From: Thermoplasmatales archaeon BRNA1
Lineage (GTDB): Archaea > Thermoplasmatota > Thermoplasmata > Methanomassiliicoccales > Methanomethylophilaceae
DNA length: 64,000 nt
NCBI GenBank assembly: GCA_000350305.1
Contig: CP002916.1
Span: 1,364,001 to 1,428,000 of the forward strand
Direction: 5' to 3'
A program made the position numbers and the translations under genes. Shown here piece after piece: positions 1-64,000 of this stretch. The notes under the pieces were generated by a model. It did not search any database, had not been told where the DNA came from, and saw only the letters and a list, made by a program, of their open reading frames with translations. The first letter of the stretch is position 1. The number at the start of each line of letters is the position of its first letter.

Positions 1-2024
<2,024 letters not shown>

Positions 2025-2045
2025 GGTGGATACTGATCACTATGG

Positions 2046-2056
2046 TTAATAAAAGT
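2046..2056 (-). promoter_or_regulatory. TATA-like promoter of glnN
   Basis: Read on the minus strand, this is a CTTTTATTAAC-type box centred about 26 nt before the glnN ATG at 2024. That is the spacing expected for an archaeal leaderless or near-leaderless transcript. Confidence 0.5.
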
Positions 2057-2128
2057 TACTAAAAGTGCCTCATAGAATCAAAAAATCGGTCTAAAAATGA
2101 TGTTTTTAACATTATTTTGGATTATAAT

Positions 2129-2142
2129 TAGACATATGTCTA
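2129..2142. promoter_or_regulatory. Perfect 14-bp palindrome, candidate operator
   Basis: TAGACATATGTCTA is a perfect palindrome in the AT-rich gap between the divergent glnN gene and the SPFH operon. A matching half-site, TTAGACATA, recurs at 2169-2177. It lies upstream of the glnN TATA box, so it could bind a regulator of glnN, of the operon, or of both. No known consensus is recognised. Confidence 0.4.
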
Positions 2143-2218
2143 TTATTTACACTTCAAATTCCAGATTATTAGACATAAGAACAGGCCGTCCCCTCCCGGA
2201 AGGGCGTATTCTACATAC

Positions 2219-2330
2219 TCTCTATAACATAACAGAGGTAAAATAGTCAGTACACCCATACATGGAAGTCAAAAACGTGTCTCCGCCACCACAGACGGGA
2301 GACGACCGTCCTGTCTCTGACGGGACAAAA
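2219..2330 (+). ncRNA. Candidate structured leader or small RNA upstream of the SPFH operon
   Basis: A TATA-like box, CTCTATAACAT (about 2219-2229), is followed by two consecutive hairpins. The first pairs GTCTCC (2279-2284) with GGAGAC (2298-2303). The second pairs GTCCTGTC (2308-2315) with GACGGGAC (2319-2326) across a TCT triloop, giving 8 bp with one wobble. A second TATA-like TTAAAA at about 2405-2410 would start a short mRNA just before the first operon gene. The hairpins could therefore be a long 5' leader from a distal promoter, or a separate small RNA. No known riboswitch class is recognised. Confidence 0.3.
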
Positions 2331-2452
2331 TGGAAACACGCCGACAAATCGCATCCGAAAAGAATGTGCCAGAGTACGACGGAACCATCCATTCGGGGAC
2401 ACACTTAAAAACAGAAATCCGATAGACCGAAACAATCACAGGGGGAATCCAA

Positions 2453-3370
2453 ACGGGACTTCTGATCAAAAGCGGAGAAGAACTCTACAATCTCGGAGTA
2501 GACCTGATCTCCAGGAAGGACTTCAATACGGCCCACGAAAAGTTCCAGGCCGCCGTGCAGAAGGGATGCAAGAATGCGGACATGGCCAATGTCTACATGA
2601 GGCTCATCGAGATGCACAACAACCGCGGCAGCATCAGCGCCTACCAGAACCTGAGGCTGGCTCTCAGCAAACTGAGCGAGCCCACGTTCAAGTTCGGACT
2701 GACAACCGTCGAGGTGGCCACCCTCGACCAGGAGGCGGACCTCGATATCCAGGAGATCCGCGCGTTCGACATGTCCGATTCCGACTACATGAACAAGGGA
2801 CAGGCGCTCATCGAGGTCGCCAGCGGATTCGCGTCCGTGGTCGGAGACAACCCCATCAGGCTCCAGGAGATGTTCAAGGGGACCAACGAGTTCAACGGAA
2901 CCAAAGAGAGCCTCATCCTCCAGGCCTGCGCGTACGAGGTCATGGGGAAGGGAATCGCCATGGTCAAGCCCAAGCAGGCATCCGAGTACCTGCAGATGGC
3001 ATACAACTTCCGCCGCCAGATCGGCGACTCGGGCGAGGAGGACCTCCGCCTGATGAAGATGTACGCCAACAGCGCCAAGTGCTGGATCTGCGGACGTCCC
3101 GTCGCAGGAGAGTCCCTCCACTTCGTCGCCGTCAAGTCCAGGATCACCCCCATGTTCCAAGAGGCCGAGAACAACGAGGGAGTCAAATCCACCTCCGAGG
3201 GATTCGGCGAGATCTACATGTGCATGCCCTGTTACACCTCGATCTCCAACCGCGCCGACCAGATCGCCAGAGGATACCACAACACCGCAATGAACGAGAT
3301 CCGCGCGGCCGAGGCGAGGCTCCAGGCGCAGATTAACAGCCTCAGGTGCAGTATCAACAGCATAAGGTGA
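2453..3370 (+). CDS. TPR-like helical protein with C-terminal treble-clef-type zinc site (operon gene 1)
   Basis: No known function. The first half has TPR/Sel1-like helical repeats. A zinc site follows: CWIC near residue 222 pairs with CMPC near 272, and the last 40 residues are helical. The earliest ordinary start in frame is GTG at 2555, but TPR-like coding sequence clearly continues upstream to about 2453. Between the stop at 2423 and that GTG there is no ATG, GTG or TTG. An ACG at 2453 sits 7 nt after a GGGGG Shine-Dalgarno core (2441-2445) and gives a 305-residue product beginning Met-Gly-Leu-Leu-Ile-Lys, so I place the start there tentatively. CTG at 2462 is an alternative. It is the first gene of a five-gene operon, and the next ATG is 6 nt after its stop. 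Confidence 0.75.
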   Translation, partial: TGLLIKSGEELYNLGVDLISRKDFNTAHEKFQAAVQKGCKNADMANVYMRLIEMHNNRGSISAYQNLRLALSKLSEPTFKFGLTTVEVATLDQEADLDIQEIRAFDMSDSDYMNKGQALIEVASGFASVVGDNPIRLQEMFKGTNEFNGTKESLILQACAYEVMGKGIAMVKPKQASEYLQMAYNFRRQIGDSGEEDLRLMKMYANSAKCWICGRPVAGESLHFVAVKSRITPMFQEAENNEGVKSTSEGFGEIYMCMPCYTSISNRADQIARGYHNTAMNEIRAAEARLQAQINSLRCSINSIR

Positions 3371-3375
3371 GACGA

Positions 3376-4926
3376 ATGGTAGGCGATATCCCCGATATGG
3401 TCGAACTGCGCTGCAAGTACTGCGGTGCCCCCCTCCCCGCAGATGACGTCAAGAGCGATGCCCCCTACATCACGTGCCCCAGCTGCGGTACCACCCAGCA
3501 GAAGATCGATGCGAAGGAGTACCTCGCCCAGATGATGGGACAGGTCCGCTCGTGGGTGAACAAGGCCATCCCCGGAGGGATGGCGGTCGCCAACAGCACC
3601 AGCGTCGACAGCGTGGCGCGTTACAACATCTTCATGACCAGCGTCAAGCCGAAGGTCGAGCAGGAGTTCGGGAACTACAAGTTCGGACTTGTCTCCATGC
3701 TCTCCCACACCATGATGGTCATGCCCTTCGCCGTGGACACCACCCTCAACCCCGCCCACAAATCGGAGGATGCCTTCTCGTTCTGCGAGAAACTCAACCA
3801 GGTCAGGCCCCTGGCAGTCGATCCCGAGACCATCGGCATCATGCAGGAGTACACCGGCGCCACCAACGCTTACGCAGTGCTCATCAACAACTCCAAGCTC
3901 CTGAAGGAGGACAAGCCGGGGCGCTACGTCATCATGTGCAACAACTTCACCAGCGCGGCCGACGACTTCTCGAGGATCGAGGGCTACCAGCCCGCGGCCG
4001 ACCGCTTCACCGCGCTCGCCACCATGGCGACCGGCTGCGACCAGCTCATCAACGGGGACTTCCCCAGCGCCATCAGCAACTTCGAGGCGGCCAAGAAGAA
4101 GCTCCTCGAGTGCCAGTCCAAGCTCTTCGGCAACCTGAAGGTCGCCATCATGGGACAGGCCGTGAAAATGGAGATCAAGCAGTGCGACACCCTGAACAAC
4201 CTCTGCACCTACGTCAACTCCATGGGAGGGACCAGAGAGGTCTTCGACGCGATCAGCAAGATCTTCTCGTTCCAGTACCCCAGCTCGGGGGAGTGGGCGT
4301 TCTTCTTCAAGAACGACGGACGCCTCCTCGAGATACTCGAGGACATGTCCGCCGTGGTCAAGGCCAGGTCCGGGGTCGGCACCCTGCCGATCACCTCCGG
4401 CGACGGGGACATCCTCGTCCCTTACTGGCACGTTGCCATGAACTACAGCTTCCAGACCGGTGCCATGTGGAAGAAGAAGGCCGTGGAGGTCCACGAGGAC
4501 CTTCTCGTGGCGGCGGACTTCACCGCAGACCCCGGATGCCTGAACGATCCCCGTTCCGCCGTTACCGACATCTTCAGCGTGAAGGCGAAGAACGGGATGT
4601 TCGCCGGACTCACCGGGTCCGAGACCAGCATCAGCTCGGGGGAGGGCATGGGACAGATCTACAAATCCGCGGCCCCCAACGGGACCTCGGGAAGGAAGGT
4701 CGTGATCCCGCTCAGCACCAAGAAGGAGGCCGAGCACCTGGTGGAGAAGTACGTGGCCATAGTGGCCGCGGGAGAGGACAAGCTCAAGCTCAGCAACCCG
4801 GACGTGGACGGGCTCGTCTACGTCCCCTACAGGATCAACGGCAACAGCCTGGACGTCAGCGGTCACAGCAACCTCGTGCCCGCGAGGACCAGGAGAGCCG
4901 ACCTCAGCAAACTCATCATACTCTGA
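3376..4926 (+). CDS. N-terminal zinc-ribbon protein, YdjG-like (operon gene 2)
   Basis: The product has 516 residues. The N-terminus is a zinc ribbon with C13, C16, C34 and C37 (CKYC...CPSC), followed by a long mixed domain with no membrane segment. It includes an aromatic LVPYWHVAM stretch near residue 356, which recalls the pattern seen in TFIIB-type zinc-ribbon proteins encoded beside SPFH genes, such as Bacillus YdjG (resemblance by eye only). ATG 3376 is chosen because AAGGTGAG lies just upstream and it follows the previous stop by 5 nt. A GTG at 3346 would overlap the previous gene. Its role is probably as a soluble partner of the SPFH protein encoded by gene 5 of this operon (inference from context). 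Confidence 0.85.
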   Translation: MVGDIPDMVELRCKYCGAPLPADDVKSDAPYITCPSCGTTQQKIDAKEYLAQMMGQVRSWVNKAIPGGMAVANSTSVDSVARYNIFMTSVKPKVEQEFGNYKFGLVSMLSHTMMVMPFAVDTTLNPAHKSEDAFSFCEKLNQVRPLAVDPETIGIMQEYTGATNAYAVLINNSKLLKEDKPGRYVIMCNNFTSAADDFSRIEGYQPAADRFTALATMATGCDQLINGDFPSAISNFEAAKKKLLECQSKLFGNLKVAIMGQAVKMEIKQCDTLNNLCTYVNSMGGTREVFDAISKIFSFQYPSSGEWAFFFKNDGRLLEILEDMSAVVKARSGVGTLPITSGDGDILVPYWHVAMNYSFQTGAMWKKKAVEVHEDLLVAADFTADPGCLNDPRSAVTDIFSVKAKNGMFAGLTGSETSISSGEGMGQIYKSAAPNGTSGRKVVIPLSTKKEAEHLVEKYVAIVAAGEDKLKLSNPDVDGLVYVPYRINGNSLDVSGHSNLVPARTRRADLSKLIIL

Positions 4927-4943
4927 AAAAGGAAGGAATGGAA

Positions 4944-5327
4944 ATGGTAGACAACAAGGGGAACGCGTACAGGACGCGCCAGCTCGTCATTGTCTTCTGC
5001 GTGCTGATCGGACTCGCATTGGCACTTCTGGCATGGGGAGCCGCAGGACTGTCGGCCTTGGCCGCGGTCGGGGTGTTCCTGATCATATTCGGAGGGGCGG
5101 TCGTTGCCGTCGGAAGCACTTTCAGCAGCAAACCCGACAAGTTCGGACCGTCCGAACAGATGTACAGGGTGTCGGTCGGTCTGGTCATACTGCTCATCGG
5201 AGTTGTCATGGTCATGACCCTCGCCGACGTATCGTGGTACGTCTACGTCGCTATCCTGATCATCGGAATCGCCGTCATCGGACTGGCGACCGGGCTCATC
5301 AACAGCCGCAACATCACCAACGAATGA
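4944..5327 (+). CDS. Small four-helix membrane protein (operon gene 3)
   Basis: A 127-residue protein of unknown function with four clear hydrophobic segments (about residues 14-34, 36-56, 76-94 and 98-118). The hydrophilic loop between helices 2 and 3 contains FSSKPDKFGPSEQMY. ATG 4944 is preferred over ATG 4938 because the GGAAGG Shine-Dalgarno sequence at 4931-4936 is then correctly spaced. It is the only integral membrane protein of the operon, so it is the likely membrane anchor for the zinc-ribbon, helical and SPFH proteins encoded around it. It occupies the place that the membrane protein YdjH has in the Bacillus ydjFGHI cluster (positional analogy, not homology). Confidence 0.85.
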   Translation: MVDNKGNAYRTRQLVIVFCVLIGLALALLAWGAAGLSALAAVGVFLIIFGGAVVAVGSTFSSKPDKFGPSEQMYRVSVGLVILLIGVVMVMTLADVSWYVYVAILIIGIAVIGLATGLINSRNITNE

Positions 5328-5336
5328 GGGACAGAA

Positions 5337-5879
5337 ATGGCAAACGCAGTCGAATCAAGTGTCGAGTCCTCCATGGCGAGGAACCGCTCGCTCATCGAGC
5401 GCATCGGCCTCTACATCCCCTTCTACAGGGGATACAAACAGAAGAACCTCCGCAGGGACGAGGACAGGGCCATCAGGAATCTCATCGCCCAGGTCCTGGA
5501 CCGCGCGAAGGTGGACCTCAAGAACGCCGAAAGGGCAACCGTGGGGGACCTCCAGGCGATGAGGGACAACGAGAGGATACTCTCCAAGGTGGACCGCTAC
5601 TACTCCGACGTGAAGAAGGCGGTCAACGGATACAGCGGGTTCCACGACTCCGTCAAGATCCTGGAGACCGAGCTCGATGCCCTCATCGAGTGGGACGCCA
5701 AGCTCATCGACGACGTGGAGAGGCTCAAGAGTCAGACCGAGCAGATGTCCGCAGACGCGGATGCGGGCGACTCCATCGCCACCGACATGAAGATCGTGGA
5801 GAGGATCATCGACGACCTCATCGACAACTACCGCCAGAGGGAGAATGTCATGAGGGGCTTCGTGGAGTCCGCGGAGTGA
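5337..5879 (+). CDS. Helical, charged protein of SPFH operon (operon gene 4)
   Basis: A 180-residue soluble protein predicted to be almost entirely helical, with long charged heptad-like stretches. An N-terminal amphipathic or aromatic patch, IGLYIPFYRGYKQKNLRR (about residues 22-39), could bind membranes. No enzyme motif is visible. Length, helicity and the N-terminal patch recall PspA/ESCRT-III-type membrane-remodelling proteins, but I see no sequence similarity that proves it. ATG 5337 follows the previous stop by 9 nt. The operon partners are a small membrane protein upstream and an SPFH protein 15 nt downstream. Confidence 0.8.
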   Translation: MANAVESSVESSMARNRSLIERIGLYIPFYRGYKQKNLRRDEDRAIRNLIAQVLDRAKVDLKNAERATVGDLQAMRDNERILSKVDRYYSDVKKAVNGYSGFHDSVKILETELDALIEWDAKLIDDVERLKSQTEQMSADADAGDSIATDMKIVERIIDDLIDNYRQRENVMRGFVESAE

Positions 5880-5894
5880 ACGTGAGGGATAGAA

Positions 5895-7004
5895 ATGGCA
5901 GAGAAGAAAGACAATGTGGTCACCTGGATGAACCAGGGGCCCGACGACATCATCTACATGTCCGGGGACACCGAGCTCAGGACCCTTTCGCAGGTCGTCG
6001 TCCCCGAGCACGCCGTCGCCCTGTTCATCAGGGACGGACAGCTCCAGGGAACGCTCGAGCCCGGAAGGCACATGATCACCAGCGCGAACATCCCGTGGCT
6101 CACCAAGCTCTACAACCTGGCCCTCGGATACCGCGACAACCCGTTCAAGGTCTGGATCGTCTACATCTCCCTGAAGATGTTCAACGGGAAATGGGGCATC
6201 CGCGGCATGATTAGGGCCGCCAAGGACTACGAGGTCCCCATCACCCTGATGGCCAACGGTGACTTCCAGTTCCGCATCAGCGACGTGGCCGTGTTCTACA
6301 CCCAGGTCCTGGGAGGAATGAAGAACTACTCCACCGGCAACGTTAACGACTTCATGAGGAGCTTCATCGCCGAGCAGATCACCCAGCAGATGAACAACCA
6401 GTACTACATGGACTTGATGCAGAACCTGGAGAAGTCCTCCACCACCACCAAGATCCTCATCGACCCCTACTTCCAGCAGAGGGGTATCGAGCTCCTCTCG
6501 CTCAAGATTGTCCAGGCCTCCACCACCAAGGAGGAGCAGGACAAGATCTTCGACTACCTCCAGTTCAGCAGCAAGAACGGAGAGGCCTACAAGAAGTACG
6601 AGGTCATGAACAACATGGCAGACGCCATCGGGGAGTCCCAGGGAGGGGCGGCCACCGGAACCGGCATGCTCCTGTTCCCCCAGATGTACCAGAGCCTGAA
6701 CCAGCAGCCGGTCAACGGCGTGCAGCAGGGCCAGCAGCAGGCACAGCAGGTCATGTGCCCGTACTGCGGAGGACTGAACCCCTACCCGTACAACTTCTGC
6801 GGAAAGTGCGGAAAGCCCTCCCCCATGCAGCAACAGCAGATGCAGCAGCAACAGCCCGCTCCCCAGGCTGCCCCCGCCGCCGCACCCGCAGGCGGAGCGG
6901 CGGCCGGCGGATCCTTCAAGATCTGCCCGTACTGCGGACAGGACCTGTCCGGTCTGAAAAAGACCCCCAAGTTCTGCCCCTACTGCGCCGAAGAGCTCCA
7001 GTGA
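5895..7004 (+). CDS. SPFH-domain protein with two C-terminal zinc ribbons, YdjI-like (operon gene 5)
   Basis: A 369-residue protein. The N-terminal 220 residues form an SPFH/band-7 domain of the YdjI ('virion core protein-like') subgroup: the LEPGRHMITSANIPWL segment near residues 54-69 is typical. A helical region follows, then a Gln-rich linker, a zinc ribbon (CPYC near residue 287, CGKC near 300), an Ala/Pro/Gly linker and a second zinc ribbon (CPYC near 344, CPYC near 361). SPFH proteins form large oligomeric scaffolds on membranes, and in Bacillus YdjI recruits PspA (family knowledge). Here the zinc ribbons probably dock partners from the same operon. A strong hairpin terminator follows the stop. 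Confidence 0.88.
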   Translation: MAEKKDNVVTWMNQGPDDIIYMSGDTELRTLSQVVVPEHAVALFIRDGQLQGTLEPGRHMITSANIPWLTKLYNLALGYRDNPFKVWIVYISLKMFNGKWGIRGMIRAAKDYEVPITLMANGDFQFRISDVAVFYTQVLGGMKNYSTGNVNDFMRSFIAEQITQQMNNQYYMDLMQNLEKSSTTTKILIDPYFQQRGIELLSLKIVQASTTKEEQDKIFDYLQFSSKNGEAYKKYEVMNNMADAIGESQGGAATGTGMLLFPQMYQSLNQQPVNGVQQGQQQAQQVMCPYCGGLNPYPYNFCGKCGKPSPMQQQQMQQQQPAPQAAPAAAPAGGAAAGGSFKICPYCGQDLSGLKKTPKFCPYCAEELQ

Positions 7005-7013
7005 ACATCCTTA

Positions 7014-7039
7014 CCGGCCCTCCGGGGCCGGACACTTTT
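7014..7039 (+). terminator. Hairpin terminator of SPFH operon
   Basis: CCGGCCC (7014-7020) pairs with GGGCCGG (7025-7031), followed by TTTT at 7036-7039. It separates the five-gene operon from the esterase gene. Confidence 0.6.
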
Positions 7040-7046
7040 CGATAAC

Positions 7047-7724
7047 ATGGAGACCATAACCGCGGAAGGCACCGAATGCATAGTCGCGCATGAGGGCTCC
7101 CCCCGTGCGCTCATCGTCCAGCCCACCGGCACCTTCGAGATGGACATCATCCCCGATATGCTGGAGGATCTGAGATCCTGCGGGATCGGTTTCGCGTACG
7201 CAGCCCCGGTCATCCCGGATTGGGACAGTCGGTTATCCCCCTGGAACGCACCCCAGCCCAGAGGCACGGTCCCCTTCGGGGACGGCGCCCCCGAGACCCT
7301 GAAGATGATAGAGAGAACGGTGATCCCCGCCGCGAAGGAGAGGATGGGACTGGGGGACACCCCCGTCGTCATCGGCGGCTATTCCCTGTCCGGGCTGTTC
7401 TCCCTTTGGGCGGGAACGATGTCTGGCACTTTCGATATCTGCGTCGGATGCTCCCCATCCACATGGTTCAAAGGATGGACGGACCACGCGAAGAAGAGCG
7501 CATGGATCGCACGCGCGGTCTACCTCAGCCTCGGCGACACCGAGCACCAGACCAGGAACTCCATCCTCTCCAGGGCGAAGGAATGCATCGAGGAGACGTA
7601 CGGCATCCTCCGGGAACGTGGGGTCGAAACCGTCCTGGAATGGAACACGGGCGGGCATTTCTCCGACCCGGGGAAGAGGGTCGCCAGGGGATTCGCCTGG
7701 GCATTGGAGCGCTGCAATCATTGA
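7047..7724 (+). CDS. Putative alpha/beta-hydrolase (esterase-like)
   Basis: A 225-residue soluble protein. A nucleophile elbow reads GGYSLSG (residues 110-116), with S113 the likely catalytic serine. A conserved GGHF near the C-terminus could supply the histidine, and LGDTEH the acid. The overall pattern resembles esterase D/feruloyl-esterase-like hydrolases, but the elbow is GxSxSG rather than the usual GxSxGG. The substrate is unknown. The start at 7047 has no clear Shine-Dalgarno sequence. It is followed closely by an inositol-monophosphatase-family gene and may be co-transcribed with it. Confidence 0.7.
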   Translation: METITAEGTECIVAHEGSPRALIVQPTGTFEMDIIPDMLEDLRSCGIGFAYAAPVIPDWDSRLSPWNAPQPRGTVPFGDGAPETLKMIERTVIPAAKERMGLGDTPVVIGGYSLSGLFSLWAGTMSGTFDICVGCSPSTWFKGWTDHAKKSAWIARAVYLSLGDTEHQTRNSILSRAKECIEETYGILRERGVETVLEWNTGGHFSDPGKRVARGFAWALERCNH

Positions 7725-7744
7725 TATCCGTTGAAGGAATCCGC

Positions 7745-8548
7745 ATGCCGATGGAAAGAATCCTCTCCGAAGTGATATCCCTGGCCGAACAGGCGGGAAA
7801 CATGATGCTCGACGATTCCGGGATCACCGTTGAGAATAAGGCTACCAAGGAGAACTACGTAACTTCCATGGATGTGAAGATCGAAGGATTCCTCCGCGAG
7901 AAGCTCACCTCCCTGATCCCCGGATCGTTCTTCCTCGGGGAGGAGGGAGATCCCGTCTCTGAGGGCGAGAAGGAGTACATGTGGATCGTGGATCCCATCG
8001 ACGGAACTGCGAACTTCGCACGCGGCATCCGCATGAGTGTTGTCTCCATAGGTCTGGCACATTTCGGGGAACTTGTTTTGGGAGTGGTCCGCCACCCCCA
8101 CCTCGGCGAGACCTACAGCGCCGTGAAGGGCAACGGGGCGTTCCTCAACGGCGAACCCATCCATGTCTCCGACCGCACCAAGGAGCACTGCATGGTGTCC
8201 CTCGCCTGGTCCACATACAACAAGAAGCTCGCACCCATGTGCTTCGAGGTCTCTCAGCGCCTCTACGGTGTCTGCGAGGACCTGCGCAGGATCGGCACCG
8301 CCGCATACGAGCTCTGCCAGGTCGCGAAGGGTTCCGAAGACATGCTCTTCGAGATCCGCCTCGCCCCGTGGGATTATGCCGGCGCCGCGGTAATCCTCAG
8401 GGAAGCGGGAGGAGTCATCTCCTCCGTTGACGGCGACGTGAGCCTCACTCATTCCTGCACCGTGATGGCCGCCAACACCGCCGGGAACCATGAGTTCCTG
8501 AGCTCGGTAGTGAAGGACGTGCTCGAGAATTTCAGGGTCACCGAGTGA
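7745..8548 (+). CDS. suhB: Inositol-monophosphatase family phosphatase
   Basis: A 267-residue Mg-dependent sugar phosphatase of the IMPase/FBPase superfamily. Metal-binding motifs are intact: GEEGD (residues 65-69), DPIDGT (83-88) and WDYAGA near 212. Archaeal members often hydrolyse both inositol-1-phosphate and fructose-1,6-bisphosphate, and sequence alone does not settle which applies here. ATG 7745 has GAAGGA six nt upstream, and a second in-frame ATG at 7751 is less likely. It lies 20 nt after the esterase stop, so the two are probably one transcript. Confidence 0.88.
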   Translation: MPMERILSEVISLAEQAGNMMLDDSGITVENKATKENYVTSMDVKIEGFLREKLTSLIPGSFFLGEEGDPVSEGEKEYMWIVDPIDGTANFARGIRMSVVSIGLAHFGELVLGVVRHPHLGETYSAVKGNGAFLNGEPIHVSDRTKEHCMVSLAWSTYNKKLAPMCFEVSQRLYGVCEDLRRIGTAAYELCQVAKGSEDMLFEIRLAPWDYAGAAVILREAGGVISSVDGDVSLTHSCTVMAANTAGNHEFLSSVVKDVLENFRVTE

Positions 8549-8610
8549 TTCTGCATCATCATTCCGACAGCGAAAGCTATGATTCCATTTTCTTTGATAT
8601 CAAATAATCG

Positions 8611-8629
8611 TACTACGAATTTCGTAGTA
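8611..8629. promoter_or_regulatory. 9-bp inverted repeat, candidate operator or hairpin
   Basis: TACTACGAA (8611-8619) and TTCGTAGTA (8621-8629) are perfect inverted copies around one central base. The repeat lies about 30 bp upstream of the TATA box at 8659-8668. That places it as a possible regulator site for the candidate RNA gene downstream, or alternatively as the end of the upstream transcript. Confidence 0.4.
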
Positions 8630-8658
8630 AAACACGGAATTCGATACGATAACCGAAC

Positions 8659-8668
8659 CTCTATATAC
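8659..8668 (+). promoter_or_regulatory. TATA box of candidate structured RNA
   Basis: CTCTATATACTA matches a strong archaeal TATA box. The predicted start of transcription about 25 nt downstream falls at about 8690, just before the folded region. Confidence 0.5.
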
Positions 8669-8689
8669 TAAAAGTGTCATTGATAGAAC

Positions 8690-8875
8690 AAGGAGGCGAG
8701 TGTCAATCGGGAAACGTAATACGATGGAATTCCGCGCAGTGAGACTGGAAGTTGCGGAGTTCGGATCCAAAAGCGGAGACAGGCTGGATTGGCACTCCTG
8801 AGGAAAACCGAACCGCTTCGGCTGATCCCCCGTCCCGGAAGGGCGCGCGGCCAAACTCATTCTCCTCACTTTTTA
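8690..8875 (+). ncRNA. Candidate structured non-coding RNA, family unknown
   Basis: The 353-base gap between suhB and apt has no good reading frame but folds well by eye. Domain 1 is closed by GAGTGTCAATC (8698-8708) with GATTGGCACTC (8787-8797), 11 bp with one wobble. Inside it, AATTCCGC (8728-8735) pairs with GCGGAGTT (8754-8761), capped by CAGT-GAG-ACTG (8737-8747). Domain 2 is closed by TGAGGA (8799-8804) with TCCTCA (8863-8868). It contains CCGAA-CCGC-TTCGG (8808-8821) and a CCC-GGAA-GGG GNRA hairpin (8834-8843). A T-run (8871-8875) follows and could terminate it. It has its own TATA box. I do not recognise SRP, RNase P or guide-RNA signatures. Confidence 0.5.
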
Positions 8876-8879
8876 TTAA
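8871..8879 (+). promoter_or_regulatory. TATA-like box of apt
   Basis: TTTTTATTA is centred about 27 nt before ATG 8902. This supports a leaderless apt mRNA starting at 8902 rather than at the in-frame ATG 8887. Confidence 0.5.
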
Positions 8880-8901
8880 GAGTCAAATGTATTCGGACCC
8901 C

Positions 8902-9432
8902 ATGGCTAAGAAGCTTGAGGATTACGTAACCAGCATCCCCGACTACCCTAAGAAGGGAGTCCTTTTCAGGGACATCACCACCATCATCGACAGCCCCGAA
9001 GGATTACACATGGCCGTAGACGGCCTCGCCGAAAAGCTCAAAGGCGTCGACTTCGACCTCGTCATCGGAACCGAGGCGAGGGGATTCGTCTTCGGAGCGC
9101 CCGTCGCCTACATCATGAACAAAGGATTCGTCCTCGCCAGGAAGAAGGGTAAGCTCCCCAGGGAGACAGTCTCCGAGACCTACGACCTGGAGTACGGCAG
9201 CGCCACCCTCGAGATGCACAAGGACTCCATCAAGCCCGGACAGAAGGTCGTCATCGTCGACGACCTGATCGCCACCGGCGGAACCACCAAAGCAGTCATC
9301 AACCTCATCGAGAAGCTCGGCGGAAAGGTCGAGAAGATCGTCTTCGTCATGGAGCTTGCGGGATTCGATGCCCGCAACAAGACCCTCAAGGGCTACGACG
9401 TCGACGCTCTCCTGTCTTACCCCGGACTCTGA
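8902..9432 (+). CDS. apt: Adenine phosphoribosyltransferase
   Basis: Purine salvage enzyme that converts adenine and PRPP to AMP. The 176-residue product has the PRPP-binding loop VVIVDDLIATGGTT (about residues 116-129) and the family N-terminus with KKGVLFRDITT. It is of normal length for APRT. ATG 8902 is chosen over ATG 8887 because of TATA spacing and family length. A strong T-rich terminator follows. Confidence 0.93.
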   Translation: MAKKLEDYVTSIPDYPKKGVLFRDITTIIDSPEGLHMAVDGLAEKLKGVDFDLVIGTEARGFVFGAPVAYIMNKGFVLARKKGKLPRETVSETYDLEYGSATLEMHKDSIKPGQKVVIVDDLIATGGTTKAVINLIEKLGGKVEKIVFVMELAGFDARNKTLKGYDVDALLSYPGL

Positions 9433-9444
9433 AACATTCATTCA

Positions 9445-9469
9445 CCGGCCGTAAGGCCGGCCCTTTTTT
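9445..9469 (+). terminator. Hairpin/T-run terminator of apt
   Basis: CCGGCC-GTAA-GGCCGG (9445-9460) is followed by TTTTTT at 9464-9469, just before the oppositely oriented tRNA-Arg. Confidence 0.7.
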
Positions 9470-9482
9470 CTCGAAAACCAGG

Positions 9483-9557
9483 AGGGCTTGCCGGGATTCG
9501 AACCCGGGTGGTCGGCTCCGAAGGCCGGCAGGATAATCCTGGCTACCTCACAAGCCC
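9483..9557 (-). tRNA. tRNA-Arg (anticodon TCG)
   Basis: The minus strand folds into a cloverleaf. The acceptor pairs GGGCTTG with CAAGCCC, the anticodon loop CTTCGGA gives anticodon TCG (reads CGA/CGG), and the T-loop contains TTCGAAT. CCA is not encoded. A TATA-like GTTTATACC at about 9579-9587 lies 27 nt upstream. Confidence 0.93.
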
Positions 9558-9636
9558 GCCTATCAATCAACTGAGCGGTATAAACGTATTCACTACGGAT
9601 AGGGTTTAATGATAGACCGCCCATCCACCGTACATT

Positions 9637-10683
9637 ATGTCAAAGGTAGTCATGAACGACGGTGCCGGAGGGGAGCTCATGCAGGAGTTCATCTCCAAGC
9701 ACATTACCTCTCATTTCCCGAAGATGACCGCCGAGGTCCCCCTGGATTCCCTCGACGACTCCGCGGTCGTGGACGACGTCGTCTTCACCATCGACGGACA
9801 CACCGTGCAGCCCCTGTTCTTCCCCGGAGGGGACATCGGACGCATCGCGGTCTCCGGAACCATCAACGACATCTCGGTCATGGGCGCCAAGCCCATCGGA
9901 CTCGCATCCTCCGTCATCCTCGAGGAGGGACTCGATTCCGACACTGTGGACAAGGTCATGGCTTCCATGGGCAAGACCGCGGGGGACGCGGGAGTGCCCA
10001 TCGTCACCGGAGATACCAAGGTCATGGGTGCCGGCGAGATCGACAAGATGGTCATCACCACCTCCGCCATCGGGAAGAGATGGGATGCTCTCGACCACGA
10101 CATGGAGGTCGCAAACTCCTACCGCAAGGTCGACAGCAGATGGTGCGCCGACTCCAACACCCGCCCCGGCGACGTGATCATCGTCTCCGGATACGTGGGG
10201 GACCACGGGGTGTCCCTGCTCTCCTTCCGCGAGGGATACGGATTCGAGTCCGACGTCAAGTCGGACGTCCAGCCCCTCAACAAGATGATCGAGAGGGGAC
10301 TCCGCGTCGGAGGCATCGTCGCGATGAAGGACCCCACCCGCGGAGGCCTCGCAAACACCCTCAACGAGTGGGCTGACAAATCGAAGTGCCAGCTCGACAT
10401 AAACGAGGCGGATATACCTCTCCGCGACGGAGTGGTCTCCGCCTGTGAGCTGCTCGGGATCGAGCCCCTCAACATCGGAAACGAGGGCAAGTGCGTGATC
10501 TCCGTCGTCCCAGAGATGGCGGAGGAGGTGCTCAAGGCCATCCGCGCCACCCCCGAGGGAAAGGACGCCGCCATCATCGGAAGGGCATCCGAGGGACCGT
10601 CCCGCGTCGTCCTCAAGACCGAGGTAGGCGGCAGGAGGATACTCGAACCCCCGTCCGGCGACCCCGTCCCCAGGATCTGCTAA
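9637..10683 (+). CDS. hypE: Hydrogenase maturation factor HypE
   Basis: HypE dehydrates the carbamoyl group received from HypF into the thiocyanate that supplies the CN ligands of the [NiFe] hydrogenase active site. The 348-residue protein has the AIR-synthase-related fold with the SGTINDISVMGAKP motif and ends in PRIC, the family C-terminus whose terminal cysteine carries the modification. TTTAAT about 27 nt upstream of ATG 9637 suggests a leaderless mRNA. hypB is also in this window (23147) but not adjacent, so hyp genes are dispersed here. Confidence 0.95.
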   Translation: MSKVVMNDGAGGELMQEFISKHITSHFPKMTAEVPLDSLDDSAVVDDVVFTIDGHTVQPLFFPGGDIGRIAVSGTINDISVMGAKPIGLASSVILEEGLDSDTVDKVMASMGKTAGDAGVPIVTGDTKVMGAGEIDKMVITTSAIGKRWDALDHDMEVANSYRKVDSRWCADSNTRPGDVIIVSGYVGDHGVSLLSFREGYGFESDVKSDVQPLNKMIERGLRVGGIVAMKDPTRGGLANTLNEWADKSKCQLDINEADIPLRDGVVSACELLGIEPLNIGNEGKCVISVVPEMAEEVLKAIRATPEGKDAAIIGRASEGPSRVVLKTEVGGRRILEPPSGDPVPRIC

Positions 10684-10684
10684 A

Positions 10685-10700
10685 CCCCGTAATCACGGGG
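10685..10700 (+). terminator. Hairpin after hypE
   Basis: CCCCGT-AATC-ACGGGG immediately follows the hypE stop. No T-run is present, so termination is only probable. Confidence 0.4.
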
Positions 10701-10743
10701 GCGCCCGCGCATATCTTATAGGGCGTCCCCTTTCTTTTGAACC

Positions 10744-11934
10744 ATGGTCACCTTCCTTCCGTTCGCGGGATTCAGACCCGACCTCGGTGCCGGAGAGGCA
10801 ATCGCGGACCGCGTCTCGCCCCCTTACGATGTCATCAGCGACGAGGAGCTCGCGAAGCTCCAGAGCAAGCCCAACAACGTCACCAACCTCACCCTCAAGC
10901 CCGATGCGGACAAGAGGTACAAGGGGTCCAGAAAGCTCCTGGACAAGATGGTCGACGACGGCTTCCTCAAACAGGACTCGCCCTCGTTCTACATCTATGA
11001 CCAGAAGTTCACCAGCGATGGGAAGGAATACAAGCGCCGCGGACTGGTCGGGATCCTCAGGTGCGAGGACTACGACCAGGGCCACATCATCCCCCATGAG
11101 GAGACATTCTCCAAGGTCAAAGCGGACCGCCTGAACCTCCTCAGGGACATGGAAACCCACCTGGAGAGCATCTTCGGCATATTCCCCGGACTGGGCGACG
11201 AACTGAACAGGCTGGTGGACAACACCTGCCGTCTGTTGTACAGGCACGTGGACAAGGACGGCGTGGAGCACAGGTACTCCCGCATCCTCGACTCCGACGT
11301 CTGCGCCCAGATCTCCGAGAAGCTGAAGGACCAGAACATGCTCATCGCGGACGGCCACCACAGGTACGAGACCGCCCTCAACTACGCCAAGGAGAACGCC
11401 GGAGACGAAAAGAAACAGTTCGTCCTCTGCACCATGGTCGCGGCCGACGACCCCGGGCTCGTCATCTGGCCCACCCACAGGCTCGTCGACGCCGAGGACA
11501 TCGGCGAGACCTCCGCCATAAAGAAACTGGAGAAGAACGTGGCCATGAAGGAGGTCTCCGGGGAGGAGATGGAGGCCCAGCTCCCGCAGCACATGCTCGG
11601 GATGATGTTCAAGAGCGGAAGGTGCTTCCTCGTCGACCCCCTGGAGAAGGACGGGAACATCATGATGTCCCTCGACACCTACTTCGCCCAGCAGAAGATC
11701 CTCAACGGCGTCTACAAGGCCGACGAGGGCAAGAGCAAGGTATCCTTCGACGCCGAGCTTCCTTCGGTCAAGAAGGTCATGGGAGAGAAGAAGCACGATG
11801 TCGCCATCGTCCTCAACCCTCCATCCCTCAAGACCATCTGGGACCTTTCCGATCAGGGAAAGAGGATGCCCAAGAAGACCACCTACTTCTTCCCGAAGAT
11901 CTGGTCCGGCTGGGTGTTCTACTCGATGCATTAA
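10744..11934 (+). CDS. DUF1015 family protein
   Basis: A 396-residue protein of the DUF1015 family, found in archaea and many bacteria and of unknown function. Family signatures are the N-terminal RPDLGAGEAIADRVSPPYDV, a central HIIPHEETFSKVKADRL, ADGHHRYETA near residue 205, and the C-terminal FFPKIWSGWVFYSM. The histidine-rich ADGHHRYE motif looks like a catalytic or nucleotide-binding site (inference). TCTTATAGG about 27 nt before the ATG suggests a leaderless mRNA, and a clear terminator follows the stop. Confidence 0.88.
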   Translation: MVTFLPFAGFRPDLGAGEAIADRVSPPYDVISDEELAKLQSKPNNVTNLTLKPDADKRYKGSRKLLDKMVDDGFLKQDSPSFYIYDQKFTSDGKEYKRRGLVGILRCEDYDQGHIIPHEETFSKVKADRLNLLRDMETHLESIFGIFPGLGDELNRLVDNTCRLLYRHVDKDGVEHRYSRILDSDVCAQISEKLKDQNMLIADGHHRYETALNYAKENAGDEKKQFVLCTMVAADDPGLVIWPTHRLVDAEDIGETSAIKKLEKNVAMKEVSGEEMEAQLPQHMLGMMFKSGRCFLVDPLEKDGNIMMSLDTYFAQQKILNGVYKADEGKSKVSFDAELPSVKKVMGEKKHDVAIVLNPPSLKTIWDLSDQGKRMPKKTTYFFPKIWSGWVFYSMH

Positions 11935-11942
11935 ACTCCAAC

Positions 11943-11968
11943 GCGGGGGAAACCCCGCATCGTTTTTT
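11943..11968 (+). terminator. Hairpin/T-run terminator after DUF1015 gene
   Basis: GCGGGG-GAAA-CCCCGC (11943-11958) followed by TTTTTT (11963-11968). Confidence 0.7.
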
Positions 11969-12029
11969 ATAAGTACCAGCGTAGCGAAATGAAGTAGGCT
12001 GCGCTTTGAACCGAAATGAGAAAAATGAG

Positions 12030-12101
12030 AGCCGCTGGAGGGAATTGAACCCTCGGCCTACGCCTTACCAAGGCGTCGCTATACCCCTTAGCCACAGCGG
12101 C
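12030..12101 (-). tRNA. tRNA-Thr (anticodon GGT)
   Basis: The minus strand folds as a tRNA with acceptor GCCGCTG/CAGCGGC. The anticodon loop TTGGTAA gives GGT (reads ACC/ACT), and the T-loop contains TTCAATT. CCA is not encoded. Confidence 0.93.
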
Positions 12102-12190
12102 ACGGTAGTTCGCCTTATTCTTGCATTCTTATTTAATGTTTGGGTTTTTCCAAGAGTGGTTTTATCATATCGTCCGCATTTATCTCGCGC

Positions 12191-14140
12191 ATGAAGAAGG
12201 AGATGAGCTCGTTCGACGTCAGCTCGGTGGTCAGGGAGATGGCCATCCTGGAGGACGCCCACATGGACAAGATCTACCAGTGGGGAGAAGGGAACGTGCT
12301 CTTCCGCATCAACACCAAGAACGACGGCAAGGCGGACCTCTTCTTCAAGGACAAGAAGTGGCTTTTCCTGTCGCCCGACAGGCCGGAGACCCCGGAGACC
12401 CCCACTTCTTTCGCCACCTTCATGAGGAAGTACCTCACCAACGCCAGGATCGGGAAGGCATCGCAGATTGGGTTCGACCGCATCGTGACCCTCGAGGTCT
12501 TCAAGGCGGACGCCGACTACCAGATCATCTTCGAGATGTTCGGGGGAGGGAACGTCCTCCTGGTCCAGGACGGCAAGATCGTGAACTGCCTGACGCAGAG
12601 GACCTTCCGCGACAGGGCAACCAGGCCCGGCGAGGACTACGTCATGCCCAAAGAGAGGTTCAACCCCCTTGCGGCCACCGAGGAGGAGTTCTCGGACGAG
12701 TTCCGCACCTCCGAGGGGGACACCGTCAGGACCCTCGCCACCGTCACAAACCTGGGAGGACAGTACGCCGAGGAGGTGTGCGCCAGGTCCGGTGTGGACA
12801 AGACCCTCCCTGCCGCGGAACAGGGCGATGGCGAGATCAAATCCATGTACGAGGCCCTCCACGCCATCGTCGAGGACATCAAGGAGCACCCCCAGCCCAC
12901 CGTCTTCCGCTACGATGGAAAGATCGAGGACATCGCCCCCGTGGACATGAAAGTCCACGACGGCTGCGAGAAGCAGCCCTACGATTCCATATCCAAGGCC
13001 ATCGGCGCTTTCATCGCCGAGGCCGCCATGCAGCAGAAGGTCGAGAGGACCGACCCCGAGATCGAGAAGCTCAAGAGGAGGATCGAGAAACAGCAGGAGA
13101 CCGTGGACGAGTACACAGTCAACGCCGAGCGTCTCAAGACTCAGGCCGATTCGCTGTACACCGAGTACAAGAAGGTCTCCGAGCTCCTCGCCGTGCTGGG
13201 GGAACAGAGCAAAAAGCTCTCCTGGGAGAAGCTCACTGAGGGCGCGCTGAAGATCCCCTACGTCGCCTACATCGACCCCTCAAAGAACACCGTCGCGGTA
13301 AGGATCGGCCTCCTGGAGATCGAGCTCGACTACACCAAGAACATCGACGCCAACGCCTCGGACATCTATGCGAAGGGAAAGGAGCAGTCCGAGAAGGCCG
13401 CCAACGCCATGAAGGCCCTGAACGACTCCAGGGAGGAGCTCGGAAAGAAAGAGAAGGGCTTCGAGAAGGTCAAGGCAGCGGAACTCTCCAAGGCTGCGCC
13501 CACCAAGAGGTTCTGGTTCGAGGCGTTCAAATGGTTCATCACCTCCGAGGGCAGGCTCGCACTTGCCGGAAGGGACACGCATTCCAACGACTCCGTCGTC
13601 AAGAAGCACATGAAGGAGAAGGACATCTACGCCCACGCAGACATCCACGGAGCCCCCTCCGTCGTTCTCAAGGAGGGATTATCCGCCACCCCGGACGAGT
13701 TCCGCGAGGCCTGCTGGTTCGCTCTGGCACAGTCCAAGGCATGGACGGCGGGATCCCCCGAGGGGGGTGCCTTCTGGGCATATCCCGACCAGGTCTCCAA
13801 GACTCCCAACGCGGGAGAGTTCGTCCCCCGCGGCGCCTTCATAATCCGCGGGAAGAGGAACTGGGAGTACCACATCCCTCTCGAGATGGGGATCGGCGAG
13901 ATCTACTACCAGAACGCCCGCAAGGTCATGTGCGCCCCCACCCCCGTGATCGAGAAGATGTCCGAGAGGTACTTCGTGATCAAGCCCTCCAAGGTCAAGA
14001 ACGGAAGGATGGCCGGCGACATCGCCAAGGCGTTCGAGGTGCCCGAGGAGGAGGTCTCCAGGATCCTCCCGCCGGGTTCGGTCGAGATCGTCCGCAAGGT
14101 CTGGCCCAAGGACGACGAGGAAGAATCCGAGTCGGAATGA
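12191..14140 (+). CDS. NFACT/Rqc2-family ribosome quality-control protein
   Basis: A 649-residue homologue of Rqc2/NEMF and bacterial RqcH, which bind stalled large ribosomal subunits and add a C-terminal tail to the nascent chain. The N-terminal NFACT-N domain carries the Asp-Arg pair (D96-R97 in GFDRIVTLE) that RqcH needs for tailing. A charged coiled-coil follows near residues 285-350, and the NFACT-R/DUF814 domain starts near residue 440 (RFWFEAFKWF, then HADIHGA). The C-terminal tail is acidic. ATG 12191 is chosen because TTTTATCAT lies about 26 nt upstream, giving a leaderless mRNA. A longer version starting at 12140 would include the promoter. Confidence 0.9.
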   Translation: MKKEMSSFDVSSVVREMAILEDAHMDKIYQWGEGNVLFRINTKNDGKADLFFKDKKWLFLSPDRPETPETPTSFATFMRKYLTNARIGKASQIGFDRIVTLEVFKADADYQIIFEMFGGGNVLLVQDGKIVNCLTQRTFRDRATRPGEDYVMPKERFNPLAATEEEFSDEFRTSEGDTVRTLATVTNLGGQYAEEVCARSGVDKTLPAAEQGDGEIKSMYEALHAIVEDIKEHPQPTVFRYDGKIEDIAPVDMKVHDGCEKQPYDSISKAIGAFIAEAAMQQKVERTDPEIEKLKRRIEKQQETVDEYTVNAERLKTQADSLYTEYKKVSELLAVLGEQSKKLSWEKLTEGALKIPYVAYIDPSKNTVAVRIGLLEIELDYTKNIDANASDIYAKGKEQSEKAANAMKALNDSREELGKKEKGFEKVKAAELSKAAPTKRFWFEAFKWFITSEGRLALAGRDTHSNDSVVKKHMKEKDIYAHADIHGAPSVVLKEGLSATPDEFREACWFALAQSKAWTAGSPEGGAFWAYPDQVSKTPNAGEFVPRGAFIIRGKRNWEYHIPLEMGIGEIYYQNARKVMCAPTPVIEKMSERYFVIKPSKVKNGRMAGDIAKAFEVPEEEVSRILPPGSVEIVRKVWPKDDEEESESE

Positions 14141-14183
14141 ATGGACTGACGTCGGTACGGATGCCAAACCGAAAAAGAAGGTA

Positions 14184-14260
14184 TGGCGGACGTACTGGGA
14201 TTCGAACCCAAGTCAAAAGCTCCGCAAGCTCTCAGGATATCCAAGCTACCCCATACGTCC
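14184..14260 (-). tRNA. tRNA-Arg (anticodon GCG)
   Basis: The minus strand folds with acceptor GGACGTA/TACGTCC. The anticodon loop TTGCGGA gives GCG (reads CGC/CGT), and the T-loop contains TTCGAAT. The discriminator G at 14187 is followed by an encoded CCA (14186-14184). Confidence 0.92.
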
Positions 14261-14309
14261 GTGTATTTTGTGCGGACCGATCCTTCCGGACCGGTAAACG
14301 GTTTGCGCT

Positions 14310-14501
14310 TCAAGCCTCGCTGTGAGACAGGTAGCGGGTGATGTATCCGGCGATCTTGTTCCTCATGGGAACGTAGGCGACATCGGTCAGGGCTGCAACC
14401 ATCTCTTTGTTGTTGTTGAAGTCCCTGTTGAAGGCCTGCGGGTACTTGTTGACCAGCTCGATGGATACACGCTTGATGTAAGTGGGTCTGATTCTTCCCA
14501 T
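14310..14501 (-). CDS. rps17e: Small-subunit ribosomal protein S17e
   Basis: A 63-residue archaeal/eukaryotic-type ribosomal protein. The start MGRIRPTYIKR and the ending KIAGYITRYL are diagnostic of eS17. ATG 14501 is preferred over the in-frame GTG 14510 because GGTGAT just upstream serves as Shine-Dalgarno sequence. It has its own TATA-like CTTTTAAATAAAG (about 14538-14550), so it may be transcribed separately from thyX upstream. Confidence 0.95.
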   Translation of the reverse strand: MGRIRPTYIKRVSIELVNKYPQAFNRDFNNNKEMVAALTDVAYVPMRNKIAGYITRYLSHSEA

Positions 14502-14561
14502 ATCTATCACCGTGTGATATGCGTGTGATGAATATGCTTTATTTAAAAGATTGCCCGCGCG

Positions 14562-15233
14562 TCAAGGCTTCTTTTCCTTGTTCCAGGGATGGCCGCAGCA
14601 CTTGGAACCCTCGGGACACGGCCCCCTGGCGCATGCGGGGCCGGCCCCCCTGAAGATCGCAGGGGACACCTTCTGTACGAGCTCGAGCATCTGCTTGGCC
14701 ATCTCGCGGATCTCCCACTGGGCCCTGTTGCAGCAACGGAGGTTGAAGAAGTGCCAGAGTTCCCTCGCGTTCATGGTGATGGTTATGTTGGTGGTGCATC
14801 CGTTGGGGAGAACGTATCTCGCGTCCTCGGCGGGGATCCCCATGTCCTCCAGCTTCCCATAGGCCTTCCAGATGGCGTCCATGGTATCCAGGTAGAGTTT
14901 CTCCGCCTCGGGATTCCCCTTGACGGTCTCGGGGACGACAAAGGTGGGATCCTTCAGGGAAACATACCTCTGGCTCTGTTGGGAGAACGAGGCAATCCTG
15001 TGCCTGACGAGCTGGTGGGTGAGGGACCTGGAGACACCCTCCACGGAGAAGGTGAAGTTGGCGTGCTCGATGACGGAGTGGTGCCCCATGGAGACGACGT
15101 GGGAGAGGAACTCCTCCGGGTTCTTGACGGTGTCCCTCAGTTCCGATGCGCCCTTGTCCGAGTAACAGGAACGCGCGGCGGCCGCGCAGATGCGGTCTGC
15201 GTCCTGAGTGTATGCGAGCAGCGTTACCTTCAT
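14562..15233 (-). CDS. thyX: FAD-dependent thymidylate synthase ThyX
   Basis: Makes dTMP from dUMP using methylenetetrahydrofolate or a methanogen pterin equivalent, with FAD. The 223-residue product contains the ThyX motif as RHRIASFSQQSQRY (residues 77-90), close to RHRxxSxNxxSxRY with Gln in the Asn position. The C-terminus is cysteine-rich (CARGPC, then KCCGHP), an addition not needed for catalysis that could bind a metal. Its ATG overlaps the TGA of the upstream TraB-family gene (ATGA), so the two are translationally coupled. Confidence 0.95.
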   Translation of the reverse strand: MKVTLLAYTQDADRICAAAARSCYSDKGASELRDTVKNPEEFLSHVVSMGHHSVIEHANFTFSVEGVSRSLTHQLVRHRIASFSQQSQRYVSLKDPTFVVPETVKGNPEAEKLYLDTMDAIWKAYGKLEDMGIPAEDARYVLPNGCTTNITITMNARELWHFFNLRCCNRAQWEIREMAKQMLELVQKVSPAIFRGAGPACARGPCPEGSKCCGHPWNKEKKP

Positions 15234-15985
15234 TCGTCTCCTCCCTCCCAAATCTCCGTCTTGATCCTGTTGAGCTGATCGGGGTCGGATAGTTCTCTGA
15301 GCCTTATAACCCTCTTCTCCGACTCCTGCGGAATCAGTTTGAGCAGACCGTCCACGTGGCCGTCCCCGACCACGACGATGACGTTGCTGTGGGTTTCCAT
15401 GACCTCCCTGATCTTCGCGGCCATGTACTCGTTGCGCTCGTCGATGAGCACGCGGACGAGGGTCGGGTACTTCCTCCTGAAGTCCTCCACATAAGCCGCC
15501 TCGTCCTTGGAGTAGTCCTTCTGAGTCTTCCCGACCTTCCTCTTGCCCCCAATCTTGTCGGAGATCTGCGAGAAACGGTAGCGGAGACGCTCCATGGTGC
15601 CCATCTCGTTCCACATTTTCGCCATGACCTGCTGGGCATCCTTGTCGATGCAGAAAATGTGGGCGTCAAGCGCCTTCCCGGCGGTGACGGCGGCGAGCAT
15701 GTCCGCCCCCGGCTGGCTGCCGTGCTCCCTGGACATCCTCTCCTGGTACCTGGCGTTCTTGCGATACACCGGCGGGGCATTCTTCATGTGCCCCTTGGGG
15801 GTGCCGTCGGACTCGATGCCCCTAGCCTCGAGGTCCTTCTTCACGGCCTCCCTGTCGCCGATGAGGGCGTGGTAGCGGAGGTCGTCCAGCTCCACGCAGA
15901 CCGCGTCGGGCCACAGATGCTTCACGATGAACGCGACCGAATCGCCGATCTTGAAAACGTGGCCGGTGCCGATGATCGTGAGCAT
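15230..15985 (-). CDS. TraB/GumN-family protein
   Basis: A 251-residue soluble protein of the TraB superfamily (erythromycin-esterase/EreA-like fold). It has the N-terminal IGTGHVF and the C-terminal VVGDGHVDGL motifs, whose Gly-His elements are the conserved putative metal or catalytic residues. The eukaryotic and enterococcal members have diverse roles, and the function here is unknown. It lacks the transmembrane helices that some archaeal TraB proteins carry. ATG 15985 is about 27 nt downstream of a TATA-like element. It overlaps thyX by four bases. Confidence 0.82.
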   Translation of the reverse strand: MLTIIGTGHVFKIGDSVAFIVKHLWPDAVCVELDDLRYHALIGDREAVKKDLEARGIESDGTPKGHMKNAPPVYRKNARYQERMSREHGSQPGADMLAAVTAGKALDAHIFCIDKDAQQVMAKMWNEMGTMERLRYRFSQISDKIGGKRKVGKTQKDYSKDEAAYVEDFRRKYPTLVRVLIDERNEYMAAKIREVMETHSNVIVVVGDGHVDGLLKLIPQESEKRVIRLRELSDPDQLNRIKTEIWEGGDE

Positions 15986-16084
15986 GATGCATCCCCGTAT
16001 GGCACGGGACGTATTATCGTTACCGTTTTGCTGATGAGTCCAACATCAGTAGCCTTTAACCTCTCGCTACGCAGTCTTTCACTC

Positions 16085-16327
16085 ATGTCCGAACCGATTA
16101 CCGAGAACGAGGTCCTCGAGGTGCTCAGGGAGAACCCCATGATCTGCACCAGGGCCATGATCAAGAAGCTCCGCCCGGACGATTTCGAGCACGGCACCGG
16201 GGACGCCTACAGGGCGCACCTGGATTCCCTCAAGCCCCTCCTCATGTCCATGTGGAGCCGCGGGATCATCGTCTCATCGAAGACTCAGTGCTGCACCTTC
16301 AACCTGAAGCAGTGGCAGCTCGCGTGA
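16085..16327 (+). CDS. Small hypothetical protein, possible winged-helix fold
   Basis: An 80-residue protein of unknown function. The order of helices ('LEVLRENPMICTRAMIKKL' then a long helix ending 'WSRGIIVSS') suggests a winged-helix or swapped-hairpin domain. No metal site or enzyme motif is visible, apart from a CC pair near the end. GCCTTTAACC about 27 nt upstream of ATG 16085 supports a leaderless gene. The HAD phosphatase gene starts 32 nt after its stop and has its own TATA box. Confidence 0.7.
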   Translation: MSEPITENEVLEVLRENPMICTRAMIKKLRPDDFEHGTGDAYRAHLDSLKPLLMSMWSRGIIVSSKTQCCTFNLKQWQLA

Positions 16328-16359
16328 ATTTGATTTATACCCTGCACGATAACCCTCCC

Positions 16360-17025
16360 ATGCGCAGACAGTACGACCTCGTGTGTTTCGACATGGACGG
16401 GACCCTCACCAAGATGAGGAGCTCCTGGAAGTGGATACACGACTGCCTCGGGGTGGACAGCGAGCCCAACTACCAGGCTTTCCTCAGGCAAGAAATAGAC
16501 GAGGACGAGTTCATGCGCAGGGACATCGCCCTGTGGACCGGTAAGAGACCGGGCTTCTCCGAGGGCGACCTGATACACTGCTTCCAGGACATGCCCCTCA
16601 TCGACGGCATTCAGGAAACCGTCGCATCCCTGCAGGAGTGCGGGATGAAGTGTGTCATCATCTCCGGCGGGATCGACCTGGCGGCGAAGATGCTGATGAA
16701 CGAGTTCGGATTCGACGACTGCGTCGCCGACCACGTGGTCACCAACCCCGACGGCACCTTAGCGGGATACGGCGAGAAGATCGTAGACCTCGCGGACAAG
16801 GGGGTTTGGGTCACCGAGTACCAGAAGCGCTACGGCACCACTCCCGGGAGGACGGTCTCCATCGGGAACTCCTTCACGGACATCCCCATGTTCAGGAGGT
16901 CCGGGAGGTCAATCGCCTTCAACCCCATGGACGAGTACACCAGCGGAGCCGCCACCGATGTGGTGAAGTCGGACAACATCGCGGATGTCCTGGACCTTCT
17001 CCTGCCAGGCGACGGCGGGAACTGA
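16360..17025 (+). CDS. HAD-superfamily phosphatase, phosphoserine-phosphatase-like
   Basis: A 221-residue HAD hydrolase. Motif I is FDMDGTLT (residues 9-16), motif II is IISGG near 102, and motif III/IV is IGNSFTDIPMF near 167. The long cap insertion and ISGG motif match the SerB-like HAD-IB group, so phosphoserine phosphatase is possible but not provable from motifs. TTTATA at 16333-16338 lies 27 nt before the ATG, indicating a leaderless mRNA. It converges with the zinc-finger gene on the other strand, with one base between the stops. Confidence 0.82.
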   Translation: MRRQYDLVCFDMDGTLTKMRSSWKWIHDCLGVDSEPNYQAFLRQEIDEDEFMRRDIALWTGKRPGFSEGDLIHCFQDMPLIDGIQETVASLQECGMKCVIISGGIDLAAKMLMNEFGFDDCVADHVVTNPDGTLAGYGEKIVDLADKGVWVTEYQKRYGTTPGRTVSIGNSFTDIPMFRRSGRSIAFNPMDEYTSGAATDVVKSDNIADVLDLLLPGDGGN

Positions 17026-17026
17026 A

Positions 17027-17698
17027 TCACTCGTCGTCGAAGTCCATGACGGCCTCGTCGGAGAACTCCTCGAAGGAACCGTCCTCGGACTCGGTCTGAC
17101 CGTGGCGGACGATCTTCGCGTAGATGCGCGAGATGTCCCTTGCCTCCGCGCTTCCGCGGCGCAGGAGCTTCTCCTTGGTCTTGATGGTGGTGATGACCGC
17201 GTCCCACTTGTCGAAGTGCATCATCATGCCGACGGCGAACTCGTCGTCGGGCTCCGCCTCGGTGTACATGGGATAGGTGCGGGTGTTGTCGTTGACGGAC
17301 ACCTTGACCTGCAGGACGTCGTAATCCTTCACCCAAAGCTCCTTGATTTCGGTAGCCTGGCACTTCTTCCTCTTGTTGGACATCCCCTTGTCGATGATCT
17401 GCGTGATGCAGACGTTCCTGCCGTCGTCCAGCTGGAACTCGTCGCCCACCTCCAGTATCTCCGATTCCAGAAGGACGGTCTCGGTGCTGTCGGTGGTGTC
17501 GGCGGTGCTGACCATGACCTTGACGGTCAGGGGCTTGGGCAGACGGATGGTACCGGTGAAGACCCTGCCGCACTCGGTGCACCTGAAGGTGCCCGTGACG
17601 TTGGAGTTGCCGAGCCTAGCTTTCAGTATCTTGTGCTCGGTGGTGTCCCTGCAGTCGGGGCATTCATAGACGATCGTGTCGGGTAACTCGTCTGCCAT
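17027..17698 (-). CDS. HVO_0476-type archaeal zinc-finger protein
   Basis: A 223-residue protein of a widespread euryarchaeal family of unknown role. The N-terminal zinc ribbon has CPDC (13-16) and CTEC (40-43). A beta-rich domain containing LEVGDEFQLDDG and a long C-terminal region with an acidic tail follow. ATG 17698 is chosen because it gives the family N-terminus. A TATA-like TTTTAAATA lies about 30 nt upstream. Confidence 0.85.
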   Translation of the reverse strand: MADELPDTIVYECPDCRDTTEHKILKARLGNSNVTGTFRCTECGRVFTGTIRLPKPLTVKVMVSTADTTDSTETVLLESEILEVGDEFQLDDGRNVCITQIIDKGMSNKRKKCQATEIKELWVKDYDVLQVKVSVNDNTRTYPMYTEAEPDDEFAVGMMMHFDKWDAVITTIKTKEKLLRRGSAEARDISRIYAKIVRHGQTESEDGSFEEFSDEAVMDFDDE

Positions 17699-17794
17699 TT
17701 CGATCACTTGTTCGATAGATATCTGATATTTAAAACCTCGAAGACCGTACAAATAACATGATTTCCCCTAAATAATCGATAAACTGATGCTAAA

Positions 17795-17944
17795 ATGGAT
17801 GGAATGTACCTAACATATATTGATGAATCTGGGAAAGCAGACCGCAATCGCCCAGAACCAGAATATGTTCTAGCATCTCTGACTATAAACGAATCAGTCT
17901 GGAGAGACATCGATAACAGGGTGCGTATTCTGAAAGAACAATAG
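17795..17944 (+). pseudogene. Remnant of a DUF3800 protein gene
   Basis: A 49-codon fragment begins MDGMYLTYIDESGKAD and continues to VLASLTINESVWRDIDNR, which is the recognisable N-terminus of DUF3800 proteins (RNase H-like fold, common in mobile and defence islands). It stops at TAG 17942-17944. In-frame DUF3800-like sequence (PQSLELKKYDLATNN) continues for about 22 codons and then runs into the end of the neighbouring hydrolase gene, so most of the gene is lost. Its codons (CTA, ATA, TAT, AGA) and low GC differ from all neighbours, a sign of foreign origin. The 302-base gap around it holds no other gene. Confidence 0.7.
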
Positions 17945-18000
17945 CCACAGAGTCTCGAGTTAAAAAAATATGACCTTGCAACAAATAATCGTTATACCCT

Positions 18001-18588
18001 TCATCTTTTGGGGTTGATGAACGGCGCCCCGTGCCCCGGGACGATGACATCCGCCCATTTGGATATCCTGTTCATGGATTCCAATGCCTGCTTCTCGTCG
18101 ACGTTGAGCCTCGGCGGGATGCCTTTGACCAGGTTGTCCTTGGTGGGTATGGCGTCGCCTGCGATGGCATACCTTCTGTCCTCCCCCTCCACGAAGACGC
18201 TCATCGAGCCCGCAGAGTGGCCGGGGGTGTGCACCAGCTTCACTCCCTTAGCGATCTCGACCTCGTCCACCTCTATGACCTCTGCACCCTCCAGCTCCTC
18301 CCCGGAGTGGATGATGACCTTCGCCTTGGGGAACATCCCGTTGTTGCCTATGTGATCGGGATGGACATGGGTGAGCACCACCGTGTCGATGTCCTCCGGG
18401 AACACCTTTCCGATCTGCTTCAGGGCGATCTTGATGCCTGGTTTCATGGATTCCCCGCTGGTGTCCACGACGATGTTGTGCCCGGGGCAGCGGATGAGCG
18501 TGGATGTGGAGAAGGTCTCGCCGGGGATCACATTGCCGTCGGCGTCGCGCTCGAGGTGCCCGATCACAAGAACATCGATGGAGGTCAT
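18001..18588 (-). CDS. MBL-fold metallo-hydrolase
   Basis: A 195-residue metallo-beta-lactamase-fold protein. The metal motif is HVHPDH (residues 74-79), followed by HTPGHSAGS, GDAIP and a C-terminal GHG, so both metal sites look complete. The substrate is unknown; the size suggests a glyoxalase-II/RNase-Z-like general hydrolase. ATG 18588 is divergent from the methyltransferase gene at 18640, with 51 bp of shared promoter region. Confidence 0.85.
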   Translation of the reverse strand: MTSIDVLVIGHLERDADGNVIPGETFSTSTLIRCPGHNIVVDTSGESMKPGIKIALKQIGKVFPEDIDTVVLTHVHPDHIGNNGMFPKAKVIIHSGEELEGAEVIEVDEVEIAKGVKLVHTPGHSAGSMSVFVEGEDRRYAIAGDAIPTKDNLVKGIPPRLNVDEKQALESMNRISKWADVIVPGHGAPFINPKR

Positions 18589-18639
18589 GCCCTTGTATGT
18601 CCTCGTAAAGTTGAATAGGTTACTGCGCGATTCCGACGC

Positions 18640-19206
18640 ATGGAGTACCGCCCAGACCTCACGATCATGTCGGACAGCGAGGTCTACCCGCCGTCGGAGG
18701 ACTCGGTCATGTTCATCGAGGCCCTGGAGATCCGCAGGGGGATGAGGGTCCTGGAGATCGGATGCGGTTCCGGCGTGGTCTCCATCCACTGTGCCCTTAA
18801 CGGCGCGGAGGTGACCTGCGGCGACGTCAATCCCAAGGCGGTGGAACTGGCCAACAGGAACGCGGAGGCCAACGGCGTGAGGATCAACGCGGTCGGGACC
18901 GACGTCTATTCCGGCATCGATGGGAAGTTCGACCTCATCCTCTTCAACCTCCCGTATCTCCCCGTGGACGAGGAGGGGGAGCTAGCCAAGGCCTGGTCCG
19001 GAGGCGAGGACGGGATGGGGCCGCTGCCCCGTCTGTTGGAGGGCGCACCCGAGCATCTGCTGCCCGGAGGACGGGTCGCAGTTGTAGTCTCGAGCCTGAT
19101 GGACCGGAAAAGACTGGAAGAGGTCATCGGCGGACGCCCATGCAGAGTGCTGAAGGAGCTGCCGCTGTTCTTCGAGAAGCTCAGCGTGCTTGAGATCTCA
19201 TTCTAA
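18640..19206 (+). CDS. HemK2/Mtq2-like methyltransferase
   Basis: A 188-residue class I SAM-dependent methyltransferase of the short archaeal/eukaryotic HemK2 group, whose members methylate the GGQ glutamine of release factor aRF1. The SAM loop is LEIGCGSG (residues 38-45). The family catalytic motif NPPY appears as NLPY (103-106), a change at the second position. Start at ATG 18640. The 3' end overlaps the convergent HAD gene by 9 bp. Confidence 0.82.
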   Translation: MEYRPDLTIMSDSEVYPPSEDSVMFIEALEIRRGMRVLEIGCGSGVVSIHCALNGAEVTCGDVNPKAVELANRNAEANGVRINAVGTDVYSGIDGKFDLILFNLPYLPVDEEGELAKAWSGGEDGMGPLPRLLEGAPEHLLPGGRVAVVVSSLMDRKRLEEVIGGRPCRVLKELPLFFEKLSVLEISF

Positions 19207-19854
19207 GCCTATCTCGCGGAAGTACGGGATCAGACCGTCGAGGGTCTCGGCCACGCATTCGAGCATGTCGAGCTGCTTCTCATCGGGTTCCGATACATCT
19301 GGCACTGTTACCACGTGACATCCCGCCCTGTAAGCGGACTCGATCCCGAACGGTGCGTCCTCCACCGCGACGCAGTCCTTCGGGTCGAAGCCGAGGCACC
19401 TGCATGCGTAGAGATAAACGTCGGGGGCGGGCTTGCCGTTCTCCACAGAATGGGTGGAGATTACCATGTCGAACATGTCCTTGACGCCGATCTGCTCCAG
19501 ATAATCGTCGGCGTGCTCCTGGGTGGAGGCGGTGGCGACCGCGAGCTTCGCCCCGGTCCCCTTGAGATAATCCAGTACCTCCCTGATACCGGGCTTGGGC
19601 TCGATGCCGTTGGCCTCGACGTGGGCACGCATCAGTCTGCGCCTCTCCCCCCTGACGGTCTCGAAGTCGAACGAGTCCCCGAACCTCTCCCTGAAGTACT
19701 TCGCGACGAGGCGGGAGTCCAGGCTGCGGATGTGGATCACATCGTCCGGGGTGATGCCGAAACCGAACTTCTTCCCCGCCTCGCACCAGAACATGATGTT
19801 GAACTTCTCGGTGTCGATGAGGGTTCCGTCCATGTCGAAGATAACGGCTTTCAT
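19198..19854 (-). CDS. HAD-superfamily phosphatase, beta-phosphoglucomutase-like
   Basis: A 218-residue HAD hydrolase of subfamily IA. Motif I is FDMDGTLID (residues 6-14), with a helical cap after it. Motif II is ATASTQEH near 109, and motifs III/IV are NGKPAPDVYL and VEDAPFGIESA. The architecture matches beta-phosphoglucomutases and phosphoglycolate phosphatases, and the true substrate cannot be read from sequence. It lies 36 bp downstream of gatE on the same strand and could be the last gene of the gatD-gatE transcript. Confidence 0.85.
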   Translation of the reverse strand: MKAVIFDMDGTLIDTEKFNIMFWCEAGKKFGFGITPDDVIHIRSLDSRLVAKYFRERFGDSFDFETVRGERRRLMRAHVEANGIEPKPGIREVLDYLKGTGAKLAVATASTQEHADDYLEQIGVKDMFDMVISTHSVENGKPAPDVYLYACRCLGFDPKDCVAVEDAPFGIESAYRAGCHVVTVPDVSEPDEKQLDMLECVAETLDGLIPYFREIGLE

Positions 19855-19890
19855 GGGACCGTCCCGCGGCCCCGGAGGGCCGCCTAGGTT

Positions 19891-21765
19891 TCACCCGAGG
19901 AGCTTCCTGATCTCCTTGGTGAGGATGTCGGAGGCCTGTTTCCCGTCGATCTTTCCCCTGAGAGCGCCCATGACAGGACCCATGAGGGGACCGATGGCGG
20001 CCATTCCCTTGGAACGGACGAACTCCTCCCTCTCCCTGACGATCTTGGCGATGATGGCCTCGGCCTCTCCCGCATCGACGGCGGTGAGCCCGAGCTTCAT
20101 GATCGCCGCATCCATGTCGGTTCCGGATGCTATCTCCTTCAGAAGTGCGGGGATGGCCTCCTTCGCGAACCTGTTCTCCTTGAGCCCGGCGAACACGTTG
20201 TACATGTCGTCGTAGGTGAGCGCGTCGGTGTTGATTCCCTCGTGCTCCAGTTCGGAGAAGGTGTTCTGGAAGGTGGTAGCCGCGACGGCGGCCATGCCGA
20301 ACTCGTCCGCGATCTTGCAGAACACGTCGTCCCTTCCCTGGGCGACGATCTGGTGTGACTGCTGCTCGTTGATGCCGTACTGCTTCACGAGCCTGGCCTC
20401 GGTGACCTCGGGAAGCTCGGGCAGGTTCCTTGCGATCCTGTCGAGTCTCTGCCTGGTGATCGGGGTGGGCGGGACGTCGGTCTCGGGATACATCCTGGCG
20501 GCCCCGGGCAGCGGGCGGCTGTACTTGGTGGTGCCGTCCGGCAGCGGGTCGCGGGTCTCCTCGGGAACGCCCTCGAGGGCGGCATTGGCCCTGTTCACCG
20601 CGAGGGTCAGGGCATCCTTCGCCTTCTTCTCCTTGGCGGCACAGATGACGAATGCGTCGAACTCGCCGGTCATGCCGAGGGCCTCCCTCAGCCTGTCGAC
20701 GTACTCCTGCTCGATCCCGTAATTGGGGAGCTCGTCGGAATGGAAGATTCCCTTCACGCCGACGGTCCTGGCGTACTGGGCCATCTCGGAGCCCAGCCTG
20801 AGGGTCTTGTTGTCGCCGTTCATTACGCCGGCGAATCCGGGCAGCCTGCATGCCAGGACCCTGCCCTTGTCCTTGAGGGCAGAGACGATGATCTTGGACT
20901 CACAGGTCTTGAAGATGTCGGTGACGTCGACGAGGTCGACGGGCACCGCCTTGGTGCCGCGCTCGGCCAGGATCTTCTTCACACGGACGAGCATCTTCTG
21001 CCTCTTCACCTCGTTGGTGACGAAGTCGGGGAGCATGCGAAGCTCCTGGACTCCCTTGATCTCGATGCGAGCACCCTCGGGGATGGAGATGTTAAGATCC
21101 TCCCTGATGGTTCCGATCCCCCTCTTGACCCTCTTGGTGGCCCTGAGCAGGGTACCGATCCTGAGGGCGACCTCCATGACCTCCTGCGGGGTCCTCATGT
21201 CTGGGGCGGTGGCGACCTCGATGAGCGGGATACCGAGACGGTCGGTCCTCCAGACGACGTCGGTGTCGGTGGTGTCGATCTTCCTGCAGGCGTCCTCCTC
21301 CAGACAGACGGAGAGGATGCCAATCTTCCTTCCGATGGCCTCGACATATCCGTCCACGGCCACGAGGGATGTCCTCTGGAATCCGGATGTGTTGGAACCG
21401 TCGACGACGATCTTCCTCATGAACTGGACCTCGTCGATAACGGACGCGTGGACGAGCTCGGAGAAGATGAGGGTGGTCTCCATGGAGTCGGCGTTGACCT
21501 CGTGGGGAGGCTCCTCGTCGAGCTCCACGAGGCAGGTGGTGCCGGGACAGGACTGGTACTGGTACCCGTAGCCCCTGTTGAACTGTGCCAGAGCTGCGCG
21601 GTCGACCTCCCCCATCTCGGAGGTGGTGGGTCTGAGACGCCTGTAGATCGCTCCGGATCCCTCTTCGGAGAGACAGCTGTCGCAGTTGCAGAAAAGTTTC
21701 TTGGTGTCGAGCTGCTGGTGGATCTCGATACCGCACATCATGCCGTCGGTCTCGTTTTCGCTCAC
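19891..21765 (-). CDS. gatE: Glu-tRNA(Gln) amidotransferase subunit E
   Basis: GatE, with GatD, converts misacylated Glu-tRNA(Gln) to Gln-tRNA(Gln). It activates the glutamyl group with ATP and provides the tRNA-binding AspRS-like insertion and C-terminal YqeY-like tail. The 624-residue product starts with CGIEIHQQLDTKKLFCNC, the GatB/GatE signature, and keeps the zinc-type cysteines. The start is GTG 21765, whose GTGA overlaps the gatD stop, so translation is coupled. Archaea with GatDE use this as the only route to Gln-tRNA, so both subunits should be essential. Confidence 0.95.
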   Translation of the reverse strand: MSENETDGMMCGIEIHQQLDTKKLFCNCDSCLSEEGSGAIYRRLRPTTSEMGEVDRAALAQFNRGYGYQYQSCPGTTCLVELDEEPPHEVNADSMETTLIFSELVHASVIDEVQFMRKIVVDGSNTSGFQRTSLVAVDGYVEAIGRKIGILSVCLEEDACRKIDTTDTDVVWRTDRLGIPLIEVATAPDMRTPQEVMEVALRIGTLLRATKRVKRGIGTIREDLNISIPEGARIEIKGVQELRMLPDFVTNEVKRQKMLVRVKKILAERGTKAVPVDLVDVTDIFKTCESKIIVSALKDKGRVLACRLPGFAGVMNGDNKTLRLGSEMAQYARTVGVKGIFHSDELPNYGIEQEYVDRLREALGMTGEFDAFVICAAKEKKAKDALTLAVNRANAALEGVPEETRDPLPDGTTKYSRPLPGAARMYPETDVPPTPITRQRLDRIARNLPELPEVTEARLVKQYGINEQQSHQIVAQGRDDVFCKIADEFGMAAVAATTFQNTFSELEHEGINTDALTYDDMYNVFAGLKENRFAKEAIPALLKEIASGTDMDAAIMKLGLTAVDAGEAEAIIAKIVREREEFVRSKGMAAIGPLMGPVMGALRGKIDGKQASDILTKEIRKLLG

Positions 21766-23057
21766 AGCAGCAGCCTCCTGTCGGACATCTCGTCTGCCAG
21801 CGGGGTCTTCATGGCCTCCACGGCCGCCTCGCGGCCTTTGACGTTGGCCAGCACCCACATCAGTTTGGCGTATGCGGTCTCGGGCAGCATGTCGAGGACG
21901 GGCACGGCGCCGGCGTTCAGCATGTCCCTTCCAGTGTTGTAGACGTTGAGGTTGGTCCTCCCGTTGATGCACTGGGTGGTGATGACCACGACGATGCCCG
22001 CGTCTGTGGCCTCCTTGATCAGGGGAACCATGTTCTCGTTGACGTGTCCCAGGCCGGAACCGGAGATGACCACTCCCTTGGACTTCATGACGACGTCACG
22101 GAACAGCGAGGGGTCCATCCCGGGATAGAACTGCAGCAGGACGACCTGCTAGCACATGTCCGGGCTGACCTCGCATCTGTCCTTGGAAACGGGGCGTCCG
22201 GGGGTGTTGAAGGTGATCTTCCCGTCCCTGTCCAGGTGCGCGACCGGGGGGACGTTGATGCTCTGGAAGGCATCCCTCCTGGAGGAGTGCATCTTCCTGA
22301 CGCGGGTTCCCGCGTGGATGGCGAAGGAATCGTCTCCGGGGGTGTCGTGCATGCAGACGAACACTCCCGCGCGGTTCCCGTTGACGATGAACCTGGCGGC
22401 GGCCATGAGGTTGCTGGAGGCGTCCGAGGACGGACGGTCGGAGGACCTCTGGGCACCCACGAACACGACGGGCTTGGAGACATCCCCGAGCATGAAGGAC
22501 ACCGCGGCCGCGGTGTATCCCATGGTGTCGGTCCCGTGGGGGACGATGACCCCGTCGGCGCCGTTGTTGAGCTCCTCGGCGATGGCCTCGGCGAGCTTCT
22601 GCCAGTGGGGGACGGTCATGTTCTCGGAGAAGATGGAGAACAGGACCTTGGCCTGAAGGTTGGCGATGTCCATGATCTCCGGAACGGCGTTGATCATGTC
22701 GGCGGTGGAGAGGGCGGGATGGACGGCACCGGTCCTGTAGTCGACGTATGACGCGATGGTTCCCCCGGTGCCGATCAGGACGATGGTCTTCAGACCGTCC
22801 TTGGGCTTCGGAAGGTCCTCGTTCTTGACCCTCTCGACGGGCTTGGACTCCACCTTGACGGAGGAATCCTTGTCCATGCGGATACCTACGTTGTATCCGC
22901 TCTTCATCTTCAGGATGAGGATGTCCTCTCCGCTGAACTCGTGGTGGGGCATGAGGACTCCCCTGTAGGACTTGCCGGACGACTCGACCGTAAGCATGCA
23001 CCCCTCGTCGGCGCCGGCGGCCTTCAGTTTGTCCGAAAGGAACTGGGCATAGGACAT
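21762..23057 (-). CDS. gatD: Glu-tRNA(Gln) amidotransferase subunit D, with in-frame TAG (candidate pyrrolysine)
   Basis: GatD is the asparaginase-like subunit that releases ammonia from glutamine or asparagine for GatE. From ATG 23057 the frame gives 302 residues with GTGGTIAS (97-104) and HGTDTM (174-179). It then meets TAG at 22151-22149 and continues in the same frame for 128 more codons to TGA 21764-21762. The downstream part (FYPGMDPSLF, GSGLGH, TTQCINGRTNLNVYNTGR) is the normal GatD C-terminus. Full length with codon 303 read through is 431 residues, as expected for GatD. A TATA box at 23083-23093 predicts a leaderless mRNA. Read-through as pyrrolysine is the simplest explanation in a Methanomassiliicoccales genome; a sequencing error or a pseudogene is the alternative. 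Confidence 0.88.
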
Positions 23058-23082
23058 AATGGGGCGGAGTAACAGTTCGACT

Positions 23083-23093
23083 CTTATAATATG
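23083..23093 (-). promoter_or_regulatory. TATA box of gatD
   Basis: Minus-strand ATATTATAAGA is centred about 28 nt before ATG 23057 and back to back with the hypB promoter. Confidence 0.5.
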
Positions 23094-23117
23094 CGCGGGC
23101 GGGGGCAGGCGCACACC

Positions 23118-23123
23118 TATAAA
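23118..23123 (+). promoter_or_regulatory. TATA box of hypB
   Basis: TATAAA is centred about 27 nt before ATG 23147, so the hypB mRNA is probably leaderless. Confidence 0.55.
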
Positions 23124-23146
23124 GGGAATCGCCATATCCCGTCACT

Positions 23147-23797
23147 ATGCATATCGTTCAGGCAGGCATGGAGCACGACGTTCTCAGGGCGAACGATAAG
23201 CTCGCCCACGAGAACTACCACATGTTCAAGACCAACGGCGTGAAGACCGTTGACTTCATGGGTTCCATCGGCTCCGGCAAGACCACCCTGATAATCGAAC
23301 TCGGGAAGAGGCTTGTCGCCCAGGGGAAGAAGGTGTGCGTCATCGCGGGTGACGTCACCGGGGACGACGACTTCAAGAGGTTCAAGGCAGGGGGGCTGGA
23401 CGCCATCAACTGCAACACCGGGAAGGAATGCCACCTGGAGGCCCGGGACATCCAGAGGGTCACGAGGGACGTGGACCTCTCCCGGTACGACATCGTGTTC
23501 ATCGAGAACGTTGGGAACCTCGTCTGCCCCGCGGACTTCAACCTCGGCACCGATTTCCGCGTGGCGGTGATCTCCACCACCGAGGGCGACGACATGGTCA
23601 GGAAGCACCACGCCATCTTCCAACACTCGGACATGGCCATCCTGAACAAGATCGATATCGCCGATGCAGTGGGCGTAGACCCGCAGATCATCCTGGACGA
23701 CTACAAGAAGCTGACCGGGGAACTGAAACCCATGATCACCACCGCCGCCAAGAAGGGCGACGGGGTCGACGAGGTCCTGAGGTTCTTCGGCTTCTGA
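23147..23797 (+). CDS. hypB: Hydrogenase nickel-incorporation GTPase HypB
   Basis: GTPase that drives nickel insertion into [NiFe] hydrogenase together with HypA. The 216-residue product has the Walker A loop GSIGSGKTT (residues 39-47), GDVTGDDD as switch region, the metal-site KECHLEA segment with conserved Cys-His, and NKID for guanine recognition. There is no histidine-rich N-terminus, so it does not store nickel. Start at ATG 23147 fits the TATA spacing. It is divergent from gatD and separate from hypE. Confidence 0.93.
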   Translation: MHIVQAGMEHDVLRANDKLAHENYHMFKTNGVKTVDFMGSIGSGKTTLIIELGKRLVAQGKKVCVIAGDVTGDDDFKRFKAGGLDAINCNTGKECHLEARDIQRVTRDVDLSRYDIVFIENVGNLVCPADFNLGTDFRVAVISTTEGDDMVRKHHAIFQHSDMAILNKIDIADAVGVDPQIILDDYKKLTGELKPMITTAAKKGDGVDEVLRFFGF

Positions 23798-23847
23798 AAA
23801 CCCATAATAACCGCCGATGCATATCGGCACCACACAGAGGAGAGACG

Positions 23848-25173
23848 ATGAAGGTCCTGACAATCGGAGGAGGCGCAAGGGAGCATGCCGCTGTAGAGGC
23901 TCTCGCACGTGCGGGCGCCGAGATCTACGCCGTTATGAAGAACGTCAACCCCGGGATCGAGAAGAGGGCGACCAAGACCCTGATCTCGTCCGAGAACGAC
24001 ATCGACAAGATCTGCGACTTCGCAATCAACAACTTCATCGAGTATGCGTTCGTCGGCCCGGAGGCCCCGCTCTCCGTGGGAATCGTCGACGCCCTCCAGG
24101 ACCTGGGAATCAAGTGCGCGTCCCCCACCAAGGCCGCCGCCAGGATCGAGACCAACAAGTCGTTCATGAGGGAGCTCGTCCAGAAGTACGAGATCGAGGG
24201 GAACCTCGGTTTCAGGAGCTTCGACGACGCCGCCAGCGCCATCGACTACGTCAAGACCGTCCCCTACGAGGTCGCGGTCAAACCCGTCGGACTCACCGGC
24301 GGAAAGGGGGTCAAGGTCCAGGGAGACCAGCTGAAGGACCTCCAGGACACCATCGACTACATCAACGAGATCTTCGACGGAAACGTCGGGGGCGGAAAGG
24401 TCATAATCGAGGAGAAGGCCGAGGGAGAGGAGTTCACCCAGATGGTCTTCACCGACGGTTCCGACGTCATCCCCATGCCCCTTGTCCAGGACCACAAGCG
24501 CGCATACGAGGGCGACACCGGACCCAACACCGGCGGAATGGGCTCCTATTCCGATTCCAACCACCTCCTGCCATTCATCGGCGAGGAGGACCGCCAGAAG
24601 GCCATCGACATCGTCAAGGCCATCATCGACGCCTTGAAGAAGGAGGGCTGTCCCTACCGCGGAACGATGTACGGCCAGTTCATGCTCACAAAGAACGGAC
24701 CGAAGATCATCGAGATCAACGCCCGCTTCGGGGACCCCGAGGCCATGAACGTCCTCACCGTCCTCTCGTCCGACTTTTCCGAGATCATCAAATGGATGGC
24801 CGGCGGCGGACGCATCAAGGGAGATGTCACCTTCGCACCGAAGGCCACCGTCTGCAAGTACATCGTCCCCAGGGGATACGGTGTCAAGCCCGAGCCCGGA
24901 CACACGATCTCCTTCGACATGGAGGCCATCGAGCGCGAGGGCTCCATAGTCTACTTCGGAAGCATCGACAAGAACGGCGACAAGTTCGTCACCGGTACCT
25001 CCCGCTCCGTCGGCGTCGTAGGTATCGGGGACAGCATCTCCGAGGCCGAGGCCAACTGCGAGAGCGGACTCTCCCACATCAAGTGCGATGCCATGGAGGT
25101 CCGCCACGACATCGGTACCGCAGCGCTCATCCAGAAGCGCATCGACCACATGAGGGCGATCCGCGGCCAATGA
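23848..25173 (+). CDS. purD: Phosphoribosylamine-glycine ligase
   Basis: ATP-grasp enzyme of purine synthesis that joins phosphoribosylamine and glycine to give GAR. The 441-residue product has the N-terminal MKVLTIGGGAREHA, the GPEAPLSVGIVDAL segment, the ATP-grasp loop KPVGLTGGKGVKV and the metal site EINARFGDPE. AGAGGAGA upstream is a good Shine-Dalgarno sequence for ATG 23848. Its TGA overlaps the truA ATG. purM, the next-but-one step, is elsewhere in the window. Confidence 0.95.
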   Translation: MKVLTIGGGAREHAAVEALARAGAEIYAVMKNVNPGIEKRATKTLISSENDIDKICDFAINNFIEYAFVGPEAPLSVGIVDALQDLGIKCASPTKAAARIETNKSFMRELVQKYEIEGNLGFRSFDDAASAIDYVKTVPYEVAVKPVGLTGGKGVKVQGDQLKDLQDTIDYINEIFDGNVGGGKVIIEEKAEGEEFTQMVFTDGSDVIPMPLVQDHKRAYEGDTGPNTGGMGSYSDSNHLLPFIGEEDRQKAIDIVKAIIDALKKEGCPYRGTMYGQFMLTKNGPKIIEINARFGDPEAMNVLTVLSSDFSEIIKWMAGGGRIKGDVTFAPKATVCKYIVPRGYGVKPEPGHTISFDMEAIEREGSIVYFGSIDKNGDKFVTGTSRSVGVVGIGDSISEAEANCESGLSHIKCDAMEVRHDIGTAALIQKRIDHMRAIRGQ

Positions 25174-25958
25174 GACGCGTTGCAGTCAAGATAGCCTATC
25201 TGGGAGACGGGTTCTCCGGCTCCCAGATCCAGCCCCGCGCACGGAACCTGCGTACGGTGCAGTCCGAGATCCTAGAGAAGATCCTCCTGGTGGACCACGT
25301 TCCCTGCGACGACATCGAGATCAAGTTCTCCAGCCGCACCGACGCCGGTGTCAGCGCCCTCGGCAACGTGGTCTGCTTCCACACAGAATTCAAGGATCTG
25401 GGTCTTTTGCTCAAAGCCCTCAATTCCGTATCGAGGGGCATCTATTACAGGAGCGTCGTGGAGGTTCCCGAAACATTCAACCCCAGGATCGCGGACAAGC
25501 GCTACTACAGATACACCTGCCCGGACTACGGGATAGACTTCGAGAAGTTCAAAGAGGCGGCCAAGCTCTTCGAGGGCCACCACGATTTCAAGCGTTTCGC
25601 GAAGAACGAGACCGGTAAGACCACCGTCATGTGCATCGATACCGTCGACGTGAGGCACGAGGGAAACCTCCTGACCGTCGACTTCTGTGCCAATTACTTC
25701 ATGTGGAACATGATCAGAAGGATCATGGCCGCCGTCATTCAGGTCGGCAAGGGTATGACCGACTGCGAGGACGTGAAACGCAAGCTTGCAGGGGAGGACG
25801 GTACCTTCGGCCTCGCCAAACCCACCGGTCTCACCCTTCTCGACGTAACATACCCAGACATCGTTTTCGAAGAGCCTGCGGAATGCCCTTACGAAAAGAA
25901 TCTCAGACAGGACCTCTACGTGGACAACGTCCGCCTCATGTTCCATAAGTCCTTGTAA
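25170..25958 (+). CDS. truA: tRNA pseudouridine(38-40) synthase TruA
   Basis: Isomerises uridines 38-40 in the tRNA anticodon arm. The 262-residue product carries the catalytic aspartate in SSRTDAG (D58) and the family motifs NPRIADKRYYRY and NYFMWNMIRRI. The ATG overlaps purD's stop (ATGA), so they form an operon, and translin follows 21 bp later. Confidence 0.93.
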   Translation: MRRVAVKIAYLGDGFSGSQIQPRARNLRTVQSEILEKILLVDHVPCDDIEIKFSSRTDAGVSALGNVVCFHTEFKDLGLLLKALNSVSRGIYYRSVVEVPETFNPRIADKRYYRYTCPDYGIDFEKFKEAAKLFEGHHDFKRFAKNETGKTTVMCIDTVDVRHEGNLLTVDFCANYFMWNMIRRIMAAVIQVGKGMTDCEDVKRKLAGEDGTFGLAKPTGLTLLDVTYPDIVFEEPAECPYEKNLRQDLYVDNVRLMFHKSL

Positions 25959-25979
25959 GCGGAGATGCATCCCCCTCCC

Positions 25980-26564
25980 ATGAAGATCGAGGATCAGACC
26001 GCCGCCGCTGCCGGGGCGCTCAGGGGACACGAGGCCGCTTACGAGCGCGCCTTCACGAAATCCAGGGCGATCATCCGCAAGACCAAGACCGCCATCCACG
26101 GGATCCACCTCGGGGAGCGCGACCCGGAGCTCATCGACAGCATCTCCAGCGACATAGCGGCACTCGTGGAGGACGCCGCCGAGTATCCTCCGATCCTCTT
26201 CGGAGCCATCGTCAACGATGCCATGGCCGAGTTTGCGGAGACCGTGATCTACGATTACGCACTGAGAGGGGAGGACCCTCCCTCATACGATTTCCTGGAG
26301 ATAACCCCCGGCAGCTGGGCAGAGGGCCTCGCCGATTCCATAGGGGAGCTCAGGAGGGACATGCTCACCGCCCTCATGGACGGGCGCCTGGAGGATGCTG
26401 TCGCCCTCTTCCAGACCATGGAACAGCTCTCCGATGCCCTGATGACCTTCGACGTCAGGGACGGCATAGCCCCCCTGCGCAGGAAGCAGGACATAGCCAG
26501 GGGCATAATGGACCGTTCCAGGCAGGACATCGCTACCGCGAAGGTCATGTCGAAGGTCCAGTGA
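25980..26564 (+). CDS. Translin-family protein
   Basis: A 194-residue all-helical protein of the archaeal translin family. Eukaryotic translin/TRAX (C3PO) bind and cleave single-stranded RNA, and archaeal members form octameric RNA-binding barrels. Helical segments with many acidic residues (for example ALVEDAAEYPPILFGAIVND) match the family. ATG 25980 is used, and an in-frame ATG at 25965 would add five residues. It is probably co-transcribed with purD and truA. Confidence 0.8.
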   Translation: MKIEDQTAAAAGALRGHEAAYERAFTKSRAIIRKTKTAIHGIHLGERDPELIDSISSDIAALVEDAAEYPPILFGAIVNDAMAEFAETVIYDYALRGEDPPSYDFLEITPGSWAEGLADSIGELRRDMLTALMDGRLEDAVALFQTMEQLSDALMTFDVRDGIAPLRRKQDIARGIMDRSRQDIATAKVMSKVQ

Positions 26565-26572
26565 TCCCTTTC

Positions 26573-26600
26573 AAAAAAAGAACCGGGGGATGCCCCCCGG
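26573..26600 (-). terminator. Hairpin/T-run terminator of the STT3 operon (minus strand)
   Basis: Minus-strand CCGGGGGG (26600-26593) pairs with CCCCCGG (26589-26583), followed by a run of T (A7 at 26573-26579 on the plus strand). It lies between two convergent genes. Confidence 0.65.
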
Positions 26601-26611
26601 AATGAGTTTAA

Positions 26612-27466
26612 TCAGCGCCTAGCCTTGGGCTTTCCGTAGTTCTTGACGGGCTTGCGGAACACCCATATGCACAGGATTATGAACACGACCAGCAGGATTC
26701 CCATGATGTAGTTCAGGTAGTCGTAGTCTCCCTGATCATAGTAGAATGTGCTGGAGCAGGCTTCTCCGAGTCCGGAGACGTTGGAATTCGCGGAGGAGGA
26801 CTCCACGTAGAACGTGTGCTTTCCGGACTTCAGCTCACCGGTGTAGTCGAAGGTGACCTCGCTGGTCTTTCCCGCTTCGATGTCCACGGTCTTCAGGCTG
26901 CCATCGATCTTGTTCCCGTCGATGTAGAAGTACACTCCGAGGTCCGCGATGTTCACGTTGCTGGTGTTCTCCAGGGTGACGGTGAGGGTCACGGGCTCGA
27001 CGATCTTGACCGGGAGCTTGCCGACACGCTCGACGTTGTTGATCTCGGTGCCGTCGCTGTAGGTTCCGGTCTCGGTGGTCTTGAACTCGAGGGTGTAGTT
27101 GCCTGCCTTGCTCTGGCTGTTCACGGTGAGGGAGATGCTTCCCTTGCCGCCGGACATGGTCAGGGTCCCGTTCTCGCGGGTGGTAGCGCCGGTGACCTTG
27201 TCGCCGTCGTCGTCCAGGAGGGCAACTTCGTAGCTGACGGTCAGCGAATTGACGGTCGCGTACTCGTAGAATCCGATGCTAACCTTGAAGGACTCGCCGG
27301 TACCGATGCGGTAGCTGGTGACCTGTTCGTCGTCGATGGTGAACGTGGTGTGGGAGACGGAGCTCATCTCCGCCTCGGAGTCGTCGCTTATGACGGCGAT
27401 CCCGACCATGCCCGCGAAGAGCATGGCGAAGACCACGATTATTGATTTGAGACTCAGTGCTTGCGT
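26612..27466 (-). CDS. Membrane-anchored secreted protein with Ig-like/CARDB-type domain
   Basis: Unknown function. An N-terminal hydrophobic segment (IIVVFAMLFAGMVGIAVI) acts as signal or anchor. A beta-rich extracellular part includes a CARDB-like repeat (LTVTLENTSNVNIADLGVYFYIDG), and a C-terminal helix (YIMGILLVVFIILCIWVF) is followed by a basic tail. The start is unclear. No ATG precedes the signal segment, and the ordinary choice is GTG 27436, inside it. An ACG at 27466 has a GGGGGTG Shine-Dalgarno sequence with its core 7 nt upstream and yields Met-Gln-Ala-Leu-Ser-Leu-Lys plus a full signal helix. A CTG at 27457 overlaps the upstream TGA. I use 27466 (284 residues). It is coupled to the STT3-like gene. 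Confidence 0.7.
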   Translation of the reverse strand, partial: TQALSLKSIIVVFAMLFAGMVGIAVISDDSEAEMSSVSHTTFTIDDEQVTSYRIGTGESFKVSIGFYEYATVNSLTVSYEVALLDDDGDKVTGATTRENGTLTMSGGKGSISLTVNSQSKAGNYTLEFKTTETGTYSDGTEINNVERVGKLPVKIVEPVTLTVTLENTSNVNIADLGVYFYIDGNKIDGSLKTVDIEAGKTSEVTFDYTGELKSGKHTFYVESSSANSNVSGLGEACSSTFYYDQGDYDYLNYIMGILLVVFIILCIWVFRKPVKNYGKPKARR

Positions 27467-30400
27467 CCGAACACCCCCCTCTTCATGGAAGCCCAGAAGA
27501 ATATGAACACCGTCAGCAGGACCAGGATTGTCAGGGCCCAGAAGGTGGTGCTCAGTGTCTTTGCGCTGTTGTCGATGCCGTCTCCGCTGGCGGAGCCGCT
27601 GTCCTTTGCGACGGATCCCGCCTTGACCTGCAGGGTTCCGTCGGAGGAGTTGCCCGCGAAGGCAACATTGTATGCCAGCTCGGGTGCGGTTCCCTCGGTA
27701 CTGCCGGTGTTGACGAGCATCACGTAGACGGTCTCCGTGGACATTCCGGAAATATCGACGGTGGCGGTTGCACCGGCGAACTCGGAGATGAGGTAGCCGT
27801 CCTCGCTGACGATGTACCTCGCCCATCCGGCGGTGTCTCCGATGGTGAAGGTCGCCTGGGTGGGAGCCACGTTGTTGTTGACGAAGGTGAACGCGTACTT
27901 GTAGGAGTACTCGTTGACCGCATCGGCGGATGCGCCCTCCGCTCCGGCGACGGAAACAGTCACCTTGGCACCGTCGACAGCCCCGTTGCTGAAGAAGGCA
28001 GCCGGGACGTACGCATAACCAACGGCTGTTCCGTCGAGGGTCTTGACGGTGACGCCCATGCTCGTAGCTCCTGCTCCGATGGATCCGGAGAAGCGGGTAA
28101 CGTTCATGTTCACGACCTGGCTCAGTCCGGCACCGACGGTGACCACGTATGCCTTATCCAGGGCGAGATCGGAGCTTCCGGAGACGATGTAGGTCGCCGG
28201 GAGATCCCCGTTGTTGAAGATCTCGATCTGCATGGTTCCGGAATAGGTACTGTAATCGAGGTTGGCATCGTTCAGCACCACGGCCTCGGACGCGGAATAC
28301 GTCGCAACGGTGGCTGCGGAGGAGAAGTTGCACACTACCTCCGTGGTTCCGACAGCCAGGGCCGGAATTGCCTTGTTGGCGTTGTAAGTGTAGTTCGACT
28401 TTCCGTCGGCATTGGTTACACCGCTGAGATCAAAGGTGAGGTCGGTCAGAACGGGCACGTCGACGGAGTACTCTCCGCCGCTGACGGACGCGAACAGCCT
28501 CACGGTTCCCATAGTGACCCGCAGCTTTCCGTCGGCATTGACTCCGACGTTTCCGGTGATGGTGGCCTTGGCCTTCAGCTCGCCGACATCGGCATCGAGG
28601 GTTCCGGGTGCCGCAACATCGACGGAGTAGTATCCGATGTTTCCGGCGGAATCGGTTACCTTGAATGTGTATCCGAAGTCGTTTTCGAGGTAGTAGACCT
28701 TCAGAGTCGAGGTGCTCGCCTTGGTATCGGTGTAGTATCCTCCGGTCTCGCCATCGGCGTTCTCGTCCTTGGTGACGCTCACGGTGGTATCTGCGGGGAC
28801 GGTGAGGTTCAGCTTGAACGCGTAAAGCTCGATGTCGTAGAAGGTGGTGGAAGGATAGATGTTGACGCTTCCGTAATAATGTCCGAGAGGATCGTCTACG
28901 ATCAGGGTGTAGCTTCCGGGCGCAACGGATGCCGAGTTGTCCTTGAGGTTGACCGTACCGGTAAGGGCGTTGCCGTCGATCAGGGCGGTCGGCGTGGTAA
29001 CGTTGGCCGCCTTGAAGGTGACGTCCGTGAGGGTCTTATCCTTGCCGTACTCGGCGGTCTTGTCGGTGTTCTCGGCATTCAGGAAGTAACCGACGGTGGG
29101 AGCTGCCACGAATGCGGATCCCGCCGCGTCGTCTCCGGAAGGCACGATGAAGGTCGCCTTTCCGGTGCCATCGGTCATTCCCATGAAGGTGAATCCCGCG
29201 ACGGAGCAAGTGACGTTCAGCCTCACGTCGGTGAAGGCGATGGGCTTGCTGCTGGAAGAGTTGTAGGAGTAGTTGACTCCCTGCGATACCGACATTCCCT
29301 CGGCGAGGGTGATGTCATGCACGGCGCCGGCGGCTGCATCCACAGAGGTGATGCTCACGTTGCTTCCGTTGTATGCGTAAACGTTATAGGCTCCCGCCGG
29401 GACGAGGGCAGAATACTTCCCGTCCTTGTCGGTGGAGAATATCATCTGACCGCTTGCGCCGATCAGGACCACGGTGGCTCCCGCGACCTCCTTCTTGTCG
29501 AACGTCACGGTTCCGGACACGGTGACGCCTTCCGCAGAGGCAAGAGCGAGGTTCACGATGGCATCATCGGCATCCGTGACGGTCACAGACCCGGTGTAGA
29601 CAGTGGTCCCCGATACAGCATACGCGTAGTATGTGGACTTCAGCAGGGAGGGCACCTCGAAGTCGGCCTGTCCCGCCACGACTTTGCTGGAAAGCTGGAG
29701 AGAGCCGGAATACAGGCTGACGACGGTGTCGTTAGCCGGACCTGTGACGGCGATGTGGACCGCTTCGTATGCAACGATGGTGGCGGATGCGGACTGGCCT
29801 GCGGTGACGTCGACCACGGGCGTGGAAGCGGACGTGTATGCTCCCGTAAGGGTGACGATGTAGGATCCTGCGGGCACCTGTATGGTTGCCACTCCGTCAT
29901 CGGTGGCTCCGGGATACGAGATGGACTGATCGGAAACATCGATCAGCGTAACTGCGGTTCCGTCCTCGACGCTGGCGCCGAACTGGTCATCCACGTTGAC
30001 GGAGACCGTTCCCACGTTAGCGCTGATCTGCACGTTGTCGTGGTCTCCCGCGGGAATCGTCAGGGTGGAAGCGCTTACGACACTGCCATCGGTCTTGTAG
30101 AGGGTGGCGGTGTAGCTTCCGGGAGACAGCGTGGTCTCGGCGAAGACTCCCGCCGCGACCGGGATGGTCACGTCAGCGACCGCATAGCGGGTATCCAGGG
30201 CGGATGACAGGACGATGGTTCCGTTGAAGTCGAGGACACCGTCTCCGGATACGACGGATCCCTCGATGCTGGTCACACCGAGGTTGACATCGCAGGTGGT
30301 TCCGGCGATCTCGGTCTTCTTGACGGTCTTCTCTACGGTTCCGCTGCCGACGGTGGATCCCTGAGCGGTTGCGAAGGATACGTAGTAATCGGTGGTCGGG

Positions 30401-33051
30401 ACGAAGACCTCGTAGTGTCCGGCGTTGTCGGTGCATCCGGTGCTGAAGACGGTGTACTTCGCATTGTCATAGGATGCGGGTGCGTAGACGTACACCGCGA
30501 CTCCCGCGGCGTTGGCTGCGTTGGAGGTCACGGTTCCGGACAGGACGGAGGAGGATCCTCCGCCGACGAACTTGTAGACGATCACGGAGGACATGTAGTT
30601 GATGACCCCGCCGTTCGCCTTCTGGGCGGCGATGGCCTCCTCGTAGGGCATCTTCTTCCATCCGCTGGAATCGGAATCGGCCTTGCTGTCCGCGTTGTAG
30701 GTGACGTACCAGCTGTCGATGGCGAATCCGTCGAGTCCGTTTCCGGGCGCGATGGGGACGGTTCCGTCATCGGCGGAGAGCGCCTGGTAGTAGCTCAGGA
30801 CGCTGTTCTGGCCGGCTGCCCCGGGGGTCATACCGATGAGGGCGTTGTACAGGAAGGTGTTGTACATCGCTTCGGTGTAGGTAGCGTATCCGGTGTAGGT
30901 GTTGTAACTGAAATAGTCGGTGGCTGCGCCGTAGGCGTCGAGGTCGTGACCTCCGAAGTATGCGATGGTGGAGAACGCACTGCCGTCGTTGTAGTACAGC
31001 GGGAGCATGGAGGTGTCGACCTCGATGTACCCGATCCTCGCGTCGGACACGCTGCAGGTGTAGTTGTACAGGGTGCAGAGGTCCGGGTAGGAGTAGTAGG
31101 ACAGGACGTCGTAGGCGGCCGCATATCCCTTGTTGGGATCGCTGTCGCTGAGAGCCGCCTTGATCTTGGCCTGGTCGTCCGCGAGGATGATACCGTCCTT
31201 GGCGAGCAGGGTGCTGAGCTGGTCGGCGTTCAGGCCGTCCATCAGACGGAGGGTCATGGCGATGAGCGCTCCCGAACCGGATTCGGCTAGATAGGCGTTG
31301 GCCATGGTGTACGTACCGCCTCCGTTGGAGGAGGTGACGACGTCGAAGCCTCCGAGGGAGGCTGCGGAATCGGCGTAGCCGTACCAGGTGATGAGGGCAC
31401 CGGACTTGGGGACGTCGCTGTAGGAATCCCAGACCTTGGTGACCATGTTGGAATCTGTGGTGTTGATGGTGTATCCGAGACCACCGAAGTAGTCGGACTT
31501 CTCGTCGTTGGTGGGGGTGGCCGCGTCGATGGCATAGACGGCGGCGGGGGCTGCGATGAGCGCAATCACGCAGACCAGGGTGACGAACGGGAAGAAGTTG
31601 AAGACCTTCTTGGCGGCCACCTTGCCTCCCTGACCGCGGAGGGTCTTGAGGCTGCGGAGGTAGTCCTTCATCTTGACCGCACGGAGAACGCGGATGAGGA
31701 CTGCCGCGGTCGCGACCGCGAATGCGGAAGCGGAGACAACCGCGTAGTTGCTGGTGAACCATCCGATGCAGAACATGGAGAGGAGCCACAGGGTGCTGAA
31801 GATGTAGAGGTGGCTTCCTCCGTCCTTCCTGTAGCGGAAGAACATCCATGCTCCGAGGATCAGCGGGAACCAAACGGTGACCCATCCGTACCAGGAGGCC
31901 ATAGCGGAGATGCTGCTCCTGGAGAAGGAGTTGGCAAGGCTCGCCATGAGCTCGTTATCGTAGTAGGCGTTGCCGTTGATGACCGCGTCGTACAGATCGG
32001 GGACCGCGAAGTAGAGGACCACGGCGATGGCCGCGATGACGATAGCGAACACCGGTATGGTGAGCACCCAGGGCTTCTTGGCGGTGTAGACCGCGGCGGT
32101 GCTGAGCACGACGGTCAGGATGGCGAGGACGCATCCTCCGGAGAAGACCTCGTCCCAGAGTCCGGTGGGGATGTAGTAGATGGCGGAGATACCGATCCCG
32201 ATGATGAGGGAGAGGTTGAAGATCCCGACGGGCGCGGAGAAGTCCTTGCCGGTGATGCGCTCGATGACAATCGCGAGGGTCATGATGACCGCTGCGACGA
32301 GGATGATGACGCGGAAGTCGGACCACGAGAGGGCGATGAGTGCGATCAGGACTCCGACGATGACGGCGTCCGCGCGCAGCTTCTTGACCTTGAGGAAGGT
32401 CCAGATGCCCTTGGTATTCATGGAGTCGACGTTGTCGATGGTGCGGACGACCATCGCGACCAGGAGAGCCACCAGGAAGCAGACCATGGGGTACTCGGTA
32501 CCGTTGGAGAACGGTGTGGTCATGATGGTGAGCGCGAAGATCGCGTAGAACAGCGCCGCGATGATTCCGACGATCTCGTCCCTGAACATCCTCCTTCCGA
32601 TGAGGTAGACGGGGATGCAGGTGAGCGCCCCGAAGATGGGGGCAGACCAGGCGAGCACCGCGGCCGCGGCGGTCTGGTCGCTCAGGCCGAACAGACCGAC
32701 GAACCCGGCGAATCCGGCCATGACGAAGTCGAAGAACGGTCCGTAGGTGCTCGGGGCTCCGTAGGGGTAGTTCAGAGCGGTCTGGTTGGCCGGATCGTAG
32801 GTTCCCGCAAGGATCTCGACGATGATGCGGAGGTGGTTAGAGGCGCTTGTGCCGCCGGACAGCGAGAAATCGCTTCCAGCGGAGATTCCGTAGGCGAACA
32901 CGAACCTGAGGACGAATGCCATGGCGATGATCGCGAACAGTGTGACAAGGCGCCAATGCTCTTTCAACCAATCCTTGCCCGACTTGGCGGGCTTGGAGCT
33001 GACGCCTTCAGCTTCGGCATCAGCGGTCTTCTTGATAGCAAATTTGCGCAT
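27454..33051 (-). CDS. STT3/AglB-like oligosaccharyltransferase with giant repeat-rich ectodomain
   Basis: A 1865-residue membrane protein. Residues about 33-525 form a multi-helix GT-C region. The first outer loop has SDFSLSGG (D61) and NHLR (72-75), resembling the catalytic Asp and DxxxHLR elements of STT3, then NYPYGAPSTYGP. The usual WWDYG acceptor-site motif is replaced by ITWYGYAD near residue 552. From about 840 to 1800 come many carboxypeptidase-regulatory/CNA-B-like beta-sandwich repeats (for example GHYEVFVPTTDYY and GKYSALVPAGAYNV). A C-terminal helix (about 1840-1858) and KRGVFGRKH close the protein. AglB proteins transfer glycans to Asn, and typical lengths are 600-1000. Whether this one is catalytic or a surface protein with an STT3-like anchor is open. 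Confidence 0.85.
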   Translation of the reverse strand: MRKFAIKKTADAEAEGVSSKPAKSGKDWLKEHWRLVTLFAIIAMAFVLRFVFAYGISAGSDFSLSGGTSASNHLRIIVEILAGTYDPANQTALNYPYGAPSTYGPFFDFVMAGFAGFVGLFGLSDQTAAAAVLAWSAPIFGALTCIPVYLIGRRMFRDEIVGIIAALFYAIFALTIMTTPFSNGTEYPMVCFLVALLVAMVVRTIDNVDSMNTKGIWTFLKVKKLRADAVIVGVLIALIALSWSDFRVIILVAAVIMTLAIVIERITGKDFSAPVGIFNLSLIIGIGISAIYYIPTGLWDEVFSGGCVLAILTVVLSTAAVYTAKKPWVLTIPVFAIVIAAIAVVLYFAVPDLYDAVINGNAYYDNELMASLANSFSRSSISAMASWYGWVTVWFPLILGAWMFFRYRKDGGSHLYIFSTLWLLSMFCIGWFTSNYAVVSASAFAVATAAVLIRVLRAVKMKDYLRSLKTLRGQGGKVAAKKVFNFFPFVTLVCVIALIAAPAAVYAIDAATPTNDEKSDYFGGLGYTINTTDSNMVTKVWDSYSDVPKSGALITWYGYADSAASLGGFDVVTSSNGGGTYTMANAYLAESGSGALIAMTLRLMDGLNADQLSTLLAKDGIILADDQAKIKAALSDSDPNKGYAAAYDVLSYYSYPDLCTLYNYTCSVSDARIGYIEVDTSMLPLYYNDGSAFSTIAYFGGHDLDAYGAATDYFSYNTYTGYATYTEAMYNTFLYNALIGMTPGAAGQNSVLSYYQALSADDGTVPIAPGNGLDGFAIDSWYVTYNADSKADSDSSGWKKMPYEEAIAAQKANGGVINYMSSVIVYKFVGGGSSSVLSGTVTSNAANAAGVAVYVYAPASYDNAKYTVFSTGCTDNAGHYEVFVPTTDYYVSFATAQGSTVGSGTVEKTVKKTEIAGTTCDVNLGVTSIEGSVVSGDGVLDFNGTIVLSSALDTRYAVADVTIPVAAGVFAETTLSPGSYTATLYKTDGSVVSASTLTIPAGDHDNVQISANVGTVSVNVDDQFGASVEDGTAVTLIDVSDQSISYPGATDDGVATIQVPAGSYIVTLTGAYTSASTPVVDVTAGQSASATIVAYEAVHIAVTGPANDTVVSLYSGSLQLSSKVVAGQADFEVPSLLKSTYYAYAVSGTTVYTGSVTVTDADDAIVNLALASAEGVTVSGTVTFDKKEVAGATVVLIGASGQMIFSTDKDGKYSALVPAGAYNVYAYNGSNVSITSVDAAAGAVHDITLAEGMSVSQGVNYSYNSSSSKPIAFTDVRLNVTCSVAGFTFMGMTDGTGKATFIVPSGDDAAGSAFVAAPTVGYFLNAENTDKTAEYGKDKTLTDVTFKAANVTTPTALIDGNALTGTVNLKDNSASVAPGSYTLIVDDPLGHYYGSVNIYPSTTFYDIELYAFKLNLTVPADTTVSVTKDENADGETGGYYTDTKASTSTLKVYYLENDFGYTFKVTDSAGNIGYYSVDVAAPGTLDADVGELKAKATITGNVGVNADGKLRVTMGTVRLFASVSGGEYSVDVPVLTDLTFDLSGVTNADGKSNYTYNANKAIPALAVGTTEVVCNFSSAATVATYSASEAVVLNDANLDYSTYSGTMQIEIFNNGDLPATYIVSGSSDLALDKAYVVTVGAGLSQVVNMNVTRFSGSIGAGATSMGVTVKTLDGTAVGYAYVPAAFFSNGAVDGAKVTVSVAGAEGASADAVNEYSYKYAFTFVNNNVAPTQATFTIGDTAGWARYIVSEDGYLISEFAGATATVDISGMSTETVYVMLVNTGSTEGTAPELAYNVAFAGNSSDGTLQVKAGSVAKDSGSASGDGIDNSAKTLSTTFWALTILVLLTVFIFFWASMKRGVFGRKH

Positions 33052-33116
33052 TCTCGATTCTCCGTAAAACGTCCGTTAAATGACGTTATCGAATGCCCGA
33101 CCATCGGCCATTTTCT

Positions 33117-33125
33117 ATTTATAGG
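33117..33125 (-). promoter_or_regulatory. TATA box of the STT3 operon
   Basis: Minus-strand CTATAAATAG lies about 70 nt upstream of ATG 33051. It predicts a 5' leader of about 43 nt with ACGGAGAA as Shine-Dalgarno sequence, unlike the leaderless genes nearby. Confidence 0.55.
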
Positions 33126-33181
33126 TTAATGTCGCGCGTAACTTATATTATAAAAGAGGGGAAAGGGTTTGACGGATTGGC

Positions 33182-33832
33182 TTAGAGTACTGTGCGTATC
33201 TCCGCCGCGATCTCATCTGCGACCGCCGCCGGGTCCTCGGCCTTGTAAATCGCGCGGCCCACGATGACGTAGTCCGCTCCCGCCCTAATGGCTGAGGATG
33301 CGGAGCCTCCCTGGGCACCTACACCGGGAGAGAGGATCTCCCTGTCGCCGATGATCTGCCTGATGGCGGCAATCCTCTCGGGACGGGTCGCGGGGGCGAT
33401 GAATCCCTTCACCCCGCACTCGACCCCGACATGTGCCAGACGTTCCGCGTTGGGTGCGGTGAACTCCTGTCCTCCGGGGTGGCTCATCTCGGTCACAGCG
33501 TAGATGGAGGCGCCCTTTGCGTTGGCAACCTGGACCGCCTCGCGCATGGAATCGCTGCCGGTGAAGGCGTGGCAGATGACGGCGGAGGCCCCCCTGTCGA
33601 TGGAATTCTCGACGATCAGGTGGACGGTGTTGGGGATGTCGGCGACCTTGAAATCGCAGATTACGTCGGAGCGTTTGGAGAGCTCGGTGATCATCTCCGG
33701 GCCCGCAGAGAGCACCAGAGGCCAGTTGATCTTGATGGCATCAACAGTGCCAGATACCGAATCTGCGATGCGCAGGGCCTTTTCCCTGTCGGTCTCATCA
33801 AGGGCGAGGATAAGACGGGACTCCTTTCTCAT
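33182..33832 (-). CDS. pyrF: Orotidine 5'-phosphate decarboxylase
   Basis: Last step of UMP synthesis: decarboxylates OMP. The 216-residue TIM-barrel has the catalytic DFKVADIPNT motif (D60, K62, D65), LALDETD at the N-terminus, and GVGAQGG and VGRAIY phosphate-binding loops. It is a typical archaeal length. ATG 33832 is divergent from the radical SAM gene at 33885. Confidence 0.95.
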   Translation of the reverse strand: MRKESRLILALDETDREKALRIADSVSGTVDAIKINWPLVLSAGPEMITELSKRSDVICDFKVADIPNTVHLIVENSIDRGASAVICHAFTGSDSMREAVQVANAKGASIYAVTEMSHPGGQEFTAPNAERLAHVGVECGVKGFIAPATRPERIAAIRQIIGDREILSPGVGAQGGSASSAIRAGADYVIVGRAIYKAEDPAAVADEIAAEIRTVL

Positions 33833-33884
33833 GTGTCAAACCATTCTCCGATGGTTTTTATAATCTCGCATACGATTGGCTCGC

Positions 33885-34946
33885 ATGGCCTTCGTAAGGT
33901 TCGATTCGGGCTCCGCCGCAAACGGTCCCCTCGCAAAGGGATGCGAACTCTGCATCAAGGGATCGAAAATGGTCCTCCTCGTCACTGGAAGGTGCCGTGC
34001 TGGATGTTTCTACTGCCCGGTATCCGCCGAGAAGAAGGGAAAGGACGTGGTCTACGCCAACGAAGGCCGTGTGGACTCCGACGGGGAGATCCTCGAGGAA
34101 TGCCGCGCCATGGCCGCGGAGGGTGCGGGTATCACCGGAGGGGACCCCTCCGAGACCCTCGACAGGACCCTCCACTACATCTCGCTCCTAAAGGATGCCT
34201 TCGGGAAGGACTTCCATCTCCACATGTACACCTCAGTCATCAGCCTCGAGAACGCCAAGAAGCTCGAGGCCGCCGGCTTGGACGAGATAAGGTACCACCC
34301 CAGGGACAGTACGTGGGCGGACATGGAGGGTTCCGAACTCCCCGACATCGTCTCCGGGACCTCCATGGACGTGGGGATCGAGATCCCCGCCCTGCCCGGA
34401 AGGGAGGATGACATCATCGCCCTTGCGAAATATGCCTTCGGGGCCGGAATCAGATTCATGAACCTCAACGAGCTCGAGTTCTCCGAGAGCAACTGGGGGA
34501 TGATGGAGTCCCGTGGTTACGAGATGAAGGACGACGTCTCCGCGGCCGTCCTCGGTGCGGAGGAGACCGCCATCGCCGTGATGGATGCCCTTCCCGACCT
34601 GCCAATACACTTCTGCTCGTCCACATTCAAGGACGGCGTCCAGCTCAGGAACAGGCTCAAGAGGAGGGCCGAGAACACCGCCAGGGAATACGACGTCGTC
34701 ACCGACGACGGCACCTTCCTCAAGGGCATCGTCTACGCCGACGATCTGGAAAAGGCGGCATCCTACATGCGCGAACAGTATGAAGTGCCAGATGAACTTA
34801 TGTTCATCGACCGCGACAGGAACAGGATGGAGATTGCCGCCTGGATCCTCGAGGAAATAGGCAGGGAACTGCCCTTCCGCTGCTACATAGTCGAGGAGTA
34901 TCCCACCAGGGACCGCCTCGAGGTCGAGAGAACCCCGGTTAACTGA
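33885..34946 (+). CDS. Archaeal radical SAM protein
   Basis: A 353-residue radical SAM enzyme of a mainly archaeal family without assigned substrate. The 4Fe-4S motif is CRAGCFYC (C37, C41, C44), and an extra CELC pair (C20, C23) precedes it. A GITGGDP motif near residue 87 binds SAM. The C-terminal third is unusual for the superfamily and may be a substrate-binding domain. TTTTTATAATC about 27 nt before ATG 33885 indicates a leaderless mRNA. An in-frame TTG at 33876 is less likely. Confidence 0.85.
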   Translation: MAFVRFDSGSAANGPLAKGCELCIKGSKMVLLVTGRCRAGCFYCPVSAEKKGKDVVYANEGRVDSDGEILEECRAMAAEGAGITGGDPSETLDRTLHYISLLKDAFGKDFHLHMYTSVISLENAKKLEAAGLDEIRYHPRDSTWADMEGSELPDIVSGTSMDVGIEIPALPGREDDIIALAKYAFGAGIRFMNLNELEFSESNWGMMESRGYEMKDDVSAAVLGAEETAIAVMDALPDLPIHFCSSTFKDGVQLRNRLKRRAENTAREYDVVTDDGTFLKGIVYADDLEKAASYMREQYEVPDELMFIDRDRNRMEIAAWILEEIGRELPFRCYIVEEYPTRDRLEVERTPVN

Positions 34947-34968
34947 TGCGCGGATGAAAGTAGCCGGA

Positions 34969-34987
34969 CCTCCCCGAACCGGGGAGG
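34969..34987. terminator. Bidirectional hairpin between radical SAM and nusA genes
   Basis: CCTCCCC (34969-34975) pairs with GGGGAGG (34981-34987) between the convergent gene ends. There is no clear T-run on either side. Confidence 0.45.
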
Positions 34988-35024
34988 CCCGGAAGTCGTT
35001 TCCGTTACACCCAGGGATAACGGC

Positions 35025-35453
35025 TCAGTCTACGCTGATGCTCTGGATATCGTGATGCCTGTTCACGATGTCACGGGCGATGCGAAGGTTCTTGCCGTTC
35101 TTGCCGATCGCACGTCCCTTCTTCTCGGGGTTGACCGTGACGGTGGCGTGCGTGATGTCTCCGCGCTGCTCGATAACGACGTTCGTAGGCTCGTAGATGT
35201 GGAAGACGTTCAGCACGAACTGCTTGGGATCGTCGGAGTACTCCACGACCTGGATGTTCTTCCCGGTCAGATCCTTGAGCTTCTTCATGTGGTCGCCGTT
35301 CTTCCCGACCGCGATGTTGCCCTGTCCCTTCTCCACGACGAACACGAGTTTCTCCTCGGTGTCCATGCAGTCGACTGCATTGGTGTGGGTTACCTGCTGG
35401 AACAGCGCTATGAAGCGGAGGGTCTCCTCTGTCAGTACGATATCTGCAGCCAT
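35025..35453 (-). CDS. nusA: NusA-like KH-domain transcription factor
   Basis: A 142-residue archaeal NusA homologue of two KH domains, without the S1 domain and N-terminal polymerase-binding part of bacterial NusA. Both KH loops read GKNGD/GKNGK (AVGKNGDHMKKL and AIGKNGKNLRIA). It probably binds nascent RNA during elongation or termination. It is the last gene of the rpo operon. In many archaea rps12, rps7 and elongation-factor genes follow, but here a convergent gene does. Confidence 0.93.
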   Translation of the reverse strand: MAADIVLTEETLRFIALFQQVTHTNAVDCMDTEEKLVFVVEKGQGNIAVGKNGDHMKKLKDLTGKNIQVVEYSDDPKQFVLNVFHIYEPTNVVIEQRGDITHATVTVNPEKKGRAIGKNGKNLRIARDIVNRHHDIQSISVD

Positions 35454-35458
35454 TTTGC

Positions 35459-35743
35459 TCACAGCGTTAAGATGTTGGAGGTACCCTTGTCGATGACGGC
35501 GAGGGCAGCGACGGAGTAGGGAACTCCGCAGAGAGCTCCGAGCTCCATGTTGTTTCCGCTGAACACATGGACCTTGACGTCCTTGTTGTTGGCCAGGAAG
35601 GCAGAGGGGCAGTTCTCGCTGACGATGATCATCTGCGCCTTTCCTGCCTTGACCGCCTTCTCGGTCTGTACGGTTCCGAACTCGACCTTTCCGGTCGAGA
35701 TTGCTGCCTTCAGTGCCTTTCCGATGTCGATTTCTTCGCTCAT
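35459..35743 (-). CDS. rpl30e: Large-subunit ribosomal protein L30e
   Basis: A 94-residue eL30, an RNA-binding L7Ae-fold ribosomal protein. It matches the family in KALKAAISTGKVEFGTVQT, the central GKAQMIIVSENCP and the C-terminal half. Its ATG overlaps the rpoA2 stop by four bases. Its place between rpoA2 and nusA is the conserved archaeal order. Confidence 0.95.
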   Translation of the reverse strand: MSEEIDIGKALKAAISTGKVEFGTVQTEKAVKAGKAQMIIVSENCPSAFLANNKDVKVHVFSGNNMELGALCGVPYSVAALAVIDKGTSNILTL

Positions 35744-37218
35744 TCATTATCCCTCTTCTTGGGTGTGTATTCGAGTTTGACTGCGCCGGTTCCTAGGGTC
35801 ACCGGCTGACCCACGATGATGTTTTCGGTAACTCCTTCGAGATGGTCGATCTCTCCCACCATCGCCGCGTGCAGCAGGTGTGCAGCGGTGATCTCGAACG
35901 CCGCCCTCGCGAGGACGGACGACTTCTTTCCGGAGACTCCGTGCCTTCCGATGGCCCTGACGGTTCCGTCGTTGGTCATCAGGTCGGCGACGAGCATGAT
36001 GTGCCTGATATCCACATCCAGACCCGCGTTCTTCAGGGTGGAGGTGGCCTCGTAGACGATTGAGTTCCTTGCGGCCTCGATTCCGAGGACATCCGCGACC
36101 TCGAGGATGGAGTTGGTCATGACCTTGGGTGCCTCGACCTCGGGGACCTTGAGGATCTCTCCGAGGTTGGATCCCTCGGTCAGGATGGTGTAGTACTTCT
36201 GACCGGTCTTGTCCACGTCCTCCTTGACGAGTGCGCGCTTGATGCCGTCGATGCCCTTCAGCTTGGTGTTCCTGATGGCATCGTACATGGCCTGCATCTT
36301 GGAGAAGCTGGGCTCGTCGGATGCGATGACGATGTTGTAGTCGTCGGTCTTGGTGACCATGCCGCGGACGGCCTTCACCTTGTTCAGGCGGTCGACGATG
36401 TCGTCGATGTTGAGGCCCTTCTCGTCGAGTATCTTCGGGGAGGGCTTCACCATGATCCTCATGTTGGTGATGTCGGTGGTGAGGTCCGCGACATCGCTGA
36501 GGGTGGTGATCTGGATGTTGGACGCGATGTGGCTCGCGATGTTCTTGTCGGTCTTCGCCAGTCCCATCAGGGGGATGGTCATGGACGGGGTGGAGGGCTC
36601 CCTGCGCGCATCGACGATCTCGATGAGACGGGGAAGTCCCTGGGTAACCGACAGGAATGTGTCTCCCGCGAAGTGGAAGGTACGCAGGTTCATCTGGGTA
36701 CCGGGCTCTCCGATGGAGTGGGCCGCCATGACTCCGGCGGACTCGTTCTGGGCCATCTTGTGGGAGTCGTACATCTCGCCTGCGCGGGTGACGAGCCTCT
36801 CGACGGTCTCGTCGTCGATGTCGATCCCGACCTTCTCGGCGACGTCGAGCTTCTCGGCGATCTGGTAGACGACGGTCCCGGGGATCTGGACCCCGAGCTT
36901 CTCGCAAACGCCGAACAGCCTCTCCTCGGTGGGGGAGTTCTGGCGGCGCTTGTTGACCTCCTCGAAGACGGGCTCGGCAGCCTCCTCGGCCGCGGCCTCG
37001 GCCTTGGGGGCCTTCTTGGCGGGGGAGGAGCGGGACGGGGTCTTGGCGAGCTTGGACATGACCTCCTGGGCCATCTCCTCGCCGACGAGCTCGGCGAGCT
37101 CCTCGGCTCCGGCGTCCTTGACGGCGCCGAGACTGGAGTACTTGGAGACGAGCAGGGATGCGGTCTCGTCGTTTATGCCCCTGTTGACAAGGGCCTTGAT
37201 GGTGTCTTTCTTAGCCAT
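35740..37218 (-). CDS. rpoA2: RNA polymerase subunit A'' with N-terminal helix-hairpin-helix extension
   Basis: The C-terminal part of the RNAP largest subunit (jaw, part of the clamp, trigger-helix region): HSIGEPGTQMNLRTFHFAG marks the trigger loop near residues 166-184. The product has 492 residues, about 90-100 more than the usual A''. The extra N-terminus contains a helix-hairpin-helix-like unit (LVNRGINDETASLL..YSSLGAVKDAGAEELAELVG) and then a Lys/Ala/Pro-rich linker (SPAKKAPKAEAAAEEAAEP). ATG 37218 has GGAGGTGA upstream, immediately after rpoA1's TGA. The extension starts exactly where the split from A' lies. Confidence 0.95.
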   Translation of the reverse strand: MAKKDTIKALVNRGINDETASLLVSKYSSLGAVKDAGAEELAELVGEEMAQEVMSKLAKTPSRSSPAKKAPKAEAAAEEAAEPVFEEVNKRRQNSPTEERLFGVCEKLGVQIPGTVVYQIAEKLDVAEKVGIDIDDETVERLVTRAGEMYDSHKMAQNESAGVMAAHSIGEPGTQMNLRTFHFAGDTFLSVTQGLPRLIEIVDARREPSTPSMTIPLMGLAKTDKNIASHIASNIQITTLSDVADLTTDITNMRIMVKPSPKILDEKGLNIDDIVDRLNKVKAVRGMVTKTDDYNIVIASDEPSFSKMQAMYDAIRNTKLKGIDGIKRALVKEDVDKTGQKYYTILTEGSNLGEILKVPEVEAPKVMTNSILEVADVLGIEAARNSIVYEATSTLKNAGLDVDIRHIMLVADLMTNDGTVRAIGRHGVSGKKSSVLARAAFEITAAHLLHAAMVGEIDHLEGVTENIIVGQPVTLGTGAVKLEYTPKKRDNE

Positions 37219-37220
37219 GA

Positions 37221-40076
37221 TCACTCACCTCCGTAGTCGTCGCCGTCGGATTCGTAGTCGGTGGAGTCCTCGTCTCCGTCGGAGTCGAAGTCGTTGTCGT
37301 ACTCGATGGCGTCGAGGTCCTTCTCGCGTTCTCCGTAGCTGTCTCCCTGGTTCTCCTTGGCGTTGACGTCGACGAGCTTCTCGGCGTCCTCTCCGAGGAC
37401 CTCGAAGAACAGGTCGTCGATGTCGATGGCCTTTCCGCGGACGGACCTTGCGGGGTCGACGCCGTCCTCTCCGTACTTGAACTGGACGATGGCGCCGACG
37501 GTGTTCCTGATGGTTCCGTCGGAGGTTAGCTTCAGGTCCTCGAGGGCACTGATGAGCCTCCTCTGCATGTATCCGGACCTGCTGGTACGGACGGCGGTAT
37601 CGACGAGACCCTCTCTTCCTCCCATTGCGTGGAAGAAGAACTCGGTGGGGGTGAGACCCAGCTTGTAGGAGTCCTTGCAGAATCCCTTGGCGTAGGCTCC
37701 CAGGTCTTCCCTGGGGAAGTGGGGCAGGGTCCTCTGCCAGTATCCTCTGGAGATCCTCTCTCCACGGACGGTCTGCTGTCCGACGCATCCTGCCATCTGG
37801 GACAGGTTGGTCATGGATCCACGGGCACCGGTCTTCGCCATGATGACCGCGGGGTTGGACATACCGAGCTTGGATCCCGCGATGTTACCCGCGGTGGTAC
37901 GGGCATCTCCGAGGACCTTCATGATCTGGTTCTCGAGGGTGGTCTCCGCGGTTCCTCCCTGGGAGGCCTCGAGGGTCTGGTCGTGGAAGGACTCGATGAG
38001 CTCGTCGACCTTCGCGATTGCGTCGTCGGACGAGGTGGAGATCTGCCTCAGGTCCTCGGCGGGGATGTCCTCGTCGGAGATTCCGGTGGAGAATCCGTGG
38101 TTCATGATGGTACCGAGCGCGAGCCTGGTGACCTCGTTGAGGAACTTGGCTGCGCGGTCGGACCCGTAGTCCCTGGCGATCTTCTCGAGGATCTTTCCCT
38201 TGGAGTTCCCGATGGCGGACTCGTCGATGGTTCCCTCGAGGAGCTGTCCGTTGCGGATGATGACCAGGCCGTCGAAGTCCGGGTCGTCCTTGTCCAGGCT
38301 CTTGGTGATGCTCGACTTGAACTTGATGTTGAAGTTGTCGGGCAGGACGAGGGAGAACAGCTGCCTCCCGGTCCAGTAGGGCTCTCCGTTCTCGTCGGTG
38401 CCTGCCGGCTCGGGGGGCTCGATCTCGGGGAGTTTCATGAGGATGTTCATGGTCTCCCATTTTCCGAAGTGCGGGTTGCCGTGGGTGAGGAAGTACGAAC
38501 CGGAGATGTGGTCGTGGATTCCTCCGATGATGGGTCCTCCGTACCTGGGGGACAGGATGTTCTCCTGGACCTGCATGATGATGCGTGCCTCGGCACGGGC
38601 CTCCTCGGACTGCAGGACGTGGAGGTTCATCTCGTCGCCGTCGAAGTCGGCGTTGTACGGGGCGCAGACGCAGAGGTTGAACCTGAAGGTCCTTCCCTTC
38701 ATGACCCTGACGCGGTGCGCCATGATGGACATCCTGTGCAGCGAGGGCTGCCTGTTGAACAGGACGATGTCGCCGTCGATGAGCTGCCTCCAGACGACGT
38801 AGTCGATGCTGAGTCCCTCGGCGACGGTCTCCGCGTTGTCGGGGGTGACCCTGATCTTGCGGCCGTCGTTCCTGATGACGTAGTTGACTCCGAAGACGTA
38901 TCCGTTCTCGTCGTCGGCGGGACTGGGTCCGCGCTTGACGTACTCCCTCATCTTCTCGATATTGCGCTCGTTGACGTGCATGGGCACGGAGAGCTCGCGG
39001 GCGGCGATGACCGGGACTCCGACCTCGTTGATGGAGAGGTTCGGGTCGGGGGAGATGACGGTACGGGCGGAGAAGTTCACACGCTTACCGGACAGGTTGG
39101 ACCTAAACCTTCCCTCCTTACCCTTGAGCCTCTGGGCCAGGGTCTTGAGGGAACGTCCGGACCTGTGCCTTGCGGGCGGGGTCCCGGAGGTCTGGTTGTC
39201 GAAGTAGGTGGTGATGTGGTACTGGAGAAGCTCGCGGAGGTCCTCGATGATGAGCTGGGGCGCTCCCGCGTCGCGGTTCTCCCTGAGCCTCTGGTTGATC
39301 CTGAGGACGTCGACCAGCTTGTGGGTGAGGTCGTCCTCGGACCTGTCTCCGGAATCCAGGGTGATGGAGGGCCTGACGGTGACCGGGGGCACGGCGAGTG
39401 CGGTGAGGATCATCCACTCGGGCCTGCAGGTCGCGGGGTCGATTCCCAGGACCCTGAGGTCGTCATCGGGGATGAGCTCGAGCCTGGCGCGGATCTCCTT
39501 GGGGGTCAGGTCGTGGGACCTGGCGGGGGAGTTGTCGTCCTTGCCGTGGCTGGGCTCGACCTCCCTGAACCTGGTGGGCTTGTCGAGCTTGATCTTCATC
39601 TGATCCGCGCCGCAGATGGGACAGGAGGTGTTGTTGGACGCTTCCTTCGCGATCTCCTTGGAGTAGACCTTCTGGTCGATGGTGTCGCCGCCGAACTCGA
39701 GGATCGAGTCCATGCGTTTCTGCATCTTCCCGATCTGCTCCTCGGTGAGCATGAGCCTTCCGCACTTGGGATTGCGGCAGGTGGCCTCGAGGAGCATCTT
39801 GATGTCCTTGACGAAGCCGACGTGGGTGACCGGCTCGGCCAGGTCGATGTATCCGAAGTGTCCGGGACACTCGTCGACCTTGCATCCGCAGGTCTTGCAG
39901 CGGAGGCCGGGCTCGATGACTCCCATGTGCATGTCCATGAGACCCTGCTCGATGGGGTGTCCCTCATCGTCGTAGGTATCGGCGGTGATGATCTTCACCG
40001 CTGCCATCTTCCTGATCTCCTCAGGGGACAGACAGGAGAATTTGATCGATCCGATCCTCTTGGTGATGTTGTTCAT
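37221..40076 (-). CDS. rpoA1: RNA polymerase subunit A' with acidic C-terminal tail
   Basis: Catalytic largest-subunit part of archaeal RNAP. The 951-residue product has the N-terminal clamp zinc sites (CKTCGCKVDECPGHFG near 60-75, and CPIC near 158) and the active-site NADFDGDEMN near residues 470-479, which binds the catalytic magnesium. The last 40 residues are strongly acidic (DNDFDSDGDEDSTDYE...). That tail is not part of the core fold and explains part of the length above the usual 880-900. ATG 40076 overlaps rpoB's TGA. Confidence 0.97.
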   Translation of the reverse strand: MNNITKRIGSIKFSCLSPEEIRKMAAVKIITADTYDDEGHPIEQGLMDMHMGVIEPGLRCKTCGCKVDECPGHFGYIDLAEPVTHVGFVKDIKMLLEATCRNPKCGRLMLTEEQIGKMQKRMDSILEFGGDTIDQKVYSKEIAKEASNNTSCPICGADQMKIKLDKPTRFREVEPSHGKDDNSPARSHDLTPKEIRARLELIPDDDLRVLGIDPATCRPEWMILTALAVPPVTVRPSITLDSGDRSEDDLTHKLVDVLRINQRLRENRDAGAPQLIIEDLRELLQYHITTYFDNQTSGTPPARHRSGRSLKTLAQRLKGKEGRFRSNLSGKRVNFSARTVISPDPNLSINEVGVPVIAARELSVPMHVNERNIEKMREYVKRGPSPADDENGYVFGVNYVIRNDGRKIRVTPDNAETVAEGLSIDYVVWRQLIDGDIVLFNRQPSLHRMSIMAHRVRVMKGRTFRFNLCVCAPYNADFDGDEMNLHVLQSEEARAEARIIMQVQENILSPRYGGPIIGGIHDHISGSYFLTHGNPHFGKWETMNILMKLPEIEPPEPAGTDENGEPYWTGRQLFSLVLPDNFNIKFKSSITKSLDKDDPDFDGLVIIRNGQLLEGTIDESAIGNSKGKILEKIARDYGSDRAAKFLNEVTRLALGTIMNHGFSTGISDEDIPAEDLRQISTSSDDAIAKVDELIESFHDQTLEASQGGTAETTLENQIMKVLGDARTTAGNIAGSKLGMSNPAVIMAKTGARGSMTNLSQMAGCVGQQTVRGERISRGYWQRTLPHFPREDLGAYAKGFCKDSYKLGLTPTEFFFHAMGGREGLVDTAVRTSRSGYMQRRLISALEDLKLTSDGTIRNTVGAIVQFKYGEDGVDPARSVRGKAIDIDDLFFEVLGEDAEKLVDVNAKENQGDSYGEREKDLDAIEYDNDFDSDGDEDSTDYESDGDDYGGE

Positions 40077-43000
40077 GATAGGTCCTCCAGCTGAAGCCTC
40101 ATAGCAACACCCAGCGACAGGAGCTCATCCATGAGCAGCTTGAACGCGTAGGATGTCTGGACGAGGTGGATGCTCGAATTGTTTCCGCAGACGGGGCAGT
40201 AGAGCTGTCCGTTGCGGGTCATGATGGCGATGTGTCCGCACTTGGGGTTGCCGCAGACGTACTGCTGGGTACCGTCGGACTCATCGAGGAGACGGTCCTT
40301 GATGACCATTGCCACACCGTGTCCGATGAGGCAGTCCCTCTCCATCTCTCCGAACCTGAGACCTCCCTGTCTGGAGCGTCCCTCGGTAGGCTGACGGGTG
40401 AGGATCTGGACGGGTCCTCTGGACCTGACGTGGAGCTTTCCGCTGACCATGTGGTGCAGCTTCTCGTAGAAGATGACTCCGGTGTAGACGTCGGTCTGCA
40501 CCATATGTCCGGTCCTTCCATTATACATAATCTCTTTACCGGTACGGGCGAAGCCGTTCCTCACGAGACCGTCGCGGATGGAATCCTCGGACTCTCCGGA
40601 GAAGGCGGTACCGTCAATGGTGCGTGCCTCCATGGATCCGACCTTTCCTGCGATCATCTCGAGGACGTGTCCGATGGTCATACGGGACGGGATACCGTGG
40701 GGGTTGACCACGATATCGGGGGTGACTCCGTCGGCGGTGAAAGGCATATCGCACTGGTCGACCAGCCTTCCGACGACTCCCTTCTGTCCGAACCTGGAGC
40801 AGAACTTGTCCCCCAGCTCGGGGATCCTCTCGTCCCTGACCTTGACGCGGACGAGCCTGGAACCGTTGTCGCTCTCGGTCACGATGACGGAGTCGACGTA
40901 TCCCTGTTCTCCGGGCCTGACGGTAACGGAGGTCTCCCTCCTCTTCTCGTTGGTCATGAGCTCGCCGGCGGGGTCCTCGATGAACCTGGGCGGGGAGGTC
41001 TTTCCGATGAGGACATCGGATCCCTTGACGAAGGTCTCGGGGCTGATGATTCCGTCGTCCTCGAGGGCGGCGTATGCCTCGTCGGCCCTGATGCCGACGA
41101 TCTCCTCGGAGGGGATCTCGAAGCGGTCCTCCTGTCCTCCGGGGTAGCGGCGCTCCTCGGCGCGGTAGGACCTGAGGAAGGTGGTCCTTCCCAGTCCCCT
41201 GTCGACCGAGGACTTGTTCATGACGATCGCATCCTCGATGTTGTATCCGTGGTAGGACATGACCGCGATGCAGAAGTTCTGTCCTGCGGGGCGGTACTTG
41301 TAGCCGATGTAGTCCATGGTCTGGGTCTGGACCATGGGGACCTGCGGGTAGTGCATGACGTGTCCGCGGGTGTCTGGCCTGATCCTGTAGTTGGCCGCGG
41401 CGATTCCCAGAGCCTGTTTCGCCATTCCGGCACCCATGGTGACACGGGGTGCGGAGTTGTGCTCGGGGTACGGGACGATACCGGCGGCGACTCCGATGAT
41501 GATCATCGGGTCGACCTCTAGGTGGGTGTAGGGGACCTTGCTGTTCTCCAGCTTGGAGGGGACGGTGAACTTGTCACCGCACCAGCGGCAGGAGAGCTCG
41601 CAGTCGCCCTTCTTCCCGGGGTTCATCCAATCGACGTCGGTCTCGGACAGCGCGTGTCCGCAGCAGGGACACCTCTTGGGGGTCTCGTAGGGGGTGACGA
41701 GGACGAGCGCGTCCTCCTCTTCCTCCGCGTCGACCCACTCCATGACTCCATAGTGGAACAGGTTGTCCCAGGAGATCTTGCCCTCGCGCATTCCGTCGAT
41801 GTGCTCGCGGTTGAGGACGGTGTGTCCGTCCTTGAGGATAAGGAGGGGCCTCCTGAGGCGGCCGTCATCGCAGTTGATGATGATCTCTCCCATCTCCTCG
41901 TCGTAGCGGATGTTGACGTTGTTGTTGATGTTGCCGTAGCGGCGGTGCTCCTTGACGTCCTCGATGAGCTTCTTGGAGTCGGAGCAGGTTCCCACGAGGT
42001 CTCCGTTGACGAAGACGCGGGTTCCGTTCTCGGACACAGGGTTCAGACCGAAGTTCCTGAGGGTGGTGATGACCTCGTCGTCGGGGACTCCCTTGGAGAC
42101 GTCGATGATGAGGGCGGCGTTCTTCACCAGACCACAGTTCTGACCCTCGGGGGTCTCGGACGGGCAGAGCCTTCCCCACTGGGTCGGGTGCAGATCACGG
42201 GCCTCGAAGTGGGGCTGGGACCTGGTCAGGGAGGAGGTGATCCTCCTGAGGTGGGACACGGTGGACATGTTGGAGGTCCTGTCAAGGAGTTGGGACACTC
42301 CGGCGCGTCCTCCGACCCAGTTTCCGGTGGCTAGGGCATGGATGATCTTGTGGGTGAAGAGGTCGGGGCGGATAGAGGAGGCGATGTTAATCTCGTTCCT
42401 CTTGCGGCCCATGTTCCTCTCGAGCTGGTACTTCAGGTCCTTCATGAGGGCGGAGAAGCTGTTCCTGAAGAGGTCCTCCATGAGGTCTCCGGAGAGCTTC
42501 AGCCTCTTGTTGGAGTAGTGGTCCTTGTCATCGGCCTTGCGCTTGCCGATGGACATCTCGAGGACGGACTTGGCGATGCGGCCGAGGTAGATGGCCTTCT
42601 TCTTCCTGTCCTCCTTGGTGTCTCCGAGGTGGGGCAGCAGGGACCTGTCGAGGATGGACTCGACCTTCTTGGTCCTGTACTCCTTTGCCTGACCGGCGGC
42701 AAAGTTCCTCTCGAGGTACGCGATGGCGTCCTCGGTGGTGTGGAACGCGTTGGGAGCGTACTTCTTGGGGTCCATCGAGTCCTCGATGTTGGCGTAGACG
42801 ATGTTCGCCATGTCGCTCTCGTACTCCTTGGAGACGATGGTGTCGTAGATCTCGGAGTCGGACTCCATTCCGAGGGCCTTCATCAGGGCGATGAGGGGGA
42901 TCTCGGAGGTGACGACGGGGACGGAGACCATGAGGATGCCGTCCTTCTTCTTCTCGACCTGGGTGAGTGCGCGGTATCCCTCCCTCTGGGAGAACACCTT

Positions 43001-43696
43001 GGCGGTCTCGACGGCGGTTCCGTACCTCTCGTCGTACTCGCACATGACGCGGTTGGGGGCAAGGTCCTCGAGGGTGATGAGGACGCGCTCGGTTCCGCCG
43101 ATGATGAAGTATCCCCCGGGCTCCCTGGGGTCCTCCTTCTGCTTCACGAGCTCCTCGGCGTATTCCTCGTCGTTGAGCTTGCGCTCGAGCTGCTCCTCCA
43201 GGTTTCCCCTGTAGAGGTTGCAGCCCTTGGATTTGATCATCATGGGCATCTCGCCGACGCGGACCCATCCTCCGTTCTCGAGTTCCATCTCCTCTCCGTC
43301 GATGGTGACCTCGAAGTGGACACTGACGGGGGACATGTAGTTGAGGTTCCTGAGGCGGGCCTCCATGGGGTGGATGTCGTGGGCGTATCCGTTCGCCTCG
43401 ATTAGCTGGGGGTGGTCGATGCGGATGGTGGGCTTGTCCTGGGGGTCGACGGTGCCGTCCTCCCTCCTCCTGCGGCCGATGCGGATCTCGATCTCGCGTC
43501 CGCCGGTGCGCTCGGTGTCGAGCCTGATGATGCCGCGGGCGGCGTCGTCGGTGGGTACGCGGATGTCATCCACGATCTTCTGCATGCGGCTGTTGGGGTT
43601 GTCCTTGGTGCAGAGGAAATCGTCGAACGACGCGATGTGGTGGTTGACGATGTTCTTGTCCTTGAAATACAGGTTGACTAGGTCCCTCACTTTCAT
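40073..43696 (-). CDS. rpoB: RNA polymerase subunit B (unsplit)
   Basis: Second-largest RNAP subunit, 1207 residues, encoded as one gene. Many methanogens split it into B'' and B', but Thermoplasmata and relatives keep it whole. Conserved elements include the lobe and protrusion at the N-terminus, CPCCG...CRWCG (a zinc site near residue 680), KFCSRFGQKGVVG, and the C-terminal RQPTEGRSRQGGLRFGEME clamp region with its zinc ribbon (CGNPKCG...CPVCG). ATG 43696 overlaps the rpoH stop. Confidence 0.97.
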   Translation of the reverse strand: MKVRDLVNLYFKDKNIVNHHIASFDDFLCTKDNPNSRMQKIVDDIRVPTDDAARGIIRLDTERTGGREIEIRIGRRRREDGTVDPQDKPTIRIDHPQLIEANGYAHDIHPMEARLRNLNYMSPVSVHFEVTIDGEEMELENGGWVRVGEMPMMIKSKGCNLYRGNLEEQLERKLNDEEYAEELVKQKEDPREPGGYFIIGGTERVLITLEDLAPNRVMCEYDERYGTAVETAKVFSQREGYRALTQVEKKKDGILMVSVPVVTSEIPLIALMKALGMESDSEIYDTIVSKEYESDMANIVYANIEDSMDPKKYAPNAFHTTEDAIAYLERNFAAGQAKEYRTKKVESILDRSLLPHLGDTKEDRKKKAIYLGRIAKSVLEMSIGKRKADDKDHYSNKRLKLSGDLMEDLFRNSFSALMKDLKYQLERNMGRKRNEINIASSIRPDLFTHKIIHALATGNWVGGRAGVSQLLDRTSNMSTVSHLRRITSSLTRSQPHFEARDLHPTQWGRLCPSETPEGQNCGLVKNAALIIDVSKGVPDDEVITTLRNFGLNPVSENGTRVFVNGDLVGTCSDSKKLIEDVKEHRRYGNINNNVNIRYDEEMGEIIINCDDGRLRRPLLILKDGHTVLNREHIDGMREGKISWDNLFHYGVMEWVDAEEEEDALVLVTPYETPKRCPCCGHALSETDVDWMNPGKKGDCELSCRWCGDKFTVPSKLENSKVPYTHLEVDPMIIIGVAAGIVPYPEHNSAPRVTMGAGMAKQALGIAAANYRIRPDTRGHVMHYPQVPMVQTQTMDYIGYKYRPAGQNFCIAVMSYHGYNIEDAIVMNKSSVDRGLGRTTFLRSYRAEERRYPGGQEDRFEIPSEEIVGIRADEAYAALEDDGIISPETFVKGSDVLIGKTSPPRFIEDPAGELMTNEKRRETSVTVRPGEQGYVDSVIVTESDNGSRLVRVKVRDERIPELGDKFCSRFGQKGVVGRLVDQCDMPFTADGVTPDIVVNPHGIPSRMTIGHVLEMIAGKVGSMEARTIDGTAFSGESEDSIRDGLVRNGFARTGKEIMYNGRTGHMVQTDVYTGVIFYEKLHHMVSGKLHVRSRGPVQILTRQPTEGRSRQGGLRFGEMERDCLIGHGVAMVIKDRLLDESDGTQQYVCGNPKCGHIAIMTRNGQLYCPVCGNNSSIHLVQTSYAFKLLMDELLSLGVAMRLQLEDLS

Positions 43697-43962
43697 CCCT
43701 CCGTCACGAGTCTGTACGCCTCGAACTCGCCTGCGGTGTCGCTTTTCCTGATCACCTTGATGACGCTTCCCTCGGTGATGGGCTCCTTCCTGATTTTGGA
43801 GAGGATCATGATCGCCGCGTCAGTCGTCTTGATCTTCGGAAGCTGCTCGCGGGAGATCCCCAGTCTGCTGAGGACCTCCTGTGTCTCTTCCTCGGACAGA
43901 AGGTGGTGCTCAGGCACGAGGTCGTGCTCGAGAATATTGAACGAGTTAGTGTCTGCTGCCAA
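43693..43962 (-). CDS. rpoH: RNA polymerase subunit H
   Basis: Homologue of the eukaryotic Rpb5 C-terminal domain and first gene of the rpo operon. The core (NILEHDLVPEHHLLSEEE, then LPKIKTTD, then VIKVIRKSDTAGEFEAYRLV) is typical. TTG 43962 is taken as start (89 residues) because GGTGA lies just upstream and family members begin here. An in-frame ATG at about 44073 would add 37 residues with no family counterpart and would run over the probable promoter. Confidence 0.9.
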   Translation of the reverse strand: MAADTNSFNILEHDLVPEHHLLSEEETQEVLSRLGISREQLPKIKTTDAAIMILSKIRKEPITEGSVIKVIRKSDTAGEFEAYRLVTEG

Positions 43963-44084
43963 TTTTTCACCTATCCTTGAAATTCCCGTTCCGGTCAGCG
44001 GGTAAAATGTTTCCCGAAAAGTTGTGTCATTCCTATCCCAGTCCTCATACTTGATCCGCCGTCGATCGCTCATGAAGATCCCAG

Positions 44085-44158
44085 CGGGCCTGGAGGGATT
44101 CGAACCCCCGACCACCTGATTAAAAGTCAGATGCTCTACCTAGCTGAGCTACAGGCCC
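44085..44158 (-). tRNA. tRNA-Lys (anticodon TTT)
   Basis: The minus strand folds with acceptor GGGCCTG/CAGGCCC. The anticodon loop CTTTTAA gives TTT, and the T-loop contains TTCGAAT. CCA is not encoded. It sits head to tail with the rpo operon. Confidence 0.94.
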
Positions 44159-44316
44159 CTTAAGATATTCTTAGTGGAAACACCCGAACGAGTGGTTATA
44201 TTTAATACCTTTTATAGGTACGATAAGTATAGCGCGTTATAATACGGCGGAAACCTTCCGGAACCCCTGTTTTCGGGCGAAAATCGGCTTTTATATCCAA
44301 GGCGATATCCCCTCCG

Positions 44317-46503
44317 ATGGGAACGAACTCCGCCGACCTCCGCGTGATATCGCCGAAGCGCACCTCCGACATCGGTTTCGGGAAGGTGTGGATTGACGCC
44401 GGTTCGTTCCGTTCTCTGGGCCTCCCGGAGTCCGGGAGCTTCGTCACGATCACCGGCAGGAGAACCGCCACGGCCTTTGCCGAAATATCCGATTCTTCCC
44501 AGTCTGGCACTGTTATAATCGATGGTCCCACCCGCACTTCCGCAGGGGCCTCCGTGAACGAGAGGGTCGCGGTCTCCCCGGCAGTCCCGAGGGAGGCTTC
44601 CCGCGTCACCGTAGCCGCCGTCGGCGGCGAGCTGACCCCCGACGAATCGTTCGTCAGATCTTTCAGATCGAACATCGCAGGCCGCGGATTCTCCCCCGGC
44701 CAGCAGTTCATCGTCCCCAACATCTCGCTGATGGGCACCGACCTCACCTTCAGGATCGAGAGAACCGATATCGACGGCCCGTTCGTAGTTACCGGGAACA
44801 CCGATCTGAAGTTCTCGGGCGGAAAGGATGCAGTCGGCCGCGGCGGACGCGCCGTCACCTACGACGACATCGGAGGACTCTCCAGGGAGATGGAGCGCAT
44901 CCGCATGATGGTCGAATGGCCCATCAACCACCCGGAACTGTTCTCCGGCCTGGGCATCACCCCTCCCAGGGGCGTCCTGCTGTATGGCCCTCCGGGAACC
45001 GGGAAGACCCTCATCGCCGAGGCAATCGCCAACGAATCCGGGGCGAGCTTCTACAGCGTCCGCGGCCCGGAACTGGTCGGAAAGTACGTGGGATGGAGCG
45101 AGAACAACATCCGCGAGCTGTTCGACAGGGCCGCCGGGAACACTCCCAGCATCATATTCTTCGACGAGATCGACTCGATAGCGTCCCAGAGGGACGGCAG
45201 GTCCGACGACGCCTACCGCAACATGCTCTCACAGATACTGACCTGCATGGACGGTCTGGGTTCCAAGGACGGCGTCATCGTCATCGGCGCCACCAACCGC
45301 CCCGGCGACCTGGACCCCGCTATAAGACGTCCGGGCAGGTTCGACAGGGAGATCGAGATCGGCATCCCCGACCTGGCGGGCAGGAGAGAGATCCTCGCCA
45401 TACGCACCTCCGGCCGCGGCATGCCCATGGCAGACGACGTTGACCTCGACAGGCTCGCGAAGATGACTCAGGGATTCGTCGGAGCCGACATCACCGCCCT
45501 GGCAAGGGAGGCCGCCATGCAGGCGCTTTCCCGCACCATCGGTTCGGGCTCGGTGGATCTGGTACAGTCCGTTCCCGATGCAGTACTTTCGGATATCAGG
45601 GTGACCATGGACGACTTCGTGACCGCCCTCGCATCCGTGAAACCCAGCGGCATGAGGGAGATCTCCGGCGGCATACCCGAGGTCAGCTGGGCGGACATCG
45701 GGGGAATGGAATCCGTCCGCAGGGAGATCATGGAGGACCTCCTTCCGGGCAGCAACCGCGAGGCGTTCGAGAGGCTCGGCATCTCCCAGGGCAGGGGAGT
45801 CCTGCTCTACGGTCCCCCGGGAACCGGGAAGACCCTCATCGCAAAGGCCCTAGCCAACGAGAACGGCTACAACTTCATACCCGTCAACGGACCGGAGCTC
45901 ATGGGAAGGTTCCACGGCGACACCGAGGAGGGCATCAGAAAGGTGTTCGACCGGGCGAAGTCCATGGCCCCCAGCATCATATTCTTCGACGAGATCGACT
46001 CCGTCGCACCCATGAGGGGTGCCGACGGCGGAAGGTCCTACGACTCCATGGTCGCACAGCTCCTTACCTGCCTGGACGGCGTGTCCGAGCTCAAGGACGT
46101 TCTGGTCCTGGCGGCCACGAACCGTCCCGACATGATCGACCCTGCAGTCCTGCGCCCCGGAAGGATCGACAGGATGATCCTCATCGGTAAGCCCGACGAA
46201 AGAGCCAGGCTCTCGATCCTGAAGGTCTGCAGCGCGAAGATGCCCCTGAATTCTGTGGACCTGGCACAGATCGCCGGAATGACCGACGGATACGTCGGTG
46301 CCGACCTTGCCGCCGTCTGCCGCGAAGCGGGGCTCAGCGCTTTCCACAGGGGTTCCGACGCCGTCGGACAGGAGGATTTCGAATCCGCCCTGGAGAAAGT
46401 GCGCCCCTCCGTCGATCAGAAGACCGCGGAAGCGTACGAAAAACTGCGCGGAGAGATCAGGAAGAGCAGGGACAGATGGGCCAACAATCCGCTCTACGGG
46501 TGA
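44317..46503 (+). CDS. Cdc48/VAT-type AAA+ ATPase
   Basis: A 728-residue double-ring unfoldase of the p97/VAT family. An N-terminal double-psi-barrel substrate domain (about 1-175) is followed by two AAA modules. D1 has Walker A GPPGTGKT near 226 and Walker B IIFFDEIDS near 285. D2 has GPPGTGKT near 502 and IIFFDEIDS near 556. Both have arginine fingers in RRPGRFDR and LRPGRIDR contexts. The protein ends Leu-Tyr-Gly, which fits the HbYX signal used to dock on the 20S proteasome. TTTATA about 25 nt before ATG 44317 suggests a leaderless mRNA. Confidence 0.94.
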   Translation: MGTNSADLRVISPKRTSDIGFGKVWIDAGSFRSLGLPESGSFVTITGRRTATAFAEISDSSQSGTVIIDGPTRTSAGASVNERVAVSPAVPREASRVTVAAVGGELTPDESFVRSFRSNIAGRGFSPGQQFIVPNISLMGTDLTFRIERTDIDGPFVVTGNTDLKFSGGKDAVGRGGRAVTYDDIGGLSREMERIRMMVEWPINHPELFSGLGITPPRGVLLYGPPGTGKTLIAEAIANESGASFYSVRGPELVGKYVGWSENNIRELFDRAAGNTPSIIFFDEIDSIASQRDGRSDDAYRNMLSQILTCMDGLGSKDGVIVIGATNRPGDLDPAIRRPGRFDREIEIGIPDLAGRREILAIRTSGRGMPMADDVDLDRLAKMTQGFVGADITALAREAAMQALSRTIGSGSVDLVQSVPDAVLSDIRVTMDDFVTALASVKPSGMREISGGIPEVSWADIGGMESVRREIMEDLLPGSNREAFERLGISQGRGVLLYGPPGTGKTLIAKALANENGYNFIPVNGPELMGRFHGDTEEGIRKVFDRAKSMAPSIIFFDEIDSVAPMRGADGGRSYDSMVAQLLTCLDGVSELKDVLVLAATNRPDMIDPAVLRPGRIDRMILIGKPDERARLSILKVCSAKMPLNSVDLAQIAGMTDGYVGADLAAVCREAGLSAFHRGSDAVGQEDFESALEKVRPSVDQKTAEAYEKLRGEIRKSRDRWANNPLYG

Positions 46504-48036
46504 TCACAGGTCCTTCGCCATGTACGGCGCTTCCAGCCTGTACCCGACCGAGGCGTAATACTCGCGCACGCCTACCCCACTGGTGACGGTTATCTTCGTC
46601 TTCCCTTCTGAACGAGCGATATCCTCGGCATGTGCCAGCAGCTTCTTTCCGAACCCCCTGTGCTGCCAGCTCTCCGCTGCTTTCCCGACCGCTGTCTCGT
46701 TCCCGAAGACCTTCAGTTCGCGGATCTTCGCGACATCGGAATCGTCGGTGCGGAGACGTACGTATCCCACCAGGGAATCCTCGTACTCGTAGGCGATGAA
46801 CCTCTCCTTCCCTCCGGAGGCCTCGTATTCGGTTATCTTCAGAATCACCTTCTCCGGGTCCTCCAGGACGGCGCCTGTGTGGCCGACCTCGCGGCACCTG
46901 ATGCACCTGCACCTCATGCCGTGGGCGTCCATATTGTTCTGCACGAGCTGCCTGAGGTTGCTCTTGAGGATCCCCGCGGAGATCTCTGGAACGGGGATGT
47001 CCCTCTGGATCCTCTGGATACGGACGTATTCGGGAACGTATGCCTTCATCTTCGACACCAGTTCCACCGCGGTGTCGGTATCCAGGGGTTCGTACTCCCC
47101 GTTCTCCCACATTTCGTAGAGGTGGGTGCCCGCGACCACCAGGGTGGGGTAGAACTTCAGCATGTCCGGACGGAAGTCCGGCTCATCGAATATGCGCCTG
47201 AAGCACCTGTAATCGTTATCGGGGGAGGAACCCGGGAGGCCGGGCATGATGTGGTAGCAGACCTTCAGACCGAGGCCGCGGCAGGCAGAGGTGGCCTTCC
47301 TCACCTCCTCCACACTGTGCCCTCTGGAGACCCCTTTGAGGACTTCGTCGTCGAGGATCTGGACCCCCAGCTCCACGCGGGTGGCGCCCAGGTCCATCAT
47401 CCTGCGGATCTGCTCCTCCTTCATGAAATAGTCCGGACGGGTCTCGACTGTGAGACCGATGCAGCGGTGCTCGCAGCGGGAGTTGTACTCCTGGGCGGAT
47501 GCCATGTCCGGCTTCACCACGCCGTTCATGGCGTCGAAGCACCTCTTGACGAACCACTCCTGATACTGGGGGTTGCGGGAGGTGAACGTCCCTCCCATGA
47601 TGATGAGGTCGATCTTGGAGACGTCGTGCCCTATCTCCTCCAGCTGCGCGATCCTCGCGGCCACCTGGTCGTAGGGATCGAAACGGTTCATGGCGGCCCT
47701 CCTGGCGGCGGGCTCCTTACCGGTGTAGGACTGGGGGGAGACGTTGGAGACCCCTCCCGGGCAGTAGGCGCACTTGCCGTGGGGGCAGGGGTACGGAGAG
47801 GTCATGACGGCAACGACGGCGACGCCCGAAGCGGTGCGCATGGGCTTCTTCACGAGAAGGGGTAGGAACTGCTTCCTCTCCTCGTCCGATACATGTGCCA
47901 GGATCTCGGAGTTAGGGGGGACCTTGTCCGGCCCGTACTCCGAGCACAGACGCATCTTGAGGCGCTGGAGGGAATCGCGGTCGGTGACCTCACCCGACCT
48001 CATCGCCTCGATTATACGGTCGGCGATCTCGTCCAT
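46504..48036 (-). CDS. elp3: tRNA uridine-34 modification enzyme Elp3
   Basis: Single-subunit archaeal Elp3 that makes carboxymethyl-uridine at wobble position 34. The 510-residue product has an N-terminal tRNA-binding part, a radical SAM domain with CPHGKCAYC (C84, C89, C92), a CIRC zinc-type region near 380, and a C-terminal GNAT acetyltransferase domain (HRGFGKKLLAHAE). ATG 48036 directly abuts the TGA of the wHTH gene upstream (TGAATG), so translation is coupled. It converges with the AAA gene with no gap. Confidence 0.95.
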   Translation of the reverse strand: MDEIADRIIEAMRSGEVTDRDSLQRLKMRLCSEYGPDKVPPNSEILAHVSDEERKQFLPLLVKKPMRTASGVAVVAVMTSPYPCPHGKCAYCPGGVSNVSPQSYTGKEPAARRAAMNRFDPYDQVAARIAQLEEIGHDVSKIDLIIMGGTFTSRNPQYQEWFVKRCFDAMNGVVKPDMASAQEYNSRCEHRCIGLTVETRPDYFMKEEQIRRMMDLGATRVELGVQILDDEVLKGVSRGHSVEEVRKATSACRGLGLKVCYHIMPGLPGSSPDNDYRCFRRIFDEPDFRPDMLKFYPTLVVAGTHLYEMWENGEYEPLDTDTAVELVSKMKAYVPEYVRIQRIQRDIPVPEISAGILKSNLRQLVQNNMDAHGMRCRCIRCREVGHTGAVLEDPEKVILKITEYEASGGKERFIAYEYEDSLVGYVRLRTDDSDVAKIRELKVFGNETAVGKAAESWQHRGFGKKLLAHAEDIARSEGKTKITVTSGVGVREYYASVGYRLEAPYMAKDL

Positions 48037-48501
48037 TCAGGACTGCTCCGCCTGCTTTTTCAGAAGTTCCTGGAAGCGGATCACCGTCTTCTTATAGTTC
48101 TCCATGGCGAGATTCACGTTGGACTCGGTGAAAGACCAGGCCTTGACGATGTCCCCGTAGCGGATGCGGAATCCCTTCCTGACCTGTCCCTCGACCTCGG
48201 TGTCCATGCTCTCGAGGAGGTCCATCGACTTCAGCTTGTTGATGTGGCGGTAGACGGTGGGCTTGGTGGTGTCGAGAAGGGCCGCGAGCTCCTCTGCGGT
48301 CCATACCTTGGAGGGGTTCTTCATGAAGAAGTCCATGAAAAGGCGGTAGGGGATGCTGTCCCTGACCGACAGCGCGCCGGCGGAACGGGGGTCGTATCCC
48401 TTGGGCAGGTATCCGATCTGTACCAGGAAGGTCTCCGCAAGTACGTTGATGTCGTCCACTCCGGTCATCGGGGTGTTTGAAACCACTTGGAGCTCGAACA
48501 T
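48037..48501 (-). CDS. Winged-helix transcription regulator coupled to elp3
   Basis: A 154-residue protein with a central ArsR/TrmB-like winged helix (KVWTAEELAALLDTTKPTVYRHINKLKSMDLLES) and a C-terminal helix likely to mediate dimers. No metal-binding cysteines are present, so a small-molecule or protein signal is more likely. A TATA-like CTTTTATTGG about 27 nt before the ATG 48501 suggests leaderless expression. Because it abuts elp3 it may regulate that operon, but this is only positional. Confidence 0.82.
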   Translation of the reverse strand: MFELQVVSNTPMTGVDDINVLAETFLVQIGYLPKGYDPRSAGALSVRDSIPYRLFMDFFMKNPSKVWTAEELAALLDTTKPTVYRHINKLKSMDLLESMDTEVEGQVRKGFRIRYGDIVKAWSFTESNVNLAMENYKKTVIRFQELLKKQAEQS

Positions 48502-48575
48502 GTCGCTTCCCTCTTATACCCAATAAAAGTTAAGCATACAATTTAATTATTTCGCGACTTAGTTCGGACTGGCCC

Positions 48576-49091
48576 TCAGTAACGGGTCTTTATGTCGTCC
48601 AATATCTTGACGACGGAGTCCATCGGGACCACCGGGAACACCTGAACCTTGGTGATCTTCTCTATGGTCTCGGCGACTATGGGCGCGCAGATGATTGCCA
48701 GGGCCCCGTCGCGCTCGGCGCGGACCGCCGCGAGGATGGCGTCCTCGACGCTGGACACCGTGTACTCCCTGACGCTGACCTCTCCGTTGGCGAGGGTGTC
48801 CAGGGACCTGGGGAGACCGACCATGAAGGAGGTCGATGCGATGACAGCCACGAACTTCTCGGTGTCGCGGCTGGAGATGATGTTGATGGCCTTGATGATC
48901 TGCCTGATGGTGCGGAGGTTGGGCTCCCTCCTCTCCTCCAGGATCTTGTACATCGTGCTCTGGGAGATGCCGGATACCTGGCAGAACTCGTTCAGCGACA
49001 TGTGCAGCTCGTCGTCGAGGATGCTGCGGAAGGACTTCTGGAACCCTCCCTCCTCGCGGAGCATGCTTGAAATGAGATCGTCTACGGTCAT
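48576..49091 (-). CDS. HTH regulator with ligand-sensor-like C-terminus, in trx operon
   Basis: A 171-residue protein. The N-terminal XRE/Cro-like HTH (MSLNEFCQVSGISQSTMYKI) is followed by an alpha/beta domain (EDAILAAVRAERDGALAIICAPIVAETIEK). By eye that domain resembles the sensor half of PrpR-N-type periplasmic-binding-like domains. The ligand is unknown. Its ATG overlaps the trxB stop (ATGA), so it is made with thioredoxin and thioredoxin reductase and may report on that redox system. Confidence 0.8.
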   Translation of the reverse strand: MTVDDLISSMLREEGGFQKSFRSILDDELHMSLNEFCQVSGISQSTMYKILEERREPNLRTIRQIIKAINIISSRDTEKFVAVIASTSFMVGLPRSLDTLANGEVSVREYTVSSVEDAILAAVRAERDGALAIICAPIVAETIEKITKVQVFPVVPMDSVVKILDDIKTRY

Positions 49092-49981
49092 TGTGACCCC
49101 TTCCTAACGTAATCGGCCGCGGACAGCCCCGCCACCGCCCCCTCCCCGACTGCCTTGGCGATCTGCCACGGGCGGCCGGTGATGTCGCCACAGGCGAAGA
49201 CGCCCGGTACCTGGGTGGCGCATGAGCGGTCGACCTTGATCGTGTCGTCTACCTCGGGATAGACCTCCAGGTCCATCGCGAGGTCGGCGGAGGACCTGCC
49301 CCCGAGTTCGATGAAGACCCCGTCCACCTGTATCTCCCTCCCGTCGGAGAGGAGGACCGAGGAGACCCTGTCCGCACCCCTGATCTCGGCGACGGAAGCG
49401 CGTACGGATTCGGCTCCGGCGGATTCCGCCTTTGACACGAGGGACGGGTCGGCCTTCGGATTTGCGGATATCCAATAGACCTTGGAGGCGTACTTGGTCA
49501 TGAGTTCGGCGGAAACCGCCGCCTCGGACTCGGAGCCCACGACGGCCACGGTCTTTCCTTTGTAGAAGTTGCAGTCGCACACTGCGCAGTAGCTCACTCC
49601 CCTCCCGTTGGCGAACTCCTTCTCGCCGGGGACGTTGAGCTTTACGCGGGATATGCCCGTTGCGAGAATCACCGACTTCGCGCTGATTGTCTCGCCGGAT
49701 TCTGCCGTGATTGTGAAACCGTTTCCGTTCCTGGCCGCGGAGAGGACGTTCATCTCGAGGACCCTGACCCCGAGGGACCTTATCTGCTCCAGACCGCTGC
49801 TGAGCAGGTCGATGCCGGATGCGGTCTGCGACAGGCCGAAGTAGTTCTCGACCTTGATGCCGTAGGTGGAGCTCGAATCGATCTTCCCGATGGAGACGAC
49901 CGAGACCTTCTTCCTTGCGGCATGAATCGCGGCCTGGATGCCCGCGGGCCCCAGACCTATGACCGCCACGTCCGCGTCCAT
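49088..49981 (-). CDS. trxB: Thioredoxin reductase-like flavoprotein
   Basis: A 297-residue two-domain FAD/pyridine-nucleotide disulfide reductase. The FAD motif GLGPAGIQAA (residues 9-18) and the NAD(P)-domain segment VAVVGSESEAAVSA are visible. The redox active site is CAVC (C132, C135), followed unusually by a third cysteine, C137 (CAVCDC). The GSESEA loop lacks the second glycine of GxGxxA, so the electron donor may not be NADPH; F420-dependent relatives exist in methanogens. It starts 4 bp after the thioredoxin gene. Confidence 0.9.
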   Translation of the reverse strand: MDADVAVIGLGPAGIQAAIHAARKKVSVVSIGKIDSSSTYGIKVENYFGLSQTASGIDLLSSGLEQIRSLGVRVLEMNVLSAARNGNGFTITAESGETISAKSVILATGISRVKLNVPGEKEFANGRGVSYCAVCDCNFYKGKTVAVVGSESEAAVSAELMTKYASKVYWISANPKADPSLVSKAESAGAESVRASVAEIRGADRVSSVLLSDGREIQVDGVFIELGGRSSADLAMDLEVYPEVDDTIKVDRSCATQVPGVFACGDITGRPWQIAKAVGEGAVAGLSAADYVRKGSQ

Positions 49982-49985
49982 GCGA

Positions 49986-50306
49986 TCACTCGATGTACTG
50001 CTCGAGGTAGGAGATCACGTCGTCGGCGGGCCTGAGTCCTACCAGGGGGTCCTGCTGGACGCCGTCCTTGAATATCAGAAGAGTCGGGATCGCGTTGATG
50101 CCGAACTCTGCGGCGACGTCCTGGTTGTCGTCGGTGTTGAGCTTTCCGACCGCGACCTTCCCGGCGAGGGCCTCGGCGACCTTGTCGACCTCGGGCCCCA
50201 TCCTCCTGCAGGGGCCGCACCAGGGTGCCCAGCAGTCGACCATTGCGACCTTGTTGTTCTTCACGAAATCCTTGAAAGTTGCGGAGTTGAGCTCGGTTAC
50301 TGCCAT
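49986..50306 (-). CDS. trxA: Thioredoxin
   Basis: A 106-residue classical thioredoxin with WCGPC active site (C30, C33), the cis-proline in NAIPTLLIF and an extra C25 just before the active site. ATG 50306 gives the normal length. It is the first gene of the trx-trxB-HTH operon, so the downstream reductase is its likely partner. Confidence 0.95.
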   Translation of the reverse strand: MAVTELNSATFKDFVKNNKVAMVDCWAPWCGPCRRMGPEVDKVAEALAGKVAVGKLNTDDNQDVAAEFGINAIPTLLIFKDGVQQDPLVGLRPADDVISYLEQYIE

Positions 50307-50417
50307 ATTCTCACTAACCCAAAACGGCAATATCGGTATAAAAGATGTGGCAATTAGATTTTATCAAATATAATCGGAAATGATACCAGACCTATTGTAT
50401 CTGGCACATTTCCGGCA

Positions 50418-51002
50418 TCAGGGTTTGACGCCTTTCAGCTTGGGATACTCGCCGATGCGGTCCTTCATGCAGTCCAGGTCCTCTCCGTACAATTGGGATA
50501 ATTCCTTGTGGAGATCCGCGACCCTCTGCGCACCGCGGACGGCACCCTTGCTCTCGAGCTTCTCGATGGAGTGCTGGACCTCGACGACGCGGTTGTCGCT
50601 GACCAGGTTGTCGGCGTGGGCGACGATCTTCTCCTCGATGGTCCTGGGGATGTAGTCCCCTGGCGGAAGGCCCATCTCCTCGACGTCCTCCTGGTCGAGA
50701 CCCGCCCCGGTGTGCTTCCTCACGATGTCCACGAGGCACTGGGGGAGTCCCTCCTGCTCGAGGATCTGCGCACCGATGTAGGCGTGCTCGATGGAATGCA
50801 GCCTGGAGCGTCCGATGTCGTGGAGGAGCGCGCCTGCGATGACGATGTCCATATCGGCCTCGGGGATCGCCTTGGCGATCTCCTCCGCCACAGCCCTCAC
50901 GGTGGCGCAGTGAACGACGACGCGCTTCTTGCAGCCCGCGTCCCAGAGCATGGAGATGCACTGTTTGTCGGTGGGGATCTTACTCTTCGTCCCTCTTGAC
51001 AA
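50418..51002 (-). CDS. HD-domain hydrolase (TIGR00295-like)
   Basis: A 194-residue HD-superfamily protein with metal ligands H31, H61-D62 (LLHDIG) and a further HD-type aspartate near 129 (VAHADNLV). Archaeal members are uncharacterised phosphohydrolases. The start TTG 51002 has GGGGGA 6 nt upstream and overlaps the 3' end of trm56 by 23 bp. The chain trm56-HD suggests a nucleic-acid- or nucleotide-related role (inference). Confidence 0.83.
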   Translation of the reverse strand: MSRGTKSKIPTDKQCISMLWDAGCKKRVVVHCATVRAVAEEIAKAIPEADMDIVIAGALLHDIGRSRLHSIEHAYIGAQILEQEGLPQCLVDIVRKHTGAGLDQEDVEEMGLPPGDYIPRTIEEKIVAHADNLVSDNRVVEVQHSIEKLESKGAVRGAQRVADLHKELSQLYGEDLDCMKDRIGEYPKLKGVKP

Positions 51003-51504
51003 CGGTCTTCCCCCTTTCGTTAGGAATAACGGTCATCTCTCCGCCACGCTCCTCGTAGAGGTGCTCCCCTCCCGTATAGTTGTACAGGAATATGGCGAGC
51101 GCCGCGATCTCGGAGTGCGGCTGGTTGCCCACTGAAATGTTGAAATCCGCCCTCTGGTAGACCTCGGGAGGGACCTTCTCCGCCCCGACGATGACCATGA
51201 TGTCCTCGTCCTTGGGGATCTTCGGGAGCGCCTCGTCCATCCTCTGACCGTACATGGTCAGGTGGACGACCTTCCCCTGGAAGCCCTTGGTGGCACGCTG
51301 CCACTTGACGCCGGTCTCGATGGAGTAGTCGCCTCCGAAACGCTTGACGACGCTGCGGATGTTCTCCTCCAGAACGGGGTCGGGGGTGTCGATGTATATC
51401 CCCTTGGCACCGAGAGCGCGGGACGAAAGCGCCACATGGGTGGTGACGCGCTTGTCCCTGTCAGGCCTATGGCCAATCCTCATGATCCAAATGTTGTTAG
51501 ACAT
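50980..51504 (-). CDS. trm56: tRNA (cytidine-56 2'-O)-methyltransferase
   Basis: Archaea-specific SPOUT methyltransferase that methylates C56 in the T-loop of tRNAs. The 174-residue product shows the family N-terminus (MRIGHRPDRDKRVTTHVALS) and the knot region VGAEKVPPEVYQRADFNISVG. It lies 6 bp downstream of the ArsR-like gene on the same strand. Confidence 0.93.
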   Translation of the reverse strand: MSNNIWIMRIGHRPDRDKRVTTHVALSSRALGAKGIYIDTPDPVLEENIRSVVKRFGGDYSIETGVKWQRATKGFQGKVVHLTMYGQRMDEALPKIPKDEDIMVIVGAEKVPPEVYQRADFNISVGNQPHSEIAALAIFLYNYTGGEHLYEERGGEMTVIPNERGKTVVKRDEE

Positions 51505-51510
51505 GCCGGA

Positions 51511-52011
51511 TCATTCTTCTTTGATTGGCTCGATCTTGTGGCCGCGGTAATCCATCTTGACGGAGCGGCGCACGAGACTCTTGAGCATGGTGGAAGAGAG
51601 ACCGAGCGCTTCTGCGACGTCACCGGAGAACTTCCCGGTGGAGCCGATCTGCTCGAGGATCTTGTTCTCGACCTCTGCGTACTCGTCTTCGGGCATCATA
51701 GCCGCCGCGAGCACGTCGCTGATCTCGTAGACGGGCCACTGCGCATTGATGCTGAAAGAGGTGTAGTAGGTGTGGTAGGATTTCTCCGGGTACTGACCGT
51801 TCGTGGACAGCCAACGGGTTTCCACGAGCTTCATTTTCTCGAAGAAAATGGTTGCCTCCCTGCCCTCCGGACCGAACTTCTTCTCGATCTCGTCGGCGGT
51901 CTTCCACTCCAAGGTCACCTCTTTCAAGACCTCCCTTTTGATGGGAGTGTCAACGGCCCTGAGCATGGGTACTAGCTCAGAAGGTTCGTTGATGACCTTG
52001 ATTCTGTTCAT
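51511..52011 (-). CDS. ArsR-like winged-helix protein
   Basis: A 166-residue protein with an N-terminal winged helix (DTPIKREVLKEVTLEWKTADEIEKKFG) and a second helix-turn-helix-like segment near the C-terminus (FSGDVAEALGLSSTMLKSLVRRSV). It is conserved next to trm56 in related genomes as far as I recall. TATATA about 27 nt before ATG 52011 suggests leaderless expression of the ArsR-trm56-HD operon. The target is unknown. Confidence 0.8.
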   Translation of the reverse strand: MNRIKVINEPSELVPMLRAVDTPIKREVLKEVTLEWKTADEIEKKFGPEGREATIFFEKMKLVETRWLSTNGQYPEKSYHTYYTSFSINAQWPVYEISDVLAAAMMPEDEYAEVENKILEQIGSTGKFSGDVAEALGLSSTMLKSLVRRSVKMDYRGHKIEPIKEE

Positions 52012-52208
52012 AGGCTATATTAAGGTCGTGGATTAGTATATAATGATTGGGGAGAAAAGTCTTAAAACTGGTTGATGATTCAGACTCTCCCTGGTCAAGG
52101 TTTTTATAAGGTTGGATGAAATATTTTGTAAATATCGGCCACGCGGTTCCCAGACTCCGACCTGGCAATTGACAAAGTATTTTAACGGACGCCACATTCC
52201 GATGAACA

Positions 52209-52382
52209 ATGAGATTCGACAGGAAAGCACCTCTCACTCTCTGCTTCCAGTGCCTCAACTGCTACAAGACCTACAAAGGCGAGGGCGCTGAGCAGAAAGC
52301 ACTGGACTGCTGCGGATCCTTCATCCAGGGGTTCTACGTGAACTACCGCAGGTGGGGAATCCAGAAGTGGTACGGCAGATGA
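52209..52382 (+). CDS. Cysteine-rich 57-residue protein
   Basis: A small protein with CFQC and a further NC (LCFQCLNC, residues 12-19) and a CC pair near residue 36 (LDCC), then an aromatic, basic C-terminus (VNYRRWGIQKWYGR). Five or six cysteines in this spacing suggest a zinc knuckle. TATTTTAA about 27 nt before ATG 52209 gives leaderless spacing, and codon use matches neighbours, so I take it as a real gene. The function is unknown; RNA or DNA binding is plausible. Confidence 0.7.
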   Translation: MRFDRKAPLTLCFQCLNCYKTYKGEGAEQKALDCCGSFIQGFYVNYRRWGIQKWYGR

Positions 52383-52545
52383 TCTGAGACCGTTCCGGTT
52401 CCTCGACACGCGGACGATTCCTCGTGCCTTCGGCTTTTTCCAACCAGGACCAGCGGTGCTTAGGACGTTGCGACGTCGCCTGTACACAGATTGACATGCT
52501 ACGTGTTAGCAAGGGTTTTAAACCTCCTCGACGGTTCCGTGAATC

Positions 52546-52854
52546 ATGTCCGGAAAGATGCTCTCGGGAACCCTGAAGGAGCTGGAACTCATCGAGCGCC
52601 ATCTCATGATGCTCAAGGCCATCAAGGCTAACCAGCCCGTCGGCATCATCCGCCTGTCGGAGCTTACCGGGATCCCGCAGCATAAGGTCAGGTACTCCCT
52701 GCGTCTCCTCGAGAGGGACGGGCTGATCATGGCCACCCAGGACGGTGCCAAAATCACCGACCGCTACGGCGATTTCACCAGGGAGCTCGCGGAAAGCCTC
52801 GACAAAGCCATATCCGTGGCCGAGGGAATACGCGACCGGGCATCAAAGGAATAA
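52546..52854 (+). CDS. Winged-helix protein
   Basis: A 102-residue archaeal winged-helix protein. A helical N-terminus (LELIERHLMMLKAI) leads to a canonical winged helix (GIIRLSELTGIPQHKVRYSLRLLERDGLI), then a wing and a C-terminal helix. It is likely a DNA-binding regulator of unknown target. GGGTTTTAAACC at 52513-52522 lies about 27 nt before the ATG. tRNA-Asn follows 35 bp downstream. Confidence 0.85.
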   Translation: MSGKMLSGTLKELELIERHLMMLKAIKANQPVGIIRLSELTGIPQHKVRYSLRLLERDGLIMATQDGAKITDRYGDFTRELAESLDKAISVAEGIRDRASKE

Positions 52855-52889
52855 TGTTTTTATACGGCCCTATTATAGCCGTCAAGCAA

Positions 52890-52965
52890 GCCTCTGTAGC
52901 TCAGTAGGTAGAGCGTGTGACTGTTAATCACAAGGTCCACGGTTCGATCCCGTGCGGAGGCGCCA
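52890..52965 (+). tRNA. tRNA-Asn (anticodon GTT)
   Basis: Cloverleaf with acceptor GCCTCTG/CGGAGGC. The anticodon loop CTGTTAA gives GTT, and the T-loop contains TTCGATC. Discriminator G at 52962 is followed by encoded CCA (52963-52965). Confidence 0.94.
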
Positions 52966-53087
52966 TTTTTCCAATCTTCTCTTTCGGCATGACCATGTCC
53001 GTATGGCCGTCCAGCGACATGTGCCAGACGCCCAAAAACACCCCAAACGAAACTATTTATTGGTATTTCGTGTAACCACCGTCCGAC

Positions 53088-53161
53088 GGGCCCTTAGCTT
53101 AGTCGGTTAGAGCGTCCGACTCATAATCGGACGGTCACCGGTTCGAATCCGGTAGGGCCCA
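53088..53161 (+). tRNA. tRNA with CAT anticodon (probably Ile2, possibly elongator Met)
   Basis: Cloverleaf with acceptor GGGCCCT/AGGGCCC and discriminator A. The anticodon loop is CTCATAA (CAT), and the T-loop contains TTCGAAT. The GGGCCC acceptor resembles archaeal Ile2 tRNAs, whose C34 is modified by TiaS to read AUA, rather than initiator tRNA (which starts AGC). CCA is not encoded. CTATTTATTGG at about 53053 is a suitable TATA box. Confidence 0.85.
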
Positions 53162-53250
53162 CTACCGTTCGGTTTCCGCCATTTTTCACTAAATGACTCC
53201 AATTCCCCGTACCGGGAGTTGCTCTGGACAATGGTTTCTCCCAAGAAAGG

Positions 53251-53290
53251 TTTATTATAGCGTCTCCCTTTTTCCTTCTCTATCTATAAG
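53251..53290 (+). promoter_or_regulatory. Promoter region of hdrD
   Basis: TTTATTATAG (53251-53260) is a TATA-like box predicting a leader of about 60 nt. A second candidate, CTATAAG (53284-53290), would give a leader of about 30 nt. A Shine-Dalgarno AGAGGAA precedes ATG 53345, so hdrD is not leaderless. Confidence 0.45.
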
Positions 53291-53292
53291 TG

Positions 53293-53317
53293 GGAGTCTG
53301 ACGGATAGGCAGGCTCC
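53293..53317 (+). promoter_or_regulatory. Stem-loop in the hdrD 5' leader
   Basis: GGAGTCTG (53293-53300) pairs with CAGGCTCC (53310-53317), 8 bp with one wobble, around a nine-base loop. It lies in the predicted untranslated leader, 27 nt before the start codon, and could affect stability or translation. Confidence 0.4.
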
Positions 53318-53344
53318 GACCATCCTGGAAAAGAGGAATCGACA

Positions 53345-54562
53345 ATGGTAACGCTACTCAGAATGACTGTAAGGATGCCGTGGATCGAGGAGTCCCTCGC
53401 AGCCTGTGTACAGTGCGGATACTGCATCGCCGGATGCCAGGCCCACAGGCAGACCCCTTGGGAGTCCGACACCCCCCGCGGAAAGATCTACTACATCAAC
53501 CAGATCAACGCCGCAACCCCACTGGACAAACCCCTCGGAAGGGTAGCTACCCTCAACCCCTACTTCGTCGACGCGATGTACAAGTGCACCGGATGCGGAA
53601 CCTGCGAGGCTGTCTGCCACGCGAAGATCCACCTCGTCGAACTCTGGGAGGAGGTCCGCAGGTGGCTCGTCTCCTACGGACACGGACCCCTGGACGTCCA
53701 CAAGGGAATGCACGACCGTGTTGTCGAGGTCCGCAACCCGTACGGCGGAAACCCCGCCGCCCGCGGCGACTGGTGGCCCGCAGAGGTTCCCAGGTACGAC
53801 ACCCCCGACGTCATCTTCTTCGCAGGATGCACCGGATCCTACAGGCAGCAGGGAATCCCCCAGACTGGTGTCAGGATCCTCAACCGCGGCGGCGTCAGGA
53901 TGAACATCCTCGGATCCGACGAGTGGTGCTGCACCTCCCCGCTCCTCAGGACCGGAGACGAGTCCCAGACCCTCGAGTGCGCGGAGCACATCGTCGAGAA
54001 GGCCGACGGAATGGGAGCGAAGGACATGGTCATGACCTGCTCCGGATGCTACAAGACCATCTCCACCGACTTCGGACGCTTCTACGCCAAGGTCCAGCAG
54101 AACGTTTACCACTTCTCCCAGTACGCGGAGAAGCTCATCAACGAGAAGAAGCTCCCCCTCAACCACCCCTTCCCGCACAAGGTCACCTACCACGACCCCT
54201 GCCACCTCGGAAGGCACATGGGAGTCTATGACGCACCCAGGAACGTCATGGCCAAAATCAAGGGACTGGAGCTCATCGAGATGCCCAGGAACAGGGCCAA
54301 CTCCATGTGCTGCGGTGCAGGAGGAGGTTACAAGTCCCAGTTCAACAACTTCGCGGTCAGGATTGCATCCGACAGAATCCGCGAGGCCGAGGCCACCGGT
54401 GCCGAGATTCTCGTCACCAGTTGCCCGTTCTGCGTCACCAACCTGTCCCAGGGTGCAAAGGCTATCGGTTCCAAGATCAAGGTCATGGACCTCTCCGACG
54501 TCCTCATGGAGGTCACCGCCCCCGTCGAGGAGGAGAAGCCCGCCGACGCCCCCGCAGCGTGA
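53345..54562 (+). CDS. hdrD: Heterodisulfide reductase subunit D
   Basis: Catalytic subunit that reduces the CoM-S-S-CoB heterodisulfide at the end of methanogenesis. The 405-residue product has two 4Fe-4S motifs (CVQCGYCIAGC near 21-31, CTGCGTCEAVC near 82-92). Two CCG domains bind the non-cubane clusters: DEWCCTS with TCSGC, then YHDPC, MCCGAGGG and TSCPFC. No hdrE (cytochrome b) lies next to it. Methanomassiliicoccales lack HdrE, and HdrD is thought to take electrons from an Fpo-like complex (published model). The C-terminal tail is acidic and Ala/Pro-rich. A terminator follows the stop. Confidence 0.94.
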   Translation: MVTLLRMTVRMPWIEESLAACVQCGYCIAGCQAHRQTPWESDTPRGKIYYINQINAATPLDKPLGRVATLNPYFVDAMYKCTGCGTCEAVCHAKIHLVELWEEVRRWLVSYGHGPLDVHKGMHDRVVEVRNPYGGNPAARGDWWPAEVPRYDTPDVIFFAGCTGSYRQQGIPQTGVRILNRGGVRMNILGSDEWCCTSPLLRTGDESQTLECAEHIVEKADGMGAKDMVMTCSGCYKTISTDFGRFYAKVQQNVYHFSQYAEKLINEKKLPLNHPFPHKVTYHDPCHLGRHMGVYDAPRNVMAKIKGLELIEMPRNRANSMCCGAGGGYKSQFNNFAVRIASDRIREAEATGAEILVTSCPFCVTNLSQGAKAIGSKIKVMDLSDVLMEVTAPVEEEKPADAPAA

Positions 54563-54575
54563 AGAAACAATAACC

Positions 54576-54604
54576 GGCCGGGCGATGCCCGGCCATCCTC
54601 TTTT
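54576..54604 (+). terminator. Terminator of hdrD
   Basis: GGCCGGGC (54576-54583), loop GAT, GCCCGGCC (54587-54594), then TTTT at 54601-54604. Confidence 0.65.
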
Positions 54605-54612
54605 CCGCAATC

Positions 54613-57360
54613 ATGCCCTTCGACACGCTGAGCCCCGTCCTCGTGGAGGCGCTGCGCTCGAGGGGCATCACCGAACCCACCGACCCCCAGAGGGACGCCA
54701 TCCCCAGGATCCAGAAGGGCCATAACGTCCTGGTCGTAGCACCCACTGGTATCGGGAAGACCGAATCCGCGATGCTGCCCGTTTTCGACGATCTCGCACA
54801 GCTCGAGGACCGCAAGGGAATCAGATGCATCTACGTCACCCCGCTCCGCGCGCTGAACCGCGACATGCTCCGCAGGATGGAGGACCTGGGTGCGGAGCTG
54901 AAGGTGTCCGTCGGCGTGAGGCACGGGGACACCCCTCAGAGCGAGAGGAACCGTATGTCCAGGAGTCCTCCCCAGATCCTCATCACCACCCCCGAGACCA
55001 TGCAGATCATGTTCATCGGGAAGAACCTCCGCGAGGGCCTGAAGAACGTGAAGTACGTGGTGATCGACGAGATCCACGAGCTCGCCGGCAACGAGAGAGG
55101 GGCCCAGCTGGCCGTCGCCCTCGAGAGACTGGTCCAACTCGCGGGGGAATACCAGAGGATCGGCCTTTCCGCGACAGTCGGGAACCTGGACGAGGTGAGG
55201 AACTTCCTCTCCGGAGAGGGGAGGGAGGTCGATGTCTGCAAGCATGACACCTTCAGGGAGTTCGACATCCGCGTGGAGAGGCCCCTTCCCGCGGAGGCGG
55301 ATGCCGAACTGCAGGACAAGCTTCAGAGCGACCCCGACATCCTCGCTGTGATGAAAAGAGCCAGATATCTCATCGACAGCGTCACTTCCACGCTTTTCTT
55401 CGTCAACACCAGGGAGACCGCCGAGTGGCTGGCATCCCGTTATCACATGTGGGACGAGGACTACCCCATCGGTGTCCACCACGGTTCCCTCTCCAAGGAG
55501 AACCGCATGGAGACCGAGGACGAGTTCAAGACGCAGAAACTCAAGGGCCTGATCTGCACATCCTCCCTCGAACTGGGGATCGACATCGGTTCCGCCGACC
55601 TCGTCATACAGTACAATTCCCCCAGGCAGGTCGCCCGCATGACTCAGAGGGCCGGAAGGGCGGGACACCGCATAGGCGGGAGGATCCGCTCGGTAATCCT
55701 GGCCACCGCACCCGACGAAGTGGCCGAGGCCATGGTCGTCGCCAGGAGATGCGAGGCCAAGGAGATGGAATACGCCGCCGGAAGGCCGAATCCCCTCAAC
55801 GTACTCGCCAACCAGCTCGTCGGGATGGCGATGGTGGGTCCGTTCGAAAAGGAAGAGGGGTACAGGACGGTGATCCGTTCCCACCCGTTCCGGACCCTTT
55901 CGAAAAAGGACTTCGACGACACCGTCGAGCAGCTGAAATCCATATGGATCCTCAGGGAGAACGAGGATGGGACCGTCGGTAAATCCCGCAAGGGGATGCA
56001 GTACTTCTACCAGAACATCTCGATGATCCCCGACGAGAAGACCTACCGCGTCAGGGATATCGGGACCAGGGCGATCATAGGTACCCTCGACGAGAGCTTC
56101 GTAGCCACCCTCGAGGGAGAGGCGGAGATGTTCATCGCCAAGGGAAGGACCTGGAGGGTCGTCGAGATGCGTGAGGACGAGCTCCTTGTCGAGGAGGCCC
56201 GCACCGTCGGCAACGTCCCCTCGTGGGAGGGATCCGACATCCCCGTCCCCTTCGAGGTCGCCATGGAGGTGGGGCATCTCAGGAGGAAGAGGGACTTCTC
56301 CAGATATCCCGCCGACAGACCCTCCGTGGAATGCGTCACCGAATACCTCGACCTCCAGCAGGAGAGGTGGACTGTCCCCACGGACAACATCGTCACCATC
56401 GAGACAGGCGACAGGGTTGCGATAATCAACTGCTGTTTCGGGAGCAGGGTCAACGACACACTGTCGAAGATCCTCTCCGCGCTCCTCACCGCAAGGGTCG
56501 GAGAGAGCCTGGGAGTGACCACCGACGCATACAGGATCATCCTCCAGCTCCCCAGGAACATAGACCGCAAGGTGATCTACGACACCTTCATGTCCATCCG
56601 CCCCGGAACCGTCGAGGCGATTTCGAGGCTGACCGTCCTCAACTCCACGCACCTAAAGTGGAGGTTCATGAACGTCGCCAAGAAGTTCGGTATCATCGAG
56701 AAGGGTGCGGACCGCCGCTACATCAACTACGGCAGGCTGTTCGACATCCACAAGGACACGCCCGCGTACAACGATGCCGTGAACAAGGTGCTATGGGAGG
56801 ACCTCGACATCGAGAATACCGAACTGGCACTCAGACTGATCCACGACGGGAAGATTAGTGTCGTGATGCAGGGCGCATCGTCCATCGGGCTCGAGGGGAT
56901 TACCCGCACAAAGGAGCTCATGCAGCCCGCGAGGGCAGACCATGCCATCCTCATGGCGATGAAGAAGAGGCTGGACAACGAGATCCTCTACGCATCCTGC
57001 CTTAACTGCAAGAACCAGAGGAGACTCAGGGTCGGGGACGCCCCGAAGAGGCTGAGATGCCCGTCGTGCGACGGGGTGATGATCGCCCTTCTCAAGGATT
57101 ACGAGAGGGACCTCATCAGGGATTACGGCAAACCCGGAAGGGGTGCCGAGGGCAAGAAGAACGACATGCGCATCAACAAGAACGCCAACCTAGTGAACTC
57201 CTACGGGGGGATGGCTGCCGAAGTTCTTGCGGGAAGGGGAGTGGGACCGGAAGTGGCCGCCCGCATCCTGATGAAGATGCATGTCGACGAGGACGAACTG
57301 CTCCGCGACATAATGGCATCCGAGGTCCTGTACGCCAGGACCAAGAGATTCTGGGACTGA
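54613..57360 (+). CDS. Lhr-type superfamily 2 helicase
   Basis: A 915-residue ATP-dependent nucleic-acid helicase of the archaeal Lhr group. The Q-motif TDPQRDAI and Walker A APTGIGKTESA (near residue 42) are followed by DEIH box VIDEIHEL near 155, SATVGN, and motif VI MTQRAGRAGHR near 350. A winged-helix and Lhr-core domain follow, then a CxxC...CxxC zinc site (CLNC near 797, CPSC near 817). Lhr proteins unwind RNA:DNA hybrids and act in repair. ATG 54613 is used. The 217-base gap after its stop contains short inverted repeats but no gene. Confidence 0.9.
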   Translation: MPFDTLSPVLVEALRSRGITEPTDPQRDAIPRIQKGHNVLVVAPTGIGKTESAMLPVFDDLAQLEDRKGIRCIYVTPLRALNRDMLRRMEDLGAELKVSVGVRHGDTPQSERNRMSRSPPQILITTPETMQIMFIGKNLREGLKNVKYVVIDEIHELAGNERGAQLAVALERLVQLAGEYQRIGLSATVGNLDEVRNFLSGEGREVDVCKHDTFREFDIRVERPLPAEADAELQDKLQSDPDILAVMKRARYLIDSVTSTLFFVNTRETAEWLASRYHMWDEDYPIGVHHGSLSKENRMETEDEFKTQKLKGLICTSSLELGIDIGSADLVIQYNSPRQVARMTQRAGRAGHRIGGRIRSVILATAPDEVAEAMVVARRCEAKEMEYAAGRPNPLNVLANQLVGMAMVGPFEKEEGYRTVIRSHPFRTLSKKDFDDTVEQLKSIWILRENEDGTVGKSRKGMQYFYQNISMIPDEKTYRVRDIGTRAIIGTLDESFVATLEGEAEMFIAKGRTWRVVEMREDELLVEEARTVGNVPSWEGSDIPVPFEVAMEVGHLRRKRDFSRYPADRPSVECVTEYLDLQQERWTVPTDNIVTIETGDRVAIINCCFGSRVNDTLSKILSALLTARVGESLGVTTDAYRIILQLPRNIDRKVIYDTFMSIRPGTVEAISRLTVLNSTHLKWRFMNVAKKFGIIEKGADRRYINYGRLFDIHKDTPAYNDAVNKVLWEDLDIENTELALRLIHDGKISVVMQGASSIGLEGITRTKELMQPARADHAILMAMKKRLDNEILYASCLNCKNQRRLRVGDAPKRLRCPSCDGVMIALLKDYERDLIRDYGKPGRGAEGKKNDMRINKNANLVNSYGGMAAEVLAGRGVGPEVAARILMKMHVDEDELLRDIMASEVLYARTKRFWD

Positions 57361-57577
57361 CGATCGCAATAATCGATTACACTGATTTTTCATTGCGATT
57401 GCACCAATCATCACATGCCGACAAACCTGCAGATCCGATTACGATAACAGATTATCGCAAATACGCCGGATATTACGTGGAATTCCACCCTGTGCGCCAT
57501 AAGAAGAAGGACTGCCGCACGGTCAATGCAAAGCCGGCCCCGGAGTGCAGGGAGGGGATCAATAACGGCGGATGATC

Positions 57578-58270
57578 TCAGAAATTGCCGCCCTTAGGCC
57601 TGAACTCGGGCTGTTTCTCATCGTTCTTCACCGGCTTGGGGACGGGCTTGACGTTGTGGGCCCCCAGGAAACCGCGGCAGACGACGTACACCTCGGACGA
57701 TGTAGGACGGGACGCCTTCGGCGAGGTGACGATGACGCTGTCGAACCTCTTCTTCAGTTCCCTCTCCAGGTCCTGGAATAAGTCCCCCATGAAAACCTTC
57801 ATGGCCATCTTGCCGCCCTTCTTCAGGATCCTGTCGCAGACGTCAACGGCGTACATGCAGAGCTCGATGGACCTGGCGTGGTCCGTGGAATAATGGCCGG
57901 CGATGTTGGGCGCCATGTCGGAAAGGACCACGTCGACCTTGCCTCCGACCATGTCCAGGAGGCGTATCATGGTGTTGTCGTCGGTGATGTCCCCGATGAT
58001 GAACTGCACTCCCTCGAGAGGGTGGATGTAGCGAAGGTCCACTCCGATGACCTTCCCCTTCTCCCCTACGATGTCGTATGCGACCTGAGACCATCCCCCG
58101 GGACATGCCCCGAGGTCCACTACGGAGTCCCCCTCCTCGAAGATGTGGAACTTCTCGTCGAGCTGGAGGAGCTTAAAGGATGCCCTGGAACGGTAGTCCA
58201 TCTCCTTCGCGAGGCGGTAGTAGTACTCGCGGTGGCGCTCGGCCACCCAGCGGTCGTGCAGATCTGACAC
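57578..58270 (-). CDS. rlmE: 23S rRNA 2'-O-methyltransferase RlmE (FtsJ/RrmJ)
   Basis: A 230-residue SAM-dependent 2'-O-methyltransferase. The FtsJ pattern is clear: K of SRASFKLLQLDEK, the SAM motif VVDLGACPGGWSQVA, D of VLSDMAPN, and K of MAMKVFMGD. The K-D-K catalytic set is therefore present. The Lys/Pro-rich C-terminal tail (about 25 residues) is likely disordered. The start is GTG 58270: TTTTTATAAAC about 24-27 nt upstream gives a leaderless mRNA, and an upstream ATG does not align with the family. Confidence 0.92.
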   Translation of the reverse strand: MSDLHDRWVAERHREYYYRLAKEMDYRSRASFKLLQLDEKFHIFEEGDSVVDLGACPGGWSQVAYDIVGEKGKVIGVDLRYIHPLEGVQFIIGDITDDNTMIRLLDMVGGKVDVVLSDMAPNIAGHYSTDHARSIELCMYAVDVCDRILKKGGKMAMKVFMGDLFQDLERELKKRFDSVIVTSPKASRPTSSEVYVVCRGFLGAHNVKPVPKPVKNDEKQPEFRPKGGNF

Positions 58271-58357
58271 GTTCCGACCATATGCCCCCGTGTTTATAAA
58301 AAATACGAAAAGAAACGATAATAACCGCGCCCAGCTATACGGGCATTCAGTGTTAAC

Positions 58358-59374
58358 ATGACCGGATGGACCTACGAGAAATCGGGCGTCAGCATCGACA
58401 AGAAATCCAGCTCCATTGAGTCGCTCGTGGGGCAGCTGAAGTACCAGAGGAAGGGCTTCGGACAGCAGGTCCACCACCCCGGACTCTTCGCGAGTCTCAT
58501 CGACTTCGGGGACAGGTACGTTACCCTGGCTACCGACGGCGTCGGCACCAAGATCCTCATCGCAGAGGAACTCGGAATCTGGGACACCATCGGTATCGAC
58601 TGCATCGCCATGAACGTCAACGACACCATCTGCGTCAACGCCACACCCATCTCCTTCGTGGACTACATCGCCATCGACAAACCCGACGGCGAGGTAACCA
58701 AGCAGGTCGGCATCGGACTGAACCGCGGGGCCGAGCTCTCCGACATGGAGATCGTCGGCGGGGAGATCGCCGTACTCCCCGAGATCGTCAACGGTCTCGA
58801 CCTCTCCGGAACCTGCATGGGAGTCGTGGACAAGGACAAGATCATCACCGGAGAGACCTGCGAGAAGGGCGACCTCATCGTATCCCTGAAATCCTCCGGT
58901 CTCCACTCCAACGGACTCACCCTCGCAAGGAAGGTCGTCGAGGCTAACAACATCAAGATGACCGATTCCGTCTCCGGTCTCACCAAGAGCATCGGAAAGG
59001 AGCTCCTCACTCCCACCGAGATCTACGTCAAGCAGGTCCTGGGAATCACCGGGAAGCACGAGGTCCACGGACTCGTCGACATCACCGGGGGAGGACTCAG
59101 GAACATCCTCAGGATGAGGAAGGGACTGAAGTACACCATCGACGACCCCGTCAAGCCCCAGCCCATCTTCCAGGTCCTTCAGGAACTCGGACAGATCGAG
59201 GACAAGGAGATCTACCAGACCCTCAACATGGGAATGGGATTCACCATCATCGCCCCCGAGACGGAGGCCGAGGACATCGCCAGGGAGAACCCCAACGCGC
59301 AGGTCGTCGGACGCGTGGAGGAAGGGAACGGGGTGTACTTCGCACCCGCAGACGTCCTCTACGACCACTATTGA
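58358..59374 (+). CDS. purM: Phosphoribosylformylglycinamidine cyclo-ligase
   Basis: AIR synthetase of purine biosynthesis: closes the imidazole ring of FGAM using ATP. The 338-residue product has the signature LATDGVGTKILIAEEL, then DCIAMNVNDTICVNATPISFVDY, LHSNGLTLAR and HGLVDITGGGLRNI. It is of normal length. ATG 58358 is divergent from rlmE, with 87 bp between the starts. A strong hairpin terminator follows. Confidence 0.95.
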   Translation: MTGWTYEKSGVSIDKKSSSIESLVGQLKYQRKGFGQQVHHPGLFASLIDFGDRYVTLATDGVGTKILIAEELGIWDTIGIDCIAMNVNDTICVNATPISFVDYIAIDKPDGEVTKQVGIGLNRGAELSDMEIVGGEIAVLPEIVNGLDLSGTCMGVVDKDKIITGETCEKGDLIVSLKSSGLHSNGLTLARKVVEANNIKMTDSVSGLTKSIGKELLTPTEIYVKQVLGITGKHEVHGLVDITGGGLRNILRMRKGLKYTIDDPVKPQPIFQVLQELGQIEDKEIYQTLNMGMGFTIIAPETEAEDIARENPNAQVVGRVEEGNGVYFAPADVLYDHY

Positions 59375-59383
59375 GAATCAATA

Positions 59384-59405
59384 CGGGGCCCCGGCCCCGG
59401 TTTTT
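59384..59405 (+). terminator. Terminator of purM
   Basis: CGGGGCC (59384-59390) and GGCCCCG (59393-59399) form a GC stem, followed by TTTTT (59401-59405). It lies between convergent genes. Confidence 0.6.
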
Positions 59406-59412
59406 CCGAGTG

Positions 59413-59973
59413 TCACTTGTTGAGCTTGCAGTCCAAAGCTCCGCACACCGCCCCCAGGGCGGTGCAGGTCTCGAGGGAATAGTTGCCCCCGGTGACCTCG
59501 AAGTCGTAGTCCGAGAAGGGACGGACCTTGTCCGGTATGCCGTGGGGTCCGATGCCGAACAGGAGGAGGACGCTCTGCCCCTGATCCACCATATCGGCAA
59601 GCTGGGCGGTGGTGAGCTGCTTCTTCGCCTCCGGCTTGCAGGTGGTGAGGATCACCTTCCCCAACTGCGGGGGGAAGCCCTTCACGGGATACGGGAAGGT
59701 CTGGAAACGTCCGAGTTCAGCGAGCTGGACGAAATTGTCGCCGTGGTTCCCGATGCTGGTGGTCCCCGCGATGTAATCGGCGACCTCCTTGGGGGTCTTC
59801 TTGTCCTCGGGAAGAGGGAATCCGAAAAGTGCCAGATTCATGTTGAAGGCCATTGCGATGTCCCCGGCCCTCGCGATGGCGCGGCGATGCGGCTCCCTGA
59901 AGGTGTTGGGGTCGTAGGCGTTGTAGATGCCCACGGTCATGCGCCCCCTGCGGTTGCCGGACGGATAGGTCAA
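59413..59973 (-). CDS. DUF531 family protein
   Basis: A 186-residue archaeal protein of unknown function. The segment MTVGIYNAYDPNTFREPHRRAIARAG is typical of DUF531. A later LLLFGIGPHGIP segment recalls the knot region of SPOUT-type methyltransferases, so an RNA methyltransferase is possible (speculative). The start TTG 59973 overlaps the upstream stop (TTGA) and has GGTGA four nt upstream. ATG 59940, which begins the family-conserved part, is the alternative. Confidence 0.82.
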   Translation of the reverse strand: MTYPSGNRRGRMTVGIYNAYDPNTFREPHRRAIARAGDIAMAFNMNLALFGFPLPEDKKTPKEVADYIAGTTSIGNHGDNFVQLAELGRFQTFPYPVKGFPPQLGKVILTTCKPEAKKQLTTAQLADMVDQGQSVLLLFGIGPHGIPDKVRPFSDYDFEVTGGNYSLETCTALGAVCGALDCKLNK

Positions 59974-60152
59974 CGGCTCACCTTCGGACGCGCGACGATC
60001 GCATAGCGGTCCCCGTCGAGGAAAATCTCGTAGTTGGAGAGGGCGGGATCCTGCTTGTACTGCTCGATGCGGCCGAGCACCTCACCCAAGGTGAGCGTGG
60101 TGCTCTTGATGTCGATCAGTATCATGTCCTGTCCTTCTTCGCTCAAAGACAT
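59970..60152 (-). CDS. Small conserved protein upstream of DUF531 gene
   Basis: A 60-residue protein: ILIDIKSTTLTLGEVLGRIEQYKQDPALSNYEIFLDGDRYAIVARPK. A regular beta-alpha-beta pattern with no cysteines or catalytic motif. The reading frame is well biased, AGAGGA precedes ATG 60152, and the stop overlaps the start of the DUF531 gene, so it is a real operon partner. Function unknown. Confidence 0.75.
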   Translation of the reverse strand: MSLSEEGQDMILIDIKSTTLTLGEVLGRIEQYKQDPALSNYEIFLDGDRYAIVARPKVSR

Positions 60153-60279
60153 TCCTCTGGGACTCCCTTCGGGAGGGTCTCACGACAACCATTGGGTGGA
60201 TGTCTAAAAAGGTTCCCTTTTTCAGTCGCCGCGGACGGATGCTGCGGCAGGACTGTGACGGAGTGGACGGAAAAAGGTA

Positions 60280-60355
60280 TGGTGCCGCCAGCCGGGTTCG
60301 AACCAGCGACCTCGTGATCTTCAGTCACGCGCTCTCCCAACTGAGCTACGGCGGC
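60280..60355 (-). tRNA. tRNA-Phe (anticodon GAA)
   Basis: The minus strand folds with acceptor GCCGCCG/TGGCGGC. The anticodon loop CTGAAGA gives GAA, and the T-loop contains TTCGAAC. Discriminator A (60283) is followed by encoded CCA (60282-60280). Confidence 0.94.
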
Positions 60356-60396
60356 TTGATTGACCAGTAGTTGGCTATTGTTTATTAAATCTTCGG

Positions 60397-60424
60397 AAAA
60401 GGTAAACGGCCCCCGAAGGGGCCG
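60397..60424 (-). terminator. Terminator of gyrBA (minus strand)
   Basis: Minus-strand CGGCCCC-TTCG-GGGGCCG (60424-60407) has a UUCG tetraloop and is followed by a T-rich stretch (plus-strand AAAA at 60397-60400). Confidence 0.65.
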
Positions 60425-60440
60425 CAAGAGGTTTACTGGC

Positions 60441-62891
60441 TCATTCCGAGGCCGGGGGCTCGGCGTCGGACTCGCTGACCACGGGGTTGACGGAGACGAT
60501 GGTCTCCCCGTCCTTCAGGTCCATGATCTTGACGCCCGCGGCGTTCCTTCCGGTCTGCCTGATGTCGGAGACCCTCATCCTGATGACCTTTCCGGAGGAG
60601 GAGATGGCCATGAGCTCGTCCTCAGGTCCGACCTTGCGGACGCTCATGACACCGCCGTTCCTCTTGGTGCACTTGATGGTGATGACTCCCTTTCCTCCGC
60701 GGTGGGTGAGACGGTAGTCGGAGACGATGGAGATCTTCCCGAATCCGTTCTCGGTGACGGTCAGGAGCATGTCTTCGGGCTTGACGACGGTCATGGAGAT
60801 GACGCTCTCCTTCCTTCCCACGGTCATCCCGCGGACACCGCGGGTGTCCCTGCCGGTGGCGGAGACCTCGAACTCGGGGAAACGGATGGCCTGTCCGTCG
60901 GTGGAGGCGAGGACTATCTCGTCTCCCTCCTTGGACATCCAGACCTCGACGAGTTCATCGTCGTCATCCAGCCTGATCGCCTTGATCCCCTTGTTCCTGA
61001 CGTTCCCGTAGGCGGACAGCTGGGTCTTCTTGATGAGACCGTTCCTGGTGCAGAACACCAGGCACTTGTCCTCGGGGAAGTCGGCGGTGGGGATGACGTT
61101 GGTGACGATCTCGCCCTCCTGCAGGTCGGGGAGCAGGTTGACCACGGGCTTACCCTTGGCCTGGCGGCTTCCCTCGGGGATGTTGTATCCCTTCAGCCAC
61201 AGGATGCGCCCGGTGTTGGTGACGAACATGAGGTAGTCGTGGGAGGATGCCACGAACATGCTGCGGACGGTGTCGCCCTCCTTGGTCTGGAGGCCGGTCA
61301 TGCCGGTTCCGCCGCGGTTCTGCTGCTTGTAGGTGCGCAGCGGCAGCCTCTTGACGTAGTTGTCCTCGGAGATCGTGTAGACGGTCTCCTCCTTGGGGAT
61401 GAGGTCCTCGGCGTCGACGTCGACCGCGGCCTCGTTGACCTCGGTGCGCCTGTCGTCGCCGTAGGCGTCCTTCATGGCGGTGAGCTCGTCCTTGATGATG
61501 GCGTCCACGCGGGCGGGCTTGGCGAGGATGTCGCGCAGGTCCTCCATGCGCGCCTTCAGCTGCTCGTACTCCTCCCTGACGGAATCGAGTTCGAGTCCCG
61601 TCAGCTTCTGCAGGCGCATGTCCAGGATCGCCTGGGCCTGGATCTGGTCTATGTGCAGGAGGTTCTGCAGACCGGCGTTCGCCTCGGCACCGTCCTTGCT
61701 CGCACGGATCAGCTTGATGGTCTCATCGAGCATGTTGAGGGCGGCCATGAGACCTTCCAGTATGTGGAACCTCTTGGCGCACTCGTCGAGCTCGAACTGG
61801 GTCCTGCGGGTGACCACCGTGCGGCGGTGGGCGATGTACTGCATGATGAGTTCCTTGAGCCCGAGGGTGGTGGGCTTGTTGTTCACCAGTGCGAGGTTGA
61901 TGATTCCGTAGGTGATCTCCATCTGAGTCTTGGAGAACAGGTTCTGGAGGACGACCTCGTCGATGGCATCCTTGTGGAGCTCGATGACTACCCTCATACC
62001 CTTCCTGTCGGACTCGTCCCTCAGGTCGGTGATACCGACGATGGCCTTGTTCTTCACGAGGTCGGCGATGCTCTTGACGAGCTCGGCCTTGTTGACCTGG
62101 TAGGGGATCTCGTCGACGATGATGGCGGTCTTGCCGCCCCTGATCTCCTCGAAGTGGGTCTTGGCACGGACCTTGATGCGTCCGCGTCCGGTGGTGTAGG
62201 CGTCGATGATGCCCGCGATACCGTTGATGATACCTCCGGTGGGGAAGTCGGGACCCTTCACGAACTGCATGAGGGCGGGGACGTCCGCGTCCGGGGTGTC
62301 GATGGTGTAGATGATCGCGTCGCAGACCTCGCGGAGGTTGTGCGGGGGCATCTTGGTGGCCATTCCCACCGCGATACCGTCAGACCCGTTCACCAGCAGG
62401 TTGGGGAACTTGCTGGGGAGGATGGAGGGTTCCTTCAGGGACCCGTCGAAGTTGTCGATGAAGTCCACAGTGCCCTTGTCCAGGTCCAGGAGCAGGTCGG
62501 ACGCCATCTTGGAGAGGCGGGCCTCGGTGTAACGCATGGCCGCGGGCGGGTCACCGTCCACGGATCCGAAGTTACCCTGTCCGTCGATGAGCGGGTACCT
62601 CATGGCGAAGTCCTGTCCGAGACGGACCATGGCTCCGTACGCAGCGGAGTCTCCGTGGGGGTGGTACTTACCGAGCACCTCTCCGACCACGGTGGCTGAC
62701 TTCTTGTGGGGGCGGTTGTAGGAAAGACCCAGCTCGTGCATGGCGTACAGGATCTTCCTGTGAACGGGCTTCAGTCCGTCCCTGACGTCTGGCAGCGCAC
62801 GGCTGACGATGACGGACATGGAGTAGTCGATGTAGGAGCGCTTCATCTCCTTCTCGACGGTCTGCTTGAGGATTCTCTCTTCTCCCTCCAT
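60441..62891 (-). CDS. gyrA: DNA gyrase subunit A
   Basis: Breakage-reunion subunit of gyrase, which introduces negative supercoils. The 816-residue product has the catalytic tyrosine in [11 protein letters not shown] (near Y122) and the N-terminal winged helix with [19 protein letters not shown]. Its C-terminal beta-pinwheel carries a GyrA-box-like [10 protein letters not shown] near residue 530, which separates gyrase from topoisomerase IV. ATG 62891 starts 4 bp after the gyrB stop. Among archaea gyrase is typical of Thermoplasmata, halophiles and some methanogens after transfer from bacteria. Confidence 0.95.
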
Positions 62892-62895
62892 GATA

Positions 62896-64000
62896 TCACA
62901 CATCCAGGTTTACGACCTCGTTCGAGTGCTCGATGATGAACTCGCGCCTGGGCTCCACATCGTCGCCCATGAGCACCGAGAAGAGCTGGTCTGCCAGCTG
63001 CGCATCGGCGACCTCGATCCTCTTCATCATCCTGTTCTCCGGGTCCATGGTGGTGTCCCACAGCTGCTGCGGGTTCATCTCTCCGAGACCCTTGTACCTG
63101 CTGATGTTGTATCCCTGCGGGCCGCCGTGCTCGGCGAGGAACTTGTTGAGCTCGTCGTCGTTGTAGGCGTAGGTGACCGTCTTCGATCCCTTCGCGATGC
63201 GGTAGAGCGGGGGCATGGCGAGATAGACGTAACCCTGGTCCACCAGGGGCCTCATCTGCCTGTAGAAGAGGGTGAGCAGGAGAGTGGCGATGTGGGCTCC
63301 GTCCACATCCGCATCGGTCATGATGACGACCTTGTGGTAGCGGATCTTGGATACGTCGAACTCCCTTCCGATCCCGCCGCCGATGGCGATGGTCAGGTTC
63401 CTGATCTCGTCGTGGTCCAGGAGCTTGTCCTGCCTGGTCTTCTCCACGTTGAGGATCTTTCCCCTCAGGGGGAGGATCGCCTGGAAGTTCCTGTCCCTTC
63501 CCATCTTGGCGGATCCGCCTGCGGACTCTCCCTCGACGATGAACAGCTCGCACTTGGCGGGGTCCTTCTCGGAGCAGTCGGCGAGCTTCCCGGGCAGGGA
63601 GGTGGACTCCAGCAGGGACTTCCTGCGGGTGGCGTCCCTGGCCTTCCTCGCGGCCATCCTTCCCTCGTAGGCGTTCACGGCCTTCTTCATGATGACCTGG
63701 GCCACGGAGGGGTTCTCCTCCAGGAACTGCATCAGCAGCTCGCTGACGACCGAGGACACCGCGTTCTGGGCCACGGAGGAACCGAGCTTCTCCTTGGTCT
63801 GGGATTCGAACTGTGGATCGGGCATCCTGATGCTGACGATGGCGGTGAGTCCCTCGCGGGTGTCCACTCCGTCGAGCTGGATATCCTTCAGGAGGTTGTT
63901 GGCCTTCCCGTAGTCGTTGAGGGTCTTGGTGAGGGCGGTCCTGAATCCGGTGAGGTGGGTTCCGCCGTCGGGGGTCATGACGGTGTTGACGAAGGAGTCG
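62896..64000 (-). CDS. gyrB: DNA gyrase subunit B (5'-truncated by window edge)
   Basis: ATPase subunit of gyrase. The frame is open at the right edge, so the N-terminal ATPase part is outside the window and 367 residues are visible. Present are the transducer domain ([13 protein letters not shown]), the TOPRIM domain with [15 protein letters not shown] and DADVDGAHI metal-binding acidic residues, [11 protein letters not shown], and the C-terminal [12 protein letters not shown]. It lies directly upstream of gyrA in one operon. Confidence 0.95.

Follow-up and report, generated by a model that had tools for sequence, protein, structure and literature searches.

Amber codons inside genes other than those of methyltransferases have been described before in the order Methanomassiliicoccales. 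Borrel et al. 2014 gave 16 non-methyltransferase candidates for pyrrolysine (Pyl) in 'Ca. Methanomethylophilus alvus', tied them to the rarity of TAG stops, and proposed that growth might come to require the Pyl cassette through such insertions (PMC4153887). For ISO4-H5, 46 genes with an in-frame amber codon have been reported (PMC5011839). A further case is Thg1, the tRNA-His guanylyltransferase of Methanosarcina acetivorans, in which Pyl has been physically observed, although the enzyme does not require it for activity (PMC2933860, citing Heinemann et al. 2009).

Here we describe an in-frame TAG in gatD, the gene for subunit D of Glu-tRNA(Gln) amidotransferase, within a 64-kb stretch (the window) of the genome of Thermoplasmatales archaeon BRNA1, which is a single contig of 1,461,105 bases. 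The codon is most likely read as pyrrolysine, as UAG is in the methyltransferases MtmB, MtbB and MttB; BRNA1 has six such TAG-containing genes (two mtmB, two mtbB and two mttB-type), among which the mtbB genes are presumed to be such from their size, position and the published gene order. In those enzymes Pyl is catalytic and conserved, whereas the gatD site is variable. Kivenson et al. (Science, 2025) reportedly give proteomic evidence that certain archaea read every TAG codon as Pyl. Relative to ISO4-H5 the gene sets differ, and the gatD site is CAG in G036, the closest complete relative (1,937,883 bases), which we take to be probably ISO4-H5. Nevertheless, ISO4-H5, a rumen relative of the same order, is similar in that its adenylate kinase, phosphoglucose/phosphomannose isomerase and geranylgeranyl reductases are encoded with amber codons (PMC5011839). 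BRNA1 likewise resembles Ca. M. alvus, also of this order, where conserved non-methyltransferase genes (Cas1, MtxX and digeranylgeranylglyceryl phosphate synthase) carry ambers, TAG is little used as a stop and dependence on Pyl decoding has been proposed; however, other genes are affected, and gatD is absent from the 16 candidates (PMC4153887). Thg1 is comparable as a tRNA-related enzyme in which the amber was gained in one species only (PMC2933860), but there Pyl was seen in the protein, whereas in GatD it is predicted from the gene, and GatD supplies Gln-tRNA. An amber codon in gatD was not found mentioned in the accessible portions of the literature. The first-pass annotation nonetheless overstated the novelty of the case, as ambers in conserved non-methyltransferase genes of the order and the idea of Pyl essentiality were published in 2014 and 2016 (PMC4153887, PMC5011839). 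The gatD amber adds one more case to a pattern known from close relatives, and its use lies mainly in the genes affected, as gatD, priL and carA are housekeeping genes present in single copy; what makes it notable is that the supply of Gln-tRNA would be tied to Pyl decoding.

The gatD reading frame and codon 303

The gatD gene (21762..23057, minus strand) runs in one frame from ATG at 23057 to TGA at 21764-21762, and its sole in-frame TAG lies at 22151-22149 (codon 303), in agreement with the first-pass annotation. With UAG taken as sense, the product is 431 residues long and residues 17-428 match the GatD models NF003217 of NCBIfam (521 bits, cut-off 310) and TIGR02153 (504 bits, cut-off 324), so the claim of normal GatD sequence on both sides of the TAG and of a family-like length is upheld. 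If UAG terminated, the segment for residues 1-302 (22152..23057, minus strand) would remain and that for residues 304-431 (21765..22148, minus strand), which contains the invariant motifs YPG (311-313), GSGLGH and DMLPET, would be lost. The adjoining gatE (19891..21765, minus strand; 624 residues; 778 bits to NF003107) begins with a GTG that overlaps the gatD TGA (GTGA), and gatE is therefore probably translated after, and coupled to, gatD.

Across the order, gatD was matched in 133 of 147 genomes, and an internal stop was found in the BRNA1 gene only; a scan of genome contigs for a second sequence of the same species yielded relatives only. A second intact gatD would have spoken against the reading of UAG as sense, and a search of the BRNA1 genome found a single copy. 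Codon 303 is CAG in three same-genus genomes and CAA, ACC, ACG, TCC or CGG in other near relatives, while more distant ones mostly have AGG or AAG, such that the residue outside BRNA1 is Q, R, K, T, S or G. The earlier suggestion that the TAG lies one base from GAG at a Glu position does not survive this comparison, as the close relatives show CAG, CAA or Thr, Ser and Arg codons. Glu appears at the site only in distant GatD, for example in the proteins of solved structure that we take to be from Methanothermobacter and Pyrococcus, and an origin from GAG was rejected in view of the Gln CAG of the nearest relatives. Because these carry CAG, a one-step C-to-T change explains the codon, and the TAG is most simply a CAG-to-TAG transition at a variable position.

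An AlphaFold model of GatD built with 19 sequences (mean pLDDT 81, and about 94 around residues 301-310) locates residue 303 within a coil, immediately ahead of strand 305-310 of the C-terminal part, consistent with the linker location before the second asparaginase subdomain proposed in the first-pass annotation. Given the variable site and the predicted coil, Pyl at this position is probably a neutral passenger with no catalytic role. gatD does not show what is expected of catalytic Pyl, namely a catalytic-site amber shared by the homologues; its UAG instead replaces a sense codon of the relatives and is flanked by coding sequence on both sides, the pattern of a neutral gain. The model also bears on whether UAG terminates and the C-terminal part arises by re-initiation, producing a two-piece GatD. 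An ATG does sit 10 codons downstream of the TAG, but a protein begun there would lack both the predicted strand 305-310 and the conserved YPG, GatD is unsplit in relatives with an intact gene, and the other amber genes of BRNA1 would be left unexplained, making this reading exceedingly improbable.

Read-through as a single protein agrees with the constraint on the gene. Relative to G036, residues 90-302 have a dN of 0.112 and a dS of 0.60, and residues 304-431 a dN of 0.139 and a dS of 0.65; between relatives that lack the TAG, dN likewise rises slightly downstream of site 303. The similar values on each side of the TAG indicate that residues 304-431 are still under purifying selection, as would be expected if they are translated.

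Pyrrolysine machinery and the supply of Gln-tRNA

The genes needed to decode UAG as Pyl, whose presence in the genome the first-pass annotation left to be checked, were all found (pylT, pylS, pylC, pylD and pylB). A pylS gene over the model cut-off lies at 990726-991547 on the minus strand and clusters with pylC and pylD, and pylB is at 442315-443328; all four exceed curated cut-offs. Directly 5' of pylS is a 71-nt candidate pylT with a CTA anticodon (991573-991643, minus strand), the sequence of which recurs at 90-100% identity over essentially its whole length in 14 of 14 genomes of the genus. The element had no match in Rfam and its minimum free energy fold does not show a cloverleaf; we take it to be the tRNA-Pyl gene from its genus-wide conservation and, in part, from its resemblance to the known tRNA-Pyl sequence. 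Since stop codons are generally leaky, the UAG might instead be read through by a near-cognate tRNA that inserts a standard amino acid. This seems very unlikely, as a dedicated and conserved tRNA-Pyl/PylS pair exists, the excess of continued genes is confined to amber (see below), and leaky read-through would yield little GatD. One aRF1 gene over the model cut-off is present in the genome, so termination may compete with the decoding of UAG. A search for a PYLIS-type element after the gatD UAG gave nothing meaningful, and the RNA of this region folds with only mild stability (z -1.8); as PYLIS is reportedly not required (PMC9499178), its absence is weak counter-evidence.

With this machinery, it is highly probable that gatD gained its in-frame UAG when a linker position tolerant of change underwent a CAG-to-TAG transition, and that tRNA-Pyl charged by PylS decodes it, which would produce full-length GatD with a near-neutral pyrrolysine at residue 303. 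Such a change would be survivable where UAG is decoded as sense with high efficiency and seldom serves as a terminator, and its consequence would be that Gln-tRNA synthesis through GatDE needs Pyl decoding. It is from the DNA that we infer actual incorporation of Pyl, its neutrality and the dependence on it.

The archaeal route to Gln-tRNA is GatDE (PMC9499178), and no GlnRS gene reaching the model cut-off was detected in the genome; if UAG decoding is real, the supply of Gln-tRNA would thus depend on Pyl. GatA- and GatB-like genes (a GatCAB) are present, and these lend some support to the alternative that the TAG is a genuine nonsense mutation, that GatD has been lost and that another enzyme such as GatCAB carries out the glutaminylation. 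We consider this alternative extremely unlikely, as constraint beyond the TAG is intact, gatE is intact and kept, no GlnRS exceeds the cut-off, and archaeal GatCAB reportedly selects against Glu-tRNA(Gln) (PMC9499178).

Amber codons elsewhere in the genome

A simple gene caller placed 47 genes wholly within the window, ending in TGA (40), TAA (5) or TAG (2), and the TAG ends are gatD itself and a spurious ORF (35052-35519, plus strand) antisense to real genes. The earlier statement that no window gene besides gatD ends in TAG therefore holds, although on a count of 47 genes versus the 55 of the first-pass annotation. Genome-wide, strongly coding sequence continues beyond the stop in 17 of 48 called genes ending in TAG, as compared to 2 of 98 for TAA and 36 of 1150 for TGA (17/48 versus 38/1248, Fisher p = 6e-13; p = 2e-8 after dropping methyltransferases and one spurious ORF). 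This test is stricter than raw extension scoring, which TGA-ended operon genes also passed, and most of the TGA cases involve genes that abut, the next start falling within 0-4 codons; the known neighbors pylC and pylD are among them. A homology control was performed over 1.2 Mb of one relative, G036, retaining frames whose differences fall mainly at third codon positions, a filter that removes antisense and upstream artifacts. The 593 true-frame genes aligned to BRNA1 contained 11 internal TAG codons, distributed over 10 genes, and a single TGA, an edge artifact opposite a gap at the end of the alignment; no TAA was seen. Codon usage predicts TAG for about 60% of random nonsense changes and TAA or TGA for about 40%, so this 10/10 result has a p of only about 0.005-0.01, and the weight of the amber-specific case is carried by the genome-wide continuation test.

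The same data bear on a sequencing or assembly error in gatD, the true codon being sense and most likely CAG. Across the order, the TAG is confined to this gatD, and a single transition separates it from CAG. Moreover, the alignments of two genes near C1 positions 882598 and 78002 to G036 switch frame at a precise junction, which suggests single-base frameshifts, either errors or real, and that a few errors may be present in the assembly. However, the amber-only pattern is repeated in many genes, and errors should also have created the TAA and TGA codons that, bar the edge artifact, the aligned genes lack; we therefore regard an error as unlikely. Under the favored reading as pyrrolysine, gatD would be one of roughly fifteen to twenty genes in the genome with an internal UAG presumably so decoded; about 24 further TAG-ended ORFs, many of them probably spurious, bear on whether any genuine gene still ends in TAG, as none would under a complete reassignment of UAG to Pyl.

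The first-pass annotation's proposal that UAG is also read outside the methyltransferases gained support from further interrupted housekeeping genes. Two are single-copy and on the minus strand: priL, for the large subunit of DNA primase (C1:43601-44641, L006:3601-4641; TAG at codon 245), and carA, for the small subunit of carbamoyl-phosphate synthase (C1:490848-491933, L028:10848-11933; TAG at codon 143), the latter with one full-length match. In both, the TAG is found only in BRNA1 among 14 genomes of the genus. In-frame TAG codons where G036 has CAG or GAG also occur in a 2,3-bisphosphoglycerate-dependent phosphoglycerate mutase gene (gpmA, C1:846198-846947), a CobT-like gene (C1:469668-470783) and a CobN/BchH-like (CobN/magnesium-chelatase H-like) gene (C1:1098649-1102392). 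Other read-through products contain domains of PPK2, sodium:solute symporter, carbon-nitrogen hydrolase, ABC ATPases, GNAT acetyltransferase, thioesterase and Ogg-like glycosylase. It is possible, though somewhat less likely than not, that UAG in effect specifies Pyl genome-wide and that, as single-copy gatD, priL and carA carry it, Pyl decoding has become indispensable on any substrate. If confirmed, Pyl-tRNA would be required alike for Gln-tRNA supply, DNA priming (PriL) and carbamoyl phosphate (CarA), a code expansion optional for methylamine use would have been locked in by ordinary drift, and the published proposal of Pyl dependence would become testable. The case would also caution that essential genes of such genomes are broken by standard annotation.

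Several minor observations were made alongside these genes. A short ORF (C1:234894-235322) with two in-frame TAGs and no Pfam match has partial similarity to a G036 gene. The priL gene of a same-genus draft genome (G038:C2:29524-30552) contains one in-frame TGA, an error or a disruption. Among the methyltransferase genes (L053:19720-19819 and 12397-12499, minus strand), PYLIS_3 (mttB) scores well above its gathering score, and PYLIS_1 is seen in both mtmB genes only below theirs.
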